From positions 1-64,000 of the forward strand of contig NZ_JACXAJ010000004.1 of assembly GCF_014773225.1 (NCBI RefSeq): a stretch of DNA of 64,000 nt, read 5' to 3'. Positions 1 to 64,000 of the stretch are shown here, in pieces. The stretch comes from Pontibacter aquaedesilientis. Its GTDB lineage: Bacteria; Bacteroidota; Bacteroidia; Cytophagales; Hymenobacteraceae. Made by a program: the position numbers and the translations under genes. Positions within the stretch are counted from its first letter, which is position 1. Every line of letters starts with the position of its first letter. Under the pieces are notes generated by a model, which was not told where the DNA came from, made no database searches, and saw only the letters and a program-made list of their open reading frames with translations.

Positions 1-42
1 AAGTTCGCATTAACCCGGACAGAAAAAGGGAAAACACCCTCG

Positions 43-126
43 ACCAACACCGTCCAGATGCCATTGGAGGAACCTTGCCGAGCACAGCGAGCCTCCAACG
101 AGACACCATCTGGACTAACGTTAGTG
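43..126 (+). repeat. attC-like site 1
   Basis: Outer ends are CCAAC (44-48) and GTTAGTG (120-126). The arm at 52-60 is perfectly complementary to 107-115 (9 bp), and 64-70 pairs with 92-98 (7 bp). At about 84 nt it is the longest site in the array. It closes a cassette whose gene lies mostly off the left edge; a TAA at 11-13 could be the stop of that gene, but this cannot be verified. Confidence 0.72.
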
Positions 127-134
127 CCAAGAGT

Positions 135-635
135 ATGAAAGAAAAAAACTTTGACCAAGTACACTTTCTGTGCAGCATTATAGAGCAATGTCCAGACAAT
201 TGCGTTGCGGAGTTACAGTGCAACTGGACATCAACCACCTATAGTGACAAAGAAATAGTAGAAATAAAAAAGTATCCTATTAACTCAATCCAAGACTGCA
301 AAACGGACAGGCAGGCAGAAGTTTTCAAATCTTCCCTATTTGACAGTTATAAGTATCAAGAACCACAATTTGGGAAATTTACTGTTTGGAACGGCGGACT
401 TAATTTGCTGATTACGGATAAGAATAAAAATGCTATCATTGGAAATCTGAAAGAATTCTTTGACAACAGAGACGTATGTCATTGTCAAATTTATACGCTA
501 GAGAAACAAATTGCAGAATGCTATGACACGTTTTATCACAGCAAGCTTGACAGTGAAATATTCTCGTTCACGGAAGAAGAAAAACAAAAGTTCGGTGATA
601 ACGACATCGACATTTATTTTGACAAATTTGACTAA
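135..635 (+). CDS. Cassette 1: hypothetical protein, 166 aa
   Basis: No family recognised. The open frame extends left to position 75 and beyond, but that part lies inside the attC stem-loop, so the first ATG after the site (135) is the likely start; it gives MKEKNFDQVHFLCSI. The product looks cytoplasmic: no signal peptide or membrane segment, several Cys residues (a CxxxC near residue 19 and a CHC near residue 116), and an acidic C-terminus ending DIDIYFDKFD. It is the only gene of its cassette, and the next attC-like site begins 10 nt after the stop. No promoter of its own was seen, so expression may depend on an upstream integron promoter. Confidence 0.7.
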   Translation: MKEKNFDQVHFLCSIIEQCPDNCVAELQCNWTSTTYSDKEIVEIKKYPINSIQDCKTDRQAEVFKSSLFDSYKYQEPQFGKFTVWNGGLNLLITDKNKNAIIGNLKEFFDNRDVCHCQIYTLEKQIAECYDTFYHSKLDSEIFSFTEEEKQKFGDNDIDIYFDKFD

Positions 636-645
636 AAACGCCAAG

Positions 646-709
646 CACTAACAAGGTTCATAATTTAGGTTCGGCTATGCCTCCCCACATTATGCACGAG
701 ACGTTAGGT
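646..709 (+). repeat. attC-like site 2
   Basis: Ends are CACTAAC (646-652) and GTTAGGT (703-709), complementary in six of seven positions. The inner arm GGTTCATAAT (655-664) pairs with ATTATGCACG (689-698) apart from small mismatches. The outer and inner arms are nearly identical to site 5 at 3157-3224, with only the loop differing. Confidence 0.82.
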
Positions 710-738
710 AATATGAAAACAAACAGATAAGCACCCTG

Positions 739-1461
739 ATGAAGGTAATAAAAGCAAGCCTATTAATTAGTCTGTCATTGTTCTTAATCCCCCAACTGAG
801 CTATGGACAGGGGCAGGAGAAGGCGATAGGAGGAATGATTGCTATTTTCTTATCAATCCTCTTCGCCTTAACAGCCTTATCTGCATACTTTCTGGTAAAG
901 CTATACAACCAACGCCTTGGCTCAAGCAAAGTTAAAGCCATTCTGATCTCTTTAGTGTTGGTTTTCATAGGTACTCTAATCATACTTTTAAGCGGTCCTC
1001 ACCCAGATAATGCACAAGATCCTTATTCTCAAAAGGATGCCATGGAACGAAAAAATGTTGGTTACCTTATACTTATTCCCAATCTGTTAATTATGACAGC
1101 TGCTGTATTTATAAAATCATATGCCTCTTATGAAGCCTTGTTAGGAAGGTTGGACGAAGACAGAAGGGTCATCACTTGGGTAAGCCTGAAAAAAATCAAG
1201 ACGAATCAGGTTGAATTAGCTTATCACAAAGTGATGGATAAATGGCAGGGGCGATTTGACGATATATACAACTTTAGCCCTTATATGGATGGGAGAACGA
1301 GTCCTGTGCTTCGATTTGAAAACTTTGAAAGTGCTGCTGAAGATATAAGGAATACCTATGAACTTGAGAAGCTCAGGTTTGTAAGAAAAGGCAAGCTTAA
1401 GGCAGAATATAGAAGGCTTCTGAGTTCAGAGAAATCGACAGATAAAAATCAAATTACCTAA
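739..1461 (+). CDS. Cassette 2: hypothetical inner-membrane protein, 240 aa
   Basis: No family recognised. The N-terminus (MKVIKASLLISLSLFLIPQLSYGQ) looks like a signal peptide. Three further hydrophobic segments follow at about residues 31-53, 65-85 and 108-126. The C-terminal 100 residues are hydrophilic and charged and probably cytoplasmic. An ATG at 713 is followed at once by a stop, so 739 is the start. The stop codon TAA (1459-1461) lies inside the left end of the next attC-like site (ACCTAAC, 1456-1462), a compact arrangement typical of cassettes. Function unknown. Confidence 0.75.
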   Translation: MKVIKASLLISLSLFLIPQLSYGQGQEKAIGGMIAIFLSILFALTALSAYFLVKLYNQRLGSSKVKAILISLVLVFIGTLIILLSGPHPDNAQDPYSQKDAMERKNVGYLILIPNLLIMTAAVFIKSYASYEALLGRLDEDRRVITWVSLKKIKTNQVELAYHKVMDKWQGRFDDIYNFSPYMDGRTSPVLRFENFESAAEDIRNTYELEKLRFVRKGKLKAEYRRLLSSEKSTDKNQIT

Positions 1462-1509
1462 CAAAAGCTATAAGTTAGCTATGCCACCTTATAGCCCAGT
1501 ACGTTAGGG
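1456..1509 (+). repeat. attC-like site 3
   Basis: Ends are ACCTAAC (1456-1462) and GTTAGGG (1503-1509). The inner arm GCTATAAG (1467-1474) is a perfect complement of CTTATAGC (1488-1495). It is the shortest site of the array at 54 nt. Confidence 0.82.
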
Positions 1510-1559
1510 CAAAGAGGTAAAATACTGATTTCAACTTTCTACTACTTCTAAGGAAAAGT

Positions 1560-2489
1560 ATGACGAAAATTTACAAACGATTCCAAGTAAAAACACTACT
1601 GTTTCTACTGATTCTTCTCCCTGTCTTTTCCTGCCAGTCGTCTGAGGAAGCGCGTGTGAAAACACAGGAGGAGAACTTGGACCTAGTTACAGATTCTGTT
1701 AGCACGCCTGCAACAGAGCAAACCGCGAATGTAATGGAATATGAAGACGATGAGGTAGAGTTGCCGGAAGGCCCGCCTGATGTGCATTGCGGCAGGTTCT
1801 GGGTGAGTAATTACGCGTTACGGGGAAAGGGCGCAGATACGCAAACCGGATATGTAGTGGTGCATGCCGACCCCGCGTCTGCCGTTGTGGACAGCCTCAA
1901 CAAGGTCTTCAAACGTGCGGCCCAACAGCACCGTGTGGCCTTGGACAAAGAATACCGGCGGGGGCTCAAGCGCATGGCCGACATCGGGTCAAAGGACGAA
2001 CTCCAAAAGCTGCGGGTGACGGTGACGCCTTCCATCATCTTTGACAGGATTCTATATATAAGATATTCTTTTTTAGATAAATATGCTCCCGACCTGTCTC
2101 TTGTCGACTCTTCTACCGGGGAGCTATTCGATTTACAAACAGGCCGGAAGCTGGCTTTCGAGGACGTGTTCACGGAGGGGCTGAAAGACCTATGGCGGGA
2201 ACAGGTCAAGGAGCGCCTGCAGTATAGGTACGAAGTATCCGGGGAGCCGTTGGCGAAACTGATGCGGCAGGCCGAGCAGAAGTACACCCCCCATTTGCTG
2301 CGAAGTATGAGGCAAGGCTATGATGATGATGAAGCAGAGTGGGATGAGGAATGCATGGTGAGCTTCTGGTATTTTGAGCCAGATGGAAGCAGGAACACAA
2401 CCATTGATGTACCATTTGAAAGACTGAAGCCTTATATCAACAAGCCTTACCGGACCGATGGCCCCTGCCCGTGTGCGGAGAATTATTAA
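1560..2489 (+). CDS. Cassette 3: lipoprotein, 309 aa
   Basis: The leader peptide ends in a lipobox (LLPVFSC, Cys near residue 25), so the protein is probably a membrane-anchored periplasmic or outer-membrane lipoprotein. An acidic linker (about 28-72) precedes a folded region. The stretch STGELFDLQTGRKLAFEDVF (about 182-201) resembles the C-terminal part of RsiV/DUF3298-like proteins; this is a faint resemblance, not an assignment. It has the largest ORF in the array, and its middle part is more GC-rich than neighbouring cassettes, which suggests a different origin. The gap from 2490 to 2607 holds nothing else I can identify. Confidence 0.72.
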   Translation: MTKIYKRFQVKTLLFLLILLPVFSCQSSEEARVKTQEENLDLVTDSVSTPATEQTANVMEYEDDEVELPEGPPDVHCGRFWVSNYALRGKGADTQTGYVVVHADPASAVVDSLNKVFKRAAQQHRVALDKEYRRGLKRMADIGSKDELQKLRVTVTPSIIFDRILYIRYSFLDKYAPDLSLVDSSTGELFDLQTGRKLAFEDVFTEGLKDLWREQVKERLQYRYEVSGEPLAKLMRQAEQKYTPHLLRSMRQGYDDDEAEWDEECMVSFWYFEPDGSRNTTIDVPFERLKPYINKPYRTDGPCPCAENY

Positions 2490-2607
2490 AAGAAAGTTTT
2501 ACGTTAAACAGAAATAACATCAGGGTTGTTTTGCCCATCATAGGTTTTAGAAGTATTAAACATTTCATCCTTTAGCCTATCAACTATGAGCAGGAAGAAA
2601 ACCCTTG

Positions 2608-2673
2608 CCCTAACCCTGCACAGGCTTCATACTCGGCTGCGCCTCGTTCACAGCCTGTACAAATCCGTTGCCA
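2608..2673 (+). repeat. attC-like site 4
   Basis: Ends are CCCTAAC (2608-2614) and GTTGCCA (2667-2673). The inner arm CAGGCT (2621-2626) pairs with AGCCTG (2652-2657), extending outward with one mismatch. The centre carries GGCTGCGCC. Confidence 0.8.
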
Positions 2674-2686
2674 GTAATTGCTAAGT

Positions 2687-2932
2687 ATGAAAATAATTAG
2701 GCAGATAGATGTTTTTGATAATAAAACAGAAAGGCTAGTAGATGAGATTCTACTTTCTGACATAGACTTGGATGAACTTAAGAATATCATCCAAACTGAA
2801 GAGAGTGATTCTGCCTTGTATAATTGCTATGAAATTACGGGAAGCTTGAAAAAGTATTTTGAAGGCTTAGGTTATAGCTTCAAGGAAAATAAATACTCCT
2901 ACTATCTATGTTGTTACCAAGAAATTAAGTAG
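2687..2932 (+). CDS. Cassette 4a: hypothetical protein, 81 aa
   Basis: Small acidic protein without signal peptide or membrane segment. The sequence pattern (IDVFDNKT...LVDEILLSDIDLDELKNII...LYNCYEI) recalls short cassette-borne proteins of unknown function in Bacteroidota, but I cannot name a family with confidence. A TTG at 2678 would also open the frame, but it lies only 5 nt from the attC end, so ATG 2687 is preferred. It shares its cassette with the membrane protein 4 nt downstream. Confidence 0.65.
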   Translation: MKIIRQIDVFDNKTERLVDEILLSDIDLDELKNIIQTEESDSALYNCYEITGSLKKYFEGLGYSFKENKYSYYLCCYQEIK

Positions 2933-2936
2933 CACA

Positions 2937-3152
2937 ATGAAAACAATATCAAGTATGGCTTTCTTGCTGTTTAGCTTATTGATTTTCATAGCCTACTTTG
3001 GGTTGCTGTATGAGAAAATAGTTATGCCTCAGTTTAAAAACATGGGAACAGCAGGCTTTTTCTTCTGGGGCTTTTTTGTAGCTATTTTGCTTGCCCTTGA
3101 TGTTCTCATCGTTCGACAGTTTATCAAAAGGTTTAGAAATAAGAAAGAATAA
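2937..3152 (+). CDS. Cassette 4b: small two-helix membrane protein, 71 aa
   Basis: Two clear hydrophobic segments at about residues 7-27 and 40-62, with a basic C-terminus (RQFIKRFRNKKE) that should face the cytoplasm. It begins 4 nt after the stop of the preceding gene, so the two are probably co-transcribed and translationally coupled. Two-gene cassettes are less common than single-gene ones and often hold functional pairs; whether these two interact is unknown. Confidence 0.65.
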   Translation: MKTISSMAFLLFSLLIFIAYFGLLYEKIVMPQFKNMGTAGFFFWGFFVAILLALDVLIVRQFIKRFRNKKE

Positions 3153-3156
3153 CTTC

Positions 3157-3224
3157 TGGCAACAAGGTTCATAATTTAGGCTGCGGCTTCGCCTTGCCCA
3201 CATTATGCACGAGTAACGTTATGT
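3157..3224 (+). repeat. attC-like site 5
   Basis: Ends are TGGCAAC (3157-3163) and GTTATGT (3218-3224). The inner arm GGTTCATAAT pairs with ATTATGCACG as in site 2, with a different loop (CTGCGGCTTCGCCTTG). Confidence 0.8.
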
Positions 3225-3250
3225 GCAATAGAAGATTATAGATTGATGAC

Positions 3251-3565
3251 ATGGGACATAAGAAAGTATGTTTTAATTGCAGAAAGGCATTCAGCATCTA
3301 TAAGAATCCTTCAGATGAAATAAACCTTACATGTCCAGAATGCGGGAGTCTTACAACGTTGATTAATCACAAGTTTCGGCCACCAAAGAGTAGTGACATC
3401 AAGAAATGGAAAGTGGCTGAGTTTCTCAAGAACAATGGTTGCTTCTTTCATCATGTTTATGAAAAGCTTGAAGATGGGGGTTATGTGGTTGTACCTTATC
3501 CAGAAACTATGACAGAAGCGGTAGAATTTGTAAGAAAGTATAAGCAGAACACAAGCCCATACTAA
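3251..3565 (+). CDS. Cassette 5: zinc-ribbon protein, 104 aa
   Basis: Two CxxC knuckles, CFNC (residues 7-10) and CPEC (28-31), give a treble-clef or zinc-ribbon type metal site at the N-terminus. The remainder (KWKVAEFLKNNGCFFHHVYEKL...GGYVVVPYPETMTEAVEFVRKY) is a small alpha/beta region seen in other short proteins of unknown role. The start at 3251 follows the attC end by 26 nt. Nucleic-acid or protein binding is a plausible role for such a ribbon but is only inferred. Between 3566 and 3684 I see no gene. Confidence 0.7.
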   Translation: MGHKKVCFNCRKAFSIYKNPSDEINLTCPECGSLTTLINHKFRPPKSSDIKKWKVAEFLKNNGCFFHHVYEKLEDGGYVVVPYPETMTEAVEFVRKYKQNTSPY

Positions 3566-3684
3566 TGTATTTAGATTAACACGCTCTGAAAAAGCATCAT
3601 TATGATATAGAAAGGCTAAATGGATGTACCAGCTTACTTTTCCTCATATGGTATGCTTTAAATAAGTTGAAGTAAAACTAATAC

Positions 3685-3752
3685 ACATAACCCAGCCTAT
3701 AAGTTATGCTTCGGCTAAGCCTCGCACACCTTATCAGGCCAATCCGTTACCT
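3685..3752 (+). repeat. attC-like site 6
   Basis: Ends are ACATAAC (3685-3691) and GTTACCT (3746-3752). Inner arm GCCTATAAG (3695-3703) faces CTTATCAGGC (3730-3739); they pair fully if one C in the right arm is left unpaired, like the extrahelical bases known in attC sites. Confidence 0.82.
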
Positions 3753-3768
3753 GTCATAGAAATCATAA

Positions 3769-4227
3769 ATGAAAAATAGACTTCTGTTCCTGAACTTAAT
3801 ATTTATACTTGCATTAGCAGCATCGTGTGGACGGGAAGTCAAAGAAGATATTGCTGTCAAGGAGAGAATCGGAGAAATAGCAGAAAAAGTGCTTGTGGGT
3901 TCTACAGCCATACCTTTCAGCTTAGACAGTCTAACAAGCTATACTTGGGAAGAAGTTTATATCATTACTCCCTATACCCAGATTGACAGGGTGAAGCACA
4001 TTACCAGAGCAGACTTAAGTACAATAGAAGAAACAGGGATAGAATATGATGACGGAAAAAAAGTAATCGCCTTTATCAACAATGGGAAATTGACAAGCTA
4101 TGTGGATTTGCCAAGGGGCAGTGGTGACTTTGCTTACCTTCAAGATTCTATATTGCTGTATCCTTTTGGATCCGCTGAATTTAGAATGGTTAACAAGAAT
4201 GGTAGAGCAGTTGTAGAGAAAAATTAA
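3769..4227 (+). CDS. Cassette 6: lipoprotein, 152 aa
   Basis: The signal sequence ends in the lipobox ALAASC (Cys near residue 20), so the product is a probable lipoprotein. The mature part contains SLTSYTWEEVYIITPYT near residues 54-70, then mixed alpha/beta sequence and a basic tail. I do not recognise the family. It is the second lipoprotein in this array, which suggests that secreted or surface proteins are a regular cargo here. The start at 3769 is 16 nt past the attC end. Confidence 0.7.
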   Translation: MKNRLLFLNLIFILALAASCGREVKEDIAVKERIGEIAEKVLVGSTAIPFSLDSLTSYTWEEVYIITPYTQIDRVKHITRADLSTIEETGIEYDDGKKVIAFINNGKLTSYVDLPRGSGDFAYLQDSILLYPFGSAEFRMVNKNGRAVVEKN

Positions 4228-4237
4228 AAACTAAGTC

Positions 4238-4304
4238 AGGTAACACAGCACAGGCATCATGTTCGGCTAATGCCTCACCCATTGCCTGTCCGAGACCGTT
4301 AGAA
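4238..4304 (+). repeat. attC-like site 7
   Basis: Ends are AGGTAAC (4238-4244) and GTTAGAA (4298-4304). The inner arm CAGGCA (4251-4256) is complementary to TGCCTG (4283-4288). Confidence 0.8.
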
Positions 4305-4329
4305 AATATTTAATATAAAATCCTGTTTT

Positions 4330-4352
4330 AAAGTTACCATTATGGTAACTTT
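4330..4352. promoter_or_regulatory. Palindromic operator upstream of higBA
   Basis: AAAGTTACCAT (4330-4340) and ATGGTAACTTT (4342-4352) form an 11+1+11 perfect palindrome. It lies just upstream of the -7 box at 4359, covering where the -33 element would be. It is the likely site where the HigA antitoxin or the HigBA complex represses its own promoter. Confidence 0.72.
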
Positions 4353-4358
4353 TTTCTT

Positions 4359-4366
4359 TATATTTG
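4359..4366 (+). promoter_or_regulatory. Bacteroidota -7 promoter box for higBA
   Basis: TATATTTG matches TAnnTTTG exactly. The GTG start of higB is 18 nt downstream, so the leader would be very short. It shows that this cassette carries its own promoter. Confidence 0.65.
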
Positions 4367-4383
4367 AGTTCTAAAATAAAGAA

Positions 4384-4677
4384 GTGAGAGTAATAGCAAA
4401 ACGGACACTGCGGGATTTTTGGGAAAAACATGCTGATAGTGAGCAACAGCTAAAAGCTTGGTATAATGAGGCCGAGCAGGCGAATTGGACCTCCCCGAAT
4501 GACATAAAGAAAGACTACCCTTCAGCTAGCCTACTGGAGGACAACAGAATGGTCTTCAACATCAAAGGGAATAATTATAGATTAATCGTCAAAATCAACT
4601 ACAAGTATGGTATTGTTTGGATACGGTTCATTGGAACGCATGCTGAATATGACAAGGTTGACGCAACTAAAGTTTAA
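4384..4677 (+). CDS. higB: Cassette 7: HigB-type mRNA interferase toxin
   Basis: 97 aa, the usual length of type II HigB toxins (RelE superfamily), which cut mRNA on the ribosome. Typical blocks are present: an N-terminal basic helix (RVIAKRTLRDFWEKH), the WxxPNDIKKDYPSASLL segment, and the C-terminal strand pair with NYRLIVKINYKYGIVWIRFIGTHAEYD. The start codon is GTG at 4384; no ATG lies nearby. The antitoxin follows 10 nt after the stop, giving the toxin-first order characteristic of higBA. The frame is intact, so the pair is probably functional and may stabilise the cassette array. Confidence 0.88.
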   Translation: MRVIAKRTLRDFWEKHADSEQQLKAWYNEAEQANWTSPNDIKKDYPSASLLEDNRMVFNIKGNNYRLIVKINYKYGIVWIRFIGTHAEYDKVDATKV

Positions 4678-4687
4678 AGAATAAGAA

Positions 4688-5044
4688 ATGAATATCAAGT
4701 TAATAAAAACAGAAGAAGATTATCAATTGGCCCTGCAAAGGCTGGAGGAAATATTCGACGCGGAACCAGACACCCAAGACGGCGATGAACTGGAGGTGCT
4801 TTCGTTCCTGATTGACTCCTATGAAAAGGAACATTTCCCGATTGAAGCACCAGACCCGATTGAAGCGGTAAAATTTAGAATGGAGCAACTCGGAATTAAG
4901 CAGAAGGATTTAGCCCAAGTGCTGGGTTTCAAGAGTCGAGTAAGTGAGGTATTGAACAGGAAAAGAAAGCTCACGCTGGAAATGATAAGGAGTCTGCATA
5001 AGACCTTGAATATCCCGACAAACGTGCTTATTCAGGAGTACTAA
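4688..5044 (+). CDS. higA: Cassette 7: HigA-type antitoxin (XRE helix-turn-helix)
   Basis: 118 aa. The N-terminal half is acidic. The C-terminal half holds an XRE-family helix-turn-helix (about residues 66-110: QLGIKQKDLAQVLGF...VSEVLNRKRKLTLEMIRSLH). HigA proteins bind and neutralise HigB and repress the operon; the perfect palindrome at 4330-4352 is the obvious target. It is co-transcribed with higB. Length and order match the family. Confidence 0.88.
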   Translation: MNIKLIKTEEDYQLALQRLEEIFDAEPDTQDGDELEVLSFLIDSYEKEHFPIEAPDPIEAVKFRMEQLGIKQKDLAQVLGFKSRVSEVLNRKRKLTLEMIRSLHKTLNIPTNVLIQEY

Positions 5045-5057
5045 AAGTAAAACAATT

Positions 5058-5121
5058 TTCTAACACTGTATATACAAAATCCTTGCTCCGCTGCGGGTAA
5101 TGTATATACTAACCGTTGTAC
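5058..5121 (+). repeat. attC-like site 8
   Basis: Ends are TTCTAAC (5058-5064) and GTTGTAC (5115-5121). The inner arms are GTATATAC (5068-5075) and GTATATAC (5102-5109), complementary because the word is itself palindromic. Confidence 0.78.
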
Positions 5122-5143
5122 TTCATAGAAATTAATAGAAAGT

Positions 5144-5533
5144 ATGGTAGATGAGAAAACAAGTATAACTTCAATGCTGGCTCTCTTTCCCGCTTTCAAA
5201 AGTCAGTATGAAGAACATGTTAAATTCTGGAAAGGGGAAAACCCTTTTGGAATGGACATGGCTGAATTTTCCCATTTTGCCCTTGATATCATAGCAAAAG
5301 GCACAGATGAAGAGATTGAAAAGCTCGTGAATTTTGCTGAACAAATGATAACAGAAGGGAATGACGATGTAAATTATGCCATCAAATTCTTCTTCTTGGA
5401 AAATATTACGAACAGAAGCGGAGACAGGAGAATACCGCTGGCCAGATTTATAAATAGACTTAAACCCAAGTCTTATGAGTTCTGCCGAGAACTGGACAAG
5501 TTCTGGGGCACTAAAACGGAAGGAATAGATTAA
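5144..5533 (+). CDS. Cassette 8: hypothetical protein, 129 aa
   Basis: Acidic, probably helical, cytoplasmic protein without signal peptide. The layout (LFPAFKSQYEEHVKFWKGENPFGMDMAEFSHFALDII...GNDDVNYAIKFFFLENITNRS) resembles short helical proteins found next to toxins or in cassettes, but I cannot assign a family. The start at 5144 lies 23 nt after the attC end and the next site begins 10 nt after the stop, so it fills the cassette alone. Confidence 0.68.
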   Translation: MVDEKTSITSMLALFPAFKSQYEEHVKFWKGENPFGMDMAEFSHFALDIIAKGTDEEIEKLVNFAEQMITEGNDDVNYAIKFFFLENITNRSGDRRIPLARFINRLKPKSYEFCRELDKFWGTKTEGID

Positions 5534-5542
5534 AACTACGAA

Positions 5543-5606
5543 GTACAACACAATGCTTAAGTTACCTCGCTGACGCTTCGGCATCTTAAGCACGCGGCCG
5601 TTGGCA
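5543..5606 (+). repeat. attC-like site 9
   Basis: Ends are GTACAAC (5543-5549) and GTTGGCA (5600-5606). The inner arm TGCTTAAG (5554-5561) is a perfect complement of CTTAAGCA (5585-5592). Confidence 0.8.
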
Positions 5607-5667
5607 CGTATAAAAGTTAAAAAGGATAAAAATTGAATTTATTCGTATATTTTCAAAAAGTTTAGAT

Positions 5668-5907
5668 ATGGCAGCTATAAAGGAAGATTTGCATAAACTG
5701 ATTGATACAACTACTGATGAAAAATTATTAGAAGACATCTTCATGATTCTATCCAGTAGAAGAAATTACAAAGAAGGAAGCCTTTGGACCAGCTTAACAG
5801 AAGCACAGAAACAGGAAGTTTTAGCAAGTGAGAGCGAAATTGGTAACAAATCCGCCTGGATATCTCAGGAAGAGATGAAAAGAAGAAGCTCTAAATGGCT
5901 CAGATAG
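5668..5907 (+). CDS. Cassette 9: antitoxin-like protein, 79 aa
   Basis: Small charged protein with the shape of ParD/RelB-type antitoxins that accompany RelE/ParE toxins: an N-terminal helix (KEDLHKLIDTTTDEKLLEDIFMIL), then a toxin-binding tail with WISQEEMKRR. The downstream toxin reading frame (5895) overlaps its last 13 nt, the usual coupling for such pairs. The antitoxin frame is intact while the toxin is interrupted, so the gene may survive only as a solitary antitoxin. Confidence 0.72.
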   Translation: MAAIKEDLHKLIDTTTDEKLLEDIFMILSSRRNYKEGSLWTSLTEAQKQEVLASESEIGNKSAWISQEEMKRRSSKWLR

Positions 5908-6188
5908 TCTGGAATAAGCGGGCAAGCAAACAATTAGCTGACTTACAAGACTATCTGCAGCAGGAATTTGGAGAAAAAGCAGCGCAAACATTTACATACA
6001 GAATATTCCAGTTTTTAGAACTACTCGTTAAGTACCCTCAAATAGGAACACTGGAAAGCCCTTAAAAAGATATTAGAGGGTTTTTGCTGCACAGACACAC
6101 TACAATTCTTTATAATCAGAAAGAACAAACTATCTACATTCTCGCTTTATTCGATAACAGGCAAAATCCTCAGAAGAAGACAGTCTGA
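5895..6188 (+). pseudogene. Cassette 9: RelE/ParE-family toxin interrupted by an in-frame stop
   Basis: From ATG 5895 the frame reads MAQIVWNKRASKQLADLQDY..., a typical RelE/ParE start, and runs 56 codons to TAA at 6063-6065. The same frame continues without further stops to TGA at 6186-6188 and encodes the expected C-terminal half (KDIRGFLLHRHTTILYN...IYILALFDNRQNP). The full length of 97 codons fits the family. A single base change to a stop codon therefore removes the C-terminal strands that carry most active-site residues in this superfamily. Recoding or a sequencing error are alternatives, but a nonsense mutation is simplest. Confidence 0.82.
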
Positions 6189-6199
6189 AAAATAACAGG

Positions 6200-6265
6200 T
6201 GCCAACCCAATTCAGCCTTTATGCTTGGCTCAGCCACGCCCATCGGCTGCACAAGTCCGTTAAAC
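6200..6265 (+). repeat. attC-like site 10 (last in array)
   Basis: Ends are TGCCAAC (6200-6206) and GTTAAAC (6259-6265), the latter a perfect GTTRRRY. The inner arm CAGCC (6213-6217) pairs with GGCTG (6245-6249). No further attC-like site is visible to the right, so this marks the distal end of the array. Confidence 0.78.
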
Positions 6266-6276
6266 CCCAAAATTCC

Positions 6277-6606
6277 ATGCACCCACAAATAACTGAGTAC
6301 ATAATCTGCTCTGAAAAGCACAAAGAAACGCTCGCTGCATTACGCGAGCTGGTGCACGATTCCGTGCCTGGCTTAACCGAGGATTTTAAATGGGGCCGGC
6401 CGGTGTTCAGAACTCAAAATAACTTCGCCTACCTCAAATCAGCCAAAGCATATGTGACGGTAGGCTTTTTCAATTTTGGAAAGCTGCATGATCCACAAAA
6501 CCTGCTTGAAGGGACAGGGAAAGAGATGCGGCACATCAAAATAAAAAATGTCAGCGACATCGACAGTAACTTGCTGAAAGAATGGTTTAAGTCAGCTGCA
6601 GTTTAG
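6277..6606 (+). CDS. DUF1801-family protein, 109 aa
   Basis: Matches the DUF1801 (YdhG-like) pattern: LRELVHDSVPGLTEDFKWGRPVF (residues about 22-44), then YLKSAKAYVTVGFFNFGKL and GTGKEMRHIKIKN. The fold is a small alpha/beta domain sometimes described as iron-chaperone-like; its true role is unsettled. The open frame extends left through the last attC-like site, so ATG 6277, just past the site, is taken as the start. It is either the last cassette, having lost its own attC, or the first chromosomal gene beyond the array. Confidence 0.8.
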   Translation: MHPQITEYIICSEKHKETLAALRELVHDSVPGLTEDFKWGRPVFRTQNNFAYLKSAKAYVTVGFFNFGKLHDPQNLLEGTGKEMRHIKIKNVSDIDSNLLKEWFKSAAV

Positions 6607-6638
6607 CCCTCCAAGCCTTTGTCCGTATACCTGCCTGT

Positions 6639-7193
6639 ATGAAGACTGAAAAGGAGAAAATGCTGGCGGGTGAGTTGTATGACGCATTGGATAAACAACT
6701 GTCTGATGAGCGCCTGCAGACCCGTTTACTGCTAAAAGAACTGAACGATAGCCGCGAAGATCAGGAAACTGAGCGCAGCCGCCTCCTGAAGGCGTTGATA
6801 CCACGTGCGGGCGAGGGTCTCTGGCTACAGCCGCCCTTTTACTGCGACTACGGCTACAACATAGTGGTAGGTGAGAAGGTGTTTTTCAACTTCAACTGCG
6901 TGGTGCTCGATGTGGCCCAGGTCACTATTGGCAGCAGAACCCTGTTCGGCCCTAACGTACAGGTATACACCGCTACCCACCCAATGAATCACCGTGAACG
7001 TGCCTCTGGTCTGGAATATGCCAAGCCTATTACCATTGGTGAGGATGTCTGGATCGGCGGTAGCGCCGTAATTTGCCCCGGCGTTAGTATCGGCGATCGC
7101 AGTGTGATTGGGGCTGGCAGTGTGGTCACAAAAGATGTACCTGCCGATGTGTTTGCGGCGGGTAATCCCTGTCGTGTCATCCGGGAATTGTAG
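6639..7193 (+). CDS. maa: Maltose O-acetyltransferase-like sugar acetyltransferase
   Basis: 184 aa, the normal length for Maa/NodL/LacA enzymes, which transfer acetyl from acetyl-CoA to sugars. The N-terminal Mac domain (EKEKMLAGELYDALDKQL) is followed by left-handed beta-helix hexapeptide repeats: YCDYGYNIVVGEKVFFNFNCV, the catalytic region TATHPMNHRERASG with its His, and IGEDVWIGGSAVICPGVSIGDRSVIGAGSVV. It ends with the usual AAGNPCRVIREL. Cytoplasmic. The exact sugar substrate cannot be read from sequence. It sits alone, with a strong hairpin after the stop. Confidence 0.92.
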   Translation: MKTEKEKMLAGELYDALDKQLSDERLQTRLLLKELNDSREDQETERSRLLKALIPRAGEGLWLQPPFYCDYGYNIVVGEKVFFNFNCVVLDVAQVTIGSRTLFGPNVQVYTATHPMNHRERASGLEYAKPITIGEDVWIGGSAVICPGVSIGDRSVIGAGSVVTKDVPADVFAAGNPCRVIREL

Positions 7194-7220
7194 ATGCGCT
7201 ATACCTATACCTGAAATCAC

Positions 7221-7252
7221 AAAGGGCCTCTCCGTTTCCGAAGAGGCCCTTT
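7221..7252. terminator. Bidirectional terminator between maa and pdhC
   Basis: AAAGGGCCTCT (7221-7231) and AGAGGCCCTTT (7242-7252) form an 11-bp perfect stem between two convergent genes. Confidence 0.85.
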
Positions 7253-7273
7253 GCTTTGTTTATTTAAAATTAC

Positions 7274-8935
7274 CTATACCAGTATTCTCACTGGGTTCTC
7301 CAGCAGATTCTTAAAGGTCTGCAGGAAAGCGGAGCCTACGGCGCCATCTACTACACGGTGGTCGCAGGAAAGGGTTACTTTCATCACGTTACCGATCCTG
7401 ATCTGACCATCACGCACAACCGGCGTCTGCTTGATGCCACCTACAGCCATAATGCAGGCATCCGGTGGGTTAATGATAGCAGTAAACTCTTCGATGCCGA
7501 ACATACCCAGGTTAGAGATCGTGAAGGTGTTTCCTTCCCAGTCAGCTGGCTGCAGCTTTTTGTTCTTGGCTTTACCGCCCAAATCCTTTACTTCAGCAGC
7601 AATAGCCGACAGCGACTTGTAGTCGGCGTTGCGTACCACTGGCACCAACAGGCCTTCTTCTACTGCCACAGCCACACCAATGTTGATGTGCTTGTTGTAG
7701 CGGATCTTGTCGCCCAGCCACGAAGAGTTCACGGCAGGGTGCTGGCGAAGCGCCGCAGCAGCCGCCTTGATCACCAGGTCGTTGAACGAAACCTTAACTG
7801 GAGATACCTCATTGATAGATACACGGGCTTCCATAGCCTTGTCCATGTCGATTTCCATGGTCAGGTAGAAGTGCGGTGCCGTGAACTTGCTTTCTGCCAG
7901 ACGGCGGGCAATCACTTTGCGCATCTGCGACACGTTCACTTCTTCGTAAGACTCGGCCGGAGCGCCAGGTATAGCCTGTGCTGCCGGGGCGGCTGCAGGC
8001 GCCTTAGCGGCTTCTTTCTGAGGCGCGGCAGATGGCGTGAAGCTTTCCACGTCGCGCAGTACGATGCGTCCACCCTCGCCTGATCCTTTGATCTGGCTTA
8101 GGTTAAAGCCTTTTTCTTTGGCTACTTTCTTGGCAAGCGGAGAAGCCTTGATACGGCCGTTTCCTTCGGCGGCAACTTCTTCCTTCGGCTCAGGTTTTTC
8201 TTCTGCTTTCGGTTCTTCAGCCGGAGCCTCTTCTTTCGTTTCAGCTTTTGCTTCAGCAGAACCGGAGGCTTGCGCGTCCAGTAATGCTTTGTAGTCAGCG
8301 TCTTTGTCACCAATAATGGCGATAATGGCATCTATAGGAACAGAATCACCTTCGTTTACTCCGGTGTAAAGCAGTGTACCGTCTTCGTATGATTCCAGCT
8401 CCATGGTCGCTTTGTCGGTCTCCACTTCGGCCAGAATATCGCCGGAGCTCACTTTGTCACCTACCTTCTTCAGCCACGATACAAGAACACCCTCTGTCAT
8501 GGTGTCGCTCATCTTCGGCATGCGGATCACGTTGGCCTTGATGTTGGATGTGTCTACAGAGGTTTTGGCGGCAGGGGCTTCCGCCTTGGCAGGGGCGTCC
8601 TCTTTCTTCTCTTCTTTCTTTTCAGCTTTCGGCTCTTCTTTGGCAGCTGGTTTCTCACCGTTTCCGGCTCCGCCCAACAGTTCGGAGATATCCTCTCCCT
8701 CTTTGCCAATGATTGCTATTACAGCATCAACTGGTACAGAATCGCCCTTTTTCGGACCAATGTGCAACAGGGTGCCATCTTCGTATGATTCCAGTTCCAT
8801 GGTCGCCTTGTCGGTCTCCACTTCGGCCAGAATATCGCCGGAGCTTACCTTGTCACCTACTTTCTTAAGCCAAGATGCAATCACCCCCTCAGTCATCGTG
8901 TCGCTCATCTTAGGCATTCGTATCACTTCAGCCAT
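7274..8935 (-). CDS. pdhC: Dihydrolipoamide acetyltransferase, E2 of pyruvate dehydrogenase
   Basis: 553 aa. Two N-terminal lipoyl domains (about 1-80 and 133-212), each with ETDKATME and lipoyl-lysines at 43 and 175; Glu/Ala/Pro/Lys-rich linkers; a peripheral subunit-binding domain (about 264-297, SPLAKKVAKEKGFNLSQIKGSG); and a catalytic domain (about 330-553) with CDHRVVDG, catalytic His near 526. It moves acetyl groups from E1 to CoA in the pyruvate dehydrogenase complex. The upstream extension MIRRNRRTNKTII is discounted because MAEVIRMPKM is the canonical lipoyl start. The lipoyl repeats are almost identical even in DNA. A good promoter lies upstream. Confidence 0.95.
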   Translation of the reverse strand: MAEVIRMPKMSDTMTEGVIASWLKKVGDKVSSGDILAEVETDKATMELESYEDGTLLHIGPKKGDSVPVDAVIAIIGKEGEDISELLGGAGNGEKPAAKEEPKAEKKEEKKEDAPAKAEAPAAKTSVDTSNIKANVIRMPKMSDTMTEGVLVSWLKKVGDKVSSGDILAEVETDKATMELESYEDGTLLYTGVNEGDSVPIDAIIAIIGDKDADYKALLDAQASGSAEAKAETKEEAPAEEPKAEEKPEPKEEVAAEGNGRIKASPLAKKVAKEKGFNLSQIKGSGEGGRIVLRDVESFTPSAAPQKEAAKAPAAAPAAQAIPGAPAESYEEVNVSQMRKVIARRLAESKFTAPHFYLTMEIDMDKAMEARVSINEVSPVKVSFNDLVIKAAAAALRQHPAVNSSWLGDKIRYNKHINIGVAVAVEEGLLVPVVRNADYKSLSAIAAEVKDLGGKAKNKKLQPADWEGNTFTISNLGMFGIEEFTAIINPPDACIMAVGGIKQTPVVRDGQIRIGNVMKVTLSCDHRVVDGAVGSAFLQTFKNLLENPVRILV

Positions 8936-8981
8936 AATTATCGTCTTGTTTGTTCGCCTATTTCGTCTAATCAATAAGACC

Positions 8982-9012
8982 CAAAATTAGACCTAAAAAT
9001 ATTTTATTCAAA
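8982..9012 (-). promoter_or_regulatory. Promoter of pdhC
   Basis: Read on the minus strand, TTTG (9012-9009), 19 bp, then TAATTTTG (8989-8982) matches the Bacteroidota -33/-7 consensus. It lies 46 nt before the chosen pdhC start, which supports MAEV... as the N-terminus. Confidence 0.7.
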
Positions 9013-9043
9013 CTATACCCATTATTTTGTTGGCACGGCTCGT

Positions 9044-9670
9044 TTATACCGTCAAATCCTGCAAATGGGCTACGTCGCAGTACTTCTTCACCGTGAACAT
9101 GCTACCCGTGTAATCGAGCTGGTAGAGGCACAGGTTCTGGTGTTCGAACTGGTCCATGCAGCGCAGCGGGTAGCGCAGCAGCTGGCTCAGCAATATGCGC
9201 ATGGCACGCCCGTGCATACAGATCAGCACCGTATCTTCTTCCGGACGGCTCAGCATCAGGTCTACAAAAACCTTTTGCCGGGCGGCTACCAGGTCGGGAC
9301 TCTCCCCTCCTTCTATGCACAGGCTGGTCTCGCCCTCGCACCAGGTCTGCAGCAGGCGATGGTAGTAAGCGTCCTCTTCGGGCGTAATGCGGGAGCCTTC
9401 GCGGGTGCCCCAGTTGATCTCATTCAGGCCGGCGTGCTGCTCGTGGGGTATGCCCAGGTCCAGAAAGCCCTGCACTGACTGGATACTGCGCTTTAGCGTG
9501 GAGGTGTACACCTTACTGAAAGGGATGTCCCTGTACTTTTCATAAAAAGCGGCTGCCTGGCTACGCCCCAACTCATTCAGGGAAGAGTCGACGCCACTTC
9601 CCTGCACGATGCCCTGCAGGTTGAAGTCGGTCTGCCCGTGGCGGATGATGTATATTTTCTTAATACTCAA
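9044..9670 (-). CDS. Histidine phosphatase family protein
   Basis: 208 aa. The RHG signature is at residues 10-12 (IIRHGQTDFN); the second catalytic His is in CMHGRAMRILL (about residues 153-163), and a conserved Glu lies in LNEINWGTREG. These define the phosphoglycerate-mutase-like phosphatases, which work through a phospho-histidine intermediate. The substrate (phosphosugar, phosphoserine or cobalamin precursor) cannot be decided. It is transcribed away from the menaquinone genes across a 68-nt divergent gap. Confidence 0.88.
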   Translation of the reverse strand: MSIKKIYIIRHGQTDFNLQGIVQGSGVDSSLNELGRSQAAAFYEKYRDIPFSKVYTSTLKRSIQSVQGFLDLGIPHEQHAGLNEINWGTREGSRITPEEDAYYHRLLQTWCEGETSLCIEGGESPDLVAARQKVFVDLMLSRPEEDTVLICMHGRAMRILLSQLLRYPLRCMDQFEHQNLCLYQLDYTGSMFTVKKYCDVAHLQDLTV

Positions 9671-9678
9671 AATTCTTC

Positions 9679-9686
9679 TACTTTTG
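9679..9686 (+). promoter_or_regulatory. -7 promoter box for the menaquinone genes
   Basis: TACTTTTG fits TAnnTTTG, 52 nt before the thioesterase start. No clear -33 TTTG was seen at the right distance. Confidence 0.5.
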
Positions 9687-9738
9687 CTTCTTTACAAATA
9701 CGAGCGTGCGAAGTTAATACGCGCAATTTTTACATAAA

Positions 9739-10149
9739 ATGGATTCTACCTTAGAAAAACTGCAGGAGTGGCGCAAAAATACCATGGTGGAGCACCTGGG
9801 CATCGAACTTACCGAGTACGGCGAGGGCTATATTTGCGGTAAAATGCCGGTGGACCACCGCACGCACCAACCCATGGGCCTGCTGCACGGCGGTGCCTCC
9901 GTGGCGCTGGCCGAGACGCTGGCCAGCATTGGCGCGGCCCTGTCGGTGGACCTGAGCAAGAAAGCCTGCGTGGGACTGGAGATCAACGCCAACCACATTC
10001 GGAGCGTGCACGAAGGTTGGGTATACGGTAAGGCCACGGCCCTGCATACGGGTCGCAGCACGCAGGTATGGGAAGTCAGGATCACGACAGAAGCCGGCGA
10101 ACTGGTTTGTCTGAGCCGCATGACCGTTGCCGTAATCGATAAAAAATAA
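9739..10149 (+). CDS. menI: Hotdog thioesterase, probable 1,4-dihydroxy-2-naphthoyl-CoA hydrolase
   Basis: 136 aa single-domain hotdog protein of the PaaI/MenI type. GLLHGGASVALAETLASIGA (about 47-66) carries the conserved HGG and a catalytic acidic residue; EINANHIRSVHEGWVYGKATALHTGRSTQVWEVRI is the typical second half. It starts the menaquinone cluster and ends 4 nt before menF, which favours DHNA-CoA hydrolysis over other acyl-CoA substrates. The specificity is inferred from context. Confidence 0.85.
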   Translation: MDSTLEKLQEWRKNTMVEHLGIELTEYGEGYICGKMPVDHRTHQPMGLLHGGASVALAETLASIGAALSVDLSKKACVGLEINANHIRSVHEGWVYGKATALHTGRSTQVWEVRITTEAGELVCLSRMTVAVIDKK

Positions 10150-10153
10150 AGGC

Positions 10154-11365
10154 ATGGCACAGGAAATGGCCGGTAACAACGCAAAAGAATCGCCCCGCTA
10201 TACCTTGACCGAGGTGCTGCAGACGGCACTGCATCAGGGATTGGCCGTAGCCGCCTGGCGACTGCCTTTGCAGCCGGAGGTGCAACTTTGCGTTTCCTTC
10301 ACGCCGCAAACCACGCAGGAGATTCCGACGCTGGAACCCAGCCCGGCCGGATTTCTCTTCTGTCCTTTCCAGGCTGATGCGGTACATCCCCATATTTTTC
10401 TCAAAGCCGATCTCAGTTTTTCCTCCATCACCGGAGAACTGACACAGTCCCCGGATGCACCTGACTCGCAGGCAGCAGCTTTTTTCCAGGCACTGGAAAA
10501 TGGAGTTCAGCGTCAATCGACAAACTGGCCTTTCCCTGACTCGAATCCGAACCAGTCAGATCGCACCGAAGAGACTTTTCAGGCTGCCGTAAGCCTGGCA
10601 GTTGATCTAATCAGGGCTGAGGCGATGGAAAAAGTGGTGCTCTCGCGCAGTCATTCGGTTCCCCTGCCCGATTCGTTTGAACTAACAACCGCATTCGAGC
10701 AGATGCTCTCGGTCTACCCCAATGCCTTTGTCTCGCTTACCGCTATACCTGGTATCGGCACCTGGATGGGCGCTTCGCCGGAAGTACTGGTGAGTGTGGA
10801 CAAGCAACAGGTGTTTAAGACTGTAGCACTGGCCGGCACGCAACCCGCCAGCGAAGACGGCTCCACGGCCAACGCCATCTGGCGACAGAAAGAGATCGAA
10901 GAGCAAGGCATGGTGGAACGCTATGTTCTCAGCTGTTTTAAAAAGCTGCGCCTGCGCGAGTATACCGAAGTAGGCCCGCGCACCGTAATTGCGGGTAACC
11001 TCATGCACCTGCGCACCGATTTTAAGGTAGACCTGAAGGAAGTGGACTTTCCGACGCTGGGCACCGATATGCTGCGACTCCTCCACCCTACTTCCGCCGT
11101 ATGCGGACTTCCCAAGGAGCCTGCTCTGCAGTTCATCCTGGCGAACGAAGGGTATAACCGCAGCTATTACAGTGGTTTTCTGGGGCCGGTGAACAGTGCA
11201 GTCGGCACACATTTATTCGTGAACCTGCGCTGCATGCAGCTACTGGAAACGGAAGCGGTCTTGTATGCCGGGGCCGGCATCACTGGCGAGTCCTCCCCTG
11301 ACAAGGAATGGCAGGAAACCCAGCATAAACTCCAAACCATGTTTAAAATTCTGGCTGAGTTTTAA
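10154..11365 (+). CDS. menF: Isochorismate synthase
   Basis: 403 aa, chorismate-binding fold. Signature segments: AMEKVVLSRSHSV (about 156-168), WMGASPEVLV, the conserved LHPTSAVCGLPKEPA, and the C-terminal GAGITGESSPDKEWQETQHKL. It converts chorismate to isochorismate, the first committed step of classical menaquinone synthesis. It is directly downstream of the thioesterase (4-nt gap), so translational coupling is likely. A repeat-rich 186-nt gap separates it from menD. Confidence 0.93.
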   Translation: MAQEMAGNNAKESPRYTLTEVLQTALHQGLAVAAWRLPLQPEVQLCVSFTPQTTQEIPTLEPSPAGFLFCPFQADAVHPHIFLKADLSFSSITGELTQSPDAPDSQAAAFFQALENGVQRQSTNWPFPDSNPNQSDRTEETFQAAVSLAVDLIRAEAMEKVVLSRSHSVPLPDSFELTTAFEQMLSVYPNAFVSLTAIPGIGTWMGASPEVLVSVDKQQVFKTVALAGTQPASEDGSTANAIWRQKEIEEQGMVERYVLSCFKKLRLREYTEVGPRTVIAGNLMHLRTDFKVDLKEVDFPTLGTDMLRLLHPTSAVCGLPKEPALQFILANEGYNRSYYSGFLGPVNSAVGTHLFVNLRCMQLLETEAVLYAGAGITGESSPDKEWQETQHKLQTMFKILAEF

Positions 11366-11370
11366 ATAAT

Positions 11371-11551
11371 GAGTGATTGAGTGAATGAGTGAATGAGTGA
11401 GTTTAAAAGTTAGAAAGTTTAGAAGTTAGAAAGTTTGGAAGCTATAGCTTGCAGGTACAGAAACATTTGAATTGCGCATTTAACTATTCACCAGCTCAAA
11501 ATTCACTCATTCACTCATTCGCTCATTCACTAACTTACTAACTCACTAAAT
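11371..11551. repeat. Inverted low-complexity repeat between menF and menD
   Basis: The left part (11371-11404) is built of GAGTGAATGAGT words; the right part (11499-11550) is its approximate reverse complement (ACTCATTCACTCATTC). Between them lie copies of GTTAGAAAGTTTAGAA. The arms could pair over more than 20 bp in the transcript. Confidence 0.75.
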
Positions 11552-13249
11552 ATGATCCTCCAGCCTGTTGTCAATATTGCCGAGATATGTGCCCGCAAGG
11601 GAGTGCAGAACGTGGTGCTTTCGCCGGGGTCACGCTGTGCGCCGCTTACCATCGCCTTTGCCCGCCACCCGAACCTGACGGTGCGCACGGTGAGCGATGA
11701 GCGTGCCGCTGCCTTCATTGCCCTGGGTATGGCACAGACAACAGGAAAGCCGATAGTGCTGGTGTGTACCTCTGGTACGGCTGCTTTGAATTACGCCCCT
11801 GCCGTGGCGGAGGCCTTTTTCTTGCAGGTGCCTTTGCTGGTGCTTACCGCTGACCGCCCACCTGAGTGGATCGACCAACTGGATGGGCAAACCATACGGC
11901 AGCAGCAGGTATACGGCCGCCACGTGAAGCAGAGTTTTGATTTTCCGGTCGACCTTAGCCATTCGGATGCGGGGTGGCATACCGAGCGGCTTGTTTCGGA
12001 GGCCCTGAACGAAACGGTTGCCTACCCAGCCGGTCCGGTACACATCAATGTGCCCTTGCGTGAACCTTTCTACCCAAACGCCGGTGAGGAGATAACATGC
12101 AGTCAGCACATGAAGGTGATCGAAGAAGAGCAGAGCCTGTTTGAGATCAACTCGATGCAGGCCCTGAAACTGGAACAGGAAATGCTGTACTACAAACGGG
12201 TGCTCATCGTGGCCGGGCAAGGTAACTTTGACGCCAGACTCCTCCAGTGCCTCCAGACGTTCATGGGCTCTACGGGTGCCGTGGTGGTAGGCGATGTGAT
12301 CAGCAACACGCAACAGCTCTCGGGGGTAGTGCGCCACCAGGATGCTATCCTGGCCTGCGTGGATACCGAAAAGATGAAATCGCTGCAGCCCGACCTACTG
12401 ATTACTTTCGGCAAATCGGTGATCTCCAAAAGCCTGAAGCTATACCTGCGCCAATACAAACCCAAGGCGCACTGGCACCTGCAGCCGGCCGGCCAGGTAG
12501 CCGACACCTTCCAGTCTCTGACCAAGATCATTCGCTGCACGCCCGGCAGCTTTTTCCATCGCATGGCCGGCTGCACCCGCGAGGATTCCGGCTATGTGCA
12601 GGCCTGGGCAGGTATGGAGCGCAAAGCAGGTGATTTTCTGAACCAGTTTACCGCCACAGCACCCTACAGCGAACTCACCGTGGTAGCCCGCATGCTGCAG
12701 GCCCTTCCAAACCGAAGCAACCTGCACCTGGCCAACAGCATGGCCGTGCGTTACGCCAATATACTGGGTCTGTCTGCAGAGCAAGAGGTGCGTGTATACG
12801 CCAATCGGGGAACAAGCGGGATAGACGGCAGCACCAGTACGGCCGTGGGCTGCGCCCTGAGCAGCAACCGGATCACGACGCTGCTGACCGGCGACCTGGC
12901 TTTTTTCTACGACCGCAACGGGCTTTGGCACAACTACCTGCCCGCCAATCTACGCATCATCATCATCAACAACCACGCGGGTGGCATTTTCCGTCTGATC
13001 GATGGCCCGCGCCGACAGCCGGAGCTGGAGGAGTTCTTTGAGACCCGCCAGGAACTGGACGCAAGCAACACGGCCAGCGATTTTGGGCTCCGCTATACCT
13101 CCTGTCATTCGCTGCAAGAGCTGGATCAGGCACTGCCGGATTTCTTCGCATCAGACGCCGGCGCAGGTATACTGGAGATCTTCACCGACAGCAAAAGCAA
13201 CGCGACGGAGTTTGCCGCCTATAAGCAGGCCCTGCTGCAAGCCCTCTAA
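11552..13249 (+). CDS. menD: SEPHCHC synthase (menaquinone)
   Basis: 565 aa thiamine-diphosphate enzyme that joins isochorismate and 2-oxoglutarate to SEPHCHC. Seen: SPGSRCAPLTIAFA (about 24-37), the cofactor-activating Glu in SDERAAAFIALG, CTSGTAALNYAPAVAEAF, LTADRPPEWIDQLDGQTIRQ, and the C-terminal TPP/Mg site LLTGDLAFFYDRNGLW...INNHAGGIFRL. Full length. The next enzymes of the pathway, menH, menC and menB, are not in the window; menE follows at 14150. Confidence 0.95.
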   Translation: MILQPVVNIAEICARKGVQNVVLSPGSRCAPLTIAFARHPNLTVRTVSDERAAAFIALGMAQTTGKPIVLVCTSGTAALNYAPAVAEAFFLQVPLLVLTADRPPEWIDQLDGQTIRQQQVYGRHVKQSFDFPVDLSHSDAGWHTERLVSEALNETVAYPAGPVHINVPLREPFYPNAGEEITCSQHMKVIEEEQSLFEINSMQALKLEQEMLYYKRVLIVAGQGNFDARLLQCLQTFMGSTGAVVVGDVISNTQQLSGVVRHQDAILACVDTEKMKSLQPDLLITFGKSVISKSLKLYLRQYKPKAHWHLQPAGQVADTFQSLTKIIRCTPGSFFHRMAGCTREDSGYVQAWAGMERKAGDFLNQFTATAPYSELTVVARMLQALPNRSNLHLANSMAVRYANILGLSAEQEVRVYANRGTSGIDGSTSTAVGCALSSNRITTLLTGDLAFFYDRNGLWHNYLPANLRIIIINNHAGGIFRLIDGPRRQPELEEFFETRQELDASNTASDFGLRYTSCHSLQELDQALPDFFASDAGAGILEIFTDSKSNATEFAAYKQALLQAL

Positions 13250-13335
13250 GATATACCGGCTGCCTTCATCCGTTCTGTAGAATTAAACGTTTAAATAATT
13301 GTACACCAATTTGTTGAACCTTAAATTTTACAGCC

Positions 13336-13791
13336 ATGAATTTATCGCAAGACATGAACCGGATCGAACATTGGGCTGATACACATCACCCGGTTTGGGT
13401 AGATTTCGTGCGGATGGCGCTGGGTATATTCATCTTCATGAAAGGCATTATGTTCATACAGGATACGGAGGCATTGCAAAACATCATGCGAAACAGCCAG
13501 TTCCAGTGGGTGTCGTTCGGCTTGGCCCATTATGTGGCTTTTGCGCACCTGGTAGGTGGTTTGTTCATCGCCATGGGCCTAGTTACACGCATTGCCATCC
13601 TTTTCCAGATACCTATTCTGCTGGGTGCCGTGTTCTTTATCAATCCACAGCGAGGCTTTTACTCTGAGAACGCTGAATTATGGTCCTCCATTATCGTGCT
13701 CATCCTATTGATCTTCTTCCTGGTATGGGGCTCGGGCAGGTTGTCAGTCGACCACCTCATCCGCAAACCCAAAAGAGACTGGCTCTACTGA
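13336..13791 (+). CDS. DoxX-family membrane protein
   Basis: 151 aa with four predicted transmembrane segments (about 22-40, 63-83, 88-106 and 115-135). The first carries the LGIFIFMKGIMF pattern of DoxX proteins, and FAHLVGGLFIAMGLVTRIAILFQIPILLGAVFFI forms the middle pair. DoxX proteins are small inner-membrane subunits, some tied to quinone-linked oxidation. Its place between menD and menE suggests a quinone-related role, but that is inference. Confidence 0.82.
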   Translation: MNLSQDMNRIEHWADTHHPVWVDFVRMALGIFIFMKGIMFIQDTEALQNIMRNSQFQWVSFGLAHYVAFAHLVGGLFIAMGLVTRIAILFQIPILLGAVFFINPQRGFYSENAELWSSIIVLILLIFFLVWGSGRLSVDHLIRKPKRDWLY

Positions 13792-13923
13792 GCACTCGGC
13801 AGATCGTTCCCTTCACACAGCAGTAGCTTCACTGACAGGTATACCATGTGCTCTTTCAGGCTATCATGAACAATTTAAGCCCTTAAAAAGGCACGCCAGA
13901 TTTTTCTGATGCGTGAGAAGTCG

Positions 13924-13931
13924 TAATTTTG
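13924..13931 (+). promoter_or_regulatory. -7 promoter box in the DoxX-menE gap
   Basis: TAATTTTG is an exact TAnnTTTG match. It stands 226 nt before menE and about 80 nt before a strong hairpin, so it may drive a short RNA as well as menE. Confidence 0.5.
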
Positions 13932-13937
13932 CCGGCC

Positions 13938-14040
13938 TGCTATACCTTCATCCTTGCTACATACGCGGCTAAAGGTATGGCCCTTGATACCGCAATACTC
14001 GATCAGAGCAGAGGTAAGGTTTACTTCTGCTCTGTTTGTT
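13938..14040 (+). ncRNA. Candidate small RNA or structured leader before menE
   Basis: No convincing gene lies between 13792 and 14149. Downstream of the -7 box there are two hairpins: CTATACCTT/AAGGTATGG (13940-13948 with 13972-13980, one mismatch) and a 14-bp stem (14004-14017 with 14021-14034, one G-U) followed by TTTGTTTT. The second looks like a rho-independent terminator or attenuator. The boundaries are guesses, and no known RNA family was recognised. Confidence 0.35.
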
Positions 14041-14149
14041 TTAAATTATTTCCGTGCCTGGTCCTGTCTTGGTACGTATGCACTAAAACGATTGAAAAAT
14101 TTCCGCAGAAAGCAGCCCGGTGCCGTATTCTGCTTAATCATAACATTAC

Positions 14150-15262
14150 ATGACTGAAAGGTTCCTTCTCCTCAATGGCAAGAAGTTCTATTACGACGAA
14201 ATAGCAGCCTATTCTTTCCGCAACAGCATACCCCTGAACGGCTACGAGGCCAAAATCCTGGAGTTCTGCAAGGACTGGCTCAATGGCGTGCAGGAATTCC
14301 CGATCCAGACGTCCGGCTCGACTGGCACGCCCAAGCTGATCACCCTGACCCGCCGGCAACTGGAGATCAGCGCCCGCCGCACCATCCGGATACTGGGGCT
14401 TTCTGCTGACGACCATATGCTGGTATGCCTGAACACGGAGTATATTGCAGGGATGATGATGCTGGTGCGCGGGCTTCTGGCCAATATGCAGATGACTATT
14501 GTGGATCCTGTTGGCAATCCGCTGGCCCTGGTGCCGGAAGGGGAAAAAATTGACTTTGCTTCTTTTGTACCGATGCAGCTGCAAACCATTCTGCAGGATT
14601 TGCCTGAAGCCATGCAGCAGCTGAACCAAATGAAAGCCATATTGGTGGGAGGTGCCCCGGTGAGTTTTACACTGCAGCGTAGCCTGCAGCAATTGCAGGT
14701 ACCCGTCTACCATACCTACGGCATGACCGAAACCGCATCGCATATTGCCTTGCGCATGCTCAATGGCCCCCATGCGGCGGAATATTACGAGACAATGGAT
14801 GGCGTGAAAATTGGGCAGGACAGCCGGGGATGCCTCACCATTAAGGCCGACATCACCGAAAACAAAACGCTCATCACCAACGACATCGTGGAGATACTCA
14901 CTCCTACCCGATTCCGTTGGATAGGCCGTGCCGATAACACCATCAACACAGGTGGCGTGAAAGTACAGACTGAAGTGGTGGAGGTTGCCGTGTCTGAAGC
15001 ACTGGCCGCATTGGATGAAACGCCTCGCTTTTTTGTGGCCTCCCAGCCTGATGAACTGCTGGGTGAAAAGGTGATCCTGGTGCTAGAAGGCAAAAAGCTA
15101 ACCGAAGAAACCGAACTGCAGATTCAGGAAAAACTGAAAGGGCTGCTGCGCAAATTCGAGATGCCCAAAGACATTTACTACAGCTCTGCGTTTTCGGAGA
15201 CGGCCACCGGAAAAGTGTCCCGGCTGCGCACCATGCAGAAGCTAGGCCTCGAAACAGACTAA
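14150..15262 (+). CDS. menE: o-Succinylbenzoate-CoA ligase-like AMP-binding enzyme
   Basis: 370 aa, short for the acyl-adenylate family (usually 450-550), but the core is present: P-loop TSGSTGTPKLITLTRRQLEI (about 53-72), VLVGGAPV-like segment (ILVGGAPVSFTLQ), TYGMTETASHIA (about 188-199), a DIVEILTPTRFRWIGRADNTINTGGVKV hinge region, and a C-terminal lid with the catalytic Lys in ATGKVSRL. With menF and menD nearby, OSB-CoA ligase is the natural role. The short N-terminus is common to Bacteroidota versions. Confidence 0.86.
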   Translation: MTERFLLLNGKKFYYDEIAAYSFRNSIPLNGYEAKILEFCKDWLNGVQEFPIQTSGSTGTPKLITLTRRQLEISARRTIRILGLSADDHMLVCLNTEYIAGMMMLVRGLLANMQMTIVDPVGNPLALVPEGEKIDFASFVPMQLQTILQDLPEAMQQLNQMKAILVGGAPVSFTLQRSLQQLQVPVYHTYGMTETASHIALRMLNGPHAAEYYETMDGVKIGQDSRGCLTIKADITENKTLITNDIVEILTPTRFRWIGRADNTINTGGVKVQTEVVEVAVSEALAALDETPRFFVASQPDELLGEKVILVLEGKKLTEETELQIQEKLKGLLRKFEMPKDIYYSSAFSETATGKVSRLRTMQKLGLETD

Positions 15263-15312
15263 AACAGGTATAGCATTATCGCGTAGTAGGGTATAAATCA
15301 AAAAACCTGACT

Positions 15313-16185
15313 ATGCGAACTATCTCCTATTACGTTGCTGCCCTCCTCTCCGTCCTACTGCTGCCCGGCTGCAGCGGCGGGCTGTTCACGGCCAGCGCAC
15401 CTGTCACCCTGCAAGAAGCCTGGTCCAGCGACAATACCCTGCGCACACCCGAATCGGTGGTGCTAGACCGCGAACGCAACGTGCTCTACGTCTCCAACAT
15501 CAACCAGAGTGGAAAAGACCGCAAAGACGGCGATGGCTTTATATCCCGCCTCTCGTCCAATGGTGATATCGAGCAGCTGTACTGGGTTTCGGGCTTAAAC
15601 GACCCCAAAGGGATGGCGCTTCATAACAATGTGCTCTACGTGGCCGATCTCGACGAAATTGTGGCCATCGCTACCCAAACAGGTTCTATTCTCTCCCGCC
15701 ATAAGGTAGACAAGGCCCAGTCCCTCAACGACGTGACCGTGGACAATGCCGGGAACGTGTATATTTCAGACATCGGGAAAGGCGCTATTTACCAGTTCCG
15801 GAACGGACGGGTTACAAACTGGCTGGACGATACTAAACGCGAAAAACCAAACGGCTTGCTTTATGACAACAACCGCCTGGTCGTGGCATTTATGAACAGC
15901 GGCAACGTGCGCTTGCTGGATACCGACCGCAAAGATTTTTCGGATTGGGCAGACAAAATCCCGTCGGCGGACGGTATAGCGCATGCGGGAGCGGCAGGTT
16001 ATTTCGTTTCGAACTGGAATGGTGAAATATACTACGTCAACCAGGCTGGCAAAAAATGGAAAGTACTCGATACCAAAGACAGGAAGATTAACGCAGCGGA
16101 CATTTATTACTCCGAGGAAAAGCAACTGCTGTATGTGCCCACTTTCTATGACAACCGTGTGGTAGCCTACAGGGTGACCTTCTAG
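15313..16185 (+). CDS. SMP-30/NHL-like beta-propeller lipoprotein
   Basis: 290 aa. The signal peptide has a lipobox LLPGC (Cys near residue 19). The mature region is a six-bladed propeller of the SMP-30/gluconolactonase/strictosidine-synthase type: TPESVVLDRERNVLYVSNIN, DPKGMALHNNVLYVAD, LNDVTVDNAGNVYISDIGKGAIYQF, KPNGLLYDNNRLVVAF, ADGIAHAGAAGYFVSNWNG. It is presumably anchored at the outer membrane facing the periplasm. Enzymatic activity is not certain, since many members are binding proteins. Confidence 0.82.
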   Translation: MRTISYYVAALLSVLLLPGCSGGLFTASAPVTLQEAWSSDNTLRTPESVVLDRERNVLYVSNINQSGKDRKDGDGFISRLSSNGDIEQLYWVSGLNDPKGMALHNNVLYVADLDEIVAIATQTGSILSRHKVDKAQSLNDVTVDNAGNVYISDIGKGAIYQFRNGRVTNWLDDTKREKPNGLLYDNNRLVVAFMNSGNVRLLDTDRKDFSDWADKIPSADGIAHAGAAGYFVSNWNGEIYYVNQAGKKWKVLDTKDRKINAADIYYSEEKQLLYVPTFYDNRVVAYRVTF

Positions 16186-16278
16186 CTATGAAATATTTGA
16201 GCAAAACACGTCTCCCTGAAAATCTGGCCCGGAATCTGCATACCAGCAAGGTATAAGACCATTTACCGGGAGAGACAT

Positions 16279-16680
16279 ATGAAAATGAAACAAACCTTTG
16301 CGCTGGCTGCCTTCCTTGCTGGAGCTGCTTTCAGCGCCGCGGCCCAGGACAACTCGACACAGTTACCACCTGCGGAGCAAACCCACATCCTTATCGCGAA
16401 GCACGATACCCTGGCCCGCCTGGAAACTCTGTCGGGTATATTTCTGAACCCTACCAAGAAAGGTACTTTTGTGCTGGACTTTGAGCAGGAACTGAAAGAA
16501 GATGCACTGTTGGAGGTGAAAAACACGGCTGGCAAAACGGTGTATAAAAAGCCGGTCAGCATCGCCAAAAACACGACTGCCTGGCGCTTCGACCTGGGCA
16601 AGCTAAGACCAGACACCTATCTGATCGAGGTTAAAACTCCGGACACTAGTTACTGGACAAAGTTTAAGGTAGGAAAGTGA
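16279..16680 (+). CDS. Secreted small Ig-like protein, 133 aa
   Basis: The signal peptide ends AAAQ/DN near residue 23. The mature region resembles the beta-sandwich units found in DUF3244 or T9SS-type C-terminal domains (KKGTFVLDFEQELKEDALLEVKNTAGKTVYKKPVSIAKNT...WRFDLGKLRPDTYLIEVKT). It ends WTKFKVGK rather than with a classical T9SS sorting motif. Probably a periplasmic or surface structural protein. A repeat-rich inverted sequence follows. Confidence 0.65.
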   Translation: MKMKQTFALAAFLAGAAFSAAAQDNSTQLPPAEQTHILIAKHDTLARLETLSGIFLNPTKKGTFVLDFEQELKEDALLEVKNTAGKTVYKKPVSIAKNTTAWRFDLGKLRPDTYLIEVKTPDTSYWTKFKVGK

Positions 16681-16681
16681 C

Positions 16682-16862
16682 GGAAGTTAGAAAGTTTGGA
16701 AGTTAGAAAGTTAGTAAGTTGAGAATTTGTTGCTTAGAGGTTTTAGTGCTTTGCGGTATAGAGAATTTACCTAAACCGCGAAGCACTAAACTTTTCTAAA
16801 CTAATTAAAGCCCTTCTAAACTTCCAAACTTTCTAACTTCTCAACTTCTAAACTTCCAAACT
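16682..16862. repeat. Inverted AAGTTAGAAAG-type repeats with nested hairpin
   Basis: The left arm (16682-16725) has repeated GGAAGTTAGAAAGTTTG words; the right arm (16812-16862) has the complement AACTTCCAAACTTTCTAAC. Nested between them, TTTAGTGCTTTGCGGT (about 16741-16756) faces ACCGCGAAGCACTAAA (about 16774-16789). It lies between convergent genes and may terminate both. Confidence 0.75.
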
Positions 16863-16863
16863 C

Positions 16864-17838
16864 TCACACCTGGCTCCACTGCTGCACGACATGGTATAGC
16901 AGCGCGGCTCCGAGTTTTGCCGTGCGGTTGTCTACATCAAGCTTCGGGTTGAGCTCCACCACATCGAGCGTCAGGAGTTTGCCACTACTGATGATTTCCT
17001 GCAACAGAATAAGCGCAACCTCCGGGTGTATACCTAAGGCAGCCGGGGCGCTCACACCCGGTGCATAAGCTGCAGCGAACACATCCAGATCGATACTCAC
17101 ATACAACACATCCACCAACGCTATGAATTGCTGCAGCCGCTCCCGCAAGGCTTCATAATTGTAAACCTGCATGGCCGGTGCAAACACATAATCAGCGCCA
17201 TATTCTTTGGCCGTATTGAACAGTTTTTGTGTGTTGCCATACTGCTGTATACCTAGACACAGGTAGTTGAACTCCCGGTTATGGCCTATTAGGTCATCGG
17301 CAATTTGCAGGAAAGGCGTGCCAGATGAAGGCTGTTTCTCGTAACTGCGCAGATCAAAATGCGCGTCGAAATTGATGATACCAAGCTGTTTGTCGGCAGG
17401 AAGTGCCTGCTTTATACCTAAAAAATGTCCGTAAGCCGTTTCGTGGCCACCGCCCAACACGATCGTTTTGTAGGTATTCGTCAGTAGCGCATGTACCTTC
17501 TTGCCTAACTGCTTTTGGGCCTCTTCCAAATTCTGGTTGGTGCAATACACATCCCCGGCATCGAACAAGGCTGCGTCATCGTCCAGGTGCCAGGCAAAAG
17601 AAGCCATGGCCTGACGTAAGGTGGCAGGCCCTTGCACCGCCCCTTCCCTGCCCTGGTTGCGCCGCACACCTTCATCGCAGCAGAAACCCAGCAGCGCAAT
17701 GGCCTGCTCTGCCACTGCTGGTTCCGTTTCTTCGGTCAGGTTGAGCAATTGGATACCCTGATGCCAGCGTTTTCCCTCTTCGCCATCCAGTGCGTCTACT
17801 CTTCCTTTCCAGGTGCCGGGTTCGGTGGGTTTGTACAT
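16864..17838 (-). CDS. hutG: Formimidoylglutamase (arginase family)
   Basis: 324 aa from MYKPTEPGTWKGRVD; an upstream ATG would add 18 non-conserved residues. The ureohydrolase binuclear Mn site is visible: GGGHETAYGHFLG, NFDAHFDLR and SIDLDVFAAAYAPGVSAP. It hydrolyses N-formimino-L-glutamate to glutamate and formamide, the last step of histidine degradation. It is third in the hutU-hutI-hutG operon, with a 98-nt gap of TTAACTG-type repeats before it. Confidence 0.93.
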   Translation of the reverse strand: MYKPTEPGTWKGRVDALDGEEGKRWHQGIQLLNLTEETEPAVAEQAIALLGFCCDEGVRRNQGREGAVQGPATLRQAMASFAWHLDDDAALFDAGDVYCTNQNLEEAQKQLGKKVHALLTNTYKTIVLGGGHETAYGHFLGIKQALPADKQLGIINFDAHFDLRSYEKQPSSGTPFLQIADDLIGHNREFNYLCLGIQQYGNTQKLFNTAKEYGADYVFAPAMQVYNYEALRERLQQFIALVDVLYVSIDLDVFAAAYAPGVSAPAALGIHPEVALILLQEIISSGKLLTLDVVELNPKLDVDNRTAKLGAALLYHVVQQWSQV

Positions 17839-17936
17839 AATTTCGTTATTCGTTGATCGTTGTTCGTTTATTGGCACATTGCATCCCGACAATCACTCCA
17901 ATTGAATCTTAACTGTTAACTGCTAACTGTTAACTG

Positions 17937-19184
17937 TCAAACCTCTTTTCCCTGCTTCCATACCTTAGTTGGCTTTAGTTTGCCTTGCTGGTAAAGGATT
18001 TCCTTGTAGTTGGCTGTCGGGAATGCGATCAGGTCGGCCAGTTGGCCCTTTTGTACCGAGCCACGATCCGTTAGGTGAAGGGCTTTGGCGGCACGGGCAG
18101 TAATCGCGGCCAAGGTTTCGGCAGTGGTCAGCTTCTCGGCGGCACCCAGCAGGGCGGCCTGCAGCAGTAAGTCACCCATGGGTGCGGAACCCGGGTTCCA
18201 GTCGGTGGCAATGGCCAGGCAAAGACCGCCATCCAGCATTTTGCGGGCCGGGGCATAGTGCATCCCCAGGCCCAGCGAAGCGCCGGGCAGCACCGTTGCC
18301 ACAACTCCCGATGCCTTGAGTAAGGCGATCTCCTCGTCGCCACTGGCCTCGAGGTGGTCGGCGCTCACAGCTCCGGCTTCCGCAGCAATGCGGCTACCGC
18401 CTGTGCTGAACTGGTCGGCATGCACCGTAATTTCAAAGCCCATTTCTTTGGCGGCCAGCAAATATTCCAGCGACTCCTCCTCATTAAAGGCCGTATCTTC
18501 AATAAAAATATCAACCCGGCTAGCCAGGCCCTGTTCTTTGATCTGTGGCAGCAATACACTCACCACCTCCTCAAGATACGCTCTGGAGTCGGTATGCTCC
18601 GGTGGGCGCATGTGTGCCGCCAGACATGTAGGTATAAGGTCGATGGCATGGTGTTTATTCACCAACTGGATTGCCTCCAGCATTTTCAATTCATCATCCG
18701 TTGTCAGGCCATAGCCGCTTTTCACTTCGCAGGTGGTTACCCCTTCGGAGAGATGCCTGTCGCAGCGTTTTTTTAGCAGATCAACCAACTCTACCACAGT
18801 AGCTTCACGGGTTTTGCGCACGCTGTCAAGTATACCGCCGCCGTTTCGGGCAATTTCCAGATATGATTTTCCGGCAACACGCATGGCGTAGTCGTTGGCA
18901 CGTGAACCGGCGAAACAGATGTGGGTATGCGAATCGATCAAACCTGGCATGAGCACCATCGGCTCCTCGATCTTCTGCAAGCTGTACTGCTTCTCTTCAG
19001 CGATTTTCAGCAGTTTATCATAACTCTCCACCAGCACAATACGGCCTTCATGTACCAACACGCCGGCATTTTCCAGCACCTCAAGTGCCTCATCAGCAAT
19101 TGGCCCGGCCTCCGGCAATTCGGCCATCGTCACGATCTGGCTGAAAGGACCGATCAAGGTATGGTTTGATGTGGCTGGTTTCAT
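17937..19184 (-). CDS. hutI: Imidazolonepropionase
   Basis: 415 aa from MKPATSNHTLIG; the frame could start 8 residues earlier. Amidohydrolase fold: metal-binding GLIDSHTHICFAGSRANDYAMR (near 82), ARNGGGILDSVRKTR, KSGYGLTTDDELKML, FEITVHADQFS, and the late Asp in IATDWNPGSAPMGDLL. It opens the ring of imidazolone propionate to formiminoglutamate. It lies 45 nt downstream of hutU on the same strand. Confidence 0.95.
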   Translation of the reverse strand: MKPATSNHTLIGPFSQIVTMAELPEAGPIADEALEVLENAGVLVHEGRIVLVESYDKLLKIAEEKQYSLQKIEEPMVLMPGLIDSHTHICFAGSRANDYAMRVAGKSYLEIARNGGGILDSVRKTREATVVELVDLLKKRCDRHLSEGVTTCEVKSGYGLTTDDELKMLEAIQLVNKHHAIDLIPTCLAAHMRPPEHTDSRAYLEEVVSVLLPQIKEQGLASRVDIFIEDTAFNEEESLEYLLAAKEMGFEITVHADQFSTGGSRIAAEAGAVSADHLEASGDEEIALLKASGVVATVLPGASLGLGMHYAPARKMLDGGLCLAIATDWNPGSAPMGDLLLQAALLGAAEKLTTAETLAAITARAAKALHLTDRGSVQKGQLADLIAFPTANYKEILYQQGKLKPTKVWKQGKEV

Positions 19185-19229
19185 AGTTTTTGTTTGGGGA
19201 AATAGCACATTCTTAAATACGGGTATCGG

Positions 19230-20942
19230 TTACAAATTCAAGCCAAACTTCTCGGCGTTCTCCTGCGCGGTTTCATAGCCAGCGTCCGCATGACGGAAAA
19301 TACCCATAGCCGGGTCGTTGTGCAACACACGGCTCAAGCAACGGTCGGCACGCTCGGTACCGTCAGCCAGGATCACCATGCCTGCATGCTGGGAGTAACC
19401 TATACCTACACCACCACCATGATGGAACGACACCCAGGTGGCACCACCCGCCGTGTTCGACATCAGGTTAAGCAATGGCCAGTCAGACACAGCATCAGAT
19501 CCATCGAGCATACCTTCGGTTTCGCGGTAAGGGGAAGCCACAGAGCCACAGTCCAGGTGATCACGGCCAATCACGATCGGCGCTTTCACTTTACCGTCGC
19601 GCACCAGTTGGTTGAACATTAATCCTGCTTTCTCGCGCTCGCCCATACCCAGCCAGCAAATGCGGCAAGGCAGCCCCTGGAAAGCCACTTTCTCTTTGGC
19701 CTCATCCAGCCACTTGATCATGTGCGTATTTTCCGGGAACAGTGCTTTCAAGGCCTCGTCCGTCACGCGAATATCTTCCGGATCGCCTGAAAGGGCTGCC
19801 CAGCGGAACGGTCCTTTGCCTTCGCAGAAAAGGGGGCGCATGTATTCCGGTACGAAGCCCGGTATGTTGAAGGCGTTTTTTTCACCGCCCTGCTGGGCGA
19901 ACTCACGCAGGTTGTTGCCATAGTCGAAGGTGCGGCTGCCGCGCTTCTGGAGCTCCAGCATAAAGCCCACATGACGGGCCATACTCTTGAGTGAACGGGC
20001 CTTGTATGCCTGCGGATCGCTTTCGCGCAGCGCCCTGGCTTCTTCCAGCGTCAGACCGTTCGGCACGTAACCGTTGATAGGGTCATGCGCCGAGGTTTGA
20101 TCGGTAAGTATCTCTGGTGTAATGTTATCCTGGATCAGTTTTTCCAGCACATCACCAATGTCACCTACCAGTCCGATAGAAATGGCCTCTCCTTTCTCCT
20201 TCGCTTCCAAAGCCCAACGCTTGGCCTCTTCGTAGTCGTAGGTCATCTTATCAATGTAGCGGGTTTCGAGGCGCTTCTTGATGCGCTCCGGATCCACGTC
20301 CACACCCAGGAAGGTGGCACCCGCAATGGTAGCTGCCAATGGCTGCGCACCGCCCATGCCACCCAGACCGCCGGTAACGAGCAGCTTGTGGCGCAGGTCA
20401 TCGTTGAAGTGGATTCTGCCACAGGCAGCAAAAGTCTCATACGTTCCCTGGAGTATACCTTGCGTCCCGATGTAGATCCAGCTACCGGCCGTCATCTGCC
20501 CATACATCATCAGGCCGCGTTCACGCAACTCGTTGAAGTGCTCCCAAGTAGCCCAATGCGGCACCAGGTTGGAGTTGGCGATAAGCACACGCGGCGCTTC
20601 GGCATGGCTGCGCACCTTGCCCACCGGCTTGCCCGATTGCACCAGCAGACTCTCGTCTTCCTCCAGGTTCAGCAAAACCTCAATGATCTTCTGGGCATCC
20701 GCCACAGTGCGGGCCGCCTGGCCTATACCCCCGTATACCACCAATCGGCTTGGGTCCTCAGCTACTTCGTCGGTCAGGTTGTTGAGGAACATGCGCAGGG
20801 CCGCCTCCGACTGCCAGTTTTTGGCATTCAGTTCCGGACCTGTTGGCGGAATATAAGTGGGGTGGTTGGCGTATTTCTGGATGAACTCACTCACTGTCAG
20901 GTTGGAGCGAAGTACGGTGGTTGTTTCGGTGGTGCTATTCAT
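19230..20942 (-). CDS. hutU: Urocanate hydratase
   Basis: 570 aa, full length. NAD-dependent hydration of urocanate to imidazolone propionate. Seen: [25 protein letters not shown], the dinucleotide-binding [33 protein letters not shown] with the conserved Cys, and [20 protein letters not shown]. It is first of the operon. Histidine ammonia-lyase (hutH), which makes urocanate, is not in the window. Confidence 0.96.
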
Positions 20943-21064
20943 AGTTGATCTTGTCGTGTAATCCTGTTCAATATTCTTAAAAAAAGAGCAAAAAGGATAA
21001 TAAAATCATCCTTAATTTCGGCTGACCGTTTCCCCTGCATCTTTAACCATAAACTGTATTCCAC

Positions 21065-21685
21065 ATGTTCCATCTGCCCATAACTTCCCTCCAAGCACAT
21101 TTCGGAGACATCGACATCTACCTTTTTGACCAGTTGCTGAAAGGCCGTATACAGAAGGGAATGAAGCTACTGGATGCCGGTTGCAGTACGGGAAGAAACC
21201 TGCCTTACCTGTTGAAAGCGGGCGTGAAGGTACACGGAGTGGATCTATCGGTGGATGCAGTACGGCAAGTACGTGAACTGGCCTCCGAACTGGCTCCTAC
21301 CTTGCCTGCCGACAATTTTGTAACAGCTGATCTGGAGCAGCTGCCATTTGAAAGTGATAAGTTTGAGGTGATCCTGTGCAGCGCCGTGCTGCACTTTGCC
21401 CGCAGTGAGGCGCATTTCCAGGGTATGGTGCAGGAACTCTGGCGGGTACTCCAGCCAGGCGGTATGCTATTTTGCCGTTTCGGTACAACCATTGGCTTAG
21501 CGGGAAAGCTGGAACAATTGGAAGGCCGTTTCCACCGCATGCCGCATGGACCGGTGTGGTTTCTGGCTGATGAAGCCTTGCTCTCGGAATTGGAAAAACA
21601 ACTGACCGCCACACGACTTGAACCATTGAAAACGGTGCTCGTGGAACAGGAACGCAGTATGACGACTTGGGTGCTAAGAAAGTAG
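21065..21685 (+). CDS. Class I SAM-dependent methyltransferase
   Basis: 206 aa, Methyltransf_11 type. Motif I is LLDAGCSTGRNLPYLLKAG (about 37-55), followed by VHGVDLS, DLEQLPFESDKFEVILCSAVLHFA, and LWRVLQPGGMLFCRFG. The substrate is unknown. It is a single gene divergent from hutU with 122 nt between; the strong hairpin at 21778-21820 lies beyond its stop. Confidence 0.85.
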   Translation: MFHLPITSLQAHFGDIDIYLFDQLLKGRIQKGMKLLDAGCSTGRNLPYLLKAGVKVHGVDLSVDAVRQVRELASELAPTLPADNFVTADLEQLPFESDKFEVILCSAVLHFARSEAHFQGMVQELWRVLQPGGMLFCRFGTTIGLAGKLEQLEGRFHRMPHGPVWFLADEALLSELEKQLTATRLEPLKTVLVEQERSMTTWVLRK

Positions 21686-21777
21686 CATCCGAACATACTT
21701 GGCTGAAGACATAGACCAGGCTTGTGTAAGCTCGATTTAGGTATAGCCCAAACTCCATCATTTATCAGCGACTATAA

Positions 21778-21820
21778 ACAGGAAGGGCTCCCACTTCTGT
21801 AGCGGGAGCCCTTCCTGTTT
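21778..21820. terminator. Bidirectional terminator
   Basis: ACAGGAAGGGCTCCC and its complement GGGAGCCCTTCCTGT form a 15-bp perfect stem between the convergent methyltransferase and alcohol dehydrogenase genes. Confidence 0.85.
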
Positions 21821-21833
21821 ATTAAACTAAAGC

Positions 21834-22880
21834 TTACTTCAGGCTTTCCATATCAATCACAAAGCGGTACTTCACATCGCTGCGTAGCATACGCTCATAG
21901 GCATTGTTGATCTCCTCCATCGGGATCATTTCAATGTCGGCCATAATGTTGTGCTCAGCGCAGAAGTCCAGCATTTCCTGGGTTTCAGGTATACCGCCGA
22001 TCATGGAACCAGCCAAACGCTTACGACGGGCGATCAAGCTAAACCCGGCTACCGTAGAGGGCTCTGGTGGCGCACCCAACAGGATCATGGTCCCGTCCCG
22101 CTTCAACATGGACAGGTATAGGTTGTAGTCGTGCGGGGCAGAAACCGTGTCGATAATGAAATCGAAGGAGTTGCGCAGCTGCTTGAGTGTCTCTTCGTCC
22201 TTGGTGACAGCAAAATTATGTGCGCCCAGATCATGGGCATCCTGCTTCTTGTTTGGTGAAGTACTGAGCACCGTCACATCTGCCCCCTTGGCCGCTGCGA
22301 TTTTCACAGCCATGTGCCCCAGTCCGCCGAGGCCAACGATACCGACACGGTGACCTTTGCCGATTTTCCACTGCATGATGGGCGAATAGGTTGTAATGCC
22401 GGCACAGAGCAGCGGCGCAACACGAGCCAAATCCAGGTTCTCCGGCACTTTCAAGGTATAGTTCTCATCCACCACAATCTGGGTAGAGTAACCGCCGTAG
22501 GTAATGGTTTTGTTGTCGCGCTCGTAGCTGTTGTAGGTGCCAACGTTTTGCACTTCGCAATACTGCTCCAGGCCTTCCTGGCAACTGTGGCACTCCCGGC
22601 AGGAATCCACGAAGCAGCCGACACCGGCCAGGTCGCCTTCCTTGAACTTGCTTACTTTACTGCCTACTTTGCTCACCACCCCCACAATCTCGTGGCCGGG
22701 CACAAGCGGGTACATGGCGCCACCCCATTCATTGCGCACCTGGTGCAGGTCTGAGTGGCAAACGCCACAGAATTTTATATCAATCAGCACGTCATGCTCC
22801 CCTACCTCGCGGCGCTCCAGGTTATGGGGCCCGAGTGGACTGGTAGGGTCAAATGCGGCATATGCTTTTGCTGGAATCAT
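21834..22880 (-). CDS. NAD(P)-dependent zinc alcohol dehydrogenase
   Basis: 348 aa medium-chain dehydrogenase of the cinnamyl-alcohol/YahK type. Catalytic zinc ligands lie in GVCHSD (Cys 41) and PGHE (His 63). The structural zinc Cys are at 94, 97, 100 and 108. The cofactor site is GIVGLGGLGHMAVKIAAAKGADVTVLS. It reduces aldehydes or oxidises alcohols; the physiological substrate is not evident. It is monocistronic, ending in the terminator at 21778-21820. Confidence 0.92.
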   Translation of the reverse strand: MIPAKAYAAFDPTSPLGPHNLERREVGEHDVLIDIKFCGVCHSDLHQVRNEWGGAMYPLVPGHEIVGVVSKVGSKVSKFKEGDLAGVGCFVDSCRECHSCQEGLEQYCEVQNVGTYNSYERDNKTITYGGYSTQIVVDENYTLKVPENLDLARVAPLLCAGITTYSPIMQWKIGKGHRVGIVGLGGLGHMAVKIAAAKGADVTVLSTSPNKKQDAHDLGAHNFAVTKDEETLKQLRNSFDFIIDTVSAPHDYNLYLSMLKRDGTMILLGAPPEPSTVAGFSLIARRKRLAGSMIGGIPETQEMLDFCAEHNIMADIEMIPMEEINNAYERMLRSDVKYRFVIDMESLK

Positions 22881-23011
22881 AGTTTTTTAAAGAATTTAAA
22901 ATGTAACATGTAAGAAATCAGAACAGCCCACAGCAGGGAATGTTATCATCCTACGAAATTGATTTATTTATACCTGACCAATATCAGGAAAATTCGCCTG
23001 AGAAGCAGGGT

Positions 23012-23917
23012 TTACGCGATTTCACTTCTGAACAATTCGGCAGGCACGCCTTGCACCCCGGGCTTCACGGCAAATATACCACCGCTTTGAGGATATTTTT
23101 TCAACTGCTCCGAATCGAGGCCGTCGCGTGCCGACGTGATGAAGAGTGTGGCCAGATCCTCGCCGCCGAAAGCACAGGAAGTGGTATGCGGGGCCGGAAC
23201 GGTTATTTTCTGTATCAAAGCACCCGTCTCCGTGTTCCAGCAGCCTACTGCACCACCGCCATACAAGGCAATCCAGAGATTTCCCGCTGAGTCAATGGTC
23301 ATCCCATCCGGTTTTCCCTCCGACTCCGGTATACGGATCGCGTCCCCCTGATAGCTGATCGCCCCTGTCTCATTGTCATAGGCAAATCGCTGCACTTTGC
23401 AGGTGGGCGTATCAATGAAGTACATCGTTTTCTTGTCTGCGGTCCAGACCAGGCCGTTGGAGACGGAGAGCTTATCCAGCATTTGGTGGATGCTGCCGTC
23501 CCGGTCCATGCGGTATAGCACGGCGGCTCCTTCCCTGGAGTCGAGGGCCATCGTACCCACCCAGAATCTGCCTGCGGGGTCGCATTTGCCGTCGTTGAAA
23601 CGAATATCCTTTGCCTGAAGGGGATTGGTAATACAGCGAAGCTCACCGGTTTCTGTATTGATGCGGTGTATGCCGTTTTGCAGGGCAACGAGCGCTCCAC
23701 CGCCCACAACAGGCACGACGGTACCGATACGCGCGCCAACCGGCCATACTTCATCCTGCATAGTTACAGGATCGAACACGTGGAGTTCCTTGCATTCGAT
23801 ATCTACCCAATACAGCAACTCTTCGACCGGATGCCAGATAGCCCCCTCTCCCAACGTAGCCCTGGCGTCGAGTACCAGACTGGCATCCATTTCGGTGTTC
23901 TGCTTCGGTTTGCTCAT
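23012..23917 (-). CDS. SMP-30/gluconolactonase family protein
   Basis: 301 aa, cytoplasmic (no signal peptide). Regucalcin-type propeller with LGEGAIWHPVEELLYWVDIE (metal-binding Glu), FNDGKCDPAGRFWVGTM, VSNGLVWTADKKTMYFIDT and KPDGMTIDSAGNLWIALYGGG, which carry the conserved Asn and Asp metal ligands. Sugar-lactone hydrolysis is the likely activity. It follows the cytochrome gene on the same strand, with a 16-bp hairpin between them. Confidence 0.88.
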   Translation of the reverse strand: MSKPKQNTEMDASLVLDARATLGEGAIWHPVEELLYWVDIECKELHVFDPVTMQDEVWPVGARIGTVVPVVGGGALVALQNGIHRINTETGELRCITNPLQAKDIRFNDGKCDPAGRFWVGTMALDSREGAAVLYRMDRDGSIHQMLDKLSVSNGLVWTADKKTMYFIDTPTCKVQRFAYDNETGAISYQGDAIRIPESEGKPDGMTIDSAGNLWIALYGGGAVGCWNTETGALIQKITVPAPHTTSCAFGGEDLATLFITSARDGLDSEQLKKYPQSGGIFAVKPGVQGVPAELFRSEIA

Positions 23918-23952
23918 AGCGGAATTGTGGGTACTTGTCAGGTATAAAAATG

Positions 23953-23988
23953 ACTGTCCCTATACCTTGGCTAAGGTATAGGGACAGT
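23953..23988. terminator. 16-bp perfect hairpin containing the iterated word
   Basis: ACTGTCCCTATACCTT (23953-23968) and AAGGTATAGGGACAGT (23973-23988) pair perfectly around a 4-nt loop. It sits between the cytochrome gene and the SMP-30 gene, so it may terminate or attenuate transcription between them. Confidence 0.7.
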
Positions 23989-23999
23989 TTGGGAAACAA

Positions 24000-24509
24000 T
24001 TATTTGCGAAGCGCCAATATATAGCGTGCCATTTCCTTCGCGTCGGTTTCGCTCACATTCGGGTGCGGCGGCATCGGGATCTCTCCCCAAACACCGGCCC
24101 CTCCTTTGATGATTTTCCCGGCGAGGTAGCTCACGTTTTTGTCGTTGGCCTCATACTTCTGAGCTACTTCTTCGTAAGACGGCCCGACCACTTTCTGGTC
24201 AATTTTGTGGCAGGCCAGGCAGTCAGACCCCGCAATAAGTTTCTGCCCTTTCTCAAACTTCAGCGCCTCCGCCTTTGCTACAGCGCCTTTCTTTCCGACT
24301 GTATCCTCCTTGCCCAAACCAGCCATCGTGCCTTCCTCATCCACCACCTTCGCATTGTCTTTTTCGATTGTGGTAGGCATCCTAGCAGCAGTTGAAATGG
24401 TATCAGGCTGATACTCGGGATCGTAATAGCGTTCATAATCCGATTTTTGCTCTCCTCCACAACTGGTGAGCAGGGCAATCGCTGAGGCCGCAAAGAATAT
24501 CTTTTTCAT
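24000..24509 (-). CDS. Lipoprotein c-type cytochrome, 169 aa
   Basis: The lipobox is LLTSC (Cys 17). A low-complexity linker (about 20-80) precedes one cytochrome c domain with haem motif CLACH (97-101) and axial Met in IPMPPHP (Met 146). Likely anchored on the periplasmic side and acting as an electron carrier. The redox partner is unknown; the adjacent SMP-30 hydrolase and alcohol dehydrogenase are possible functional neighbours but this is not established. Confidence 0.88.
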   Translation of the reverse strand: MKKIFFAASAIALLTSCGGEQKSDYERYYDPEYQPDTISTAARMPTTIEKDNAKVVDEEGTMAGLGKEDTVGKKGAVAKAEALKFEKGQKLIAGSDCLACHKIDQKVVGPSYEEVAQKYEANDKNVSYLAGKIIKGGAGVWGEIPMPPHPNVSETDAKEMARYILALRK

Positions 24510-24698
24510 AGGTTTCGAATCTGTTCGTTTCTAATCGTGTAAGCAAGGCACTTAGAGTATGTACTGACCACACCGGCTAAGGTTTCCATAATTGGCTTCC
24601 AGGTTGGTTTTGAAGCATGTCGCAATATTTCCGGAATCCTATGCTTCAAATGCTTAACTTAAGCACGCATTCAAAAACAACAACCTATACCTAAAACC

Positions 24699-27137
24699 AT
24701 GAGATCACCCGCTTCCAAATGGCTTTGGCTGCTCATCCTGCTTCCTTTCCTGACCAGCACTTTAACCCTTGCCCAATCCCTTCCATCCATCGCTTCCAAA
24801 ACAGCGGGCATGAAGAAATATCCTGGCTTTTATACCTTCTACTGGGATGAAAACAATGGCAAAATCTGGCTGGAGATCAACCGGTATGAACAGGATTTTC
24901 TGTATGTGAATTCATTGCCAAGCGGGCTCGGCTCCAACGACATCGGCCTGGACCGTGGCCAGTTGGGCGGACAGCGCATCGTATCCTTCAGGAAAGTAGG
25001 TCCTAAAGTACTGCTAGTGCAGCCGAACCTGCGCTACCGCGCCATCACCGACAACAAGAACGAAGCCCGTGCCGTGGAAGAGTCTTTTGCGCAGTCCGTG
25101 CTCTGGGGTTTTAAGGCGGAGGCCGCCGACGGGAAAACCGTGCTGGTAGACGCCACGGACTTTCTGCTGCGCGATGCACACGATGTGGTAGGCAGTATCA
25201 AACGCACCAAACAGGGCAGCTACAAACTGGACGCCAGCCGTTCGGTGCCTTACCTGCCCCGGACCAAAAACTTTCCCAAAAATACTGAGTTTGAAGCAAC
25301 CCTTACCTTTACCGGAGGGGACGATGCGGGTGGTTTCGTGCGAGAAGTGGCACCCGATGAGCAAGCCCTCACGCTGCGTCAGCATCACTCTTTTATCGAG
25401 CTGCCGGACAAAGGCTATACCCCGCGCGAGGCCGACCCAAGAGCCGGTTATTTCGGCATCTCTTACTTCGACTATGCCACCCCGGTTGGCGAAGATATAG
25501 AGAAGCGCTACATCGCCCGCCATCGCCTGCAAAAGAAAAACCCAACGACGAAAGTGTCGGAGACTGTGAAGCCTATTGTGTACTACGTGGATAATGGCGC
25601 ACCAGAGCCAATCCGCTCTGCCCTATTGGATGGTGCCCGCTGGTGGAACCAGGCTTTTGAGGCAGCCGGATACAAAGACGCTTTCCGGGTGGAAGTGCTG
25701 CCCGACACAGTAGACCCGATGGACGTGCGCTATAACATGATTCAGTGGGTACACCGCAGCACACGCGGCTGGTCCTACGGTGCTTCCGTTGTCGATCCAC
25801 GCACAGGCGAAATCATCAAAGGGCATGTATCGCTGGGCTCCCTGCGTGTACGCCAGGATTATATGATTGCGGAAGGTCTACTGGCTCCTTATGAGGAGGG
25901 CAAGCCCGTGAACAAAGCGATGATGGACATGGCTCTGGCACGTATTCGGCAACTGTCGGCGCACGAGTTGGGCCATACGCTGGGCATTATGCATAACTAC
26001 GATGCCAACAACAACGCCTCTGTGATGGATTACCCGCACCCGCAGGTGAAACTGGACCGTGCCGGCAAAATCGACCTGAGTAAGGCCTATGGCACCAGCA
26101 TTGGCGAGTGGGACAAACTGGCTGTGACCTACGGTTACCAGGACTTCCCGAAAGGCACTAACGAGAAAAAGGCTTTGGACGAACTGCTGGCGCAAGGCAG
26201 AGCCCAGGGACTCACGTTTATCTCGGACCGCGACGCCCGCGCACCGGGTGGTGCCCACCCTTCCGCGCACCTATGGGACAATGGCAAAAACGCCACCGAG
26301 GAGTTGCTGCATGTGCTGGAAGTTCGCCAAAAAGCCCTGCAGCATTTCTCTGAAAAGAATATAAAACCAGGTGCTCCCATGAGTACACTCGAAGATGTGC
26401 TGGTTCCGATTTACAATTTCCACCGTTACCAGACGGAAGCCACGGCCAAGTTGGTGGGCGGCGTGAACTATACCTATGCGGTACGAGGCGACAAACAGTT
26501 GGTAACGGAAGTGCTGGACAAGCGGGAACAGCAAAAGGCGCTGGACGCCATGTTGAAGACCATTTCACCGGAAGTATTGACGTTACCGGAAAACATCATC
26601 GCCCAGATACCGCCACGAGCCCCCGGCCTGCGCAACAGCCGCGAGCTTTTCGTAAAACGCACCGGTCTTACATTCGATCCGTTGGCGGCTGCACAAGCCT
26701 CCGCCGATTTCTCCCTTTCGTTTCTGCTGCACCCAGAGCGTGCTTCCAGGCTGGTAGAACTGGGTGCCCGTCATAATACCCTTAGTCTGCAGGATGTGAC
26801 GAAACAACTGCTGGAGAGTACCTGGAAGAGTCGCCGACAGGATGGACTGGCTGCCCTGGTACAGTTCCAAACAGAGCAGGTCGTGTTGACGCACTTGATG
26901 GCCTTGTCTCAGAATGAAAATGCCTCTTATCAGGCCCGTGCCGTTGCCAGCGCTGCTTTGGCTGACATCAAGCAACACGCCACCAGCCAGGCCAAGCGCA
27001 CCCGCGATGAGGGGTACAAGGCACACCTGGAATTTGCCCTGGCCAGAATGGAAAAACCGGAAGAGATAAAACCAACCAAGGCACTGGACCTGCCACCTGG
27101 CGCCCCGATTGGTGCTGGTGTTTTTGGATGTGAGTAA
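24699..27137 (+). CDS. Zinc-dependent metalloprotease (DUF5117/DUF4953 type)
   Basis: 812 aa with a signal peptide (cleavage near LAQS). The protease centre reads SAHELGHTLGIMHNYDANNNASVMDYPHP: a metzincin-like HExxHxxGxxH plus Met-turn. Upstream are the DUF5118/DUF5117-like regions (KYPGFYTFYWDENNGKIWLEI; DRGQLGGQRIVSFRKVGPKVLLVQ; YFDYATPVGEDIEKRYIARHRL). It is probably periplasmic or surface-associated. The target is unknown. A paralogue lies at 36255. Confidence 0.88.
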   Translation: MRSPASKWLWLLILLPFLTSTLTLAQSLPSIASKTAGMKKYPGFYTFYWDENNGKIWLEINRYEQDFLYVNSLPSGLGSNDIGLDRGQLGGQRIVSFRKVGPKVLLVQPNLRYRAITDNKNEARAVEESFAQSVLWGFKAEAADGKTVLVDATDFLLRDAHDVVGSIKRTKQGSYKLDASRSVPYLPRTKNFPKNTEFEATLTFTGGDDAGGFVREVAPDEQALTLRQHHSFIELPDKGYTPREADPRAGYFGISYFDYATPVGEDIEKRYIARHRLQKKNPTTKVSETVKPIVYYVDNGAPEPIRSALLDGARWWNQAFEAAGYKDAFRVEVLPDTVDPMDVRYNMIQWVHRSTRGWSYGASVVDPRTGEIIKGHVSLGSLRVRQDYMIAEGLLAPYEEGKPVNKAMMDMALARIRQLSAHELGHTLGIMHNYDANNNASVMDYPHPQVKLDRAGKIDLSKAYGTSIGEWDKLAVTYGYQDFPKGTNEKKALDELLAQGRAQGLTFISDRDARAPGGAHPSAHLWDNGKNATEELLHVLEVRQKALQHFSEKNIKPGAPMSTLEDVLVPIYNFHRYQTEATAKLVGGVNYTYAVRGDKQLVTEVLDKREQQKALDAMLKTISPEVLTLPENIIAQIPPRAPGLRNSRELFVKRTGLTFDPLAAAQASADFSLSFLLHPERASRLVELGARHNTLSLQDVTKQLLESTWKSRRQDGLAALVQFQTEQVVLTHLMALSQNENASYQARAVASAALADIKQHATSQAKRTRDEGYKAHLEFALARMEKPEEIKPTKALDLPPGAPIGAGVFGCE

Positions 27138-27162
27138 ACGCTTCCAAAACGTTTCAAAGCAA

Positions 27163-27199
27163 AACAGCCCCTGTCAGTATTTTTCTGGCAGGGGCTGTT
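27163..27199. terminator. Bidirectional terminator
   Basis: AACAGCCCCTG (27163-27173) pairs with CAGGGGCTGTT (27189-27199), between convergent genes. Confidence 0.82.
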
Positions 27200-27234
27200 C
27201 TGTTTCAATGCTGATTTACAAGATAAAACGAGCT

Positions 27235-27504
27235 TCAAAAAGGTCCTTCCGGTTCCAGCATCTGTGACATATCTATATCTGCTGTGTAAGGCTCCAACAC
27301 AGCAAAAGCCTTCACGTACGCCTGAAATGTGCTGATCACTTCCATGCTGTTACCGGCCCAAAGCTCCACAAACCTGCCGTGTAAGGTATACAGGGTAACG
27401 GTCAGGCCATTGTACTGGCGCTGTGCGATTCTGATGCCTTCCGTAGCCAAGGTCTCTGCCTGGCTACGCTCCGGAAGCTTCTCAAACAAAGAGAATTCGA
27501 GCAT
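27235..27504 (-). CDS. Hypothetical protein, 89 aa
   Basis: Small soluble protein, no family recognised. It contains EGIRIAQRQYNGLTVTLYTLHGRFVELWAGNSMEVISTFQAY, a probable alpha/beta unit, and an acidic C-terminus. Good codon use and an intact frame between a terminator and a gene-poor stretch support it as real. Short proteins of this pattern are known only as uncharacterised Bacteroidota proteins, as far as I can tell. The 27505-27846 gap holds only a promoter box and a small hairpin near 27612-27636. Confidence 0.6.
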   Translation of the reverse strand: MLEFSLFEKLPERSQAETLATEGIRIAQRQYNGLTVTLYTLHGRFVELWAGNSMEVISTFQAYVKAFAVLEPYTADIDMSQMLEPEGPF

Positions 27505-27769
27505 GGCTGCTTAGTTTAGGGTTAGAAATAAAAGGGTTCAGATCCAGAATAAGTTTCATGCCTGAGGCAGTACGAAGATATACAGCAACTTAGTCGGGCA
27601 GCTAGCGGTAAGGCAGCTTAGTGCTCCGGCTGCCTCATGATGTTGAATCCATCTGTTTCGGTATAATTGAATGACACATTGCCGGACTCTTATCTCCAAA
27701 ACTGAAGTTCACCCGGATTAGCAAGGCAACATTCGTCATCACGATGGTAGTTAAACCTATATTTTCCCG

Positions 27770-27777
27770 TAATTTTG
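27770..27777 (+). promoter_or_regulatory. -7 promoter box for the RluF-like gene
   Basis: TAATTTTG matches TAnnTTTG, 70 nt upstream of the start codon. Confidence 0.55.
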
Positions 27778-27846
27778 CCTTTCAATTTATGAACCGGCGT
27801 AAAATGAGGTGCTGGCTTATACCTGACAACCCCACGCCCGAACACC

Positions 27847-28896
27847 ATGGAACCAAAAAGACTTAACAAATACATCAGCGACACGGGCTTTTGCTCCCGC
27901 CGCGACGCAGACGAACTCATCGAACAGGGCCGTGTGACGGTGAACGGCAAACTGCCAGCCGATCCGGGCATGAAAGTGACCCCCAAGGACAAGGTGCGCA
28001 TCGATGATGAAACCCTGCATGTGAAGCAGGAGAAACCGGTATACCTGATCTTCAACAAACCCGCCAACATGTCGGCCACTTCCGATATGTCGGTGCGCGA
28101 CAACGTGGTGCGGGCCATCAATTTTCCGGCAACACTGGAGCCAACTGCCATGCTGGAGCGTGAGGCGGAAGGAATCATTTTCCTGAGCAACGACGGCGAC
28201 TTTACGCGTGGCGTGAAACGGGCCGACAACAAGTATGAAAAGGAGTATGTAGTGACGGTCGATAAAATGATTACGGCCGATTTCCTGCACAAGATTAGCG
28301 GGGGCGGGGCACCCGTACCGGGCGAGGATCGTGTGAACAACTCCGTTTCAAAGGAGTCGCAAACGCGTTTCCGCATCATCCTGAAGCCGGGCACCGACCA
28401 CTACCTGAAGCGCATGTGCGAAAGCCTGGGGTATAAAGTAGTGCACCTGCAGCGGGTTCGATTCGGTGAGTTTTCGCTGACCAAGCTACCAGCCGGCCAC
28501 TGGCGTGTGCTGACCCAACAGGAAGTGAACAGCTTGCTCAGCGTGGCCCCATCTGCCAAGGGACCAAGCCCCAAACGATCCGGCGAAAGCAGCTACGGTA
28601 ACAGACAAGAAAGACCAGGCCGCCCGGATAGTGCCAGAGGTGGAGCGGGCAGACCTGGAAGTGCAACTTCCAGAAGCGGTGCCGGCAAACCAGGTGGTTT
28701 TTCAACGAGAGGGGCGCAGGACGAAAGACAAGGTAAACGGACAGCCCCAAAAAGCGGTGCAGGTGGCCCTGCTAAAAGTGCCCGCGGCGGTTCTTTTAAA
28801 GAAGGGCCAAAGCCGGGTGGCAGCAGAAGTGGGGCTCCGAAAAGTGGAGGCAGAAGAAATGACGCCCCCAAAGGAGGCCCGAAGCGCGGAAGATAA
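27847..28896 (+). CDS. RluF/RsuA-like pseudouridine synthase, active site divergent
   Basis: 349 aa. S4 RNA-binding domain at residues 4-50 (RLNKYISDTGFCSRRDADELIEQGRVTVNG), then the RsuA/RluF catalytic fold (YLIFNKPANMSA..., EKEYVVTVDKMIT, RMCESLGYKVVHLQRVRFGEF), and a basic Gly/Ser/Arg/Pro-rich tail (about 238-349). The family normally has GRLD with a catalytic Asp; here the aligned segment is AMLEREAEGIIFLSNDGD, with Glu 104 at that place, and the usual NRQIRRM is DHYLKRM. It may therefore bind RNA without modifying it, or use an altered site. Confidence 0.82.
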   Translation: MEPKRLNKYISDTGFCSRRDADELIEQGRVTVNGKLPADPGMKVTPKDKVRIDDETLHVKQEKPVYLIFNKPANMSATSDMSVRDNVVRAINFPATLEPTAMLEREAEGIIFLSNDGDFTRGVKRADNKYEKEYVVTVDKMITADFLHKISGGGAPVPGEDRVNNSVSKESQTRFRIILKPGTDHYLKRMCESLGYKVVHLQRVRFGEFSLTKLPAGHWRVLTQQEVNSLLSVAPSAKGPSPKRSGESSYGNRQERPGRPDSARGGAGRPGSATSRSGAGKPGGFSTRGAQDERQGKRTAPKSGAGGPAKSARGGSFKEGPKPGGSRSGAPKSGGRRNDAPKGGPKRGR

Positions 28897-28921
28897 GGTA
28901 TAACAGATCAACTTAATTTAA

Positions 28922-28961
28922 AAAAAAGCTCTCCCCTGCCATTGCAAGGGAGAGCTTTTTT
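28922..28961 (+). terminator. Rho-independent terminator
   Basis: AAAAAAGCTCTCCC and GGGAGAGCTTTTTT form a stem with a T-run, 26 nt after the RluF-like gene. Confidence 0.85.
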
Positions 28962-29061
28962 TATCTATACCTGCCACGGGTACTCGCAGCCCCTTCGGAC
29001 ATGGCAAGACTCCAGGGAACAGCATCAACTCTTATACTCTCTAACGCCTAAACTCCCAAAC

Positions 29062-29916
29062 TCAACTCTCCCACTGCCCCATCTTACCCATCTGGTAATC
29101 CTGGAAGGCCTCCCGTATCTCCTGCTCGGTGTTCATCACGAACGGTCCGTGCGAAACGACAGGCTCATGGAATGGTAAGGCATGACCGAAAAGAATATAG
29201 GCCGTTTCCAAGGCCTCAACTTTTATTTCCTTGCCTGTGTTCTCAAACTCAACCAGCGAAAGCTTATCGGCCGTTTCACCGTTTACCTTCACGCTGCCAC
29301 GCACCACATAAAAGAAGATATTGCGCTCAGAAGGTATGTTGTAGACAAATTCACCGCCCTGCTCCATTTCAATGCTGACCATGTTGATGTCGCTCAGATT
29401 CTGGATCGGTGCCTGTACCTCGCCCCAGCTGCCGGAGATCACGTTTACCTTCACCAGACCATTATCCAGCTCCACCACCGGTATTTTGTTTTTCTGCAGA
29501 CCGATGTACTTCGGTGCCGTCATCTTATACCTGGCCGGCAGGTTGAACCATAGCTGCAGGATCTCCAGCGGCCCTCCCTCCTGCTTGAATTTCTCAGAAG
29601 AGACCTCAGCATGCATCAGCCCGCTCCCGGCTGTCATCCACTGCACGCCGCCCGCCTCAATGATGTCTTTCCCACCGCCTGTATCCTGGTGCATGATATC
29701 GCCTTCCAATATAAAGGTAAGGGTTTCGAAACCGCGATGCGGATGTGGGCCGAACGGCAGCCCACGGTTGCCGGGCTTGTATACCTGCGGTCCGTGATGG
29801 TTGAGGAGCAGAAAAGGGTCGATATATTCGACGTCATGTGTAGGTATAGCCCGGTAGGTAATCAGGTCATCTATAGGAGCATAAGTTGCTTGATGTATCT
29901 TATTGATCTTTCTCAT
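29062..29916 (-). CDS. Pirin family protein
   Basis: 284 aa from MRKINKIHQ (an ATG 8 codons upstream is possible). Bicupin: the N-terminal cupin has FGPHPHRGFETLTFILEGDIMHQDTGG, with the His/Glu metal ligands, and QWMTAGSGLMHAEVSSE; the C-terminal cupin domain has SVKVNGETADKLSLVEFENTG. Pirins bind iron; some have quercetinase-like dioxygenase activity, others act as regulators. Upstream of the start is a 12-bp palindrome ATGTATATACAT (29945-29956), a possible repressor site. Confidence 0.9.
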   Translation of the reverse strand: MRKINKIHQATYAPIDDLITYRAIPTHDVEYIDPFLLLNHHGPQVYKPGNRGLPFGPHPHRGFETLTFILEGDIMHQDTGGGKDIIEAGGVQWMTAGSGLMHAEVSSEKFKQEGGPLEILQLWFNLPARYKMTAPKYIGLQKNKIPVVELDNGLVKVNVISGSWGEVQAPIQNLSDINMVSIEMEQGGEFVYNIPSERNIFFYVVRGSVKVNGETADKLSLVEFENTGKEIKVEALETAYILFGHALPFHEPVVSHGPFVMNTEQEIREAFQDYQMGKMGQWES

Positions 29917-29944
29917 AATCTTGTTGCTTGCTGCCTGCAATTTA

Positions 29945-29956
29945 ATGTATATACAT
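29945..29956. promoter_or_regulatory. Palindrome upstream of pirin gene
   Basis: ATGTATATACAT is a perfect 12-bp palindrome, 29 nt before the pirin start codon. It could be an operator; no regulator gene is adjacent. Confidence 0.35.
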
Positions 29957-30021
29957 CAATTAACATCGCAAGGTTAAGCACTTAGGCAGGCAATTAATGT
30001 CAAGACAGGACCACTTAACAT

Positions 30022-30060
30022 AAAAATCCCACCAGCAATACTTCTGCTGGTGGGATTTTT
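30022..30060. terminator. Rho-independent terminator
   Basis: AAAAATCCCACCAGCA (30022-30037) and TGCTGGTGGGATTTTT (30045-30060) form a perfect 16-bp stem, with runs of A and T serving the minus-strand gene at 30113. Confidence 0.88.
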
Positions 30061-30112
30061 ACGCTACACTGATATCCTAGTATACGGGTATAAGACAGGA
30101 TAAGCCATTTGC

Positions 30113-30793
30113 TTACTTTTTGAGTAGCTTAAGCAATTCTTCTGCGGCAGGCTCCGAGGATGCCGGGTTCTGACCAGTGATCAGAAGGCCATCGGTTACC
30201 ACATGGGGTTGCCAGTCCCCTCCTTTGCTGTAATGGCCGCCTAATTCTTTCATCCGGTCCTCTATCAGAAAGGGCACCACCTCCGTCAGTTGCACGGCTT
30301 CTTCTTCTGAATTGGTAAAGCCGGCCACTTTTTTGCCTTTCACAAGTGGCTCTCCGTCTGCCCCTTTCGCCTGCAACAGCACTGCCGGACCATGGCAAAC
30401 GGCCGCTACCGGTTTCTGCTGTTTTGTGAAATCCTCTATCAACCGGATAGAATCCTGATCGCTGGCCAGATCCCACAAAGGTCCGTGCCCGCCTGGGTAA
30501 AACACAGCGTCATAATCCTCAGCACGCACGTCACTCAGCTTTTTGGTTTTGGAAAGCTTGTGCTGCAAGTCATCGTCCTCATAAAAACGACGGGTAGCCT
30601 TGGTCTGGGAGTCCGGCTCCGTACTTTTAGGGTCGATCGGTGGCTGTCCGCCCTTTGGGGAGGCCATGTCGACTTTCACGCCGGCGTCGGCCAAGGTATA
30701 GTAAGGTGCTGCAAATTCTTCAATCCAGAAACCGGTCTTCTGGCCGGTGTCTCCCAGTTTATCGTGCGAGGTTAAAACGAATAGTACTTTCAT
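30113..30793 (-). CDS. DJ-1/PfpI family protein (type 1 glutamine amidotransferase-like)
   Basis: 226 aa. The Hsp31/YhbO-like pattern is clear: LVLTSH-type start (VLFVLTSHDKLGDTGQKTGFWIEEFAAPY), nucleophile elbow AAVCHGPAVLLQ with the catalytic Cys near residue 134, the family Glu in FWIEE, and a C-terminal DGLLITGQNPASSE. Members act as glyoxalase III, chaperones or peptidases under stress. Cytoplasmic. The exact activity is not predictable. Confidence 0.9.
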   Translation of the reverse strand: MKVLFVLTSHDKLGDTGQKTGFWIEEFAAPYYTLADAGVKVDMASPKGGQPPIDPKSTEPDSQTKATRRFYEDDDLQHKLSKTKKLSDVRAEDYDAVFYPGGHGPLWDLASDQDSIRLIEDFTKQQKPVAAVCHGPAVLLQAKGADGEPLVKGKKVAGFTNSEEEAVQLTEVVPFLIEDRMKELGGHYSKGGDWQPHVVTDGLLITGQNPASSEPAAEELLKLLKK

Positions 30794-30862
30794 AGTTTAT
30801 GTGTCTTTATTTACTGAAACGAATAGTATACCTACGTTAACTTGCTGGGCTTCGGCAATGTT

Positions 30863-31744
30863 TTAACCAAATAGCTCGGAGGAAAGGTAGCGATCGCCTC
30901 TGTCGCAGATAATGCAGACCACAACCCCCTCTTCTAATTCATCTATCAATCGGGTGGCTGCTGTAACGGCCCCGCCGCTGCTCATGCCCGCAAACACGCC
31001 TTCTTCCCGCGCCAGGCGTCGCGTCATGGCAGTGGCATCGGCTTGCGACACATCGAATATCCGGTCAACCCGCTCCCTTTCGAAAATCTTGGGCAGGTAC
31101 TCCTGTGGCCAGCGCCGGATGCCCGGAATCTGTGATCCCTCCACGGGTTGCGTACCCACAATCTGCACTGCCGGATTTTGTTCCTTTAGGTAGCGCGACA
31201 TGCCCATGATCGTACCTGTAGTGCCCATGGAAGAGACAAAATGCGTGATCTCCCCCTGCGTGTCACGCCAAATTTCGGGGCCGGTGGTGCGGTAGTGCGC
31301 CATGTAATTGTCGGGGTTTCCAAACTGATTCAATACCAGGTAGCCGCCCTTTGCTTCCTTCTCGCGCACGTAGTCGATGGCTCCTTCCATAGACCCTTCG
31401 GCAGGAGTTAGGGTTACCTTCGCTCCAAAAGCTTCCATGGTTTTCACCCGTTCCCGAGTCGCGCTAGCAGGCATCACCAGTTCGATCTCCACCCCAAAGA
31501 GGCGGGCGATCATAGCCAGGGCAATACCGGTATTGCCACTTGTCGCTTCGATCAGTTTTATACCTGCCGTCAGCTCTCCCCTGTCCATCGCTCCTTTTAT
31601 CATGCTGTAAGCAGCCCGGTCTTTCACGCTGCCGCCGGGGTTATTGCCCTCCAGTTTGGCCAGCAGTTTCACATTGGGGTTAGGTGAGATTCGGTTCAGT
31701 TCCACCAGCGGGGTATTGCCTATAAAATCAAGCAGAGTCGCCAT
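30863..31744 (-). CDS. cysM: Cysteine synthase B
   Basis: 293 aa, PLP fold type II. PLP lysine in GGSVKDRAAYSMI (Lys 41); phosphate-binding EATSGNTGIALAMIA and SSMGTTGTIMGMSRYL; GMSSGGAVTAA near the end. The length and the region RRWPQEYLPKIFERERVDRI favour CysM over CysK. It makes cysteine from O-acetylserine (or O-phosphoserine) and sulfide or thiosulfate. The gene at 31775 on the same strand is only 30 nt upstream, so the two may share a transcript. Confidence 0.93.
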   Translation of the reverse strand: MATLLDFIGNTPLVELNRISPNPNVKLLAKLEGNNPGGSVKDRAAYSMIKGAMDRGELTAGIKLIEATSGNTGIALAMIARLFGVEIELVMPASATRERVKTMEAFGAKVTLTPAEGSMEGAIDYVREKEAKGGYLVLNQFGNPDNYMAHYRTTGPEIWRDTQGEITHFVSSMGTTGTIMGMSRYLKEQNPAVQIVGTQPVEGSQIPGIRRWPQEYLPKIFERERVDRIFDVSQADATAMTRRLAREEGVFAGMSSGGAVTAATRLIDELEEGVVVCIICDRGDRYLSSELFG

Positions 31745-31774
31745 ATTTATAATTTAGATTGTTGAATAACTATT

Positions 31775-33103
31775 TTATTTTGCCGCACTGATACGCCAGA
31801 TGGTGTTCCCGGTATCGTCGGCCACCAATAATGCGCCATCGGGTGTCACGGCAACCCCCACCGGCCGGCCATACACTTTGCCATCTTCTTTATCAGCATA
31901 AAATCCGGTCAGGAAATCCTCCGGAGGGCCAGTGGGTTTGCCATCCCGGAAGGGCACGAATGCTACCTTATACCCGGAAAGCTCGGAGCGATTCCAGGAG
32001 CCATGCTGTCCAATGAAAGCGCCGTTGCTATACCTTCCGGGAAAAGCATCTCCGGTATAGAAAACCAGGCCCAAGGAGGCGGTATGTGCACCGAGCGGTA
32101 CATCCGGCACGATACTTTTCTGCACCAGATCAGGTCGTTCCCCAGCTTTGCGCGGGTCTTCATGCTGACCAAAGTAAGCATAAGGCCATCCATAAAACCC
32201 ACCCTCCTGCACACTGGTCAGGTAATCTGGCACGAGATCATCACCCAATTTGTCTCGCTCGTTCACTGCCGTCCAAAGCGTGCTTGTTCCGGGTGCCCAG
32301 TCCATACCAACTGGGTTGCGGAGTCCGCTGGCATAGATGCGCTCCCCCGTACCATCGGGGTTAACCTCCAGAATAGCTGCCCGGCGCTCCTCCTCCTTCA
32401 TGCCATGCTCGCCATGGTCGCTGGCCGAGCCAACCGAAATGTAGATTTTGCTTCCATCCGGACTGGCCAGAAGGTTCCGGGTCCAGTGATTGTTGTAGCC
32501 GCCAGCCGGCAAATCAAGCAGCTTCTCCCCTTTTACTGTTATTTTGGTTTGTCCCGCCTGGTAAGGAAAGCGCCATAGGCCATCGGTATTGGCCACGTAA
32601 AACATCCCATGGAGCAACAGCATGCCAAAAGGCTGATTTAGGTTATCCAGGAAAACTTCCCGCACATCACGTATACCATCGCCGTTTGTATCGCGCAACA
32701 AAGTTATGCGGTTGGCGCTATTCTTCAATTTCATGGATTTGGTGATGCCCACCAGAGATGCGCCCAACCGCTTCCAGAAACCCACTTCGGTATTGGCCTC
32801 CGCTACCAGCACATCGCCGTTTGGCAGCACATAGAGCCAGCGGGGATTGTCGAGTCCGTCTGCAAATTTTGTTACCTCGAACCCAGCCGGTGCCTGGGGC
32901 TTTTGGTCGTCTTTCCATCCTATCACGTTGCTGAAGTTGTAGACCGATTCGGTGGCGTAAGGAGCAGGCAAGGTTACTTGCAGGTTGGCCGGTGTCTCTA
33001 TTGTTTTGGGTGGTTGCTCCTGCCCGGCTGGTTGCTGAGAGTTACAGCCAGAGAAGGTAACAGGTATAAGCAAAAGGGATAGGTATAATTTCAGGTGCTG
33101 CAT
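31775..33103 (-). CDS. PQQ-dependent sugar dehydrogenase-like lipoprotein (sorbosone dehydrogenase type)
   Basis: 442 aa; lipobox VTFSGC (Cys near 20). Six-bladed propeller of the GDH-B/sorbosone dehydrogenase family: GLDNPRWLYVLPNGDVLVAEANTE, RITLLRDTNGDGIRD, FGMLLLHGMFYVANTDGLWRFPY, GSASDHGEHGM, ASGLRNPVGMDWAP, and a late GQHGSWNRSELSGYKV. Such enzymes oxidise sugars in the periplasm with PQQ or act as heterologous binding proteins; no PQQ synthesis genes are in view. Confidence 0.88.
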   Translation of the reverse strand: MQHLKLYLSLLLIPVTFSGCNSQQPAGQEQPPKTIETPANLQVTLPAPYATESVYNFSNVIGWKDDQKPQAPAGFEVTKFADGLDNPRWLYVLPNGDVLVAEANTEVGFWKRLGASLVGITKSMKLKNSANRITLLRDTNGDGIRDVREVFLDNLNQPFGMLLLHGMFYVANTDGLWRFPYQAGQTKITVKGEKLLDLPAGGYNNHWTRNLLASPDGSKIYISVGSASDHGEHGMKEEERRAAILEVNPDGTGERIYASGLRNPVGMDWAPGTSTLWTAVNERDKLGDDLVPDYLTSVQEGGFYGWPYAYFGQHEDPRKAGERPDLVQKSIVPDVPLGAHTASLGLVFYTGDAFPGRYSNGAFIGQHGSWNRSELSGYKVAFVPFRDGKPTGPPEDFLTGFYADKEDGKVYGRPVGVAVTPDGALLVADDTGNTIWRISAAK

Positions 33104-33194
33104 TTTTTTATGACTTGTTTGGTAGGTTGAACAGGTATACGGGCCAAAGGTTGTCTTGCTGCTGGTTGCAGTCCCGGAAAGGAAATTTATATTG

Positions 33195-33202
33195 TATCTT
33201 TG
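33195..33202 (+). promoter_or_regulatory. -7 promoter box of dinB
   Basis: TATCTTTG matches TAnnTTTG, 13 nt before the GTG taken as the start. It overlaps the upstream TTG (33200), which rules that TTG out as start codon. Confidence 0.65.
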
Positions 33203-33214
33203 TACCTAAACCTT

Positions 33215-34294
33215 GTGAACTCCTCTATCCGAAAAATCATCCACATCGACATGGACGCCTTCTTTGCCTCCGTGGAGCAGCGCGACAACCCTGAGCTGCG
33301 CGGGAAACCCGTGGCGGTGGGCGGCTCTCGGGCAAGAGGTGTCGTGGCAGCGGCCAGCTATGAGGCGCGTAAGTTTGGAGTGCATTCGGCGCTGGCATCC
33401 AAAATCGCCGCGCAGCGATGTCCGCAGCTCATCTTCGTAAAGCCCCGCTTTGAGGTATACAGTGCCGTATCACGCCAGATCCGGGAGATATTCCATTCCT
33501 ATACCGACCTGGTGGAGCCTTTGTCACTGGATGAGGCCTACCTCGATGTGACCGAAAACAAGATTGGGATGCCCTCTGCCACGATCATTGCCAACGAAAT
33601 AAGGGCCAGGATTCAGGCAGAAACCGGTCTGACGGCCTCTGCCGGCATTTCTTTCAATAAATTCCTGGCCAAGATCGCCTCGGACATGAACAAACCCAAC
33701 GGTTTCACGCTCATCACCCCGGATAAGGCTGAAGAGTTGGTCGCAGGACTGCTCATCGAGAAGTTTCACGGCATTGGCAAAGTGACGGCTGCCAAAATGC
33801 AGCACATGGGCATCCTCACCGGGGCCGACCTACGGGAGCGATCGGAGGAGGAACTGGTGCGCCATTTTGGCAAGACAGGTCGGTACTATTACCGCATTGC
33901 CCGCGCACAGGACGACCGGGAGGTGCAGCCGCACCGTATCCGAAAATCCATCGGGTCGGAGCGCACCTTTGAGATAGACCTGACGGAAGAAGAAGTGATG
34001 CTGCAAGAGCTCGAAAGACTGTCCAAAGAAGTTGCCCATGACATGGAGCGCCTGCAGGCCACCGCCAAAACGGTTACTGTCAAGATCAAGTACTTTGACT
34101 TTACGCAGAACACCCGCAGCAAAACTTTTCTGAGTGAGTTCAAGTCCGCCGACGCCATCTATACCATTGCCCGGGATTTGCTCCGCACGCCACAGCTGCC
34201 GCAATATCCTGTGCGCCTCTTAGGTGTCACTGCCTCCAGTCTCCTATACCTGCACGACAAACAAGAGGGCTACCAACTGACCCTGGAGTTCTAG
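33215..34294 (+). CDS. dinB: DNA polymerase IV (Y family)
   Basis: 359 aa from GTG 33215. Palm residues in HIDMDAFFASVEQRDNPELRGKPVAVGG (Asp of the first metal site) and SLDEAYLDVT; YEARKFGVHSALASKIAAQRCPQL; thumb HhH IEKFHGIGKVTAAKMQHMGI; little finger from about residue 240 (RKSIGSERTFEIDLTEEE). No beta-clamp-binding motif was examined in detail. Error-prone translesion synthesis. Its stop overlaps that of the convergent TPR gene by 4 nt. Confidence 0.94.
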   Translation: MNSSIRKIIHIDMDAFFASVEQRDNPELRGKPVAVGGSRARGVVAAASYEARKFGVHSALASKIAAQRCPQLIFVKPRFEVYSAVSRQIREIFHSYTDLVEPLSLDEAYLDVTENKIGMPSATIIANEIRARIQAETGLTASAGISFNKFLAKIASDMNKPNGFTLITPDKAEELVAGLLIEKFHGIGKVTAAKMQHMGILTGADLRERSEEELVRHFGKTGRYYYRIARAQDDREVQPHRIRKSIGSERTFEIDLTEEEVMLQELERLSKEVAHDMERLQATAKTVTVKIKYFDFTQNTRSKTFLSEFKSADAIYTIARDLLRTPQLPQYPVRLLGVTASSLLYLHDKQEGYQLTLEF

Positions 34295-35922
34295 CCGGCT
34301 CTTTTCTTGTTCTTCCGGGTGTATTCCCTGGCATGCTGCAGACTTTTCCGGTCACTGTCGGCTTTGGCAGCGGTATTCAGCAGTTTGTCGTAGTAATCCA
34401 CCGCCTTTTGCTTCTCTTTGGCCATTTCAGCTGCTCTTGCTGCGCCGTATAGGCTGTTATACCTGTTGGGCGATATCTTCAAACTGGCGTTATAGGCCTT
34501 TTCGGCTTCGGCAGGCTTCTTAACGAGCAGCAGCATGTCGCCAAGCAACTCCCTTGCCGGCAACACGGCTCCCGGGGTGACCGGGTGCTTGTCCAGGGCA
34601 TCTTCTTTATCGGCGGCCTCGCGCATGGTAGCCAAGGCTTTTTCCTGATCCCCCTTTTGGAATTGCAGCCAGGCCTCTACCGATTTTTGCTGTGCTTCTA
34701 CCTGAGCAGCCCAATAGTTATCTCCCTTCTGGGTGAGCGATTCCTGCAGCTTTTTCAGGTCGGCAATTGCTTCCTCAGCCACTGGGACGTTGCCCGATCT
34801 GGCAGCGCCTATACCTTTGGCAAAGTGTGTAATGGCTTCCGCACCCGGATATTTGTCCCACGGAAAATTCTCAGGAGCACGCACCGGCAAAGCTGCTGCC
34901 GCTTCCCAATTTCCTGTTTCCAGGGAAAGACGGGCCGGTGTAGCAGCCAGAGCATAGGCTGTGGCAAAACTAGGGGCATAGGCCTGCTCCTTTTTCATTT
35001 TCGCTATAACTTCCTGCGCTTTTTTGTCCCATCCCTGCTGCAGGTAGCCATAGGCCATATAGTCGAGCGCATGGGCATAATGCATCGACACTTCCTCCCC
35101 TGACGACTGCCGGAGCGCTGCTTCCGCCGATCTGATATTCCAGTCCACGGCATCCGGCCATTGCCCCAGGCGGATAAAAATATGGCTCGGCATGTGCAGT
35201 GCGTGCGGCACTTCGGGGGCAATGCGGTCATACTCCCTGGCCACCGATATAGCCCGACTGGCCAAGGCAGGGTTGTCGTAGGCATGTATGATATAATGGA
35301 AAAGACCTGGATGATCAGGGGCCTTGGCAAGCAGGTTTTCCAGCATTTCGCCCGCCTTTCGATTCTTGGCAAAGGTCTGATCGTTTTTAGGAGCTGTTGC
35401 CAGTTGTGAGAGGGCATAGAAGGCCGCCGCCTCTACATCATCCGGGAAGGCTTCATGCACTTCCTTGTAGCCTGCCTCAAAGGCCTTCAATTGGTCGGCA
35501 TAGCTCCTGTTCTCCCAGTTTTCATAGAATTTAGCGACAGCATTGATATAAGCCTTTTCTCGGGCAGTGAGGTCTTTCTGTTGCGCCGCTTTTTTAATGG
35601 CGGCTTGCCCTTTCTGCAAATCGGCGTCAGATGGCCGCTCGCCCCAAAGCGGGTGAATCACACTCATGGCAATGCCCCAATGTGCCATGGCGCAATCCGT
35701 TGCAGTCTTGGCTACTGAGGCAAATTCATGCTCGGCCTGCTCATACATCATGTGGTGCATCAGCGCCAGTCCGGTATGAAAGTTTTGTTGGGCTGCAGGG
35801 TTGCAGGAAATTGGCAGGTCGACGGTGCCGTGTTTGGTCTTGTGGCCTTGCGCCAGGGTATAATGAAAGGTTGTGAAAGCGATAAAAAAATAGATGAATG
35901 GTATAAAACAGGCTGTTTTCAT
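34291..35922 (-). CDS. TPR-repeat secreted protein, 543 aa
   Basis: The signal peptide ends near TLAQG. Repeats of about 34 residues are scattered: HTGLALMHHMMYEQAEHEFASVAK, HWGIAMSV, AFEAGYKEVHEAFPDDVEAAAFYALS, AEKAYNASLKISPNRYNSLYGAARAAE and KQKAVDYYDKLL. Conserved His-rich stretches (MHHMMY, ALHMPSHIFIRLGQW, MHYAHALDYMAYGYLQQG) are typical of this widespread uncharacterised family. It is probably periplasmic. No promoter was seen in the 333-nt gap before the metalloprotease gene. Confidence 0.82.
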   Translation of the reverse strand: MKTACFIPFIYFFIAFTTFHYTLAQGHKTKHGTVDLPISCNPAAQQNFHTGLALMHHMMYEQAEHEFASVAKTATDCAMAHWGIAMSVIHPLWGERPSDADLQKGQAAIKKAAQQKDLTAREKAYINAVAKFYENWENRSYADQLKAFEAGYKEVHEAFPDDVEAAAFYALSQLATAPKNDQTFAKNRKAGEMLENLLAKAPDHPGLFHYIIHAYDNPALASRAISVAREYDRIAPEVPHALHMPSHIFIRLGQWPDAVDWNIRSAEAALRQSSGEEVSMHYAHALDYMAYGYLQQGWDKKAQEVIAKMKKEQAYAPSFATAYALAATPARLSLETGNWEAAAALPVRAPENFPWDKYPGAEAITHFAKGIGAARSGNVPVAEEAIADLKKLQESLTQKGDNYWAAQVEAQQKSVEAWLQFQKGDQEKALATMREAADKEDALDKHPVTPGAVLPARELLGDMLLLVKKPAEAEKAYNASLKISPNRYNSLYGAARAAEMAKEKQKAVDYYDKLLNTAAKADSDRKSLQHAREYTRKNKKRAG

Positions 35923-36254
35923 AAGATTGCTGAAGGAAAGGTGAGCCAGGAATATTCAAAGGCAAGGACGCAATGCGTCAATAGAAGCTTAGCGCAGCTT
36001 AGTGGAAAGGAAGCAATCGACAGCCCTTCTTTTTTCATAGGCCGTCCCTTTATTTTACTGTTTTAGAAGCGATTGGTTTAGATCATGGGGAACCGACGGC
36101 ACAAAGCCTCCTGCCTCAGAAATGATTTGTGGGCCCATTAAACCATTTTCTTATTGGCAAGTCTTTGAATTCGGAATCAATTAGTGATTCAGAAAGCATT
36201 TATTCCTATTTTTAACAGTACCTTAATTCCAACTAACCTAACCTTTCACTTTTT
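35923..36254. other. Divergent intergenic gap with no identified gene
   Basis: 332 nt between the TPR gene and the second metalloprotease gene. I see no ORF with support, no exact TAnnTTTG box and no strong hairpin, only small repeats such as ACGCAATGCGT at about 35969-35979. Confidence 0.5.
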
Positions 36255-38765
36255 ATGAGTAAAAATGTACGCTATGCCCGGCTGGCTACTTTGCTGCTGG
36301 CTGGTGCGCTCATAGCACCACCTTCCTTTGCGCAAAGCAAGGAGAAGAAAAAAAAGAAGGCCAAACAGGAGGCCACCACTACACAGGCCACTCCTGCCGC
36401 TGCCCCCAAAAAGGATGACAACGGTGTGAAACCTTACGCCAGCGTCATCACCCCGAATGCCATTACCGACGACGGCCTGTTCAAAGTGCACCGCATCGAC
36501 GAGAAGTATTTCTATGAGATTCCGGACACGCTGCTGAACCGCGACATGCTCATGGTAAGCCGCATCGCCAAAACGGCCACTAACCTGGGTTATGGTGGGG
36601 AGGAACTCAACCGCCAGATGCTGCGCTGGGAAAAGAAAGGAAACCGTATTTTGTTGCGCCTGATCTCTTACCAGAATGTGGCCAGTGACACGCTGGAAAT
36701 CTATCATTCGGTGCAGAACTCTAACCTGGCGCCGGTCATCCAGGCCTTCGATATCAAAGCCTTCAATAACGGTGCTTCGGTGGTAGAGGTCACTGACTTC
36801 TTCTTAAAGGATGTGCCCGCACTTGGTCTGGGCAAGAGACACCGGGAGGAATACAAAGTGAAGCGCCTGGACGACAAGCGTTCCTTTGTTGAAAGCCTGA
36901 AGAGCTTCCCGACAAACATTGAGGCCCGTTCGCTCATGACCTACGAGGCCACTGACCCGCCTGCAAACTCTAGCGCCGGCACGATCTCCGTGGAGCTGAA
37001 TCACTCGATGCTGCTGCTGCCAAAGGTACCGATGCCAGCCCGTAAATTCGATCAGCGCGTGGGTTACTTCACACTCTCTCAAACCGACTACGGCACAGAC
37101 GAGCAACGCGCCGCCAAGCGCCGCTACATCGTGCGCTGGAAACTGGAGCCGAAAGACAAGGAAGCCTATGCCCGTGGTGAACTGGTAGAGCCGGTTAAAC
37201 CGATCGTGTATTACATCGACCCGGCCACACCGATGAAATGGCGCCCATTCCTGAAGCAGGGTGTAGAGGATTGGCAGAAAGCATTTGAGGCCGCTGGTTT
37301 CAAAAACGCGATCATCGCCAAGGACCCGCCAAGCTTCGAGGAAGATCCTGAGTTCAGCACGGAAGATGCCCGTTACTCGGTGATCCGCTATTTCTCTTCT
37401 GAGACGCAAAACGCCTACGGGCCGAACGTGCATGACCCACGTTCCGGCGAAATCCTGGAAAGCCACATTGGCTGGTACCACAACGTGATGAACCTGCTCC
37501 GCAACTGGTACTTTGTGCAGACCGCTGCCATTAACCCGGATGCCCGTGGCATTAAGTTCAAAGACGAGGTGATGGGCGAGTTGATCCGTTTTGTGGCTGC
37601 GCACGAGGTAGGCCATACCCTGGGTTTGCCGCACAACATGGGTTCCAGCGCTGCCTATCCGGTGGAAAAGCTGCGTGACCCCAAGTTTACGAAGGAAATG
37701 GGAACAGCTCCCTCTATCATGGACTATGCCCGTTTCAACTACGTGGCGCAGCCCGAGGACAAGGGTGTGGCGCTTATGCCAGGTATAGGCGTGTACGACA
37801 AGTACTCTGTGAAGTGGGGTTACTCCTATTTCCCGGAAACCAACGGTTACGACAACACAGAGAAGTTGTCGAAGTGGATCCGTGAGAAGGAAAACGACCC
37901 GATGTACCGTTTCGGTCGTCAGCAGGGCAACCCGGTAGACCCGTCCTCCCAAACCGAGGACTTGGGTGACGACGCCATGCTGGCCAGCAACTACGGCATC
38001 CGAAACCTGAAGCGCATTATGCCGCAACTGATCGAGTGGACTTCGGAGGATAATAAGAACTACGATGACCTGCAGGAGATGTACAGCCAGGTGCTCGGGC
38101 AGTGGAACCGCTACATGGGTCACGTAACGGCCAACATCGGCGGGGTGTACGAAAACTACAAAACCTACGACCAGAAGGGCGATGTGTATGCTGCCGTGCC
38201 GAAAGAGAAGCAGCAACGCGCCATGCAGTTTATCAACGAGCAGGGCTTTGCTACGCCAACCTGGATGCTCGACCAGACCATCCTGCGCAAGATCGAGTCA
38301 GCGGGCGCACTGGAGCGCATCCGTACGGCGCAGGTCAACATCCTGAACAATGTGCTGGACCCAAGTCGCATGCAGCGACTGCTGGAGGCGCAGGCTTCGC
38401 TTGGCAGCAAAACCTATACCTTGCCCGAGATGATGGCCGATCTGCGTAACGGCGTGTGGTCTGAAGTGGCGAGTGGCAAAACAGTGGACATGTACCGCCG
38501 CAACCTGCAGCGAGGCTACCTCGACCGCATGGAGTTCCTGATGAAGGAAGAGCAACGCGCCGTTCCTACCAATATGCGTGCTTTTGCCGGCGTTACGTCC
38601 GTAAACCTGTCGCAGTCTGATATCCGTCCGATGGTGCGTGGCGAACTGACTGCCCTGCGCAGCCAGATCAGGACTTCCCTATCGAAGACGTCTGACACCA
38701 TGACCAAGTATCACCTGCAAGACGCACTGGTGCGCATTGATAACATCCTGGACCCAAAAAGTTAA
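36255..38765 (+). CDS. Zinc-dependent metalloprotease (DUF5117/DUF4953 type), second copy
   Basis: 836 aa; signal peptide cleaved near SFAQS, then a Lys-rich low-complexity segment. The active site AAHEVGHTLGLPHNMGSSAAYP is HExxHxxGxxH, with a Met-turn SIMDYARFNYVAQ. DUF5118/5117-like parts precede it (FKVHRIDEKYFYEIPDTLLNRDMLMVSRIAKTA; YFTLSQTDYGTDEQRAAKRRYIVRWKLEP). It shares architecture and short motifs with the protein at 24699 but the copies are well diverged. Probably periplasmic. The promoter is unclear. Confidence 0.9.
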   Translation: MSKNVRYARLATLLLAGALIAPPSFAQSKEKKKKKAKQEATTTQATPAAAPKKDDNGVKPYASVITPNAITDDGLFKVHRIDEKYFYEIPDTLLNRDMLMVSRIAKTATNLGYGGEELNRQMLRWEKKGNRILLRLISYQNVASDTLEIYHSVQNSNLAPVIQAFDIKAFNNGASVVEVTDFFLKDVPALGLGKRHREEYKVKRLDDKRSFVESLKSFPTNIEARSLMTYEATDPPANSSAGTISVELNHSMLLLPKVPMPARKFDQRVGYFTLSQTDYGTDEQRAAKRRYIVRWKLEPKDKEAYARGELVEPVKPIVYYIDPATPMKWRPFLKQGVEDWQKAFEAAGFKNAIIAKDPPSFEEDPEFSTEDARYSVIRYFSSETQNAYGPNVHDPRSGEILESHIGWYHNVMNLLRNWYFVQTAAINPDARGIKFKDEVMGELIRFVAAHEVGHTLGLPHNMGSSAAYPVEKLRDPKFTKEMGTAPSIMDYARFNYVAQPEDKGVALMPGIGVYDKYSVKWGYSYFPETNGYDNTEKLSKWIREKENDPMYRFGRQQGNPVDPSSQTEDLGDDAMLASNYGIRNLKRIMPQLIEWTSEDNKNYDDLQEMYSQVLGQWNRYMGHVTANIGGVYENYKTYDQKGDVYAAVPKEKQQRAMQFINEQGFATPTWMLDQTILRKIESAGALERIRTAQVNILNNVLDPSRMQRLLEAQASLGSKTYTLPEMMADLRNGVWSEVASGKTVDMYRRNLQRGYLDRMEFLMKEEQRAVPTNMRAFAGVTSVNLSQSDIRPMVRGELTALRSQIRTSLSKTSDTMTKYHLQDALVRIDNILDPKS

Positions 38766-38785
38766 TTTCCTGTTTTTTAAATAGC

Positions 38786-38816
38786 AAAAGCCCCGGTTAT
38801 TTTAGCCGGGGCTTTT
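38786..38816 (+). terminator. Rho-independent terminator
   Basis: AAAAGCCCCGG and CCGGGGCTTTT pair over 11 bp, 20 nt after the metalloprotease stop, followed by TATTTATG. Confidence 0.85.
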
Positions 38817-38905
38817 TATTTATGTTTCTGTTGAATATTAACTAAGATATCCTATGCAATAACAGAACTCATTAGCCGCTTTACCGGAAAATCAAATAAT
38901 TCCAG

Positions 38906-38913
38906 TAACTTTG
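38906..38913 (+). promoter_or_regulatory. -7 promoter box of pyrG
   Basis: TAACTTTG fits TAnnTTTG, 25 nt upstream of the pyrG start codon. Confidence 0.6.
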
Positions 38914-38937
38914 TAGCCCATAAGACTAACTCAACTT

Positions 38938-40551
38938 ATGGCTGCTAAATATATATTTGTTACAGGAGGCGTTACCTCCTCTCTCGGTAAAGGTATCATC
39001 TCCGCTTCTCTTGCTAAATTGCTGCAGGCAAGGGGCTTCTCTGTTACAATCCAGAAATTCGACCCTTACATCAACATTGACCCGGGCACGCTCAATCCTT
39101 ATGAGCATGGCGAATGCTTTGTGACCGAAGACGGCGCAGAGACTGACCTGGACCTGGGACACTACGAACGTTTTCTCAACAAAGCCACTTCGCAGGCTAA
39201 TAACGTGACCACCGGTCGCATATATTATCATGTGATCACGCAGGAGCGCCAGGGTGCGTACCTGGGCAAAACCGTGCAGGTAGTGCCGCACATTACCGAC
39301 GAGATCAAGCGCCGCATGCTGCTGCTGGGTGAGTCGGGTGAGTTTGACATCGTGATCACGGAGATCGGTGGATGCGTGGGCGACATTGAGTCCCTGCCAT
39401 TTATCGAGGCTGTCCGGCAGCTGCGCTGGGAACTGGGCGTGAATGAGACCTGCGTGATTCACCTGACGCTGGTGCCTTACCTGAAAGCCGCCGGCGAACT
39501 GAAGACAAAACCTACACAGCATTCGGTACGCGACCTTTCTGAGGCCGGTGTACAGCCGGATATCCTGGTTTGCCGCTCAGAGTACCACATACCTTCCGAT
39601 CTTCGCAAAAAGATTGCCCTGTTCTGTAACGTAAAGCAAAATTCCGTGATCGAATCCATCGATGCAGAGACGATCTATGATGTGCCCTTGCTTATGCGCA
39701 AGGAGAAGTTGGACGAGCGAGTGATCAGTAAACTGAAATTGCCACAGAAAGGCGAGCCTGAGCTGGAAACCTGGAAGGAGTTTTTGGGCCGCCTCAAAAA
39801 CCCAACGGCCGAAGTGAATATTGGCCTGGTGGGTAAGTATGTGGAGTTGCCTGATGCTTACAAGTCGATTGTAGAATCATTTGTACACGCCGGTGCCGCC
39901 AATGAGTGCAAAGTGAACATCAAGTGGTTTCAGTCAGAGAACATCAACAATGAAAACGTAGCCAGCCTGTTACAAGGTATGGACGGCGTGCTGGTAGCCC
40001 CTGGCTTTGGTGAGCGGGGTTTCAAAGGCAAGCTGGAGTCCATTCGCTTTGTGCGGGAGGCCGGTATACCTTTCCTGGGCATTTGCCTGGGCATGCAGTG
40101 CGCTGCAGTGGAGTTTGCCCGCAACGTGCTGGGTCTGGAGAATGCCGCCTCCACGGAGATGGATCCGGAAACGCCATACCCTATTATCGACCTGATGGAA
40201 GACCAGAAAGAAGTAACCCAGAAAGGCGGCACCATGCGACTTGGCGCCTATACCTGTGAACTAAAGAAGGGTTCAAAAGCATTTTCCATATACGGCAAAG
40301 CCAAAATATCGGAGCGTCATCGCCACCGCTATGAGTTCAACAATAACTTCCTGGCCGATTTCGAGAAAGCCGGTATGTTGGCCTCCGGCATTAACCCGGA
40401 TACAGGCCTGGTGGAGGTCATTGAACTGCAGAACCACCCTTGGTTTGTGGCAGCACAGTACCACCCAGAGCTCAAAAGCACGGTTCTGAACCCGCACCCG
40501 CTCTTCGTGAAGTTTGTGAAAGCGGCCATGAATTACACAAAATCTAAATAA
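38938..40551 (+). CDS. pyrG: CTP synthase
   Basis: 537 aa, full length. Synthetase domain: [23 protein letters not shown]-loop at residues 4-25, [39 protein letters not shown]. Glutaminase domain from about 285: [13 protein letters not shown], nucleophile [16 protein letters not shown], and the His/Glu pair in QYHPELKS. It aminates UTP to CTP with glutamine and ATP. It is followed after 33 nt by yidC, so the two probably form an operon. Confidence 0.97.
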
Positions 40552-40584
40552 GCATTAACCAACACACAATTCAATACTTTTTAA

Positions 40585-42426
40585 ATGGATAGAAATCAAG
40601 CTATTGGCTTTGGATTGATTGCCGTGCTTCTGCTGGCTTATTCCTTCTTCTTCTCGGGAACGGGTGATGAAGCCAACAAGACCGCCTTCGAACAAACAGC
40701 CAAAGTAGAGCAGGTACAGACGGGACCTGCAGCCTTGGCCGAAGATGACTCGCTGGCGCAGGTACGACGCGCCGCAGCACTGGGCGCTTTCAGCGCCGTG
40801 GCTACCGGTGAGGCCAGTTCTGCTACCCTCGAGAACGAAAACATGGTAGTGACTTTGAATAGCAAAGGCGGCCAGGTATCGGAAGTTGTGCTCAAGAACT
40901 ATAAGGATTACAAAGGCGAAACCCTCGTGCTTTTCGACAGCAAGAGCAGCCAGACCGATGTGCAGTTTTCGACCAACGACGGCAAAACCGTTAAACTGTC
41001 AGACCTGTATTTCAGGCCATCGGATGTGCAGACCGGGAAAATTGGCGAAGTAGCAACCCAAAGCATTACTTACCGTGCGCAATTAGGCGAAGGCCAGTAC
41101 ATCGACCAGACCTATACCTTGTTCGACAACAGCTTTCAGGTAGGCTACAAGCTTGATTTCAAAGGCCTCAACAACCAGATCAGCGGTGAAAATCTGACCA
41201 TGATCTGGACAGATAAACTGAAGCAGTTGGAGAAAGACATTGCGCAGAACCGTGCCAAGTCCACTATCAACTATTATACCTCCGACGAAAGCTTCGACTA
41301 TCTGTCTATTTCGGAAGGAACCGAAACAGAAACCATTTCGGAGCCAATGAAGTGGGTAGCCAACAAGCAGAATTTCTTTACGGCGGGCATCATTTCGAGC
41401 AACACCTTTGCTGGCGCTAAGATGGAAGCTGTAACCGATCCGGCTGATTCAGTTGTGGTGAAAACGTTGAGCTCCCAAATCCTGATCCCGACGGCTGATG
41501 TGATGAGCGGCAAGGGCGAGTTCACTTACTACTTCGGCCCGAACGACTACAAGATCCTGAAGCACATGGGCAATGAGTTCAACAAGAACCTTGACCTGGG
41601 TTGGGGCATCTTCTCCTATGTAAACAAGTGGATCATCATCCCGGCGTTCGACTTCCTGGAGAACTACATCGGCAACTACGGCATCATCATTATGCTACTG
41701 GTGCTTTACATTAAGCTGATCCTGTTTCCACTGACTTATAAGTCTTTCCTGTCCATGGCGAAAATGAAGGTGCTCAAACCGGAGATTGACGCCATTAAGG
41801 AGCGAAACGATGGCGACATGCAGAAGACGCAGATGGAGACCATGAAGCTATACGGCGAGATGGGCGTAAACCCACTGAGCGGCTGTATTCCGATGGTGCT
41901 GCAGATCCCGATCCTGTTTGCGATGTTCAACTTCTTCCCGAACTCGATCGAACTGCGCCAGGAGGCATTCCTGTGGGCAGACGACCTTTCGACTTACGAT
42001 GTATTCGCCCGTCTGCCGTTCACGATTCCATTCTATGGCGACCACGTGAGTATGTTTACCCTGCTCATGACGGCTTCGACGATTCTGTATACCTGGTCGA
42101 ACAACCAGATGAATACCATGCAGGGACCGATGAAGATGTATACCTACCTGATGCCGATCATCTTCATGTTCGTGCTGAACTCCTTCCCGGCAGGTCTTTC
42201 CTTCTACTACTTCGTGTCCAACATGGTGACATTCGGACAGCAGGCGATCATCCGCAAGTTCGTGGATGAGGGCAAGATCAGAAGAAAGCTGGAGGAGAAC
42301 AGAGACAAGCGCAAGGAAAAGAAGAAATCCGGCGGCCCATCGTTTACGGAGCGTATGCAGGAGGCCATGCGTGCCGCAGCCGATAAAGAGCAGCAGCGTC
42401 GCAATAACCCGAAACTGAAGAAGTAA
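40585..42426 (+). CDS. yidC: Membrane protein insertase YidC
   Basis: 613 aa. One N-terminal membrane anchor (about 6-24), a large periplasmic beta domain (about 60-340), and the conserved Oxa1-like core (about 365-560) with NYGIIIMLLVLYIKLILFPLTYKSFLSMAKMKVLKPEI and GVNPLSGCIPMVLQIPILFAMFNFF. The positively charged C-terminus (EENRDKRKEKKKSGG...) can contact ribosomes. It inserts and folds inner-membrane proteins with or without Sec. A terminator follows. Confidence 0.97.
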   Translation: MDRNQAIGFGLIAVLLLAYSFFFSGTGDEANKTAFEQTAKVEQVQTGPAALAEDDSLAQVRRAAALGAFSAVATGEASSATLENENMVVTLNSKGGQVSEVVLKNYKDYKGETLVLFDSKSSQTDVQFSTNDGKTVKLSDLYFRPSDVQTGKIGEVATQSITYRAQLGEGQYIDQTYTLFDNSFQVGYKLDFKGLNNQISGENLTMIWTDKLKQLEKDIAQNRAKSTINYYTSDESFDYLSISEGTETETISEPMKWVANKQNFFTAGIISSNTFAGAKMEAVTDPADSVVVKTLSSQILIPTADVMSGKGEFTYYFGPNDYKILKHMGNEFNKNLDLGWGIFSYVNKWIIIPAFDFLENYIGNYGIIIMLLVLYIKLILFPLTYKSFLSMAKMKVLKPEIDAIKERNDGDMQKTQMETMKLYGEMGVNPLSGCIPMVLQIPILFAMFNFFPNSIELRQEAFLWADDLSTYDVFARLPFTIPFYGDHVSMFTLLMTASTILYTWSNNQMNTMQGPMKMYTYLMPIIFMFVLNSFPAGLSFYYFVSNMVTFGQQAIIRKFVDEGKIRRKLEENRDKRKEKKKSGGPSFTERMQEAMRAAADKEQQRRNNPKLKK

Positions 42427-42445
42427 TCCTTCGCTATACCTTACC

Positions 42446-42473
42446 AAAAGCCCCGAAGCAGTTCGGGGCTTTT
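42446..42473 (+). terminator. Rho-independent terminator of pyrG-yidC
   Basis: AAAAGCCCCGAA (42446-42457) and TTCGGGGCTTTT (42462-42473) form a 12-bp stem with a T-run. Confidence 0.9.
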
Positions 42474-42527
42474 TTGTTTGGCTATACTTCGCTGTTCTAC
42501 GTATAGCCCTATACCTATATTAGAATC

Positions 42528-43130
42528 ATGCGAAAGAATACACTACCCTATCTCCTATTGCCGCTGTCTTTGCTGGCCGTAATGGGAGCAGCCTGCCAAC
42601 AAAAGGCAGACGACGACAAAACCATTGCCAGCACACACCCCAAGCTGGAAGAGCACCTGCGACGCGACACCGTGCGCATGCCCATTTCCTCGGACGAGAA
42701 CCCTGACCTGTACCAGCGCTACCGCCTGCGCATGGATGCCTACCAGACCGATGAGGCATTCCGGGTGCAGGAAATCTACCGTGGCCAGATGGCACCACTC
42801 AATGAAGCAAGCCACACAGAAGCCACAAAACATCGCACCGCCCTCCAAAAAGGGCTGAAAGAAGGCATTAACTTTGCCGGCCAATATACCATCGTGACGG
42901 TAGGATGCGGTACCACCTGCCAGGAGCATTTCGTGGTGGACCGGAAAGACGGCCAAATTATAGACAAGGTGCAAAGCAGCACCGGTGCCCAGTACAGTCC
43001 CGACAGCCGTATTTTTATTGTGAACCCACCGGACTCTTCGCTTAATTACATCGATTGTCCATACTGCGAGCCCGAGGCCTATGTACTGGAAGGCGGCAAA
43101 CTCCGTAAACTTCCCAAAGGAGGTCAATAA
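42528..43130 (+). CDS. Lipoprotein, 200 aa
   Basis: The lipobox is VMGAAC (Cys near 23). The conserved core GINFAGQYTIVTVGCGTTCQEHFVVDRKDGQI (about 113-144) belongs to a small uncharacterised family also found in Proteobacteria, in which a GCGxxC pair precedes a short beta-strand. Two further Cys occur in DCPYCEPEAYV near the end, so disulfides are likely in the periplasm. Function unknown. The next gene begins 24 nt downstream. Confidence 0.75.
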   Translation: MRKNTLPYLLLPLSLLAVMGAACQQKADDDKTIASTHPKLEEHLRRDTVRMPISSDENPDLYQRYRLRMDAYQTDEAFRVQEIYRGQMAPLNEASHTEATKHRTALQKGLKEGINFAGQYTIVTVGCGTTCQEHFVVDRKDGQIIDKVQSSTGAQYSPDSRIFIVNPPDSSLNYIDCPYCEPEAYVLEGGKLRKLPKGGQ

Positions 43131-43154
43131 CACTTTATCCAAAAGGCTGCAGGT

Positions 43155-43652
43155 ATGTTCGAAGAGACTTTTTTCCTGAAAATATGGTTGATTTTGTCCT
43201 GCCTTCCGCTGGCTATCGGATGCAGCGCTTCTCAGAACACCAAGCAAAAACAGACCGATGAACCTTACTTATTCTTCCAGAAAACTCCCTGTCTGGGGAT
43301 TTGTCCATCCTATGAGGCCACTATCCAGGAAGACGGCAGCATACGCTATGTGGGCTGGGAACATGTACCGGTAAAGGATACTGCCTATTTTAAGTTCACA
43401 CCTGAGGAAATGAAAGAACTCCGGGATGAGGTGGAAAACCTGAATTACCTTTCGCTGCAGCCTGTTTACCTGACAGACTGGAGTGACATGCCCTCCACCA
43501 TCACTGCTTTTTACAATGAGGGACAGGAGGAAAAGCGCGTGAAACACCAGGAAGGTGGTCCAAAGGAATTGCTCGTTTTCCAGGAAGCGTTGCACAAGCG
43601 CCTGATGAGCCTGGCAGAAGAAGAGGCCAGACGCAGACTCCCGAGGCAATAA
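43155..43652 (+). CDS. DUF6438-type protein, 165 aa
   Basis: The N-terminal region is hydrophobic with a Cys at ILSCLPLAIGCS, a likely lipoprotein signal. The core LFFQKTPCLGICPSYEATIQEDGSIRYVGWEHV with the PCxGxCPxY motif is characteristic of DUF6438 proteins. Later, FTPEEMKELRDEVENLNYLSL and DMPSTITAFYNEG match the family. Role unknown. It is probably co-transcribed with the upstream lipoprotein, and the hairpin at 43714-43754 ends the unit. Confidence 0.8.
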   Translation: MFEETFFLKIWLILSCLPLAIGCSASQNTKQKQTDEPYLFFQKTPCLGICPSYEATIQEDGSIRYVGWEHVPVKDTAYFKFTPEEMKELRDEVENLNYLSLQPVYLTDWSDMPSTITAFYNEGQEEKRVKHQEGGPKELLVFQEALHKRLMSLAEEEARRRLPRQ

Positions 43653-43713
43653 CACGCCTCTAAACAATAAAGCAGTTCCACGGGACGTTAATTAAAAAGA
43701 TAACCCATCGAAG

Positions 43714-43754
43714 CAAACAGGCCGGCCGCTCACCAGTAGCAGTCGGCCTGTTTG
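43714..43754 (+). terminator. Rho-independent terminator
   Basis: CAAACAGGCCG (43714-43724) pairs with CGGCCTGTTTG (43744-43754), followed by TTTTTT. Confidence 0.85.
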
Positions 43755-43895
43755 TTTTTTGCCCCAATTCAGGGCTTTATCGTGTGTTAGTCCTGTTTTT
43801 TTAGTACAGGTCAGCATTGTGGATAACCCCTAAAATCGTGGATAAAAATATACCGCGCCGGGCGTGGAACATCCTGCTTTCTGAACAAAAAAATG

Positions 43896-43903
43896 TATCT
43901 TTG
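43896..43903 (+). promoter_or_regulatory. -7 promoter box of the MBL hydrolase/parAB operon
   Basis: TATCTTTG matches TAnnTTTG. It lies 49 nt before ATG 43952, supporting that start against the upstream ATG at 43817. Confidence 0.65.
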
Positions 43904-43951
43904 TGGAAGTTCTATACCTTAAATGGGCAAACCAACGATATTCTGAAAACG

Positions 43952-44632
43952 ATGGAAATAACGTACTACGGACAGTCCTGCTTCCTTTTCAAGATCGGCG
44001 AACACCGCATTCTTTTCGATCCGTTCATCTCTCCCAACGAGCTGGCCTCCCATATTGATGTGGACAGTATCCAGGCAGAGTATATCCTGCTTTCGCATGG
44101 TCACCAGGACCACGTGCATGATGCGGAACGCATTGCCAAGAATAATTTCGCCACCATCGTGGCCTCATTTGAGATCGCGAGTTGGTATGAGGACAAAGGG
44201 ATAGTGAGTACCCACCCCATGAACATCGGCGGTAAGGTAACCCTGCCATTTGGTACTGTGAAGATGGTGAACGCCGTGCATTCGAGCGTGCTGCCGGATG
44301 GTACGTATGCAGGCGTTGCAGCCGGATTTGTGGTAGAAACAGAAAACAAGACATTTTACTTTGCCGGCGATACGGCCCTTACCTACGACATGAAGCTGAT
44401 TCCGGAGCAGTTTGATCTGGATTTTGCCCTGTTGCCGATCGGTGATAACTTCACCATGGACATCCACGATGCCCTGGTGGCGGCTGATTTTGTGCAGGTA
44501 GACAAGGTGATCGGCATGCACTACGATACTTTCCCTTACATCCAGATAGATCAGGAGGAGGTAATGGAAGTGGCGCAGATGGCCGGCAAAGAACTAATAT
44601 TGATGGAGATAGGTCAGACTATAAACCTATAA
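43952..44632 (+). CDS. Metal-dependent hydrolase (MBL fold, UPF0173 type)
   Basis: 226 aa from MEITYYGQSCFLF. Metal-binding SHGHQDHVHD holds the HxHxDH motif (His 49, His 51, Asp 53, His 54). YFAGDTALTYDMKLI carries the later Asp, and IGMHYDTFPYIQID the last His. These cytoplasmic MBL proteins resemble the UlaG/UPF0173 group; the substrate is not known. The frame could begin at 43817, but the promoter lies within that extension. parA starts 7 nt after the stop. Confidence 0.9.
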   Translation: MEITYYGQSCFLFKIGEHRILFDPFISPNELASHIDVDSIQAEYILLSHGHQDHVHDAERIAKNNFATIVASFEIASWYEDKGIVSTHPMNIGGKVTLPFGTVKMVNAVHSSVLPDGTYAGVAAGFVVETENKTFYFAGDTALTYDMKLIPEQFDLDFALLPIGDNFTMDIHDALVAADFVQVDKVIGMHYDTFPYIQIDQEEVMEVAQMAGKELILMEIGQTINL

Positions 44633-44639
44633 TTTTTAG

Positions 44640-45422
44640 ATGGGAAAGATAATAGCGGTTGCAAATCAAAAGGGTGGCGTAGGCAAGACCACCACAGCCA
44701 TAAACCTGGCTGCGAGCCTGGCAGCCCTCGAATATAAGACGTTGCTGGTAGACGCAGACCCGCAGGCGAACGCCACATCGGGCCTCGGCTTCGACCCTGC
44801 CAGCATCACGACCAGCATTTACGAATGCATGGTGGAGGATGTGAAAATACAAGACATCATCCTGAACTCGCCCAACATTGAGTTTTTGGACCTGATACCG
44901 TCGCACATCGACCTGGTGGGCGCGGAGGTGGAGATGATCAACGTGCCAAACCGGGAGGAGAAAATGCGCGAAGCGCTGGCTCCGCTCAAAGAGGTGTACG
45001 ACTTCATCATCATCGACTGCTCCCCTTCCCTTGGTCTGATCACGGTGAACTCGCTGACGGCGGCAGACTCTGTGGTGATTCCGGTGCAGTGCGAGTATTT
45101 CGCTCTGGAGGGTTTGGGCAAGCTCCTGAACACGATCAAAATCATACAGTCGCGCCTGAACACAGAGCTTGCCATCGAAGGGATACTCCTGACGATGTAC
45201 GACGTGCGCCTGCGTTTGAGCAACCAGGTGGTGGAAGAGGTGAAAACGCACTTCCAGCAGATGGTGTTCGATACCATTATACCTAGAAACGTGAAGTTGA
45301 GCGAGTCCCCGAGCTTCGGTATACCTGCCATTCTGCATGATGCAGAAAGCAAGGGTGCTGTCAGCTACCTGAACCTCGCCCGTGAGATTGCAGAGAAGAA
45401 CAGCGTTGCGCTGGCGAAATAA
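44640..45422 (+). CDS. parA: Chromosome-partitioning ATPase ParA/Soj
   Basis: 260 aa. Deviant Walker [18 protein letters not shown] (residues 9-25), Walker A' [14 protein letters not shown], Walker [17 protein letters not shown]. It moves ParB-bound origins along the nucleoid through ATP-dependent dimerisation. It precedes parB by 12 nt in an operon continuing to dapB and lepB, a common order in this phylum. Confidence 0.95.
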
Positions 45423-45434
45423 CATTACGAATAC

Positions 45435-46346
45435 ATGTCCGACAAAAAATCAGTACCAGCACGCAAAGGTGGCCTCGGCAGAGGCCTGGGCTCTCTTTTG
45501 GAGGGTAACAAGTACACCGGTAAAACTGAGTCTTCCACACTTAACGAAGTCAATACCATCGCAGATATAGCCATTGACCACATCCAGACGAACCCCTACC
45601 AGCCGCGTACGCACTTTGACCAGACGGCGCTGGAGGAACTGGCTGAGTCTATCCGCATACAGGGCATCATACAGCCTATTACCGTTCGTCAGCTCGACCA
45701 GCACACTTACCAGCTGATATCGGGTGAGCGCCGTTACCAGGCCGCCAAAATGGCCGGTCTGACGACCATACCTGCCTACATACGCAAGGCCGACGACCAG
45801 CAAATGCTGGAGATGGCCCTGATCGAGAACATTCAGCGCGAAAACCTGAATGCGATCGAAATTGCCCTCTCCTACCAGCGTTTGCTCACAGAGTGTAGCC
45901 TGAAGCAGGAGGAACTGGGCGACCGCGTGGGCAAGAAGCGTACGACGGTAACCAATTACCTGCGCCTGCTCAAATTGCCGCCCGATATCCAGATCGCCCT
46001 GCGCGACAACGTGATCAGCATGGGCCATGCCCGCGCACTTATCAACATCGACACGATCGAGAAGCAGCTGGAGATCTTTAAGAAGGTAGTGGCAGAGGAA
46101 CTGTCGGTGCGCAAGGTAGAGGAACTGGTTCGCAATGTGCAGAATGCCGGCAAAAAGCCAGATCCGCAACAAAAACTGGTGTTCAACAAGTATGATGAAG
46201 AATTGAAGGGTGTCGAGACGCGCTTGTCATCCCAGTTCGGCACCAAGATTATGGTAAAGGCCAACAACGACGGCAAGGGTGAGATCAAGATTCCGTTTGT
46301 GTCGGTGGAGGAACTGAACCGTATACTGGAAATACTTAACTACTAA
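45435..46346 (+). CDS. parB: Chromosome-partitioning protein ParB
   Basis: 303 aa. N-terminal KGGLGRGLGSLLEG (ParA-stimulating peptide), CTP-binding domain with NPYQPRTHFD, SIRIQGIIQPITVR and SGERRYQAAKMAG (about 96-109), helix-turn-helix LKQEELGDRVGKKRTTVTNYLRLLKL, and a C-terminal dimer domain. It binds parS and loads SMC. I found no convincing parS in the window. Confidence 0.95.
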   Translation: MSDKKSVPARKGGLGRGLGSLLEGNKYTGKTESSTLNEVNTIADIAIDHIQTNPYQPRTHFDQTALEELAESIRIQGIIQPITVRQLDQHTYQLISGERRYQAAKMAGLTTIPAYIRKADDQQMLEMALIENIQRENLNAIEIALSYQRLLTECSLKQEELGDRVGKKRTTVTNYLRLLKLPPDIQIALRDNVISMGHARALINIDTIEKQLEIFKKVVAEELSVRKVEELVRNVQNAGKKPDPQQKLVFNKYDEELKGVETRLSSQFGTKIMVKANNDGKGEIKIPFVSVEELNRILEILNY

Positions 46347-46354
46347 GGTATAGC

Positions 46355-47005
46355 ATGAGGTTAGCGCCAGGCATTGTGATTTTGTTGATGGGACTGTCAT
46401 TTCAGTTCCTGTCACTGGAAGCGCACGGACAGGAGATCACCGCTGGACCGGACTCGGTGCTGGTGCTCACCCCTGAAGCAGATACCGTAGCCCAGGAAAA
46501 GCAATTCTTCCTGAGCGGGTTCAAAAACCTGGGCCGGCCGGGCCGCGCTGCCCTGTTTTCAGCGGCTATACCCGGACTAGGCCAGGTATACAACGGTGCC
46601 TGGTGGAAAGTACCCATCATTTACGCCACTGGTGGCGTGCTGGGCTACTTCATCATCGATAACAACAACAAGTACCAGGACTTTAGGGTGGCTTTGAACG
46701 CACGTAACCGCGACTCAAGTGATGTATATGTGAACAGTCTGATTTATGGAATACAGCGCTCTAACGGCACCCAGAACCTGCGTTACAGCCGCGACTTTTA
46801 TCGCCGTAACCGTGACCTGACCATCATCCTATCTGTCGTGGCCTATACCATGCAGATAGCCGAAGCCTACGTGCATGCGCACCTGCGGGAATTTGATGTG
46901 AGTGAAAACCTGACGCTACGCGTGCAACCCGATCTTTTCCGGACACCGGCCAGCAACGGCATGACCCCGGGCCTCACCCTGACTTTATATACCAGAACCA
47001 AATGA
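46355..47005 (+). CDS. DUF5683-domain membrane protein
   Basis: 216 aa. Signal-like N-terminus, then GRPGRAALFSAAIPGLGQVYNGAWWKVPIIYATGGVLGYFI (about 62-102), the typical DUF5683 start (two amphipathic/hydrophobic segments with PGxGQxYNxxxWKxP). Conserved in Bacteroidota between parB and dapB. Function unknown; envelope role assumed. Its stop overlaps the dapB start by 4 nt (ATGA), so translation is coupled. Confidence 0.85.
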   Translation: MRLAPGIVILLMGLSFQFLSLEAHGQEITAGPDSVLVLTPEADTVAQEKQFFLSGFKNLGRPGRAALFSAAIPGLGQVYNGAWWKVPIIYATGGVLGYFIIDNNNKYQDFRVALNARNRDSSDVYVNSLIYGIQRSNGTQNLRYSRDFYRRNRDLTIILSVVAYTMQIAEAYVHAHLREFDVSENLTLRVQPDLFRTPASNGMTPGLTLTLYTRTK

Positions 47006-47718
47006 GAATCCTACTGATAGGCTATGGCAAGATGGGCAAAACCATTGAGCAGATGGCCCTTGCCAAAGGCCACCAGATAGCCGGTACTATTGACCATACC
47101 AATGCCGACACACTGAGCAGCTATACCCCTGAGAACACGGACGTAGCCATTGAGTTTACCCATCCGGAAGCTGCTTTCGGCAATATTTCCTATTGCCTGA
47201 CGCAAGGTATACCGGTTGTTTCTGGTTCCACGGGCTGGCTGGACAGTTATAGCGACGCCGTACAGTTGTGCCTTCAAAATAAGGGCGCTTTCTTCTATGC
47301 TTCCAATTATAGTGTGGGCGTTAACTTATTTTTCCATTTTAACGAATATATTGCCAGTAAAATGCAGGCCTATAAGGAGTACCAGGTATCGATCCGCGAG
47401 ATCCACCACCTCCAGAAGGTCGACAAGCCTAGTGGCACGGGCATCACCACCGCCGAAGGTATACTGGCCAGCTTCCCTGACCTGACAGGCTGGGCGGCTG
47501 ATGACGATTCGGACAATGCGAAGCTGAATATCATTTCGGAGCGTGAGCCGGATGTGGTGGGAACCCACATCGTGACCTACGAATCGGAAGTGGACAAAAT
47601 AGAACTGGGCCACATTGCCCACAGCCGGGCCGGATTTGCCGAAGGCGCCTTGATGGCTGCCGAGTGGCTTCAAGGCCGCGAGGGTGTGTACGGCATGAAA
47701 GACATGCTCAACCTATAG
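47002..47718 (+). CDS. dapB: 4-Hydroxy-tetrahydrodipicolinate reductase
   Basis: 238 aa. N-terminal Rossmann segment ILLIGYGKMGKTIEQMA, NAD(P)-contact VVSGSTGWLDS, and the catalytic region REIHHLQKVDKPSGTGITTAEGI, with the His/Lys of the family. It reduces the cyclic intermediate of lysine/diaminopimelate synthesis. Cytoplasmic homotetramer. The N-terminal loop is GYGKMG rather than the GxxGxMG of Proteobacteria, as usual for this phylum. Confidence 0.95.
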   Translation: MRILLIGYGKMGKTIEQMALAKGHQIAGTIDHTNADTLSSYTPENTDVAIEFTHPEAAFGNISYCLTQGIPVVSGSTGWLDSYSDAVQLCLQNKGAFFYASNYSVGVNLFFHFNEYIASKMQAYKEYQVSIREIHHLQKVDKPSGTGITTAEGILASFPDLTGWAADDDSDNAKLNIISEREPDVVGTHIVTYESEVDKIELGHIAHSRAGFAEGALMAAEWLQGREGVYGMKDMLNL

Positions 47719-47736
47719 TAACATAACGCTTTATAC

Positions 47737-48837
47737 ATGAAAGTAAAGTTTTGGGAAAAGAAGCCCGCTAACAAGGCCCCTAAAAAGAAAAAGAGCTTTG
47801 CACGTGAGTGGGGCGATGCTATCCTGTTTGCCGTTATAGCGGCCAGTTTGATACGTTGGGCTACTTTTGAGGCCTATACCATCCCGACTCCTTCGATGGA
47901 GAAGTCGCTGTTGGTGGGCGATTTCCTGTTTGTGAGCAAGCTACACTACGGTCCGCGCACGCCAATCACGCCGCTGCAGGTTCCGCTCACGCACCAGACC
48001 ATCTGGGGCACCAATATCCCCTCCTATTCCGACGCCATCCAATTGAAGTCTTACCGTCTGCCAGGCTTTTCGGAAGTTCAGCGTAACGACGTGGTGGTGT
48101 TTAATTACCCACCGGAAGAGCACCATCCGGCTGATCTGCGCACCAACTACATTAAGCGCTGTATCGGCATCGCCGGCGACTCCATCGAGATCCGCGACAT
48201 GCAGGTATACATTAACGGAAAACCAGCTGAGAACCCGGGTAAAATGCAGTATAAGTACTTCCTCTCCACAGACCAGCGACTGGCTGAGAAGTTCTTCCTG
48301 GAGCGTGACATCACCGATGTGATTCAGTGGCAGGGCGGTTATATCGTGGACACCTCTCCTGAAAAAGCCAAGGAGCTTGCTTCACTTGACTTCATTAAAG
48401 AAGCCATGCTGCTGAAAGACGAAGCCGGAAAAGCAGACGCAGAGGTTTTCCCGCATGTGCCAAGTAAGTATGAGTGGAATAAAGACAACTTTGGTCCGCT
48501 TTACATCCCGAAAGAGGGTGTGACAGTGGCCATTACCCCGGAAACGCTACCTTTCTATGAGAAAGTGATCACAGGGTATGAGCATAATGAAAACGCCGAG
48601 GTGCGTGATGGTAAGCTATACCTGGATGGCGCCGAGGCCACGTCTTATACCTTTAAGCAGGACTACTACTTCATGATGGGTGACAACCGCCACAACTCCC
48701 TCGACTCCCGTTACTGGGGCTTCGTACCCGCCGACCACATCGTGGGCAAGGCTGTCCTCATTTGGATGTCCACCGACCCATACGGCGGCTTCCTCGACAA
48801 GATCCGATGGAGCCGACTGTTTAAGTCGATTGAGTAA
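47737..48837 (+). CDS. lepB: Signal peptidase I
   Basis: 366 aa. One membrane segment near residues 24-40. The catalytic Ser is in TIPTPSMEKSLLVGDFLFVSKLHYG and the catalytic Lys in NYIKRCIGIAGDSIEI; the C-terminal box is MMGDNRHNSLDSRYWGFVP. A long insert (about 150-255) between the Lys box and the C-terminal box is typical of Bacteroidota LepB. It cleaves signal peptides of exported proteins. Last gene of the operon; a terminator follows. Confidence 0.95.
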   Translation: MKVKFWEKKPANKAPKKKKSFAREWGDAILFAVIAASLIRWATFEAYTIPTPSMEKSLLVGDFLFVSKLHYGPRTPITPLQVPLTHQTIWGTNIPSYSDAIQLKSYRLPGFSEVQRNDVVVFNYPPEEHHPADLRTNYIKRCIGIAGDSIEIRDMQVYINGKPAENPGKMQYKYFLSTDQRLAEKFFLERDITDVIQWQGGYIVDTSPEKAKELASLDFIKEAMLLKDEAGKADAEVFPHVPSKYEWNKDNFGPLYIPKEGVTVAITPETLPFYEKVITGYEHNENAEVRDGKLYLDGAEATSYTFKQDYYFMMGDNRHNSLDSRYWGFVPADHIVGKAVLIWMSTDPYGGFLDKIRWSRLFKSIE

Positions 48838-48858
48838 GGTATAGCAGTATAGAAAATG

Positions 48859-48890
48859 AAACCGCCAGTTCTGAGAGGAGCTGGCGGTTT
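48859..48890 (+). terminator. Rho-independent terminator of the parA-lepB operon
   Basis: AAACCGCCAG (48859-48868) pairs with CTGGCGGTTT (48881-48890) and is followed by TTTTG. It marks the left boundary of the AT-rich insert. Confidence 0.88.
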
Positions 48891-48929
48891 TTTGTTAGGG
48901 AATAATGTTATTAGGTATATAAAATATTT

Positions 48930-48937
48930 TATATTTG
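48930..48937 (+). promoter_or_regulatory. -7 promoter box of the ParB-like/Mrr-like module
   Basis: TATATTTG matches TAnnTTTG, 138 nt before the first gene, leaving a long leader that contains the hairpin at 48993-49023. No -33 TTTG at 19-21 bp was seen. Confidence 0.5.
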
Positions 48938-48992
48938 GTATAATGTATGGCGATTTTTATCTTGGTGAATAAAGTTCAATTCAATGCATAGT

Positions 48993-49023
48993 GCATATAG
49001 CTGGAATAATAATTCCTATATGC
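48993..49023. promoter_or_regulatory. Inverted repeat in the leader of the ParB-like gene
   Basis: GCATATA (48993-48999) pairs with TATATGC (49017-49023); inside it GGAAT (49003-49007) pairs with ATTCC (49012-49016), leaving GCT as a bulge. It could be the binding site of the ParB-like protein, or an RNA hairpin. Confidence 0.4.
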
Positions 49024-49074
49024 GAATTGCTAGCAGAAACCTTAACAGGATATTTAAAACATAGAAATTAAAAT

Positions 49075-50178
49075 ATGAAATTAGAAAAAGTAACAGTCGC
49101 AATTGAAAATTTATTACTTGACCCAAATAATCCAAGATTTGCAGATATTTCAGATGACGTTTTAAATATTGACAAATCAAGGTTCGCCGAGCCTACAATT
49201 CAGGCAGCTGCTTACGAAAAAATGACAAATCCAAAGTTTGACGTTATAACTCTAGCAAACTCAATTGCGACAGTTGGTTTTGTCCCCGTTGACAATATCG
49301 TGGTTGGCAAACTAAACGATAATCAATATTATGTAATCGAGGGTAATAGAAGAACAACTGCAATTAAATACTTGCTAAAACAACATTCTTTAGGTCAAAC
49401 AACCTTAAGCAATGACAAAATTGAAAAATTAAAAACGGTAGATATTTTAGTTGTAGATGATTCCGAAAATGCGACAGAATATGTCGGTATGATAATACAA
49501 GGTATTAGAAATGTTAGTGGCATTAAAGAATGGGATGCTTTTCAAAAAGCCCAATTTATCAATGATATGATTGACAAAGGAAAACAACCTGGCGAAATTT
49601 CAAGAACTATCGGAATGTCTGTAAAAGAAATAAACAGATACTACAAAACTTACAGCGTTATGTTGCAATTCAGAACTGACGAAGAATATGCTGGAAAATG
49701 GAAACCAAGTTATTTTAGTCACTTTGATGAAGTTCTTAAAAAACCTGCTCTAAGGACATTTTTTGATTTCAACGATGAAACTTTCAGATTTGATAATATT
49801 ACTAATCTTAAAAGGTTCTACGAATGGATTGTGCCTGACGAAGAAGGTAAAGCAACAATAAGCGACGCTCATAATGTTAGGCGGTTATCAGAATTAATTC
49901 ATGATAAAACAGCATTAAACTATCTTGATGACAGAAATTTAGATAAAGCAGTTAATTATATAAATCAAAAATATTTTAATCAAAATAAAATAACAGCTTC
50001 TGAATGCCTGAACAAAATAAATTCAGCTATTAGTGCATTTAAAAACATACTTGCGGAAGGCTTGGAGAAAGAACTAAGTGAAGAGGAATTTAGTGAGCTG
50101 AAAGCAGGTATAGAGAGTATGAATGAGAACTATAAAAGGGTTGAAACTTTAAAAAATAATGGACATAAATCTGTTTGA
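49075..50178 (+). CDS. ParB/sulfiredoxin-fold protein, 367 aa (defence-module candidate)
   Basis: The N-terminal domain (about 1-130) has ParB/Srx features: LLLDPNNPRF (13-22), DVITLANSIATVGFVPVDNIVV (56-77), and YVIEGNRRTTAIKYLL (86-101), the equivalent of ParB GERR. A helix-turn-helix-like part follows (about 157-196: FQKAQFINDMIDKGKQPGEISRTIG...INRYYKTY). The C-terminal half is helical and unassigned. Codon use is strongly AT-rich against the flanking genes, a sign of transfer. It overlaps the next gene by 20 nt. It may act as a DNA-binding or nucleotide-hydrolysing partner of the downstream endonuclease. Confidence 0.78.
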   Translation: MKLEKVTVAIENLLLDPNNPRFADISDDVLNIDKSRFAEPTIQAAAYEKMTNPKFDVITLANSIATVGFVPVDNIVVGKLNDNQYYVIEGNRRTTAIKYLLKQHSLGQTTLSNDKIEKLKTVDILVVDDSENATEYVGMIIQGIRNVSGIKEWDAFQKAQFINDMIDKGKQPGEISRTIGMSVKEINRYYKTYSVMLQFRTDEEYAGKWKPSYFSHFDEVLKKPALRTFFDFNDETFRFDNITNLKRFYEWIVPDEEGKATISDAHNVRRLSELIHDKTALNYLDDRNLDKAVNYINQKYFNQNKITASECLNKINSAISAFKNILAEGLEKELSEEEFSELKAGIESMNENYKRVETLKNNGHKSV

Positions 50179-50881
50179 AATAATGTTCAGATGTAAAAGG
50201 CATACAAAAGTGAACACTGAACAATGCCTAACAGAATATTACAAGACAAAAGGATTTAATATTTTCAAATCTGCTGAATACGCGCAGAGTAACATTTTAA
50301 ATTTTGTTGAATTTGCAAACCGTAACATTCTAGAGGCCAAAAAAAGTAACACATCTTTTTTGTTTTCAAACGTTACAAAAGACATTGTTGAAGTTAATAC
50401 CGAATATTACATAATAAAAGAAATTCATAAAAAGTTATTAGCGATGGAATGGAGAGATTTTGAATTTCTCTCATCGACAATCTTAGAATTTTGTTTTGGT
50501 GCATTTGACGTTAAAACAAGTCAAGCTTCTTCTGATGGTGGTGTAGATTTTGAAGGAAAATTACCAGTTTATTCAACATTAGCGAAAGACTTGTACGGTA
50601 TAATTGAAGTTTACGGACAATCAAAAAAATATACTGGTAATGTCGGTATTTATGACATTAAATCTTTTGTAGCTTTTGCAAATAGCAAAAAGAGAAATTA
50701 TGTTCACCCTGCTCAACTATTTATGTATTTCACTACATCTGATTTTGCAAATAACTCAGTAAAGGAATTAGCTGAAAATGGTTTTATCGGACTTTCTGGT
50801 TTTCAACTTGCGACACTAATCTATAAACACAAACAAATATTAACTGACAAATCAGAAATAATAAATGAAATAATTAATTAA
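50159..50881 (+). CDS. Mrr-like restriction endonuclease fold protein, 240 aa
   Basis: Residues about 97-172 match the Mrr-type PD-(D/E)XK core: WRDFEFLSSTILEFCFGAFDV, then SSDGGVDFEG with Asp 130, then IIEVYGQSKKYTGNVGIYDIKSFVAF, where Gln 154-x-Lys 156 takes the place of the (E/Q)xK pair. The N-terminal 95 residues are unassigned and may form a recognition region; YVHPAQLFMYFTTSDFANNSVKELAENGFIGLSG follows the core as in Mrr-type enzymes. It starts inside the ParB-like gene, so the two are translated together. Cleavage of modified or foreign DNA is inferred. Confidence 0.78.
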   Translation: MDINLFEIMFRCKRHTKVNTEQCLTEYYKTKGFNIFKSAEYAQSNILNFVEFANRNILEAKKSNTSFLFSNVTKDIVEVNTEYYIIKEIHKKLLAMEWRDFEFLSSTILEFCFGAFDVKTSQASSDGGVDFEGKLPVYSTLAKDLYGIIEVYGQSKKYTGNVGIYDIKSFVAFANSKKRNYVHPAQLFMYFTTSDFANNSVKELAENGFIGLSGFQLATLIYKHKQILTDKSEIINEIIN

Positions 50882-50905
50882 AAAAATGCTGATAACACAT
50901 TTTTT
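50881..50905 (+). terminator. Weak terminator after the Mrr-like gene
   Basis: AAAAAATG (50881-50888) pairs with CATTTTTT (50898-50905). AT-only stem, so moderate confidence. The rest of the gap to 51066 shows no gene. Confidence 0.5.
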
Positions 50906-51066
50906 GCGTCAGTCCGACAAAGTAAAGTAATTTCCTTCGTTGGCGCTGCAAAAGGCCAAAAGTATTAGGCCGAACGCAAAGCCTGAATACCGTCATATCT
51001 CTATTCATACTACATCCATTAAATTAATAATAATTTTCTTTTCTCCAAGCAACTACTACACCAGCC

Positions 51067-51432
51067 ATGATCACCACCCCCGAGCACAACGAAAGAATAG
51101 CGAAAATGACTTTTGCGTCGGTGTATCCGCACTATCTGGCAAAAGTTGAGAAGAAAGGCCGAACAAAAGAAGAACTGCACCAGGTAATCACGTGGCTGAC
51201 CGGTTTTGACGAAAAGCAACTGCAGGGACTGATGGACGAGAAAGCATCATTCTCCGACTTTTTTTCAAAAGCAAATGTAAATCCGAATGCTCATCTCATA
51301 ACGGGGGTTATATGTGGCTATCGTATTGAGGAAATCGAAAACCCCTTGACGAAACAGGTGAGGTATTTGGACAAACTGGTGGATGAATTGGCAAAAGGAA
51401 AGAAGATGGAGAAAATTCTAAGATCGGTTTAA
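51067..51432 (+). CDS. DUF2200 domain protein
   Basis: 121 aa, entirely within the DUF2200 family pattern: HNERIAKMTFASVYPHYLAKVEKKGRTKEELHQVITWLTGFDE (about 7-49), FFSKANVNPNAHLITGVICGYRIEEIENPLTKQVRYLDKLVDELAKGK (about 66-113). Small soluble protein of unknown function, widespread in bacteria. It lies just right of the AT-rich insert and has normal base composition for the chromosome. Confidence 0.88.
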   Translation: MITTPEHNERIAKMTFASVYPHYLAKVEKKGRTKEELHQVITWLTGFDEKQLQGLMDEKASFSDFFSKANVNPNAHLITGVICGYRIEEIENPLTKQVRYLDKLVDELAKGKKMEKILRSV

Positions 51433-51468
51433 AACGAGCTAACGACCTATAGCACCGCGAATAAAACC

Positions 51469-52239
51469 ATGAAAAAAGCCCTGCTACGCTATACCCTATA
51501 CCTGCTTATCCCCTTTCTTGCCCTCTCCTGCACCAACATCATGAACCAAGAAGCCAGCAAACCCCAGAATGGTCAGCAAGTGATCGAAGCCATGTATAGG
51601 CACTGGGATAATAAGTGGTACCCGAACTTTTCTTTTGACCAGAAAGCGATCTTTTATGAGAACGACCAGGTTAGCCGCGAAGAGGTGTGGCAGGAAATTT
51701 ACAGCTATCCATCGAACCTGCACATCCGTTTCGATGGCTTCGAGACAGGCAACGGCATTATCTATCACCAGGACACGCTCTATACCTTCAAAGCGGGCAA
51801 ACTGCAGAACAAGCAATATTCCATTCACCCACTGGTGCTGCTGAGCTTTGATGTTTACTTCTTCCCTCCCGCCACTACCATCAGCAAAGCGCATGAGCTA
51901 AATTTTGACCTGAGCAAATTCACCGAAACCAAGTGGCAGGGTCACGATACTTATGTGGTGGGTGCAACTGACCTGAATGACAACACCAGCAACCAGTTCT
52001 GGGTAGACAAAGAAAACCTGTACGTGGTGCGCGTGATCACCAACAACAAAGGTATAGCACGCGACGTGGAGATGAACAACTACCGGCTGATCGACGGAAA
52101 CATGGTAGCAACGGAGATCATCTTCAAAAACAACGGCAAGCTATTCCTCCGTGAAGAATACTTCAACATCTCCTTCCCTAAAGAAGTAGATCAAAGCTGG
52201 TTTGATCCGGCAGCTTTTACTGCTGCTAATTGGAAGTAA
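51469..52239 (+). CDS. Lipoprotein with LolA-like architecture, 256 aa
   Basis: The lipobox is ALSC (Cys near 21). The mature part has the strand-rich layout of DUF6503/LolA-LolB-like Bacteroidota lipoproteins: VIEAMYRHWDNKW, VWQEIYSYPSNLHIRFDGFETGNGIIYHQDTLYTFKAGKL, WQGHDTYVVGATDLNDNTSNQFWVDKENLYVVRVI, and MVATEIIFKNNGKLFLREEYFNI. The assignment is by pattern only. Function unknown; lipid or lipoprotein binding is possible. Confidence 0.68.
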   Translation: MKKALLRYTLYLLIPFLALSCTNIMNQEASKPQNGQQVIEAMYRHWDNKWYPNFSFDQKAIFYENDQVSREEVWQEIYSYPSNLHIRFDGFETGNGIIYHQDTLYTFKAGKLQNKQYSIHPLVLLSFDVYFFPPATTISKAHELNFDLSKFTETKWQGHDTYVVGATDLNDNTSNQFWVDKENLYVVRVITNNKGIARDVEMNNYRLIDGNMVATEIIFKNNGKLFLREEYFNISFPKEVDQSWFDPAAFTAANWK

Positions 52240-52249
52240 ATTCAATAAT

Positions 52250-52430
52250 GGCGCGAGCGTCCACGCTCATGTCTACTATAGCGGGGGCCTCTGGCCCAGT
52301 CGAGTCACAGACTCGACATGATAGAGAGACACGGGAATAATTCCCGCGCCAGAGATAATTATAAGAAACAATCCTCCCGTCAAAGACAACTTTCCTCCCC
52401 CTCCTGTTCTTAGGAGGGGGCTGGGGGGAG
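52250..52430. repeat. Cluster of short hairpins between the lipoprotein gene and ung
   Basis: Four tight stems lie in a row: GAGCGT/ACGCTC (52255-52268), GGGCC/GGCCC (52285-52297), GTCGAGT/ACTCGAC (52299-52317), CGGGAA/TTCCCG (52332-52346); a fifth, CCCCTCCT/AGGAGGGG, spans 52398-52419. No gene is in the gap. The last may terminate the convergent genes; similar C-rich/G-rich intergenic repeats are common in this phylum. Confidence 0.75.
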
Positions 52431-52431
52431 G

Positions 52432-53094
52432 TCACCAGTCAATCGGCTCTTTCCCCTGTGCTTTCAGGTACTCATTTGCCTTACTGAAGTGGTGCGTACC
52501 GAAGAAACCACGGTCTGCGGCAAAAGGCGATGGGTGCGCAGCCTTGAGTACCAGGTGCTTGCGTTCGTCGATGAAGGCTCCTTTTTTCTGGGCGTAGGCA
52601 CCCCATAGTATGAAGACTACCCCCTGTTTCAGGTCGTTTACTTTTTTCACGACGGCATCCGTAAATTCCTCCCAGCCCTTTTTCTGGTGAGAACCGGCAT
52701 TGGCGGCACGTACTGTGAGCGTCGCGTTCAGCAGCAAAACCCCTTGCTGCGCCCAGCGCTCCAGGTTGCCCGTTGGTGGCAGGTCCTTTCCCAGGTCATT
52801 CTTTATTTCTTTGAAAATATTGAGCAGCGAAGGCGGAATACGCATCCCATCTTTCACTGAAAAAGCCAATCCGTTCGCCTGATTGGGACCATGATAAGGG
52901 TCCTGGCCTAAAATAACTACCTTTACATTATCGAAAGGGCACAGCTCAAACGCACTGAAAATCTGGCTCCCGGGCGGGTAAACTTTTTGGCTCGCGTATT
53001 CGTCTTTAACAAAGGAGACAAGATTTTTGAAATAGGGCTTTTCAAATTCATCTTCTAACACATTTTGCCAGCTTTCTTCTATCTTTACATTCAT
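52432..53094 (-). CDS. ung: Uracil-DNA glycosylase, family 1
   Basis: 220 aa from MNVKIEESWQ; the frame extends 37 codons further but that part is not conserved. Active-site GQDPYHGPNQANGLAFSV (63-80, catalytic Asp 65), LLNATLTVR, and the leucine-loop motif AHPSPFAADRGFFG with the catalytic His. It removes uracil from DNA in base-excision repair. Confidence 0.96.
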   Translation of the reverse strand: MNVKIEESWQNVLEDEFEKPYFKNLVSFVKDEYASQKVYPPGSQIFSAFELCPFDNVKVVILGQDPYHGPNQANGLAFSVKDGMRIPPSLLNIFKEIKNDLGKDLPPTGNLERWAQQGVLLLNATLTVRAANAGSHQKKGWEEFTDAVVKKVNDLKQGVVFILWGAYAQKKGAFIDERKHLVLKAAHPSPFAADRGFFGTHHFSKANEYLKAQGKEPIDW

Positions 53095-53195
53095 AATTAG
53101 TGAGGGGTGGTCAGTTTGGAATCCAACATACCTGTGTCGGGACAAGGATTGACTATACCTGAAACAGATGCTAATTATACAAAAAACTCTGTAAC

Positions 53196-53582
53196 ATGGA
53201 TACAAAAACTACAGAAGGTGTAAAAGTAACAGTAACCACTAACTACCTTCCTGATTATTCCAGTCCGGTACAGCAGCACTATGTATTTGCTTACAAGATC
53301 AGTATAGAAAACAACAGCGAGTTCACGCTCAAGCTATTGCGCCGGCATTGGTACATACACGACGCCACCGGCACCATACGCGAAGTGGAAGGCGAAGGTG
53401 TGGTAGGCCAGCAACCGGTACTGGAGCCCGGCGAGTCGCATGAGTACGTATCCGGCTGCAATCTGAAAACAGGCATGGGCAAAATGCGCGGCACGTACCT
53501 AATGGAACGCATGGTCGACGGGAAGCAGTTTCATGTCACCATACCCGAGTTCACACTCATCGTGCCGTATAAGTTGAATTAA
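53196..53582 (+). CDS. apaG: ApaG protein
   Basis: 128 aa, the family length. Fibronectin-III-like ApaG domain: GVKVTVTTNYLPDYSSPVQQHYVFAYKISIENNS, LLRRHWYIHDATGTIREVEGEGVVGQQPVLEPGESHEYVSGCNLKTGMGKMRGTY. Linked in Proteobacteria to Co/Mg homeostasis; its molecular role is unclear. Transcribed away from ung. Confidence 0.94.
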   Translation: MDTKTTEGVKVTVTTNYLPDYSSPVQQHYVFAYKISIENNSEFTLKLLRRHWYIHDATGTIREVEGEGVVGQQPVLEPGESHEYVSGCNLKTGMGKMRGTYLMERMVDGKQFHVTIPEFTLIVPYKLN

Positions 53583-53759
53583 ATTGCTGATTGTTAATTG
53601 TTGTTTGACTATACCTGTTCAATTGTTGTGGGTTAAATTGCTTAATTGTGCAAACGATTATACCTTTAATTTTCAAGTACAGCAGCCTTGCTGTATTAGG
53701 TTTCCTCTCAAATAAGGAGAACCAACAATTAAACAATCAACAATTTAACCACTTAAATT
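53583..53759. repeat. ATTGTT/AACAAT repeats between apaG and a methyltransferase
   Basis: The gap holds TTGTTAATTGTTG and CAATTGTTG words on the left and ACAATTAAACAATCAACAATTTAA on the right, an imperfect inverted repeat. No gene seen. Confidence 0.6.
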
Positions 53760-54545
53760 TTGCTCCCCTTTCACCTGGCCGCTAACTACCTGCTTTACCG
53801 ACTCAGGGCTTTTAAGCTGCACGGCGTACATTCCCCTTTCGTTTTTGATCTGTATAACCAGGTGATCCTGCATGATGGGGATTACTATGCCTACCCCATT
53901 GTGGAAGAGCTACGGCAGGAACTGCTGCAGGACCATCGTAAGCTGCTGGTAACAGATTTTGGGGCCGGACCCAAGGCAGGTCTGAAGAAGGAGCGTAAAG
54001 TCAGTTACATTGCCCGCACCTCCGCCAAACCGGCTAAGTATGCGCAACTGATCTTTCGGTTAGTCAGCCATTTCCAGCCTGAAACGGTCTTTGACTTAGG
54101 CACCTCACTGGGTATAACCACTTCCTACCTGGCCAAAGCTAATTCAAAAGCCACGGTCTATACCTTCGAAGGCTGCCCGTCTATTGCAACCGAGGCCAAG
54201 GCTAATTTCAGAAAGCTAGGGATAGCGAACGTGCGCCAAGTAATCGGGAATCTGGATGAAACGCTAACAGAACAACTGCAAAAAGTCGGGCAACTGGATT
54301 TTGTGTTTTTCGACGGCAACCACCGCTACGAGCCGACCATGCGCTATTTTGAGGCCTGCCTCAGCAAGCATCACGAATACAGCGTGTTCGTGCTGGACGA
54401 CCTCTATTGGTCGGCCGAAATGAAACGTGCCTGGCAGGATATCAAAAAGCACCCAAAGGTGATGCAGACAGTCGATCTGTTTTATGTAGGCTTGGTGTTT
54501 TTCCGGAAGTCACAACCTAAAGAAAACTTTACGCTGCTCTATTAG
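53760..54545 (+). CDS. Class I SAM-dependent methyltransferase, 261 aa
   Basis: TTG start at 53760; no ATG exists upstream in frame. N-terminal YLLYRLRAFKLHGVHSPFVFDLYNQVI is typical of a Bacteroidota-specific methyltransferase group. Motif I FDLGTSLGITTSYLAKANSKATVYTFEGCP (about 117-146) and DFVFFDGNHRYEPTMRYFEACL (about 179-200) give the Methyltransf_24/O-methyltransferase-like fold. The substrate is unknown. Confidence 0.84.
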   Translation: MLPFHLAANYLLYRLRAFKLHGVHSPFVFDLYNQVILHDGDYYAYPIVEELRQELLQDHRKLLVTDFGAGPKAGLKKERKVSYIARTSAKPAKYAQLIFRLVSHFQPETVFDLGTSLGITTSYLAKANSKATVYTFEGCPSIATEAKANFRKLGIANVRQVIGNLDETLTEQLQKVGQLDFVFFDGNHRYEPTMRYFEACLSKHHEYSVFVLDDLYWSAEMKRAWQDIKKHPKVMQTVDLFYVGLVFFRKSQPKENFTLLY

Positions 54546-54653
54546 TACTTCGCTAAATAAAACCTATTTAGTGCTTTTCTGGCAGATATACAGGGAAGGT
54601 TTATTCCCCTCCATGTCTAATGTCTAACATCTAACATCTCTTATAGCGCAGCC

Positions 54654-55430
54654 TCAGTCGTTTTCCTTGATTACCGGCGCTTCCCAGCCGTCGTAGGTAC
54701 CGTTAAATTCCACAGCCAACAGACCAAGTCCCAGTGTGGTGGCATACACCGATTCTTCATCCAGTGATTCCACTTTAGAGACAACCAGGCTGTAAGGGGC
54801 TTCTGGGCTTTTCTCAATCATACTCTCCGAAACAAAGGTATAGCCCTCCTGCTCCACTCGGTTTTTGAACGCTAATCTGTCCGTTTCAGTGGCAAAATAG
54901 AAAAGATGGGATACCGGCCTTGGGATATGTTGTTCATCGCCATGCTCCTGCATCATGCGGATGACGCGGCTGTTCTTGATACTCTGCATATCAGCGGGCT
55001 CCGGGAACAGGAAATCCAAGTATAGGCCCCAGTTTGGGTCCTCGATGGTATTAGTGGCGTAGGTATAGTCCGGGAAAGCCTGCATGATATTGGCTGCGAT
55101 CACTTCCGGCAAGGCCTCCTGTCCGCTATAAAAGTAAAAGATGCGCTTGCCGTCGTGCAACAGCTTGCCTACAAACACAGCCTGCAGGGAGTTCTGAAAC
55201 TCTGACACAACAGCTTCCTCTATCTCCTCGAGCTTTTCCCATTCTTGCTCCTCAGCCGGAAAACCATCGGCGTCAGCTTGCTGCAGGGCCACTACCAACT
55301 CAAACGCGCGGTGCGTGTCAGGTATAGGCGCCAGGCTCTCCAGTGCCAGATCCACGCTCACGCAGGCAGGTCGGTCGGCAATGTCGCAAAAGTAAACTTC
55401 CCACTCCGGGGTATAGGCAGGTATAGCCAT
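54654..55430 (-). CDS. DUF695 - RraB fusion protein
   Basis: 258 aa with two parts. Residues about 8-130 match DUF695 (WEVYFCDIADRPACVSVDLALESLAPIPDTHRAFELVV...FPAEEQEWEKLEEIEE...FYFYSG). Residues about 155-250 match the RraB/regulator-of-RNase-E domain (FPEPADMQSIKNSRVIRMMQEHGDEQHIPRPVSHLFYF...RLAFKNRVEQEGY). The fusion suggests a role in RNA metabolism, but neither domain has a proven function here. Confidence 0.82.
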   Translation of the reverse strand: MAIPAYTPEWEVYFCDIADRPACVSVDLALESLAPIPDTHRAFELVVALQQADADGFPAEEQEWEKLEEIEEAVVSEFQNSLQAVFVGKLLHDGKRIFYFYSGQEALPEVIAANIMQAFPDYTYATNTIEDPNWGLYLDFLFPEPADMQSIKNSRVIRMMQEHGDEQHIPRPVSHLFYFATETDRLAFKNRVEQEGYTFVSESMIEKSPEAPYSLVVSKVESLDEESVYATTLGLGLLAVEFNGTYDGWEAPVIKEND

Positions 55431-55451
55431 AGGGTTCTATTTTAAAGAAAT

Positions 55452-55485
55452 AAAGAGAGCATCAACCGCGGTCGATGCTCTCTTT
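55452..55485 (-). terminator. Hairpin between DUF695-RraB and kdsA
   Basis: AAAGAGAGCATC (55452-55463) and GATGCTCTCTTT (55474-55485) pair perfectly, downstream of kdsA on the minus strand. Confidence 0.85.
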
Positions 55486-55503
55486 TTATACGATTAGCAA
55501 TTT

Positions 55504-56319
55504 TTAGCGTACAGCCTGGCGAATCCGGATCAGTTTCTCCATAAGGCCTTCCAGCTGGTCGAGCGGCAACATGTTGGCACCATCTGACTTGGCTACAGAA
55601 GGTTGCGGATGCGTTTCGATGAACAGGCCGTCGGCTCCCACGGCGATGGCAGCTTTGGCGATGGTCTCGATCAGGGCTGGCTTTCCACCTGTCACGCCGG
55701 AGCTTTGATTAGGTTGCTGCAGCGAATGCGTTACGTCCATCACCACCGGTGCGCCGGTCGATTGCATTTCTGGCAGGTTACGGAAATCCACCACCATATC
55801 GGAATAGCCGAAGCTGTTGCCGCGGTCTGTTAGGATCACCTTCTCATTACCCGATTCGCGTACCTTGTCTACAGCAAAGCGCATGGCCTCCCCGGAAAGG
55901 AACTGGCCCTTCTTGATGTTCACCACCTTACCTGTTTGCGCAGCTGCTACCAACAGGTCGGTCTGGCGGCATAGGAAAGCCGGAATCTGCAGCACATCAA
56001 CATATTCGGCAGCCATGGCCGCTTCCTGGCTTTCGTGGATGTCGGTCACAGTGGGTATATCAAAGGTCTGGCTAACTTTCTGGAGAATGCGCAGCGCTTT
56101 CTCGTCGCCTATACCTGTAAAAGAGTCCAGGCGGGAACGGTTGGCCTTACGGTAAGAGCCTTTGAAGATCAGCGGAATCTGAAGCTTATCGGAGATTGTG
56201 ATCAGGCGTTCGGCGATTTGCAGCGCCATCTCCTCTCCTTCTATTGCGCAGGGACCCGCCATCAGGAAGAAGTTGCCGGAGCCGGTATGTTTTAGTTTTG
56301 GTATCTCGAACATGTTCAT
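55504..56319 (-). CDS. kdsA: 3-Deoxy-8-phosphooctulonate synthase
   Basis: 271 aa; alternative start two codons in. DAHP-synthase-like barrel: FLMAGPCAIEGEEMALQIAERL, FKGSYRKANRSRLDSFTGIGDEKALRILQKV, DIHESQEAA, QIPAFLCRQTDLLVAAAQTGKVVNIKKGQFLSG, and FGYSDMVVDFRNLP. It makes Kdo-8-phosphate for lipopolysaccharide, consistent with a Gram-negative cell. Confidence 0.96.
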   Translation of the reverse strand: MNMFEIPKLKHTGSGNFFLMAGPCAIEGEEMALQIAERLITISDKLQIPLIFKGSYRKANRSRLDSFTGIGDEKALRILQKVSQTFDIPTVTDIHESQEAAMAAEYVDVLQIPAFLCRQTDLLVAAAQTGKVVNIKKGQFLSGEAMRFAVDKVRESGNEKVILTDRGNSFGYSDMVVDFRNLPEMQSTGAPVVMDVTHSLQQPNQSSGVTGGKPALIETIAKAAIAVGADGLFIETHPQPSVAKSDGANMLPLDQLEGLMEKLIRIRQAVR

Positions 56320-56345
56320 TTACTAAGTTGAAGCCTTTCGGCCTG

Positions 56346-56353
56346 CAAATTTA
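56346..56353 (-). promoter_or_regulatory. -7 promoter box of kdsA
   Basis: CAAATTTA on + reads TAAATTTG on the minus strand, an exact TAnnTTTG, 26 nt upstream of the kdsA start. Confidence 0.55.
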
Positions 56354-56384
56354 GTCAGGTCTTGGCGAATTAAGAACTATATTG

Positions 56385-56480
56385 TTGATTGTTGATTGTT
56401 AATTCCCAAACTCTCTAACTTCTAAACTCTCTAACTTCTAAACTTTCTAACTTCCCAACTTTCTAACTTCCCAACTTTCT
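56385..56480. repeat. Tandem CTAACTTCTAAACT-type repeats
   Basis: The segment is built from CTCTCTAACTTCTAAA and CTTTCTAACTTCCCAA words, after GTTGATTGTTGATTGTT. The same words occur at 11400-11440, 16682-16862 and near 29040. It runs up to the stop of the methyltransferase gene. Confidence 0.8.
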
Positions 56481-57056
56481 CAGCTCAATAAACAGTTCTC
56501 TTCCTTGCCGGGGTTGGATCGAGTTAAGAGCTGTTTCGAAATGCAGAAATTCAAAATAGGGTTCAAAGTAGGTCTTGTACTCCTCTCGACTTCCGCCGAA
56601 GGGCGGTCCCTGGTGTGTAAAGGTAGTGTCGAAGAGCAGCCCGACTAATTTACCGCCGGGAGCCAGCAGCTCAGCGCATTTCCGGGCATAGGCAGGGCGC
56701 AAGCTTGGGTCGATGGCACAGAAAAACGTCTGCTCCACGATCAGGTCATAAGTGCCTTGCAGACGAAAGAAATCCTGCAGCAAGAGTTGGTCTTTGGGAA
56801 ATGAAGGGACACGGGCCGCAAACCGATCCAGAGGAGCCTGGGCAACGTCCGCGACAAAGGTGTTTCGGAATCCCTCAAGAAACAGGTATTCTGCCTCGTA
56901 GGCATGGCCACATCCCGGAATAAGAATGGCCTGCCCCCGATTAGGCAATTGATCGAAATATTCCTGGAGGGGCGTCGTTATAGCTCCAACATCCCATCCG
57001 GTCTGGTCATTTTGATAGCGGTTTTGCCAGTACTCCGCACTAAATTCTTGATTCAT
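56463..57056 (-). CDS. TPMT-family SAM methyltransferase
   Basis: 197 aa from MNQEFSAEYW; 38 upstream codons in frame are discounted, since the promoter of the divergent gene lies there. N-terminal YWQNRYQNDQTGWDVGAITTPLQEYFDQL, motif I ILIPGCGHAYEAEYLFLEGFRNTFVADVAQAPLDRF, and PGGKLVGLLFDTTF are typical of thiopurine/thiocyanate-type methyltransferases. It may methylate small thiols or halides. Confidence 0.88.
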   Translation of the reverse strand: MNQEFSAEYWQNRYQNDQTGWDVGAITTPLQEYFDQLPNRGQAILIPGCGHAYEAEYLFLEGFRNTFVADVAQAPLDRFAARVPSFPKDQLLLQDFFRLQGTYDLIVEQTFFCAIDPSLRPAYARKCAELLAPGGKLVGLLFDTTFTHQGPPFGGSREEYKTYFEPYFEFLHFETALNSIQPRQGRELFIELRKLGS

Positions 57057-57082
57057 CTTGTATGATAATAGACCAAAAGCCT

Positions 57083-57090
57083 TATATTTG
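57083..57090 (+). promoter_or_regulatory. -7 promoter box of the coiled-coil protein
   Basis: TATATTTG, with a TTG at 57058-57060 upstream (22-bp spacing), fits the Bacteroidota promoter; 45 nt before the ATG at 57135. Confidence 0.6.
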
Positions 57091-57134
57091 AGACTTGCAT
57101 GAACAATATTCCGGACCATAAACGAACGTGATTT

Positions 57135-58115
57135 ATGACGCCTCCGGAAAAAAAGACACCCAAAAAACAAGAACTGCCCATGAACCCTTCTGAAAAAAGA
57201 AGCAACCGTAAGCTTTTAATCAGTGGCCTGCTCGTTATTCTGATCAGTATCAACGGCATCCTGCTCTACATGAATTACCAAAAGAAGGAAAAGAATGAAG
57301 AACAGGCCGAGGTAATCCGAGTGAAAGATAAGGAACTGGAGAACCAGATAAAAGTTTATGAGGCACTCAAGGCTGATTTTGAACGGCAGAGCCAGGAACT
57401 GCAAGCCATGGGACTTGAAAACGATTCTTTGGAAGCGCAGATCGCCTCTATCACTTCTGACCTGAACGAACTCCGCGGTTTCCGCAAGAGCAGCTATAGC
57501 CTGGCTGACCAGCGTCGTTTCCGTGACCGTGCGCAGGCCTTCGAGCAGCAACTGAAGCAAAAAGATCAGGAAATTGCCACCCTGAAACAGGATAATGAGG
57601 TACTTTTCACAGAGAACACCACGCTGAAGACCACGCAGAACCGTCTGTCCGACAGTCTGACGACGATGAAGTCTACCAATGAGAACCTGATCGAGAAAGT
57701 AAAAGTAGCCTCCCGACTGGAAGCGCAGCGCATGGATGTGATGGTAGTAAACAAGCGCGGAAAAGAACTGGATGACAAAAAGAACGAGTTCCGTGCCAAG
57801 AACGTGGAGAAGATTCGTGTTGCCTTTCACCTGGCTAAGAACGATGTAGCTCCCAAGGAGCCTAAAACCATTTACATGCGCCTAATCGAGCCAGACGGAG
57901 CTGCTCTCTACAACTTATCAACCGGTTCCGGTTCATTTGATATCGATGGTCAGGATATGTACTACACGGCGAAGCGCGACATCGTGTTTGATAACACACA
58001 GCAGCAGGTAAGCTTTGTGTACGCCAAGAACGCAGAGTATAAAAAAGGCCAGCACACCATCGAGCTCTATGCCGATGGATTCCTGATCGGCACTACTACA
58101 TTTGTACTGAAGTAA
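57135..58115 (+). CDS. Membrane-anchored coiled-coil protein, 326 aa
   Basis: Start at 57135 or the ATG at 57180. A single transmembrane segment at about 28-47 (LLISGLLVILISINGILLYM), a long coiled coil at about 48-205 rich in Glu/Gln/Lys with heptad spacing, then a beta-rich C-terminal domain (about 218-326: KIRVAFHLAKNDVAPKEPKTIYMRLIEPDGAAL...QQQVSFVYAKNAEYKKGQHTIELYADGFLIGTTTFVL). The family is common in Bacteroidota but uncharacterised. An envelope role is assumed. Confidence 0.78.
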   Translation: MTPPEKKTPKKQELPMNPSEKRSNRKLLISGLLVILISINGILLYMNYQKKEKNEEQAEVIRVKDKELENQIKVYEALKADFERQSQELQAMGLENDSLEAQIASITSDLNELRGFRKSSYSLADQRRFRDRAQAFEQQLKQKDQEIATLKQDNEVLFTENTTLKTTQNRLSDSLTTMKSTNENLIEKVKVASRLEAQRMDVMVVNKRGKELDDKKNEFRAKNVEKIRVAFHLAKNDVAPKEPKTIYMRLIEPDGAALYNLSTGSGSFDIDGQDMYYTAKRDIVFDNTQQQVSFVYAKNAEYKKGQHTIELYADGFLIGTTTFVLK

Positions 58116-58138
58116 ACTTTAAATCCTACTTTATGAAG

Positions 58139-58166
58139 AGCCTCTGCAACTCGCAGGGGCTTTTTT
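58139..58166 (+). terminator. Rho-independent terminator
   Basis: AGCCTCTGC and GCAGGGGCT pair with one G-U, followed by TTTTTT. Confidence 0.75.
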
Positions 58167-58275
58167 ATGCCTGCACTTCCTTGCAATAAGCCCTACTTCC
58201 TGCCTTTATCTTTCTGCCAATTTGCAAGTTCAGCTCATCCGGTGTTCTTCCCATGCGGCAGGTATAGCCATAAAA

Positions 58276-58303
58276 AAAACCCTATCCTGAGGAAAGGGTT
58301 TTA
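58276..58303 (-). terminator. Terminator of cphA
   Basis: AAAACCCT and AGGGTTTT flank a short loop; on the minus strand a run of T follows. 62 nt past the cphA stop. Confidence 0.7.
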
Positions 58304-58364
58304 GTCCATCGTTCACATGAATAGCTCTAACGCAGGCGTCAGAATTTAATCAACAAGAATTCTT

Positions 58365-60995
58365 TTATTCGACCAGCATGCTTTTTCTGTGCTGTATCAC
58401 TTTAAAGCTCTCTACCATTTTCACCGATTCGTGTACGTCTTCCGTGAAAATGGCCACAAAAGCTCCGTCTTCGGCATTTTCGAGGGCGTGTGCAATGGCC
58501 CGCATCTCCTCAGGTATCACCTTGACCTGAATGTGGGGCGCTACTTCCTCTATGCCCTGCATCATCGGCAACGTGATTTCCTCAGCCGTTTTACCGCGCA
58601 GGTCACTGTCGAGGCGGATGATCACTTCGTCAAAAATCTCTCCGGCCACTTTGCCCAGTTCGTAGAAATCCTGCGTTCTGCGGTCGCCCACACCCGCTAC
58701 GATACCGATCTTCCGGGTCACGTCCAGGTCCTCCATAAAGCCGCCAATTGCTTTCAGACCGCCCACATTATGGGCATAGTCTACCAGCACCTCAAAATTA
58801 GGGAACTGAAACAGGTTCATACGGCCCGGCGTTTTATCCGGCGAAGGTATAAAGGTGCGCAAGGCCCTTTTGATATCCTCAATGTCAAAATGCGATACAT
58901 AACCGGCCAGCGTTGCCGCCAGTATGTTTTCGATATTGAATTTGGCTTTCCCCCCAAACGTCAGCGGCACATCGGCCACGCGGTCAATCCTGATCTTGTA
59001 GCTGTTCTTGAAGATCGAGATATACCCGTTCTCAAAAACAGCGGCCAGTCCGCCTTTTGCAATGTGCTTGAGTATGCGCGGATTGTTCTCGTCCATACTA
59101 AAGAAAGCCACTTTGCATTTTACCTCTTCCGCCATCGCATATACTAGGTCATCGTCGGCATTCAGGATGGCATAGCCGTCTTTGCTCACGCTCTTCGGTA
59201 TCACCGACTTCACTTTGGCCAGATCCTCCAGGGTATGGATGTCACGCAGGCCCAGGTGGTCGGAGCTCACATTGGTCACAATGCCGATGTCGCATTGGTC
59301 GAAACCAAGTCCTGAGCGAAGCAATCCGCCTCTCGCACACTCCAGTACAGCGAAATTCACTGTCGGGTCTTTGAGTACGAACTGTGCACTGTAAGCCCCT
59401 GTCGTATCGCCTTTTTCGAGCATCTTGTCCTGAATGTAGATGCCGTCGGTGGTCGTATACCCTACCTGATAGCCTTTGCTTTTCACCATGTGGGCGATCA
59501 GGCGCGTTGTGGTTGTCTTCCCGTTGGTACCCGACACCGCAATGATCGGAATACGGGCAGGTTTGTTGCGCGGGAACAGCATGTCAATTACCGGCTCTGC
59601 CACGTTTCGCGGCAAACCGTAGGTAGGCGAAATGTGCATCCGGAAACCCGGTGCAGCATTCACCTCCAGCACAGCGCCATTTGCCTCGTTGAGCGGTATG
59701 GCGATATCGGTGGTCATCACATCGATGCCGCAAATATCCAACCCGATCAGTCCTGCAATGCGCTCCGCCATGAGTATGTTATAAGGATCAACTAAATCAG
59801 TAACGTCAGTTGCCGTGCCTCCAGTACTTATGTTAGCCGTACTTTTCAGGTATAGTACCTCCCCTTCGGGCAAAACTGACTGAGTAGTAAGCTCTTTGGC
59901 CTTTAAAATATTTTGCGTGTGACGGTCGATCGAGATGCGGGTCAGCGCCTTTTCGTGCCCCACGCCGCGTCTCGGGTCCCGGTTCTCCCGGTCCACCAGT
60001 TCCCGGATCGTGGATTTGCCGTCTCCTGTTATCATGGCCGGTGTGCGCTTGGCGGCGGCCACAAATTTCTTGTTGATGACCAGTAGTCTGAAGTCGAAGC
60101 CCTGCACAAACTGCTCCACCATCACGGCATCGGAGTACTTCTGAGCGGCGGCAAGCCCTTTCAGCGCGTCTTTCCAATTGGTGATGTTGATGGTAGCGCC
60201 TTTGCCATGGTTACCATCCAGCGGCTTGAGCACCAGCGGGTAGCCGAGTCGGTCTACGGCACGTTTCAGCTCTTCCTGGTCATACACGGTGGTTCCTTTC
60301 GGTACAGGTATACCTGCCTCATCCAGCAGTTCTTTGGTAGCGTTCTTATCACCGGCAATCTCTACGGCAAAGCAGGCGGTGCTGCAGGTCATCGTGGCCT
60401 GAATACGCTTCTGGTTCACGCCGTGGCCCAGTTGGATGAGCGAATGTCTGTTGAGACGGATATAAGGTATGCCGCGGCTCTCCGCCTCCGACACGATGGA
60501 GAAGGTGCTTGGCCCAAAGTACTCATCTTCACGGATTTGGTGGAGGCGGTCAATATCGTCGCTTAGTCTGTATTTCTCGCCTTTGATGAGCGCCTCTGTG
60601 ATACGCAAGGCGGCATGGGCGGCATATTCACCGGCTCGCTCCTCCTGGTAAGAGAAGATCACCTGCAGCGTGCCCAGGTCATGGGCCGGGTAGCAACGTC
60701 CGAAGCCGCTCTCCATACCTGCCAGTGTCTGCAGTTCTAGCGCAATGTGTTGTACCACATGCCCGAAAGTGGTCCCTTCCTCCACTGAATGGAAGAAACC
60801 ACCTGCCACCCCCTCCGAAGCGCGGTGGTTGTACATGGCCGGAAACATTTTCTTTAATCGGCTATAGAAGCCGGGTACTTCGTTGGTAAGCGTATCTGCC
60901 AACTCTTCGAGGGCCAGTTTCAGAACAATGATTTTGGGGTGTTCTACTGACCAGTAGTTTGGTCCGCGCATGATGCGCAAATCTGTAATCTTCAT
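58365..60995 (-). CDS. cphA: Cyanophycin synthetase
   Basis: 876 aa from MKITDLRIMRGPNYWS; 44 upstream codons are not conserved. N-terminal domain (about 1-160), ATP-grasp (about 215-460, GIPVPKGTTVYDQEELKRAVDRLGYPLVLKPLDGNHGKGA), and Mur-ligase-like domain from about 480 (IIAVSGTNGKTTTTRLIAHM). It polymerises Asp and Arg into cyanophycin, a nitrogen store, using ATP. Cyanophycinase (cphB), often next to it in Bacteroidota, is not in the neighbourhood seen here. Confidence 0.94.
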   Translation of the reverse strand: MKITDLRIMRGPNYWSVEHPKIIVLKLALEELADTLTNEVPGFYSRLKKMFPAMYNHRASEGVAGGFFHSVEEGTTFGHVVQHIALELQTLAGMESGFGRCYPAHDLGTLQVIFSYQEERAGEYAAHAALRITEALIKGEKYRLSDDIDRLHQIREDEYFGPSTFSIVSEAESRGIPYIRLNRHSLIQLGHGVNQKRIQATMTCSTACFAVEIAGDKNATKELLDEAGIPVPKGTTVYDQEELKRAVDRLGYPLVLKPLDGNHGKGATINITNWKDALKGLAAAQKYSDAVMVEQFVQGFDFRLLVINKKFVAAAKRTPAMITGDGKSTIRELVDRENRDPRRGVGHEKALTRISIDRHTQNILKAKELTTQSVLPEGEVLYLKSTANISTGGTATDVTDLVDPYNILMAERIAGLIGLDICGIDVMTTDIAIPLNEANGAVLEVNAAPGFRMHISPTYGLPRNVAEPVIDMLFPRNKPARIPIIAVSGTNGKTTTTRLIAHMVKSKGYQVGYTTTDGIYIQDKMLEKGDTTGAYSAQFVLKDPTVNFAVLECARGGLLRSGLGFDQCDIGIVTNVSSDHLGLRDIHTLEDLAKVKSVIPKSVSKDGYAILNADDDLVYAMAEEVKCKVAFFSMDENNPRILKHIAKGGLAAVFENGYISIFKNSYKIRIDRVADVPLTFGGKAKFNIENILAATLAGYVSHFDIEDIKRALRTFIPSPDKTPGRMNLFQFPNFEVLVDYAHNVGGLKAIGGFMEDLDVTRKIGIVAGVGDRRTQDFYELGKVAGEIFDEVIIRLDSDLRGKTAEEITLPMMQGIEEVAPHIQVKVIPEEMRAIAHALENAEDGAFVAIFTEDVHESVKMVESFKVIQHRKSMLVE

Positions 60996-61234
60996 GGAAT
61001 AAGGTAAGATGCTTGTATTGCCTGTCTTCTGTTGACTATGATGTAGGGATAGCCATGGGATAATGTTTGCTTGCAATACGATATATGCACACAAAGGATA
61101 TAGCGGATCTGAAAAAATCAGTGCCATTTAGGGAAGGCAATCCGTTGGGGAATTTGGCTCTATCACAAGCTATCTGTATAGACTTGGGCACGAGCGCTTT
61201 GCTTAAAAGAAGCAGAGAGGTATAAAATAAAAAA

Positions 61235-61263
61235 ACGCCCGGTCAGGTAAAAGACCGGGCGTT
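61235..61263 (-). terminator. Terminator of tRNA-Cys
   Basis: AACGCCCGGTC and GACCGGGCGTT form an 11-bp stem; on the minus strand a T-run follows. It is 12 nt past the tRNA. Confidence 0.85.
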
Positions 61264-61274
61264 TCTAAAAAGAG

Positions 61275-61345
61275 AGGTAACGAGCGGATTCGAACCGCTG
61301 TAGCAGCTTTTGCAGAGCTGAGCCTAGCCACTCGGCCACGTTACC
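61275..61345 (-). tRNA. tRNA-Cys (GCA)
   Basis: The minus strand folds into a cloverleaf of 71 nt: acceptor GGTAACG/CGTTACC with U as discriminator base (as for tRNA-Cys), D arm GCCGAGTGGCTAGGC, anticodon stem CAGCT/AGCTG around CTGCAAA (anticodon GCA), and T arm AGCGGTTCGAATCCGCT. The CCA end is not encoded. Confidence 0.95.
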
Positions 61346-61358
61346 CTGATTGGGAGTG

Positions 61359-61389
61359 CAAATATAAACAGAGATGTATGCTTGTCAAA
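61359..61389 (-). promoter_or_regulatory. Promoter of tRNA-Cys
   Basis: On the minus strand, TTTG (61389-61386), 19 bp, then TATATTTG (61366-61359): a complete Bacteroidota promoter 14 nt upstream of the tRNA. Confidence 0.8.
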
Positions 61390-61477
61390 CTATAAAGCTA
61401 TATTTTTTAACCTCAGAAGGCTATAAAGCTAGCAGTAAGCCAATTAAATTTTCATCCTCTTCCCCGTGGCAAACCTT

Positions 61478-61840
61478 TTACTTAGGAAGCGGTGCTCCCA
61501 CAGGTATAGCGCAATCATGACCTGGCTGGCCGTGCGGTGGGTTGGTGCCTTCTGCCACCGAACCTGTTGCCTGCGGTTGAAACACAGGAGGCGGTGTTGT
61601 CAGCTTGGGCTGTGGTGTTGAGTTGAGCGGCGCTCCGACAGGTATAGCGCAGTTATGGCCTGGCTCTCCATGAGCAGGGTTCAGCGCCACGTCTCCGGCT
61701 GGAGCAGCGGTAGCAGCATTCATGCTGGCTGGTGCATTGGTTGACTGGGTGTTCGTCGTGTCTGACTGCGTGTTGTCGTCCGAGCAGGAGGCGAAGCCGA
61801 CCAGCGCCGCAACCAAGAAAAAGCTTACTGTAGTTTTCAT
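61478..61840 (-). CDS. Lipoprotein with two HGxPGHxCxIPVGAPL repeats, 120 aa
   Basis: The lipobox is GFASC (Cys near 19). A low-complexity Thr/Ala/Asn/Pro linker follows. Two copies of NPxHGxPGHxCAIPVGAPL sit at about residues 54-72 and 100-118. Each repeat has two His and one Cys, so metal or haem binding is possible. The same motif occurs in other Bacteroidota lipoproteins of unknown role. Only the linker differs between the copies. Confidence 0.75.
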   Translation of the reverse strand: MKTTVSFFLVAALVGFASCSDDNTQSDTTNTQSTNAPASMNAATAAPAGDVALNPAHGEPGHNCAIPVGAPLNSTPQPKLTTPPPVFQPQATGSVAEGTNPPHGQPGHDCAIPVGAPLPK

Positions 61841-62086
61841 GCTGACAAGCTACCAAAAAGCCACCTTAAATGCAAAAATCAGGTCATGCAATTGCCTGCT
61901 TGCTTTTATCCCGCTGACTGACTGAAGCAGGTATAACTTTATTCTTACAACCCTGGTATAGGCAGAAAAACGGTTATCCTCACACTGGGCGATCGATTCT
62001 TCATAAGGTATAGCCGCTTTCGTAGTTTGCAAAAAGGTGGCTCATTTTGAAGAAGTTGATCTGAGGGTGGTAACACATTGTAAACT

Positions 62087-62206
62087 ATGACGTACCTGAC
62101 ACAAGTGCTGGCTGCTGCTGCGGTTGGGCTTGTGCAGCTTTCAGGATCGTACAGCCTGATGCAGATAACTCCTACTCCTGACACCAGCAAGCAGGGGTTC
62201 AGCTAG
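62087..62206 (+). CDS. Tentative small secreted peptide, 39 aa
   Basis: ATG 62087 to TAG 62206 encodes MTYLTQVLAAAAVGLVQLSG..., with a hydrophobic core of signal-peptide type and a short polar tail. It lies in the 420-nt gap before the acyltransferase gene, which otherwise shows no feature. No promoter or strong ribosome-binding site supports it, so it may be chance. Confidence 0.28.
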   Translation: MTYLTQVLAAAAVGLVQLSGSYSLMQITPTPDTSKQGFS

Positions 62207-62260
62207 ACCAGTTTGTGTTCTTCGACAGGGACGTGGCGCTATGGCGCTAAGCAATTTAAT

Positions 62261-63319
62261 ATGAATAGACTTTTATTTCTAGACGCTTTAAGGGGCATTG
62301 CTGCACTGTCAGTGGCGCTCTTTCACTATACTTCCGTATACCGCAGCCTGTATGGGCACAGCTTCTCCCCCGCTTTCGATTTCGATTACGGCCTCTTCGG
62401 GGTGGAGCTGTTCTTTATGATCAGCGGGTTTGTCATCTTCTTCAGTTTCGACCGGATCAAGAGCGGGAGCGAGTTCCTCTTCAACCGGGGCATTCGCCTC
62501 TACCCTACCTATTGGTTCAGTATGCTCACCACCTTCCTGGTCATACAAACTTTCGGACTGCCTGGCTTCGAAACCACCATTCCACAAATGCTCGTCAACC
62601 TGACCATGTTCCAGAAACTGGCCCGCGTGCCTGATGTGGATGGGGTATACTGGTCGCTTTTCTCGGAGTGGATGTTCTACCTGATGATGCTGGCCCTGTT
62701 CATGACCAACAACCTGAAACGGATACTATGGGTGGGCCCGGTATGGGTAATGCTTAGCCTGGTGCATAAGTACGCCCTCAGCTTCGGACCTGTTGGGGCC
62801 ATCCTCAACCTGTACCATGGCGTGTTCTTTTATGCGGGTATCCTGTTTTACCTACTCATGAAGCAGCCTGAAAAGAAGAACATCATTCTAGGGCATTTGC
62901 TCTTCTCCATTGCCGTTATCGTGGCGCTATACCTACCCGAGGGCCTGCCGCATACCTTGGTGGTCATCAGTTTCTTCGTTATTTTCTACCTAGGTTTAGA
63001 AGGCAAAATGGATTTTCTGGTGAACAAGGCTTTACTGTTCCTGGGGAGTATTTCCTATGCCCTGTACCTCATACACCAGTTTGTCGGGTATGTGATCCTC
63101 AACGAGACAAAGGCCCTTTTTGGGGACAGTATGCTGGTGATCGTGCCACCGCTGGCTATCTCACTCGCAGCTGCCTGGCTTATTACAACCTACATCGAAA
63201 AACCTGCCGTGGGCAGACTTAAAACCTGGTACAAGCAACGAACCGGCGCCCCGCTACCAGCAGAAAAGAAGGTGCCTGTCAGCGGCTTTGCCAAGCCGGA
63301 AACGGCCCCAACAAAATAA
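62261..63319 (+). CDS. Acyltransferase family 3 membrane protein
   Basis: 352 aa from MNRLLFLDALRGIAALSVALFHY, the classical start of OafA/YrhL-type O-acyltransferases (Arg and His of the RGxAxxxVxxxH motif). About nine to ten membrane segments follow, with FGVELFFMISGFVIFFSF and FNRGIRLYPTYWFSM conserved. It transfers acyl groups to surface or secreted sugars; the substrate is unknown. The frame begins earlier (62213), but that extension is not conserved. Confidence 0.9.
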   Translation: MNRLLFLDALRGIAALSVALFHYTSVYRSLYGHSFSPAFDFDYGLFGVELFFMISGFVIFFSFDRIKSGSEFLFNRGIRLYPTYWFSMLTTFLVIQTFGLPGFETTIPQMLVNLTMFQKLARVPDVDGVYWSLFSEWMFYLMMLALFMTNNLKRILWVGPVWVMLSLVHKYALSFGPVGAILNLYHGVFFYAGILFYLLMKQPEKKNIILGHLLFSIAVIVALYLPEGLPHTLVVISFFVIFYLGLEGKMDFLVNKALLFLGSISYALYLIHQFVGYVILNETKALFGDSMLVIVPPLAISLAAAWLITTYIEKPAVGRLKTWYKQRTGAPLPAEKKVPVSGFAKPETAPTK

Positions 63320-63332
63320 AACTGCCAAAGCC

Positions 63333-64000
63333 TTACTGTACATAAGCCATGGCAATCTCGGCTCCCAACTTGGCATTGTGCTTAATGAGCGCGATGTTGG
63401 CTTCCAGGCTTTCTCCTTTGCTATGCTCCGCGATATACTTTAATAGAAAAGGTGTCACCGCCTTGCCTTTGATATGCTGCTCAGCAGCCGCATGCAAAGC
63501 CTGGGTGATATACCATTCCATTTCCGGGGCAGGTACTTCGTACTGTTCAGGTATAGGATTGGCAATCAGTGCTGCTCCTTCCAGTCCCAAGTCCCATTTA
63601 GCTCGCAGCAGATCGGCGATAGCTTGCGGAGAGTTTAGTCGTAATGGAGAGGGGAAACCGCTTTGGCGGGAATAAAAGCTGGGGAACTCATCTTGGCCAT
63701 ACGTAACAACAGGAATGCCTTTCGTTTCCAGGTACTCCAGGGTCAGCCCGATGTCCAGTATCGACTTGACACCTGCCGAAACCACCGCTACCGAGGTCTG
63801 TCCCATTTCGGTCAGGTCGGCCGAAATATCCATGGTAGTCTCAGCGCCCCGGTGCACACCCCCAATCCCGCCCGTTACGAACACCCGTATACCTGCCATG
63901 GCGGCAATACGCATGGTAGCGGCCACAGTAGTCGCCCCATTAAGCTGCTGGCTCACGACATAAGGCATATCCACCAGACTGACTTTCCAGACATCATTTG
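63333..64000 (-). CDS. psuG: Pseudouridine-5'-phosphate glycosidase (N-terminus beyond window)
   Basis: The frame stays open to the right edge, so the gene is cut; 222 residues of the C-terminal part are visible. Seen: NGATTVAATMRIAAMAGIRVFVTGGIGGVHRGAETTMDISADL (the conserved Lys-containing entrance lies off-window), SAGVKSILDIGLTLEYLETKGIPVVTYGQDEFPSFYSRQSGF, and LIANPIPEQYEVP. It cleaves pseudouridine-5'-phosphate to uracil and ribose-5-phosphate. A linked kinase (psuK), if present, would lie outside the window. Confidence 0.93.
   Translation of the reverse strand, partial: NDVWKVSLVDMPYVVSQQLNGATTVAATMRIAAMAGIRVFVTGGIGGVHRGAETTMDISADLTEMGQTSVAVVSAGVKSILDIGLTLEYLETKGIPVVTYGQDEFPSFYSRQSGFPSPLRLNSPQAIADLLRAKWDLGLEGAALIANPIPEQYEVPAPEMEWYITQALHAAAEQHIKGKAVTPFLLKYIAEHSKGESLEANIALIKHNAKLGAEIAMAYVQ

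What the first reader, a model, noticed from the sequence alone, without database searches (positions are those of the whole stretch)
49075..50881. Two-gene ParB-fold plus Mrr-like nuclease module in an AT-rich insert
A ParB/Srx-fold protein (EGNRR motif and HTH-like region) overlaps by 20 nt with a PD-(D/E)XK protein having Asp 130 and Gln-Ser-Lys 154-156. The pair is AT-rich and lies between a terminator and chromosomal genes, so it appears transferred. ParB-fold domains partner nucleases in known defence systems (for example GmrSD/DUF262), but I know of no described system with this pairing. It is a plausible anti-phage or anti-plasmid module.
Basis: partly seen in the sequence, partly recalled or inferred. 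Interest (0 to 1): 0.8.

Follow-up and report, generated by a model that had tools for sequence, protein, structure and literature searches.

The report
ParB-guided DNA-cutting defence gene pair
Two overlapping genes, apparently acquired by horizontal transfer in a bacterial genome, encode a ParB-type DNA-binding protein and a DNA-cutting enzyme; they belong to a widespread family of paired genes, often carried by prophages, that looks like an unnamed kind of restriction system, although nothing here shows that it stops viruses.

Summary
ORF1 (49075-50178, 367 aa) is a ParB-fold protein and ORF2 (50159-50881, 240 aa) a Mrr-type PD-(D/E)XK nuclease. They overlap by 20 nt in a 31% GC insert, at a site where the two nearest same-genus genomes carry other genes. 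The models are confident (pLDDT 88 and 91.6): ORF1 resembles KorB, ParB and Noc; ORF2's cleavage domain resembles MspJI and AspBHI, modification-dependent restriction enzymes.

The pairing is conserved: 99 of 108 ParB-family ORFs with room downstream are followed directly by the nuclease (59 of 68 clusters at 80% identity). In most relatives, largely prophage, a DNA methyltransferase adjoins the pair (48 of 59 clusters), so the family resembles restriction-modification with ParB as recognition subunit. The window lies in a deep sister branch with a QxK active site and no methyltransferase within 1.5 kb (0 of 7 complete pairs).

Best reading: a ParB-directed restriction module, probably type IV-like. 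No PADLOC system covers the pair; PDC-M38 and PD-lambda-5 share only the ParB part. Antiviral activity, nucleotide use and target are untested.

The parts
49075..50178 (+). ORF1: ParB-fold protein, 367 aa (N-terminal ParB/Srx domain, HTH DNA-binding domain, C-terminal helical region)
49339..49353 (+). EGNRR (residues 89-93), the Box II / GxxR motif; the Glu of canonical GERR is Asn here
   Evidence: invariant in the 38-row alignment; aligned with the chromosomal ParB
49528..49914 (+). HTH DNA-binding domain (about residues 152-280), matched to the Noc and KorB DNA-binding domains
   Evidence: 6y93 Z 6.5, 1r71 Z 6.2; modest scores
50159..50881 (+). ORF2: Mrr-type PD-(D/E)XK nuclease, 240 aa, with a mostly helical N-terminal region of about 84 residues
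50408..50872 (+). PD-(D/E)XK cleavage domain (about residues 84-238)
   Evidence: MspJI Z 13.7 over 144 residues, AspBHI Z 12.4 over 139
50462..50464 (+). Glu102, predicted active-site residue of the first core helix (role inferred)
   Evidence: invariant in the six QxK-branch nucleases
50546..50548 (+). Asp130, predicted catalytic Asp of DGGxD
   Evidence: invariant in the 26-row alignment
50618..50626 (+). Gln154-Ser155-Lys156 (QxK)
   Evidence: Q154 invariant in 26 rows; K156 invariant in the six QxK-branch rows
49009..51047 (.). Acquired stretch: flanks conserved with the nearest same-genus genomes end about here
48859..48890 (+). lepB terminator-like hairpin followed by a T run, upstream of the insert

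Best explanation
ORF1-ORF2 is a two-gene restriction module. ORF1, a ParB-like protein with an HTH, recognises a DNA site or DNA state and binds an NTP in its EGNRR pocket; loading on DNA then positions and activates ORF2, a Mrr/MspJI-type nuclease, to cut incoming phage or plasmid DNA. In the majority branch of the family an adjacent methyltransferase most likely protects host sites, as in restriction-modification. The window's branch has no such neighbour in its complete pairs, so it most likely cuts DNA that carries a foreign modification (type IV-like), or spares the host in some other way such as site absence. Supported here by computation: folds, conserved active-site residues, linkage, mobility, methyltransferase association. 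Inferred: defence function, clamp loading, ORF1-ORF2 contact, NTP identity, and how self is spared. ParB-directed restriction in any form: about 0.75. Of this, about 0.15 is the rival with a distant protecting methyltransferase, listed below, and the figure here, 0.6, is the rest, with about 0.35 for modification-dependent cutting.
For: Linkage: 99 of 108 ParB-family ORFs with room are followed at -116 to +36 nt by the nuclease; 17 seed pairs are paired by construction, leaving 82 of 91; 59 of 68 clusters at 80% identity. Methyltransferase within 1.5 kb in 48 of 59 paired clusters, in 45 of the 48 within 100 nt; Pfam confirms one C5 and one D12 N6 enzyme. Methyltransferase type is clustered on the ParB tree: the D12 label needs 2 changes against 11.3 in shuffles, C5 7 against 24.0. 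Window branch: 0 of 7 complete QxK pairs have one within 1.5 kb; the ParB split from the methyltransferase-bearing pairs has support 100/100. Fold: ORF2 resembles MspJI and AspBHI and, among viral models, restriction endonucleases; ORF1 resembles KorB, ParB-CTPgammaS (Z 10.5, 94 residues, 2.2 A) and Noc. Location: in phage 12474III the triple lies between genes Q and A (the A side also in Wphi), the published P2 defence hotspot (PMC9122126 section 10); L231 lies in a phage structural module (by eye); L003 has a type I restriction gene 4.3 kb downstream. PD-lambda-5, whose A protein shares the ParB N-terminus, protects E. coli (PMC9519451).
Against: No test of any member of the pair family was found in the searches named under Tried and rejected. 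ParB-fold proteins do not always bind NTP: 17 of 28 tested showed no binding (PMC12704722), and the Glu of GERR is fixed as Asn here. The methylase-free claim rests on 7 pairs of one deep branch, not 7 independent events. L002 has 757 and 841 nt of flank; L028 has a C5 methyltransferase 2.1 kb downstream beyond an ATPase gene; L072, a ParB of this branch whose nuclease side is off the contig, has a gene with a DPPY motif, D12-like by eye, about 1.1 kb upstream; one of 13 related ParB-ATPase fusions (L246) has a methyltransferase match about 0.3 kb upstream. Conversely methyltransferases are not universal in the other branch: 5 of 53 clusters (L022, L026, L073 and two in L020) lack one within 1.5 kb, L073 being cut by the contig end 40 nt after the pair and L020 having a C5-motif gene about 2 kb upstream of one of its pairs, as do 2 of 4 later pairs (L248, L250). 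The ParB-ATPase fusions (13) are not paired with this nuclease. The host genome has C5, D12 and N6/N4 methyltransferases elsewhere, which could protect host sites or clash with a 5mC-dependent enzyme. A shared fold with MspJI does not prove dependence on modification.
Confidence: 0.6

Rival explanations
1. A restriction enzyme of the ordinary (methylation-sensitive) kind whose protecting methyltransferase is encoded elsewhere in the genome: ORF1 gives specificity, ORF2 cuts unmethylated sites.
For: Most relatives have an adjacent methyltransferase (48 of 59 clusters); the host has one C5, one D12 and one N6/N4 match elsewhere (only these three Pfam families were searched).
Against: 0 of 7 complete pairs of the branch have a methyltransferase within 1.5 kb; none was found among window ORFs of 100 aa or more by seeds (E 1e-3) or motifs. 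Nothing shows that the distant enzymes share a target with ORF1.
Confidence: 0.15
2. An abortive-infection or toxin-antitoxin pair: ORF1 restrains the nuclease and releases it on phage infection, killing the cell.
For: Tight two-gene layout with overlap; PD-lambda-5 is described by its authors as an RM+Abi-like system (PMC9519451).
Against: Adjacent methyltransferases in most of the family point to restriction; in the PMC9519451 screen 7 of 11 systems with DNA binding or cleavage components gave direct immunity.
Confidence: 0.17
3. A partition or replication accessory of a mobile element (orphan ParB) with a nuclease passenger.
For: ORF1 is ParB-fold with an HTH. PMC9122126 mentions a putative partitioning system in about a fourth of P2-like phages; I could not see which genes that is.
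Against: No parA beside the pair (by eye), EGNRR instead of GERR, invariant nuclease residues, and the methyltransferase association.
Confidence: 0.04
4. A DNA-repair or recombination function of the mobile cargo unrelated to defence.
For: AF1548 (Z 13.2) and EndoMS-type nucleases (Z 8.7-8.9) are also among the structural matches.
Against: Restriction enzymes are the other best matches; sporadic distribution (12 of 395 phylum genomes); prophage and hotspot locations.
Confidence: 0.04

Closest known systems
P2-like phage cassettes, e.g. Wphi gp98-gp96-mth and vB_EcoM-12474III gp04-gp05-gp06 (unnamed)
   Same: Same ParB family (EGNRR) followed directly by a nuclease with the same Asp and Gln (profile-profile E 2.1e-5, probability 77%)
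   Different: C5 methyltransferase beside them and a QC...W..K nuclease motif in place of QxK; annotated as hypothetical or ParB N-terminal domain proteins; 103 of 5,426 complete E. coli genomes hold at least 80% of the Wphi triple
PDC-M38 (PADLOC phage-defence candidate)
   Same: ORF1 matches the first half of profile PDLC04607 at 1.6e-50; the ParB part lies in the same deep branch
   Different: A PDC-M38A of this profile is ParB fused to an AAA/OLD-type ATPase, with a PDC-M38B (DUF3226) partner, as checked for L240; the window has neither
PD-lambda-5 (tested E. coli antiphage system)
   Same: ParB N-terminal region, best 2.7e-22 over residues 26-164
   Different: PD-Lambda-5_A relatives have another C-terminal half (matches along nearly the whole 440-position profile in open frames of 456-517 aa); the published system has a methyltransferase
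MspJI / AspBHI (modification-dependent restriction enzymes)
   Same: Cleavage-domain fold, Z 13.7 and 12.4; a D...QxK active site in MspJI is recalled
   Different: Single-chain enzymes with an SRA-like recognition domain (recalled); here a separate ParB protein is the likely recognition part
GmrSD, SspE (DUF262-type restriction effectors)
   Same: ParB/Srx-fold NTPase module coupled to a nuclease (GmrSD: PMC12839542 passage; SspE recalled)
   Different: GmrSD nuclease is HNH; ORF1's GmrSD_N hit is under the cut-off
PDC-S02 (PADLOC candidate)
   Same: Weak match of ORF2's nuclease domain, 1.3e-9
   Different: A separate candidate entry of about 324 aa; only the C-terminal half of the profile matches

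Membership tests
Pfam Mrr_cat (PF04471) | score over curated cut-off | tested here: met
   33.4 bits against 21
PD-(D/E)XK, Mrr-like QxK active site | D...QxK on a PD-(D/E)XK fold | tested here: met
   (predicted model)
Type IV (modification-dependent) restriction | cleavage only of modified DNA | not testable with these tools
   fold resemblance to MspJI only
Pfam ParB_N (PF02195) | score over curated cut-off | tested here: not met
   15.8 bits against 26.3; the predicted fold matches ParB
ParB-CTPase fold | Box II GxxR | tested here: met
   G90-N-R-R93, invariant in the 38 rows; Box definitions from PMC12704722 section 9
Canonical ParB (ParABS) | GERR motif and adjacent parA | tested here: not met
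   GNRR; neighbours are lepB and a hypothetical gene
PDC-M38 | ATPase domain of M38A and an M38B partner | tested here: not met
   ORF1 covers profile positions 9-358 of 715 and ORF2 has no M38B hit; a genuine member, L240,
PD-lambda-5 | full-length PD-Lambda-5_A and a methyltransferase partner | tested here: not met
   best hit covers positions 10-161 of 466; no methyltransferase found in the window
GmrSD | GmrSD_N (DUF262) over cut-off with an HNH partner | tested here: not met
   13.3 bits against 33.2, and ORF2 is Mrr_cat
ParB-nuclease pair family defined here | ParB with EGNRR followed directly by a nuclease with the invariant Asp and Gln | tested here: met
Methyltransferase-bearing (RM-like) branch of that family | adjacent DNA methyltransferase | tested here: not met
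   none among window ORFs of 100 aa or more by seeds (E 1e-3) or motifs
ParB-type sliding clamp | NTP-dependent clamp closure on DNA | not testable with these tools
   only fold evidence

The most novel reading that the evidence does not exclude
A new architecture of restriction: an NTP-gated ParB clamp is the recognition subunit, loads at a target site, and delivers a separate PD-(D/E)XK nuclease. One branch pairs with interchangeable C5, N6 and N4 methyltransferases (a ParB-dependent restriction-modification class in P2-like prophages); a second branch, the window's, lacks the methyltransferase and cuts modified DNA; a third has an ATPase fused to ParB and a DUF3226 protein in place of the nuclease (PDC-M38).
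Probability: 0.3. Interest if true: 0.85.

Novelty: new variant of a known kind. Interest (0 to 1): 0.62.

Why it matters
ParB-type CTPase clamps are known mainly from DNA segregation (PMC12704722 abstract). A conserved ParB-nuclease pair, most often with a methyltransferase, would put such a clamp to work in restriction and would give a function to 'ParB N-terminal domain' genes of P2-like prophages (103 of 5,426 complete E. coli genomes hold at least 80% of the Wphi triple). Nucleotide need, target and clamp role can be tested directly with two small genes.

Tried and rejected
PDC-M38 membership: the strongest hit of ORF1, but the profile is a ParB-ATPase fusion and only its ParB half matches. 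PD-lambda-5 membership: only the N-terminal ParB part matches. GmrSD membership: rejected. Sequence search of solved structures: ORF1's one hit below 0.001 was 8vd6 'CAP REPEAT' (E 1.2e-5, residues 161-188, no stretch passing on its own), judged spurious; ORF2 none up to E 5. Nuclease profile search of the phylum: 75 of 395 genomes hit, only G000 and G065 strongly (1.1e-108, 2.5e-72); the other 73 have best E-values of 1.1e-12 or weaker over part of the profile, were taken as generic Mrr-type proteins, and their neighbours were not examined. So the near-absence of lone nucleases (1 of 100 hits, the second half of a broken gene in L033) holds only inside loci chosen for a ParB. tblastn of ORF2 in plasmids: three Pseudochrobactrum records, neighbours not examined. 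tblastn of the L070 ParB in plasmids and phages and of the L028 ParB in plasmids returned only records already met. Viral scans with A2 found no relative, A4 and A6 only contigs already known. Repeats: no target-site duplication was recognised at the insert borders. sigma-70 promoter scan: 10 sites against 9.7 expected. Literature: searches for PDC-M38 (none), PDC-S02, PD-lambda-5, ParB-like plus restriction plus antiphage plus nuclease, ParB/REase/methyltransferase/P2-like, Wphi, ParB/TOPRIM/OLD, 'ParB domain' plus Mrr (none) showed no description of the pair in the listings or in the passages I opened; subscription papers and supplements are not covered. What I saw: PMC12704722 abstract, passages, sections 9 and 10; PMC9519451 passages and section 7; PMC9122126 passages and section 10; PMC12839542 and PMC10853773 passages; all others listing only. 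No GmrSD or SspE chain stood in the VIA-align rows; that is no evidence of absence.

Selection and dropped rows: of 7 plasmid records 6 were fetched and of 11 phage records 4; L019 repeats L018. Unpaired ParB ORFs (9 of 108): three in L023, two in L024, and one each in L025, L030 (followed 54 nt on by a methyltransferase), L035 (a second, 495-aa ParB) and L207, whose next ORF is similar in layout by eye but was missed by the profile and is followed by a D12-like gene. The 13 ParB-ATPase fusions are not among the 108. Methyltransferase types were assigned by best seed, seeds being picked from the same loci by annotation or motif; the N4-type one (L200) was judged by motif only.
Full report
Observation. 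The two ORFs, the 20-nt overlap, EGNRR, D130 and Q154-S-K156 are as described. The pair has GC 31.8% and 29.3% and GC3 24% and 22%, against 52-53% and 63-69% for parB, dapB and lepB in the same window; 2 of 622 sliding 1.8-kb stretches are as AT-rich. The ParB search found one match in the genome.

Acquisition. The lepB flank gave a match in 60 of 60 genomes of the family. I fetched 14 same-genus loci and aligned them to the window. In the two nearest, conservation stops at window 49008 (L084, 83% identity upstream, 80% downstream) or 48942 (L085, 83% and 74%) and resumes at 51067 or 51048; in between lie a lipoprotein-like gene of 157 aa (L084) or transposase and recombinase genes (L085), as judged by eye. 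None of the 11 same-genus intervals listed shows the pair (by eye; the other 3 of 14 were not listed). The site is variable and the pair looks like cargo. A TAnnTTTG element, a Bacteroidota-type -7 box (recalled), lies at 48930 in the conserved flank; whether it drives the pair is not known.

What the proteins are. ORF2 passes the Pfam Mrr_cat cut-off. Its AlphaFold2 model (26-row alignment) has pLDDT 91.6 and pTM 0.85; the best solved structures are MspJI (Z 13.7, 144 residues, 3.0 A), AF1548 (Z 13.2, 117 residues, 2.3 A) and AspBHI (Z 12.4, 139 residues, 3.0 A), within residues 83-238 (Foldseek E 5.3e-9 for MspJI). In the viral model library restriction endonucleases dominate the best named hits. 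D130 and Q154 are invariant in the 26 aligned nucleases, and E102, D130, Q154 and K156 in the six of its own branch. ORF1's model has pLDDT 88 and pTM 0.70. Its N-terminal domain matches ParB bound to CTPgammaS (Z 10.5, 94 residues, 2.2 A); KorB (Z 11.1, 199 residues, 5.0 A) and Noc match over more of it, and residues 152-280 match the Noc and KorB DNA-binding domains at modest Z (6.5, 6.2). EGNRR is invariant in the 38 rows aligned. It keeps the GxxR of Box II as defined in PMC12704722, but the Glu of GERR, present in the chromosomal ParB of the same window, is Asn. NTP binding is plausible, hydrolysis uncertain; in that survey 17 of 28 tested proteins bound no NTP.

Conserved pairing. ParB relatives came from genomes (12 of 395 phylum genomes; 3 loci of genome contigs, one of them only a fragment), plasmids (7 records, 6 fetched), phages (11 records, 4 fetched) and viral contigs (4 loci; 141 relatives of 175 stretches, 80 kept). 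In 108 loci, the window included, I found 113 ParB-family ORFs. Five lie at a contig edge. Of the other 108, 99 are followed by a nuclease-family ORF at -116 to +36 nt; the nuclease profile was seeded with 17 of those neighbours, so 82 of 91 is the figure without seeds. At 80% identity there are 71 clusters, 68 with room, 59 paired. Near-identical phage contigs inflate the raw counts; the cluster figures are the fairer ones. Lone nucleases were looked for only inside these ParB-chosen loci (1 of 100 hits, half of a broken gene); a phylum-wide nuclease search found 73 further genomes with weak, generic Mrr matches whose neighbours I did not examine. Five later loci are paired too (L231, L247-L250), while 13 ParB-ATPase fusions are not.

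Methyltransferases. Of the 59 paired clusters, 48 have a DNA methyltransferase within 1.5 kb, 45 of them within 100 nt, convergent or upstream. The seeds came from these loci; Pfam confirms a C5 type (L018, 9.9e-62) and a D12 N6 type (L198, 2.6e-13), and PADLOC matches the Wphi and 12474III enzymes to Druantia-type and type II cytosine methylases. Of the four later pairs of this nuclease type, two have one adjacent (L247, L249) and two do not (L248, L250). The type is clustered on the ParB tree: D12 needs 2 changes against 11.3 in shuffles, C5 7 against 24.0. That is what one expects if ParB and methyltransferase read the same site, though inheritance as a cassette would also produce it. In phage 12474III the triple lies between genes Q and A, the interval that PMC9122126 section 10 identifies as a hotspot of antiphage systems. 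The words ParB, methylase and methyltransferase do not occur in that paper's main text; its tables and figures I did not see. In E. coli, 140 of 5,426 complete genomes match the Wphi region and 103 hold at least 80% of it.

The window's branch. The window, L002, L003, L028, L070, L071 and L231 share a QxK nuclease (QSK, QAK, QCK or QVK), and none has a methyltransferase within 1.5 kb by the seed search. Against 48 of 53 clusters of the other nuclease type Fisher's p is 2e-6, but the seven are one deep branch and not independent. Against this: L002 has 757 and 841 nt of flank; L028 has a C5 methyltransferase 2.1 kb downstream beyond an AAA_21 ATPase gene; L072, a ParB of this branch whose nuclease side is off the contig, has a gene with a DPPY motif, D12-like by eye, about 1.1 kb upstream; L246, one of the 13 fusions, has a methyltransferase match nearby. 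The ParB tree puts the QxK pairs and seven PDC-M38A-type fusions on one side and the other pairs on the other, with support 100/100; that the QxK ParBs are one clade is neither shown nor rejected (p-AU 0.31). The two nuclease types align over the motif core (hhalign E 2.1e-5, probability 77%).

Contexts that fit defence, judged by eye unless noted: L231 sits among capsid and tape-measure genes of a prophage; L070 lies between recombinase genes; L003 has a recombinase-like gene and a type I restriction gene downstream (the latter by PADLOC); L028 has an ATPase and a C5 methyltransferase (Pfam).

Mechanism. The simplest account is that ParB supplies DNA recognition and an NTP switch and that the nuclease cuts. 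In the methyltransferase branch this is restriction-modification with a ParB specificity subunit. In the window's branch protection must come otherwise. The MspJI/AspBHI-like cleavage domain and the missing methyltransferase make modification-dependent cleavage my first choice (about 0.35), ahead of a distant host methyltransferase (0.15; C5, D12 and N6/N4 enzymes exist in the genome) or an abortive-infection pair (0.17). None of these steps has been tested.

Known systems. No PADLOC model covers the pair. PDC-M38A matches only through its ParB half, and a genuine member (L240) has an ATPase and PDC-M38B (DUF3226). PD-lambda-5, experimentally antiphage (PMC9519451), shares only the ParB N-terminus. 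GmrSD and SspE are analogues. The ParB-fold survey PMC12704722, in the parts I read, reports fusions with HNH and methyltransferase domains but not this pair.

Verdict. A real, mobile, conserved pair; a new variant of restriction with a ParB partner; function inferred.

Noticed in passing
window 45435-46346: The chromosomal ParB (canonical GERR) lies about 2.7 kb upstream of ORF1, so a ParB-like cargo gene sits close to the host's own parB; whether this is more than coincidence is unknown.
   Followed up: partly
L018, L021 and viral loci L131-L209: ParB-nuclease-methyltransferase triples, many in P2-like prophages, look like an undescribed restriction-modification class, with C5, D12 and (by motif) N4-type methyltransferases in different members.
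   Followed up: yes
L233-L241 and L243-L246, L029: ParB fused to an AAA/OLD-type ATPase (730-762 aa in the 13 viral loci), followed in 12 of these 13 by an ORF of 188-298 aa (L241 ends at the contig edge); for L240 the two proteins were confirmed as PDC-M38A and PDC-M38B/DUF3226.
   Followed up: partly
L023 3791-7049 and L024 4941-8936: Alphaproteobacterial plasmids with three and two divergent ParB-like genes beside a DEAD/DEAH helicase, a small gene and an ATP-binding protein.
   Followed up: no
L025 2590-10984: ParB-like gene next to a DEAD/DEAH helicase, directly beside dndBCDE on an Agrobacterium Ti plasmid.
   Followed up: no
L084, L085, L087, L090, L093, L096 (interval after lepB): The interval after lepB carries different genes among same-genus genomes (by eye a lipoprotein, transposases, glycosyltransferase-like genes): a variable site.
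   Followed up: partly
L004 8001-8153: A fragment 67% identical to ORF1 residues 135-186, possibly a decayed copy in another Bacteroidota assembly; not examined further.
   Followed up: no
window 3001-6000: Another AT-rich stretch (37.5-39.5% GC) near the window's start, not examined.
   Followed up: no
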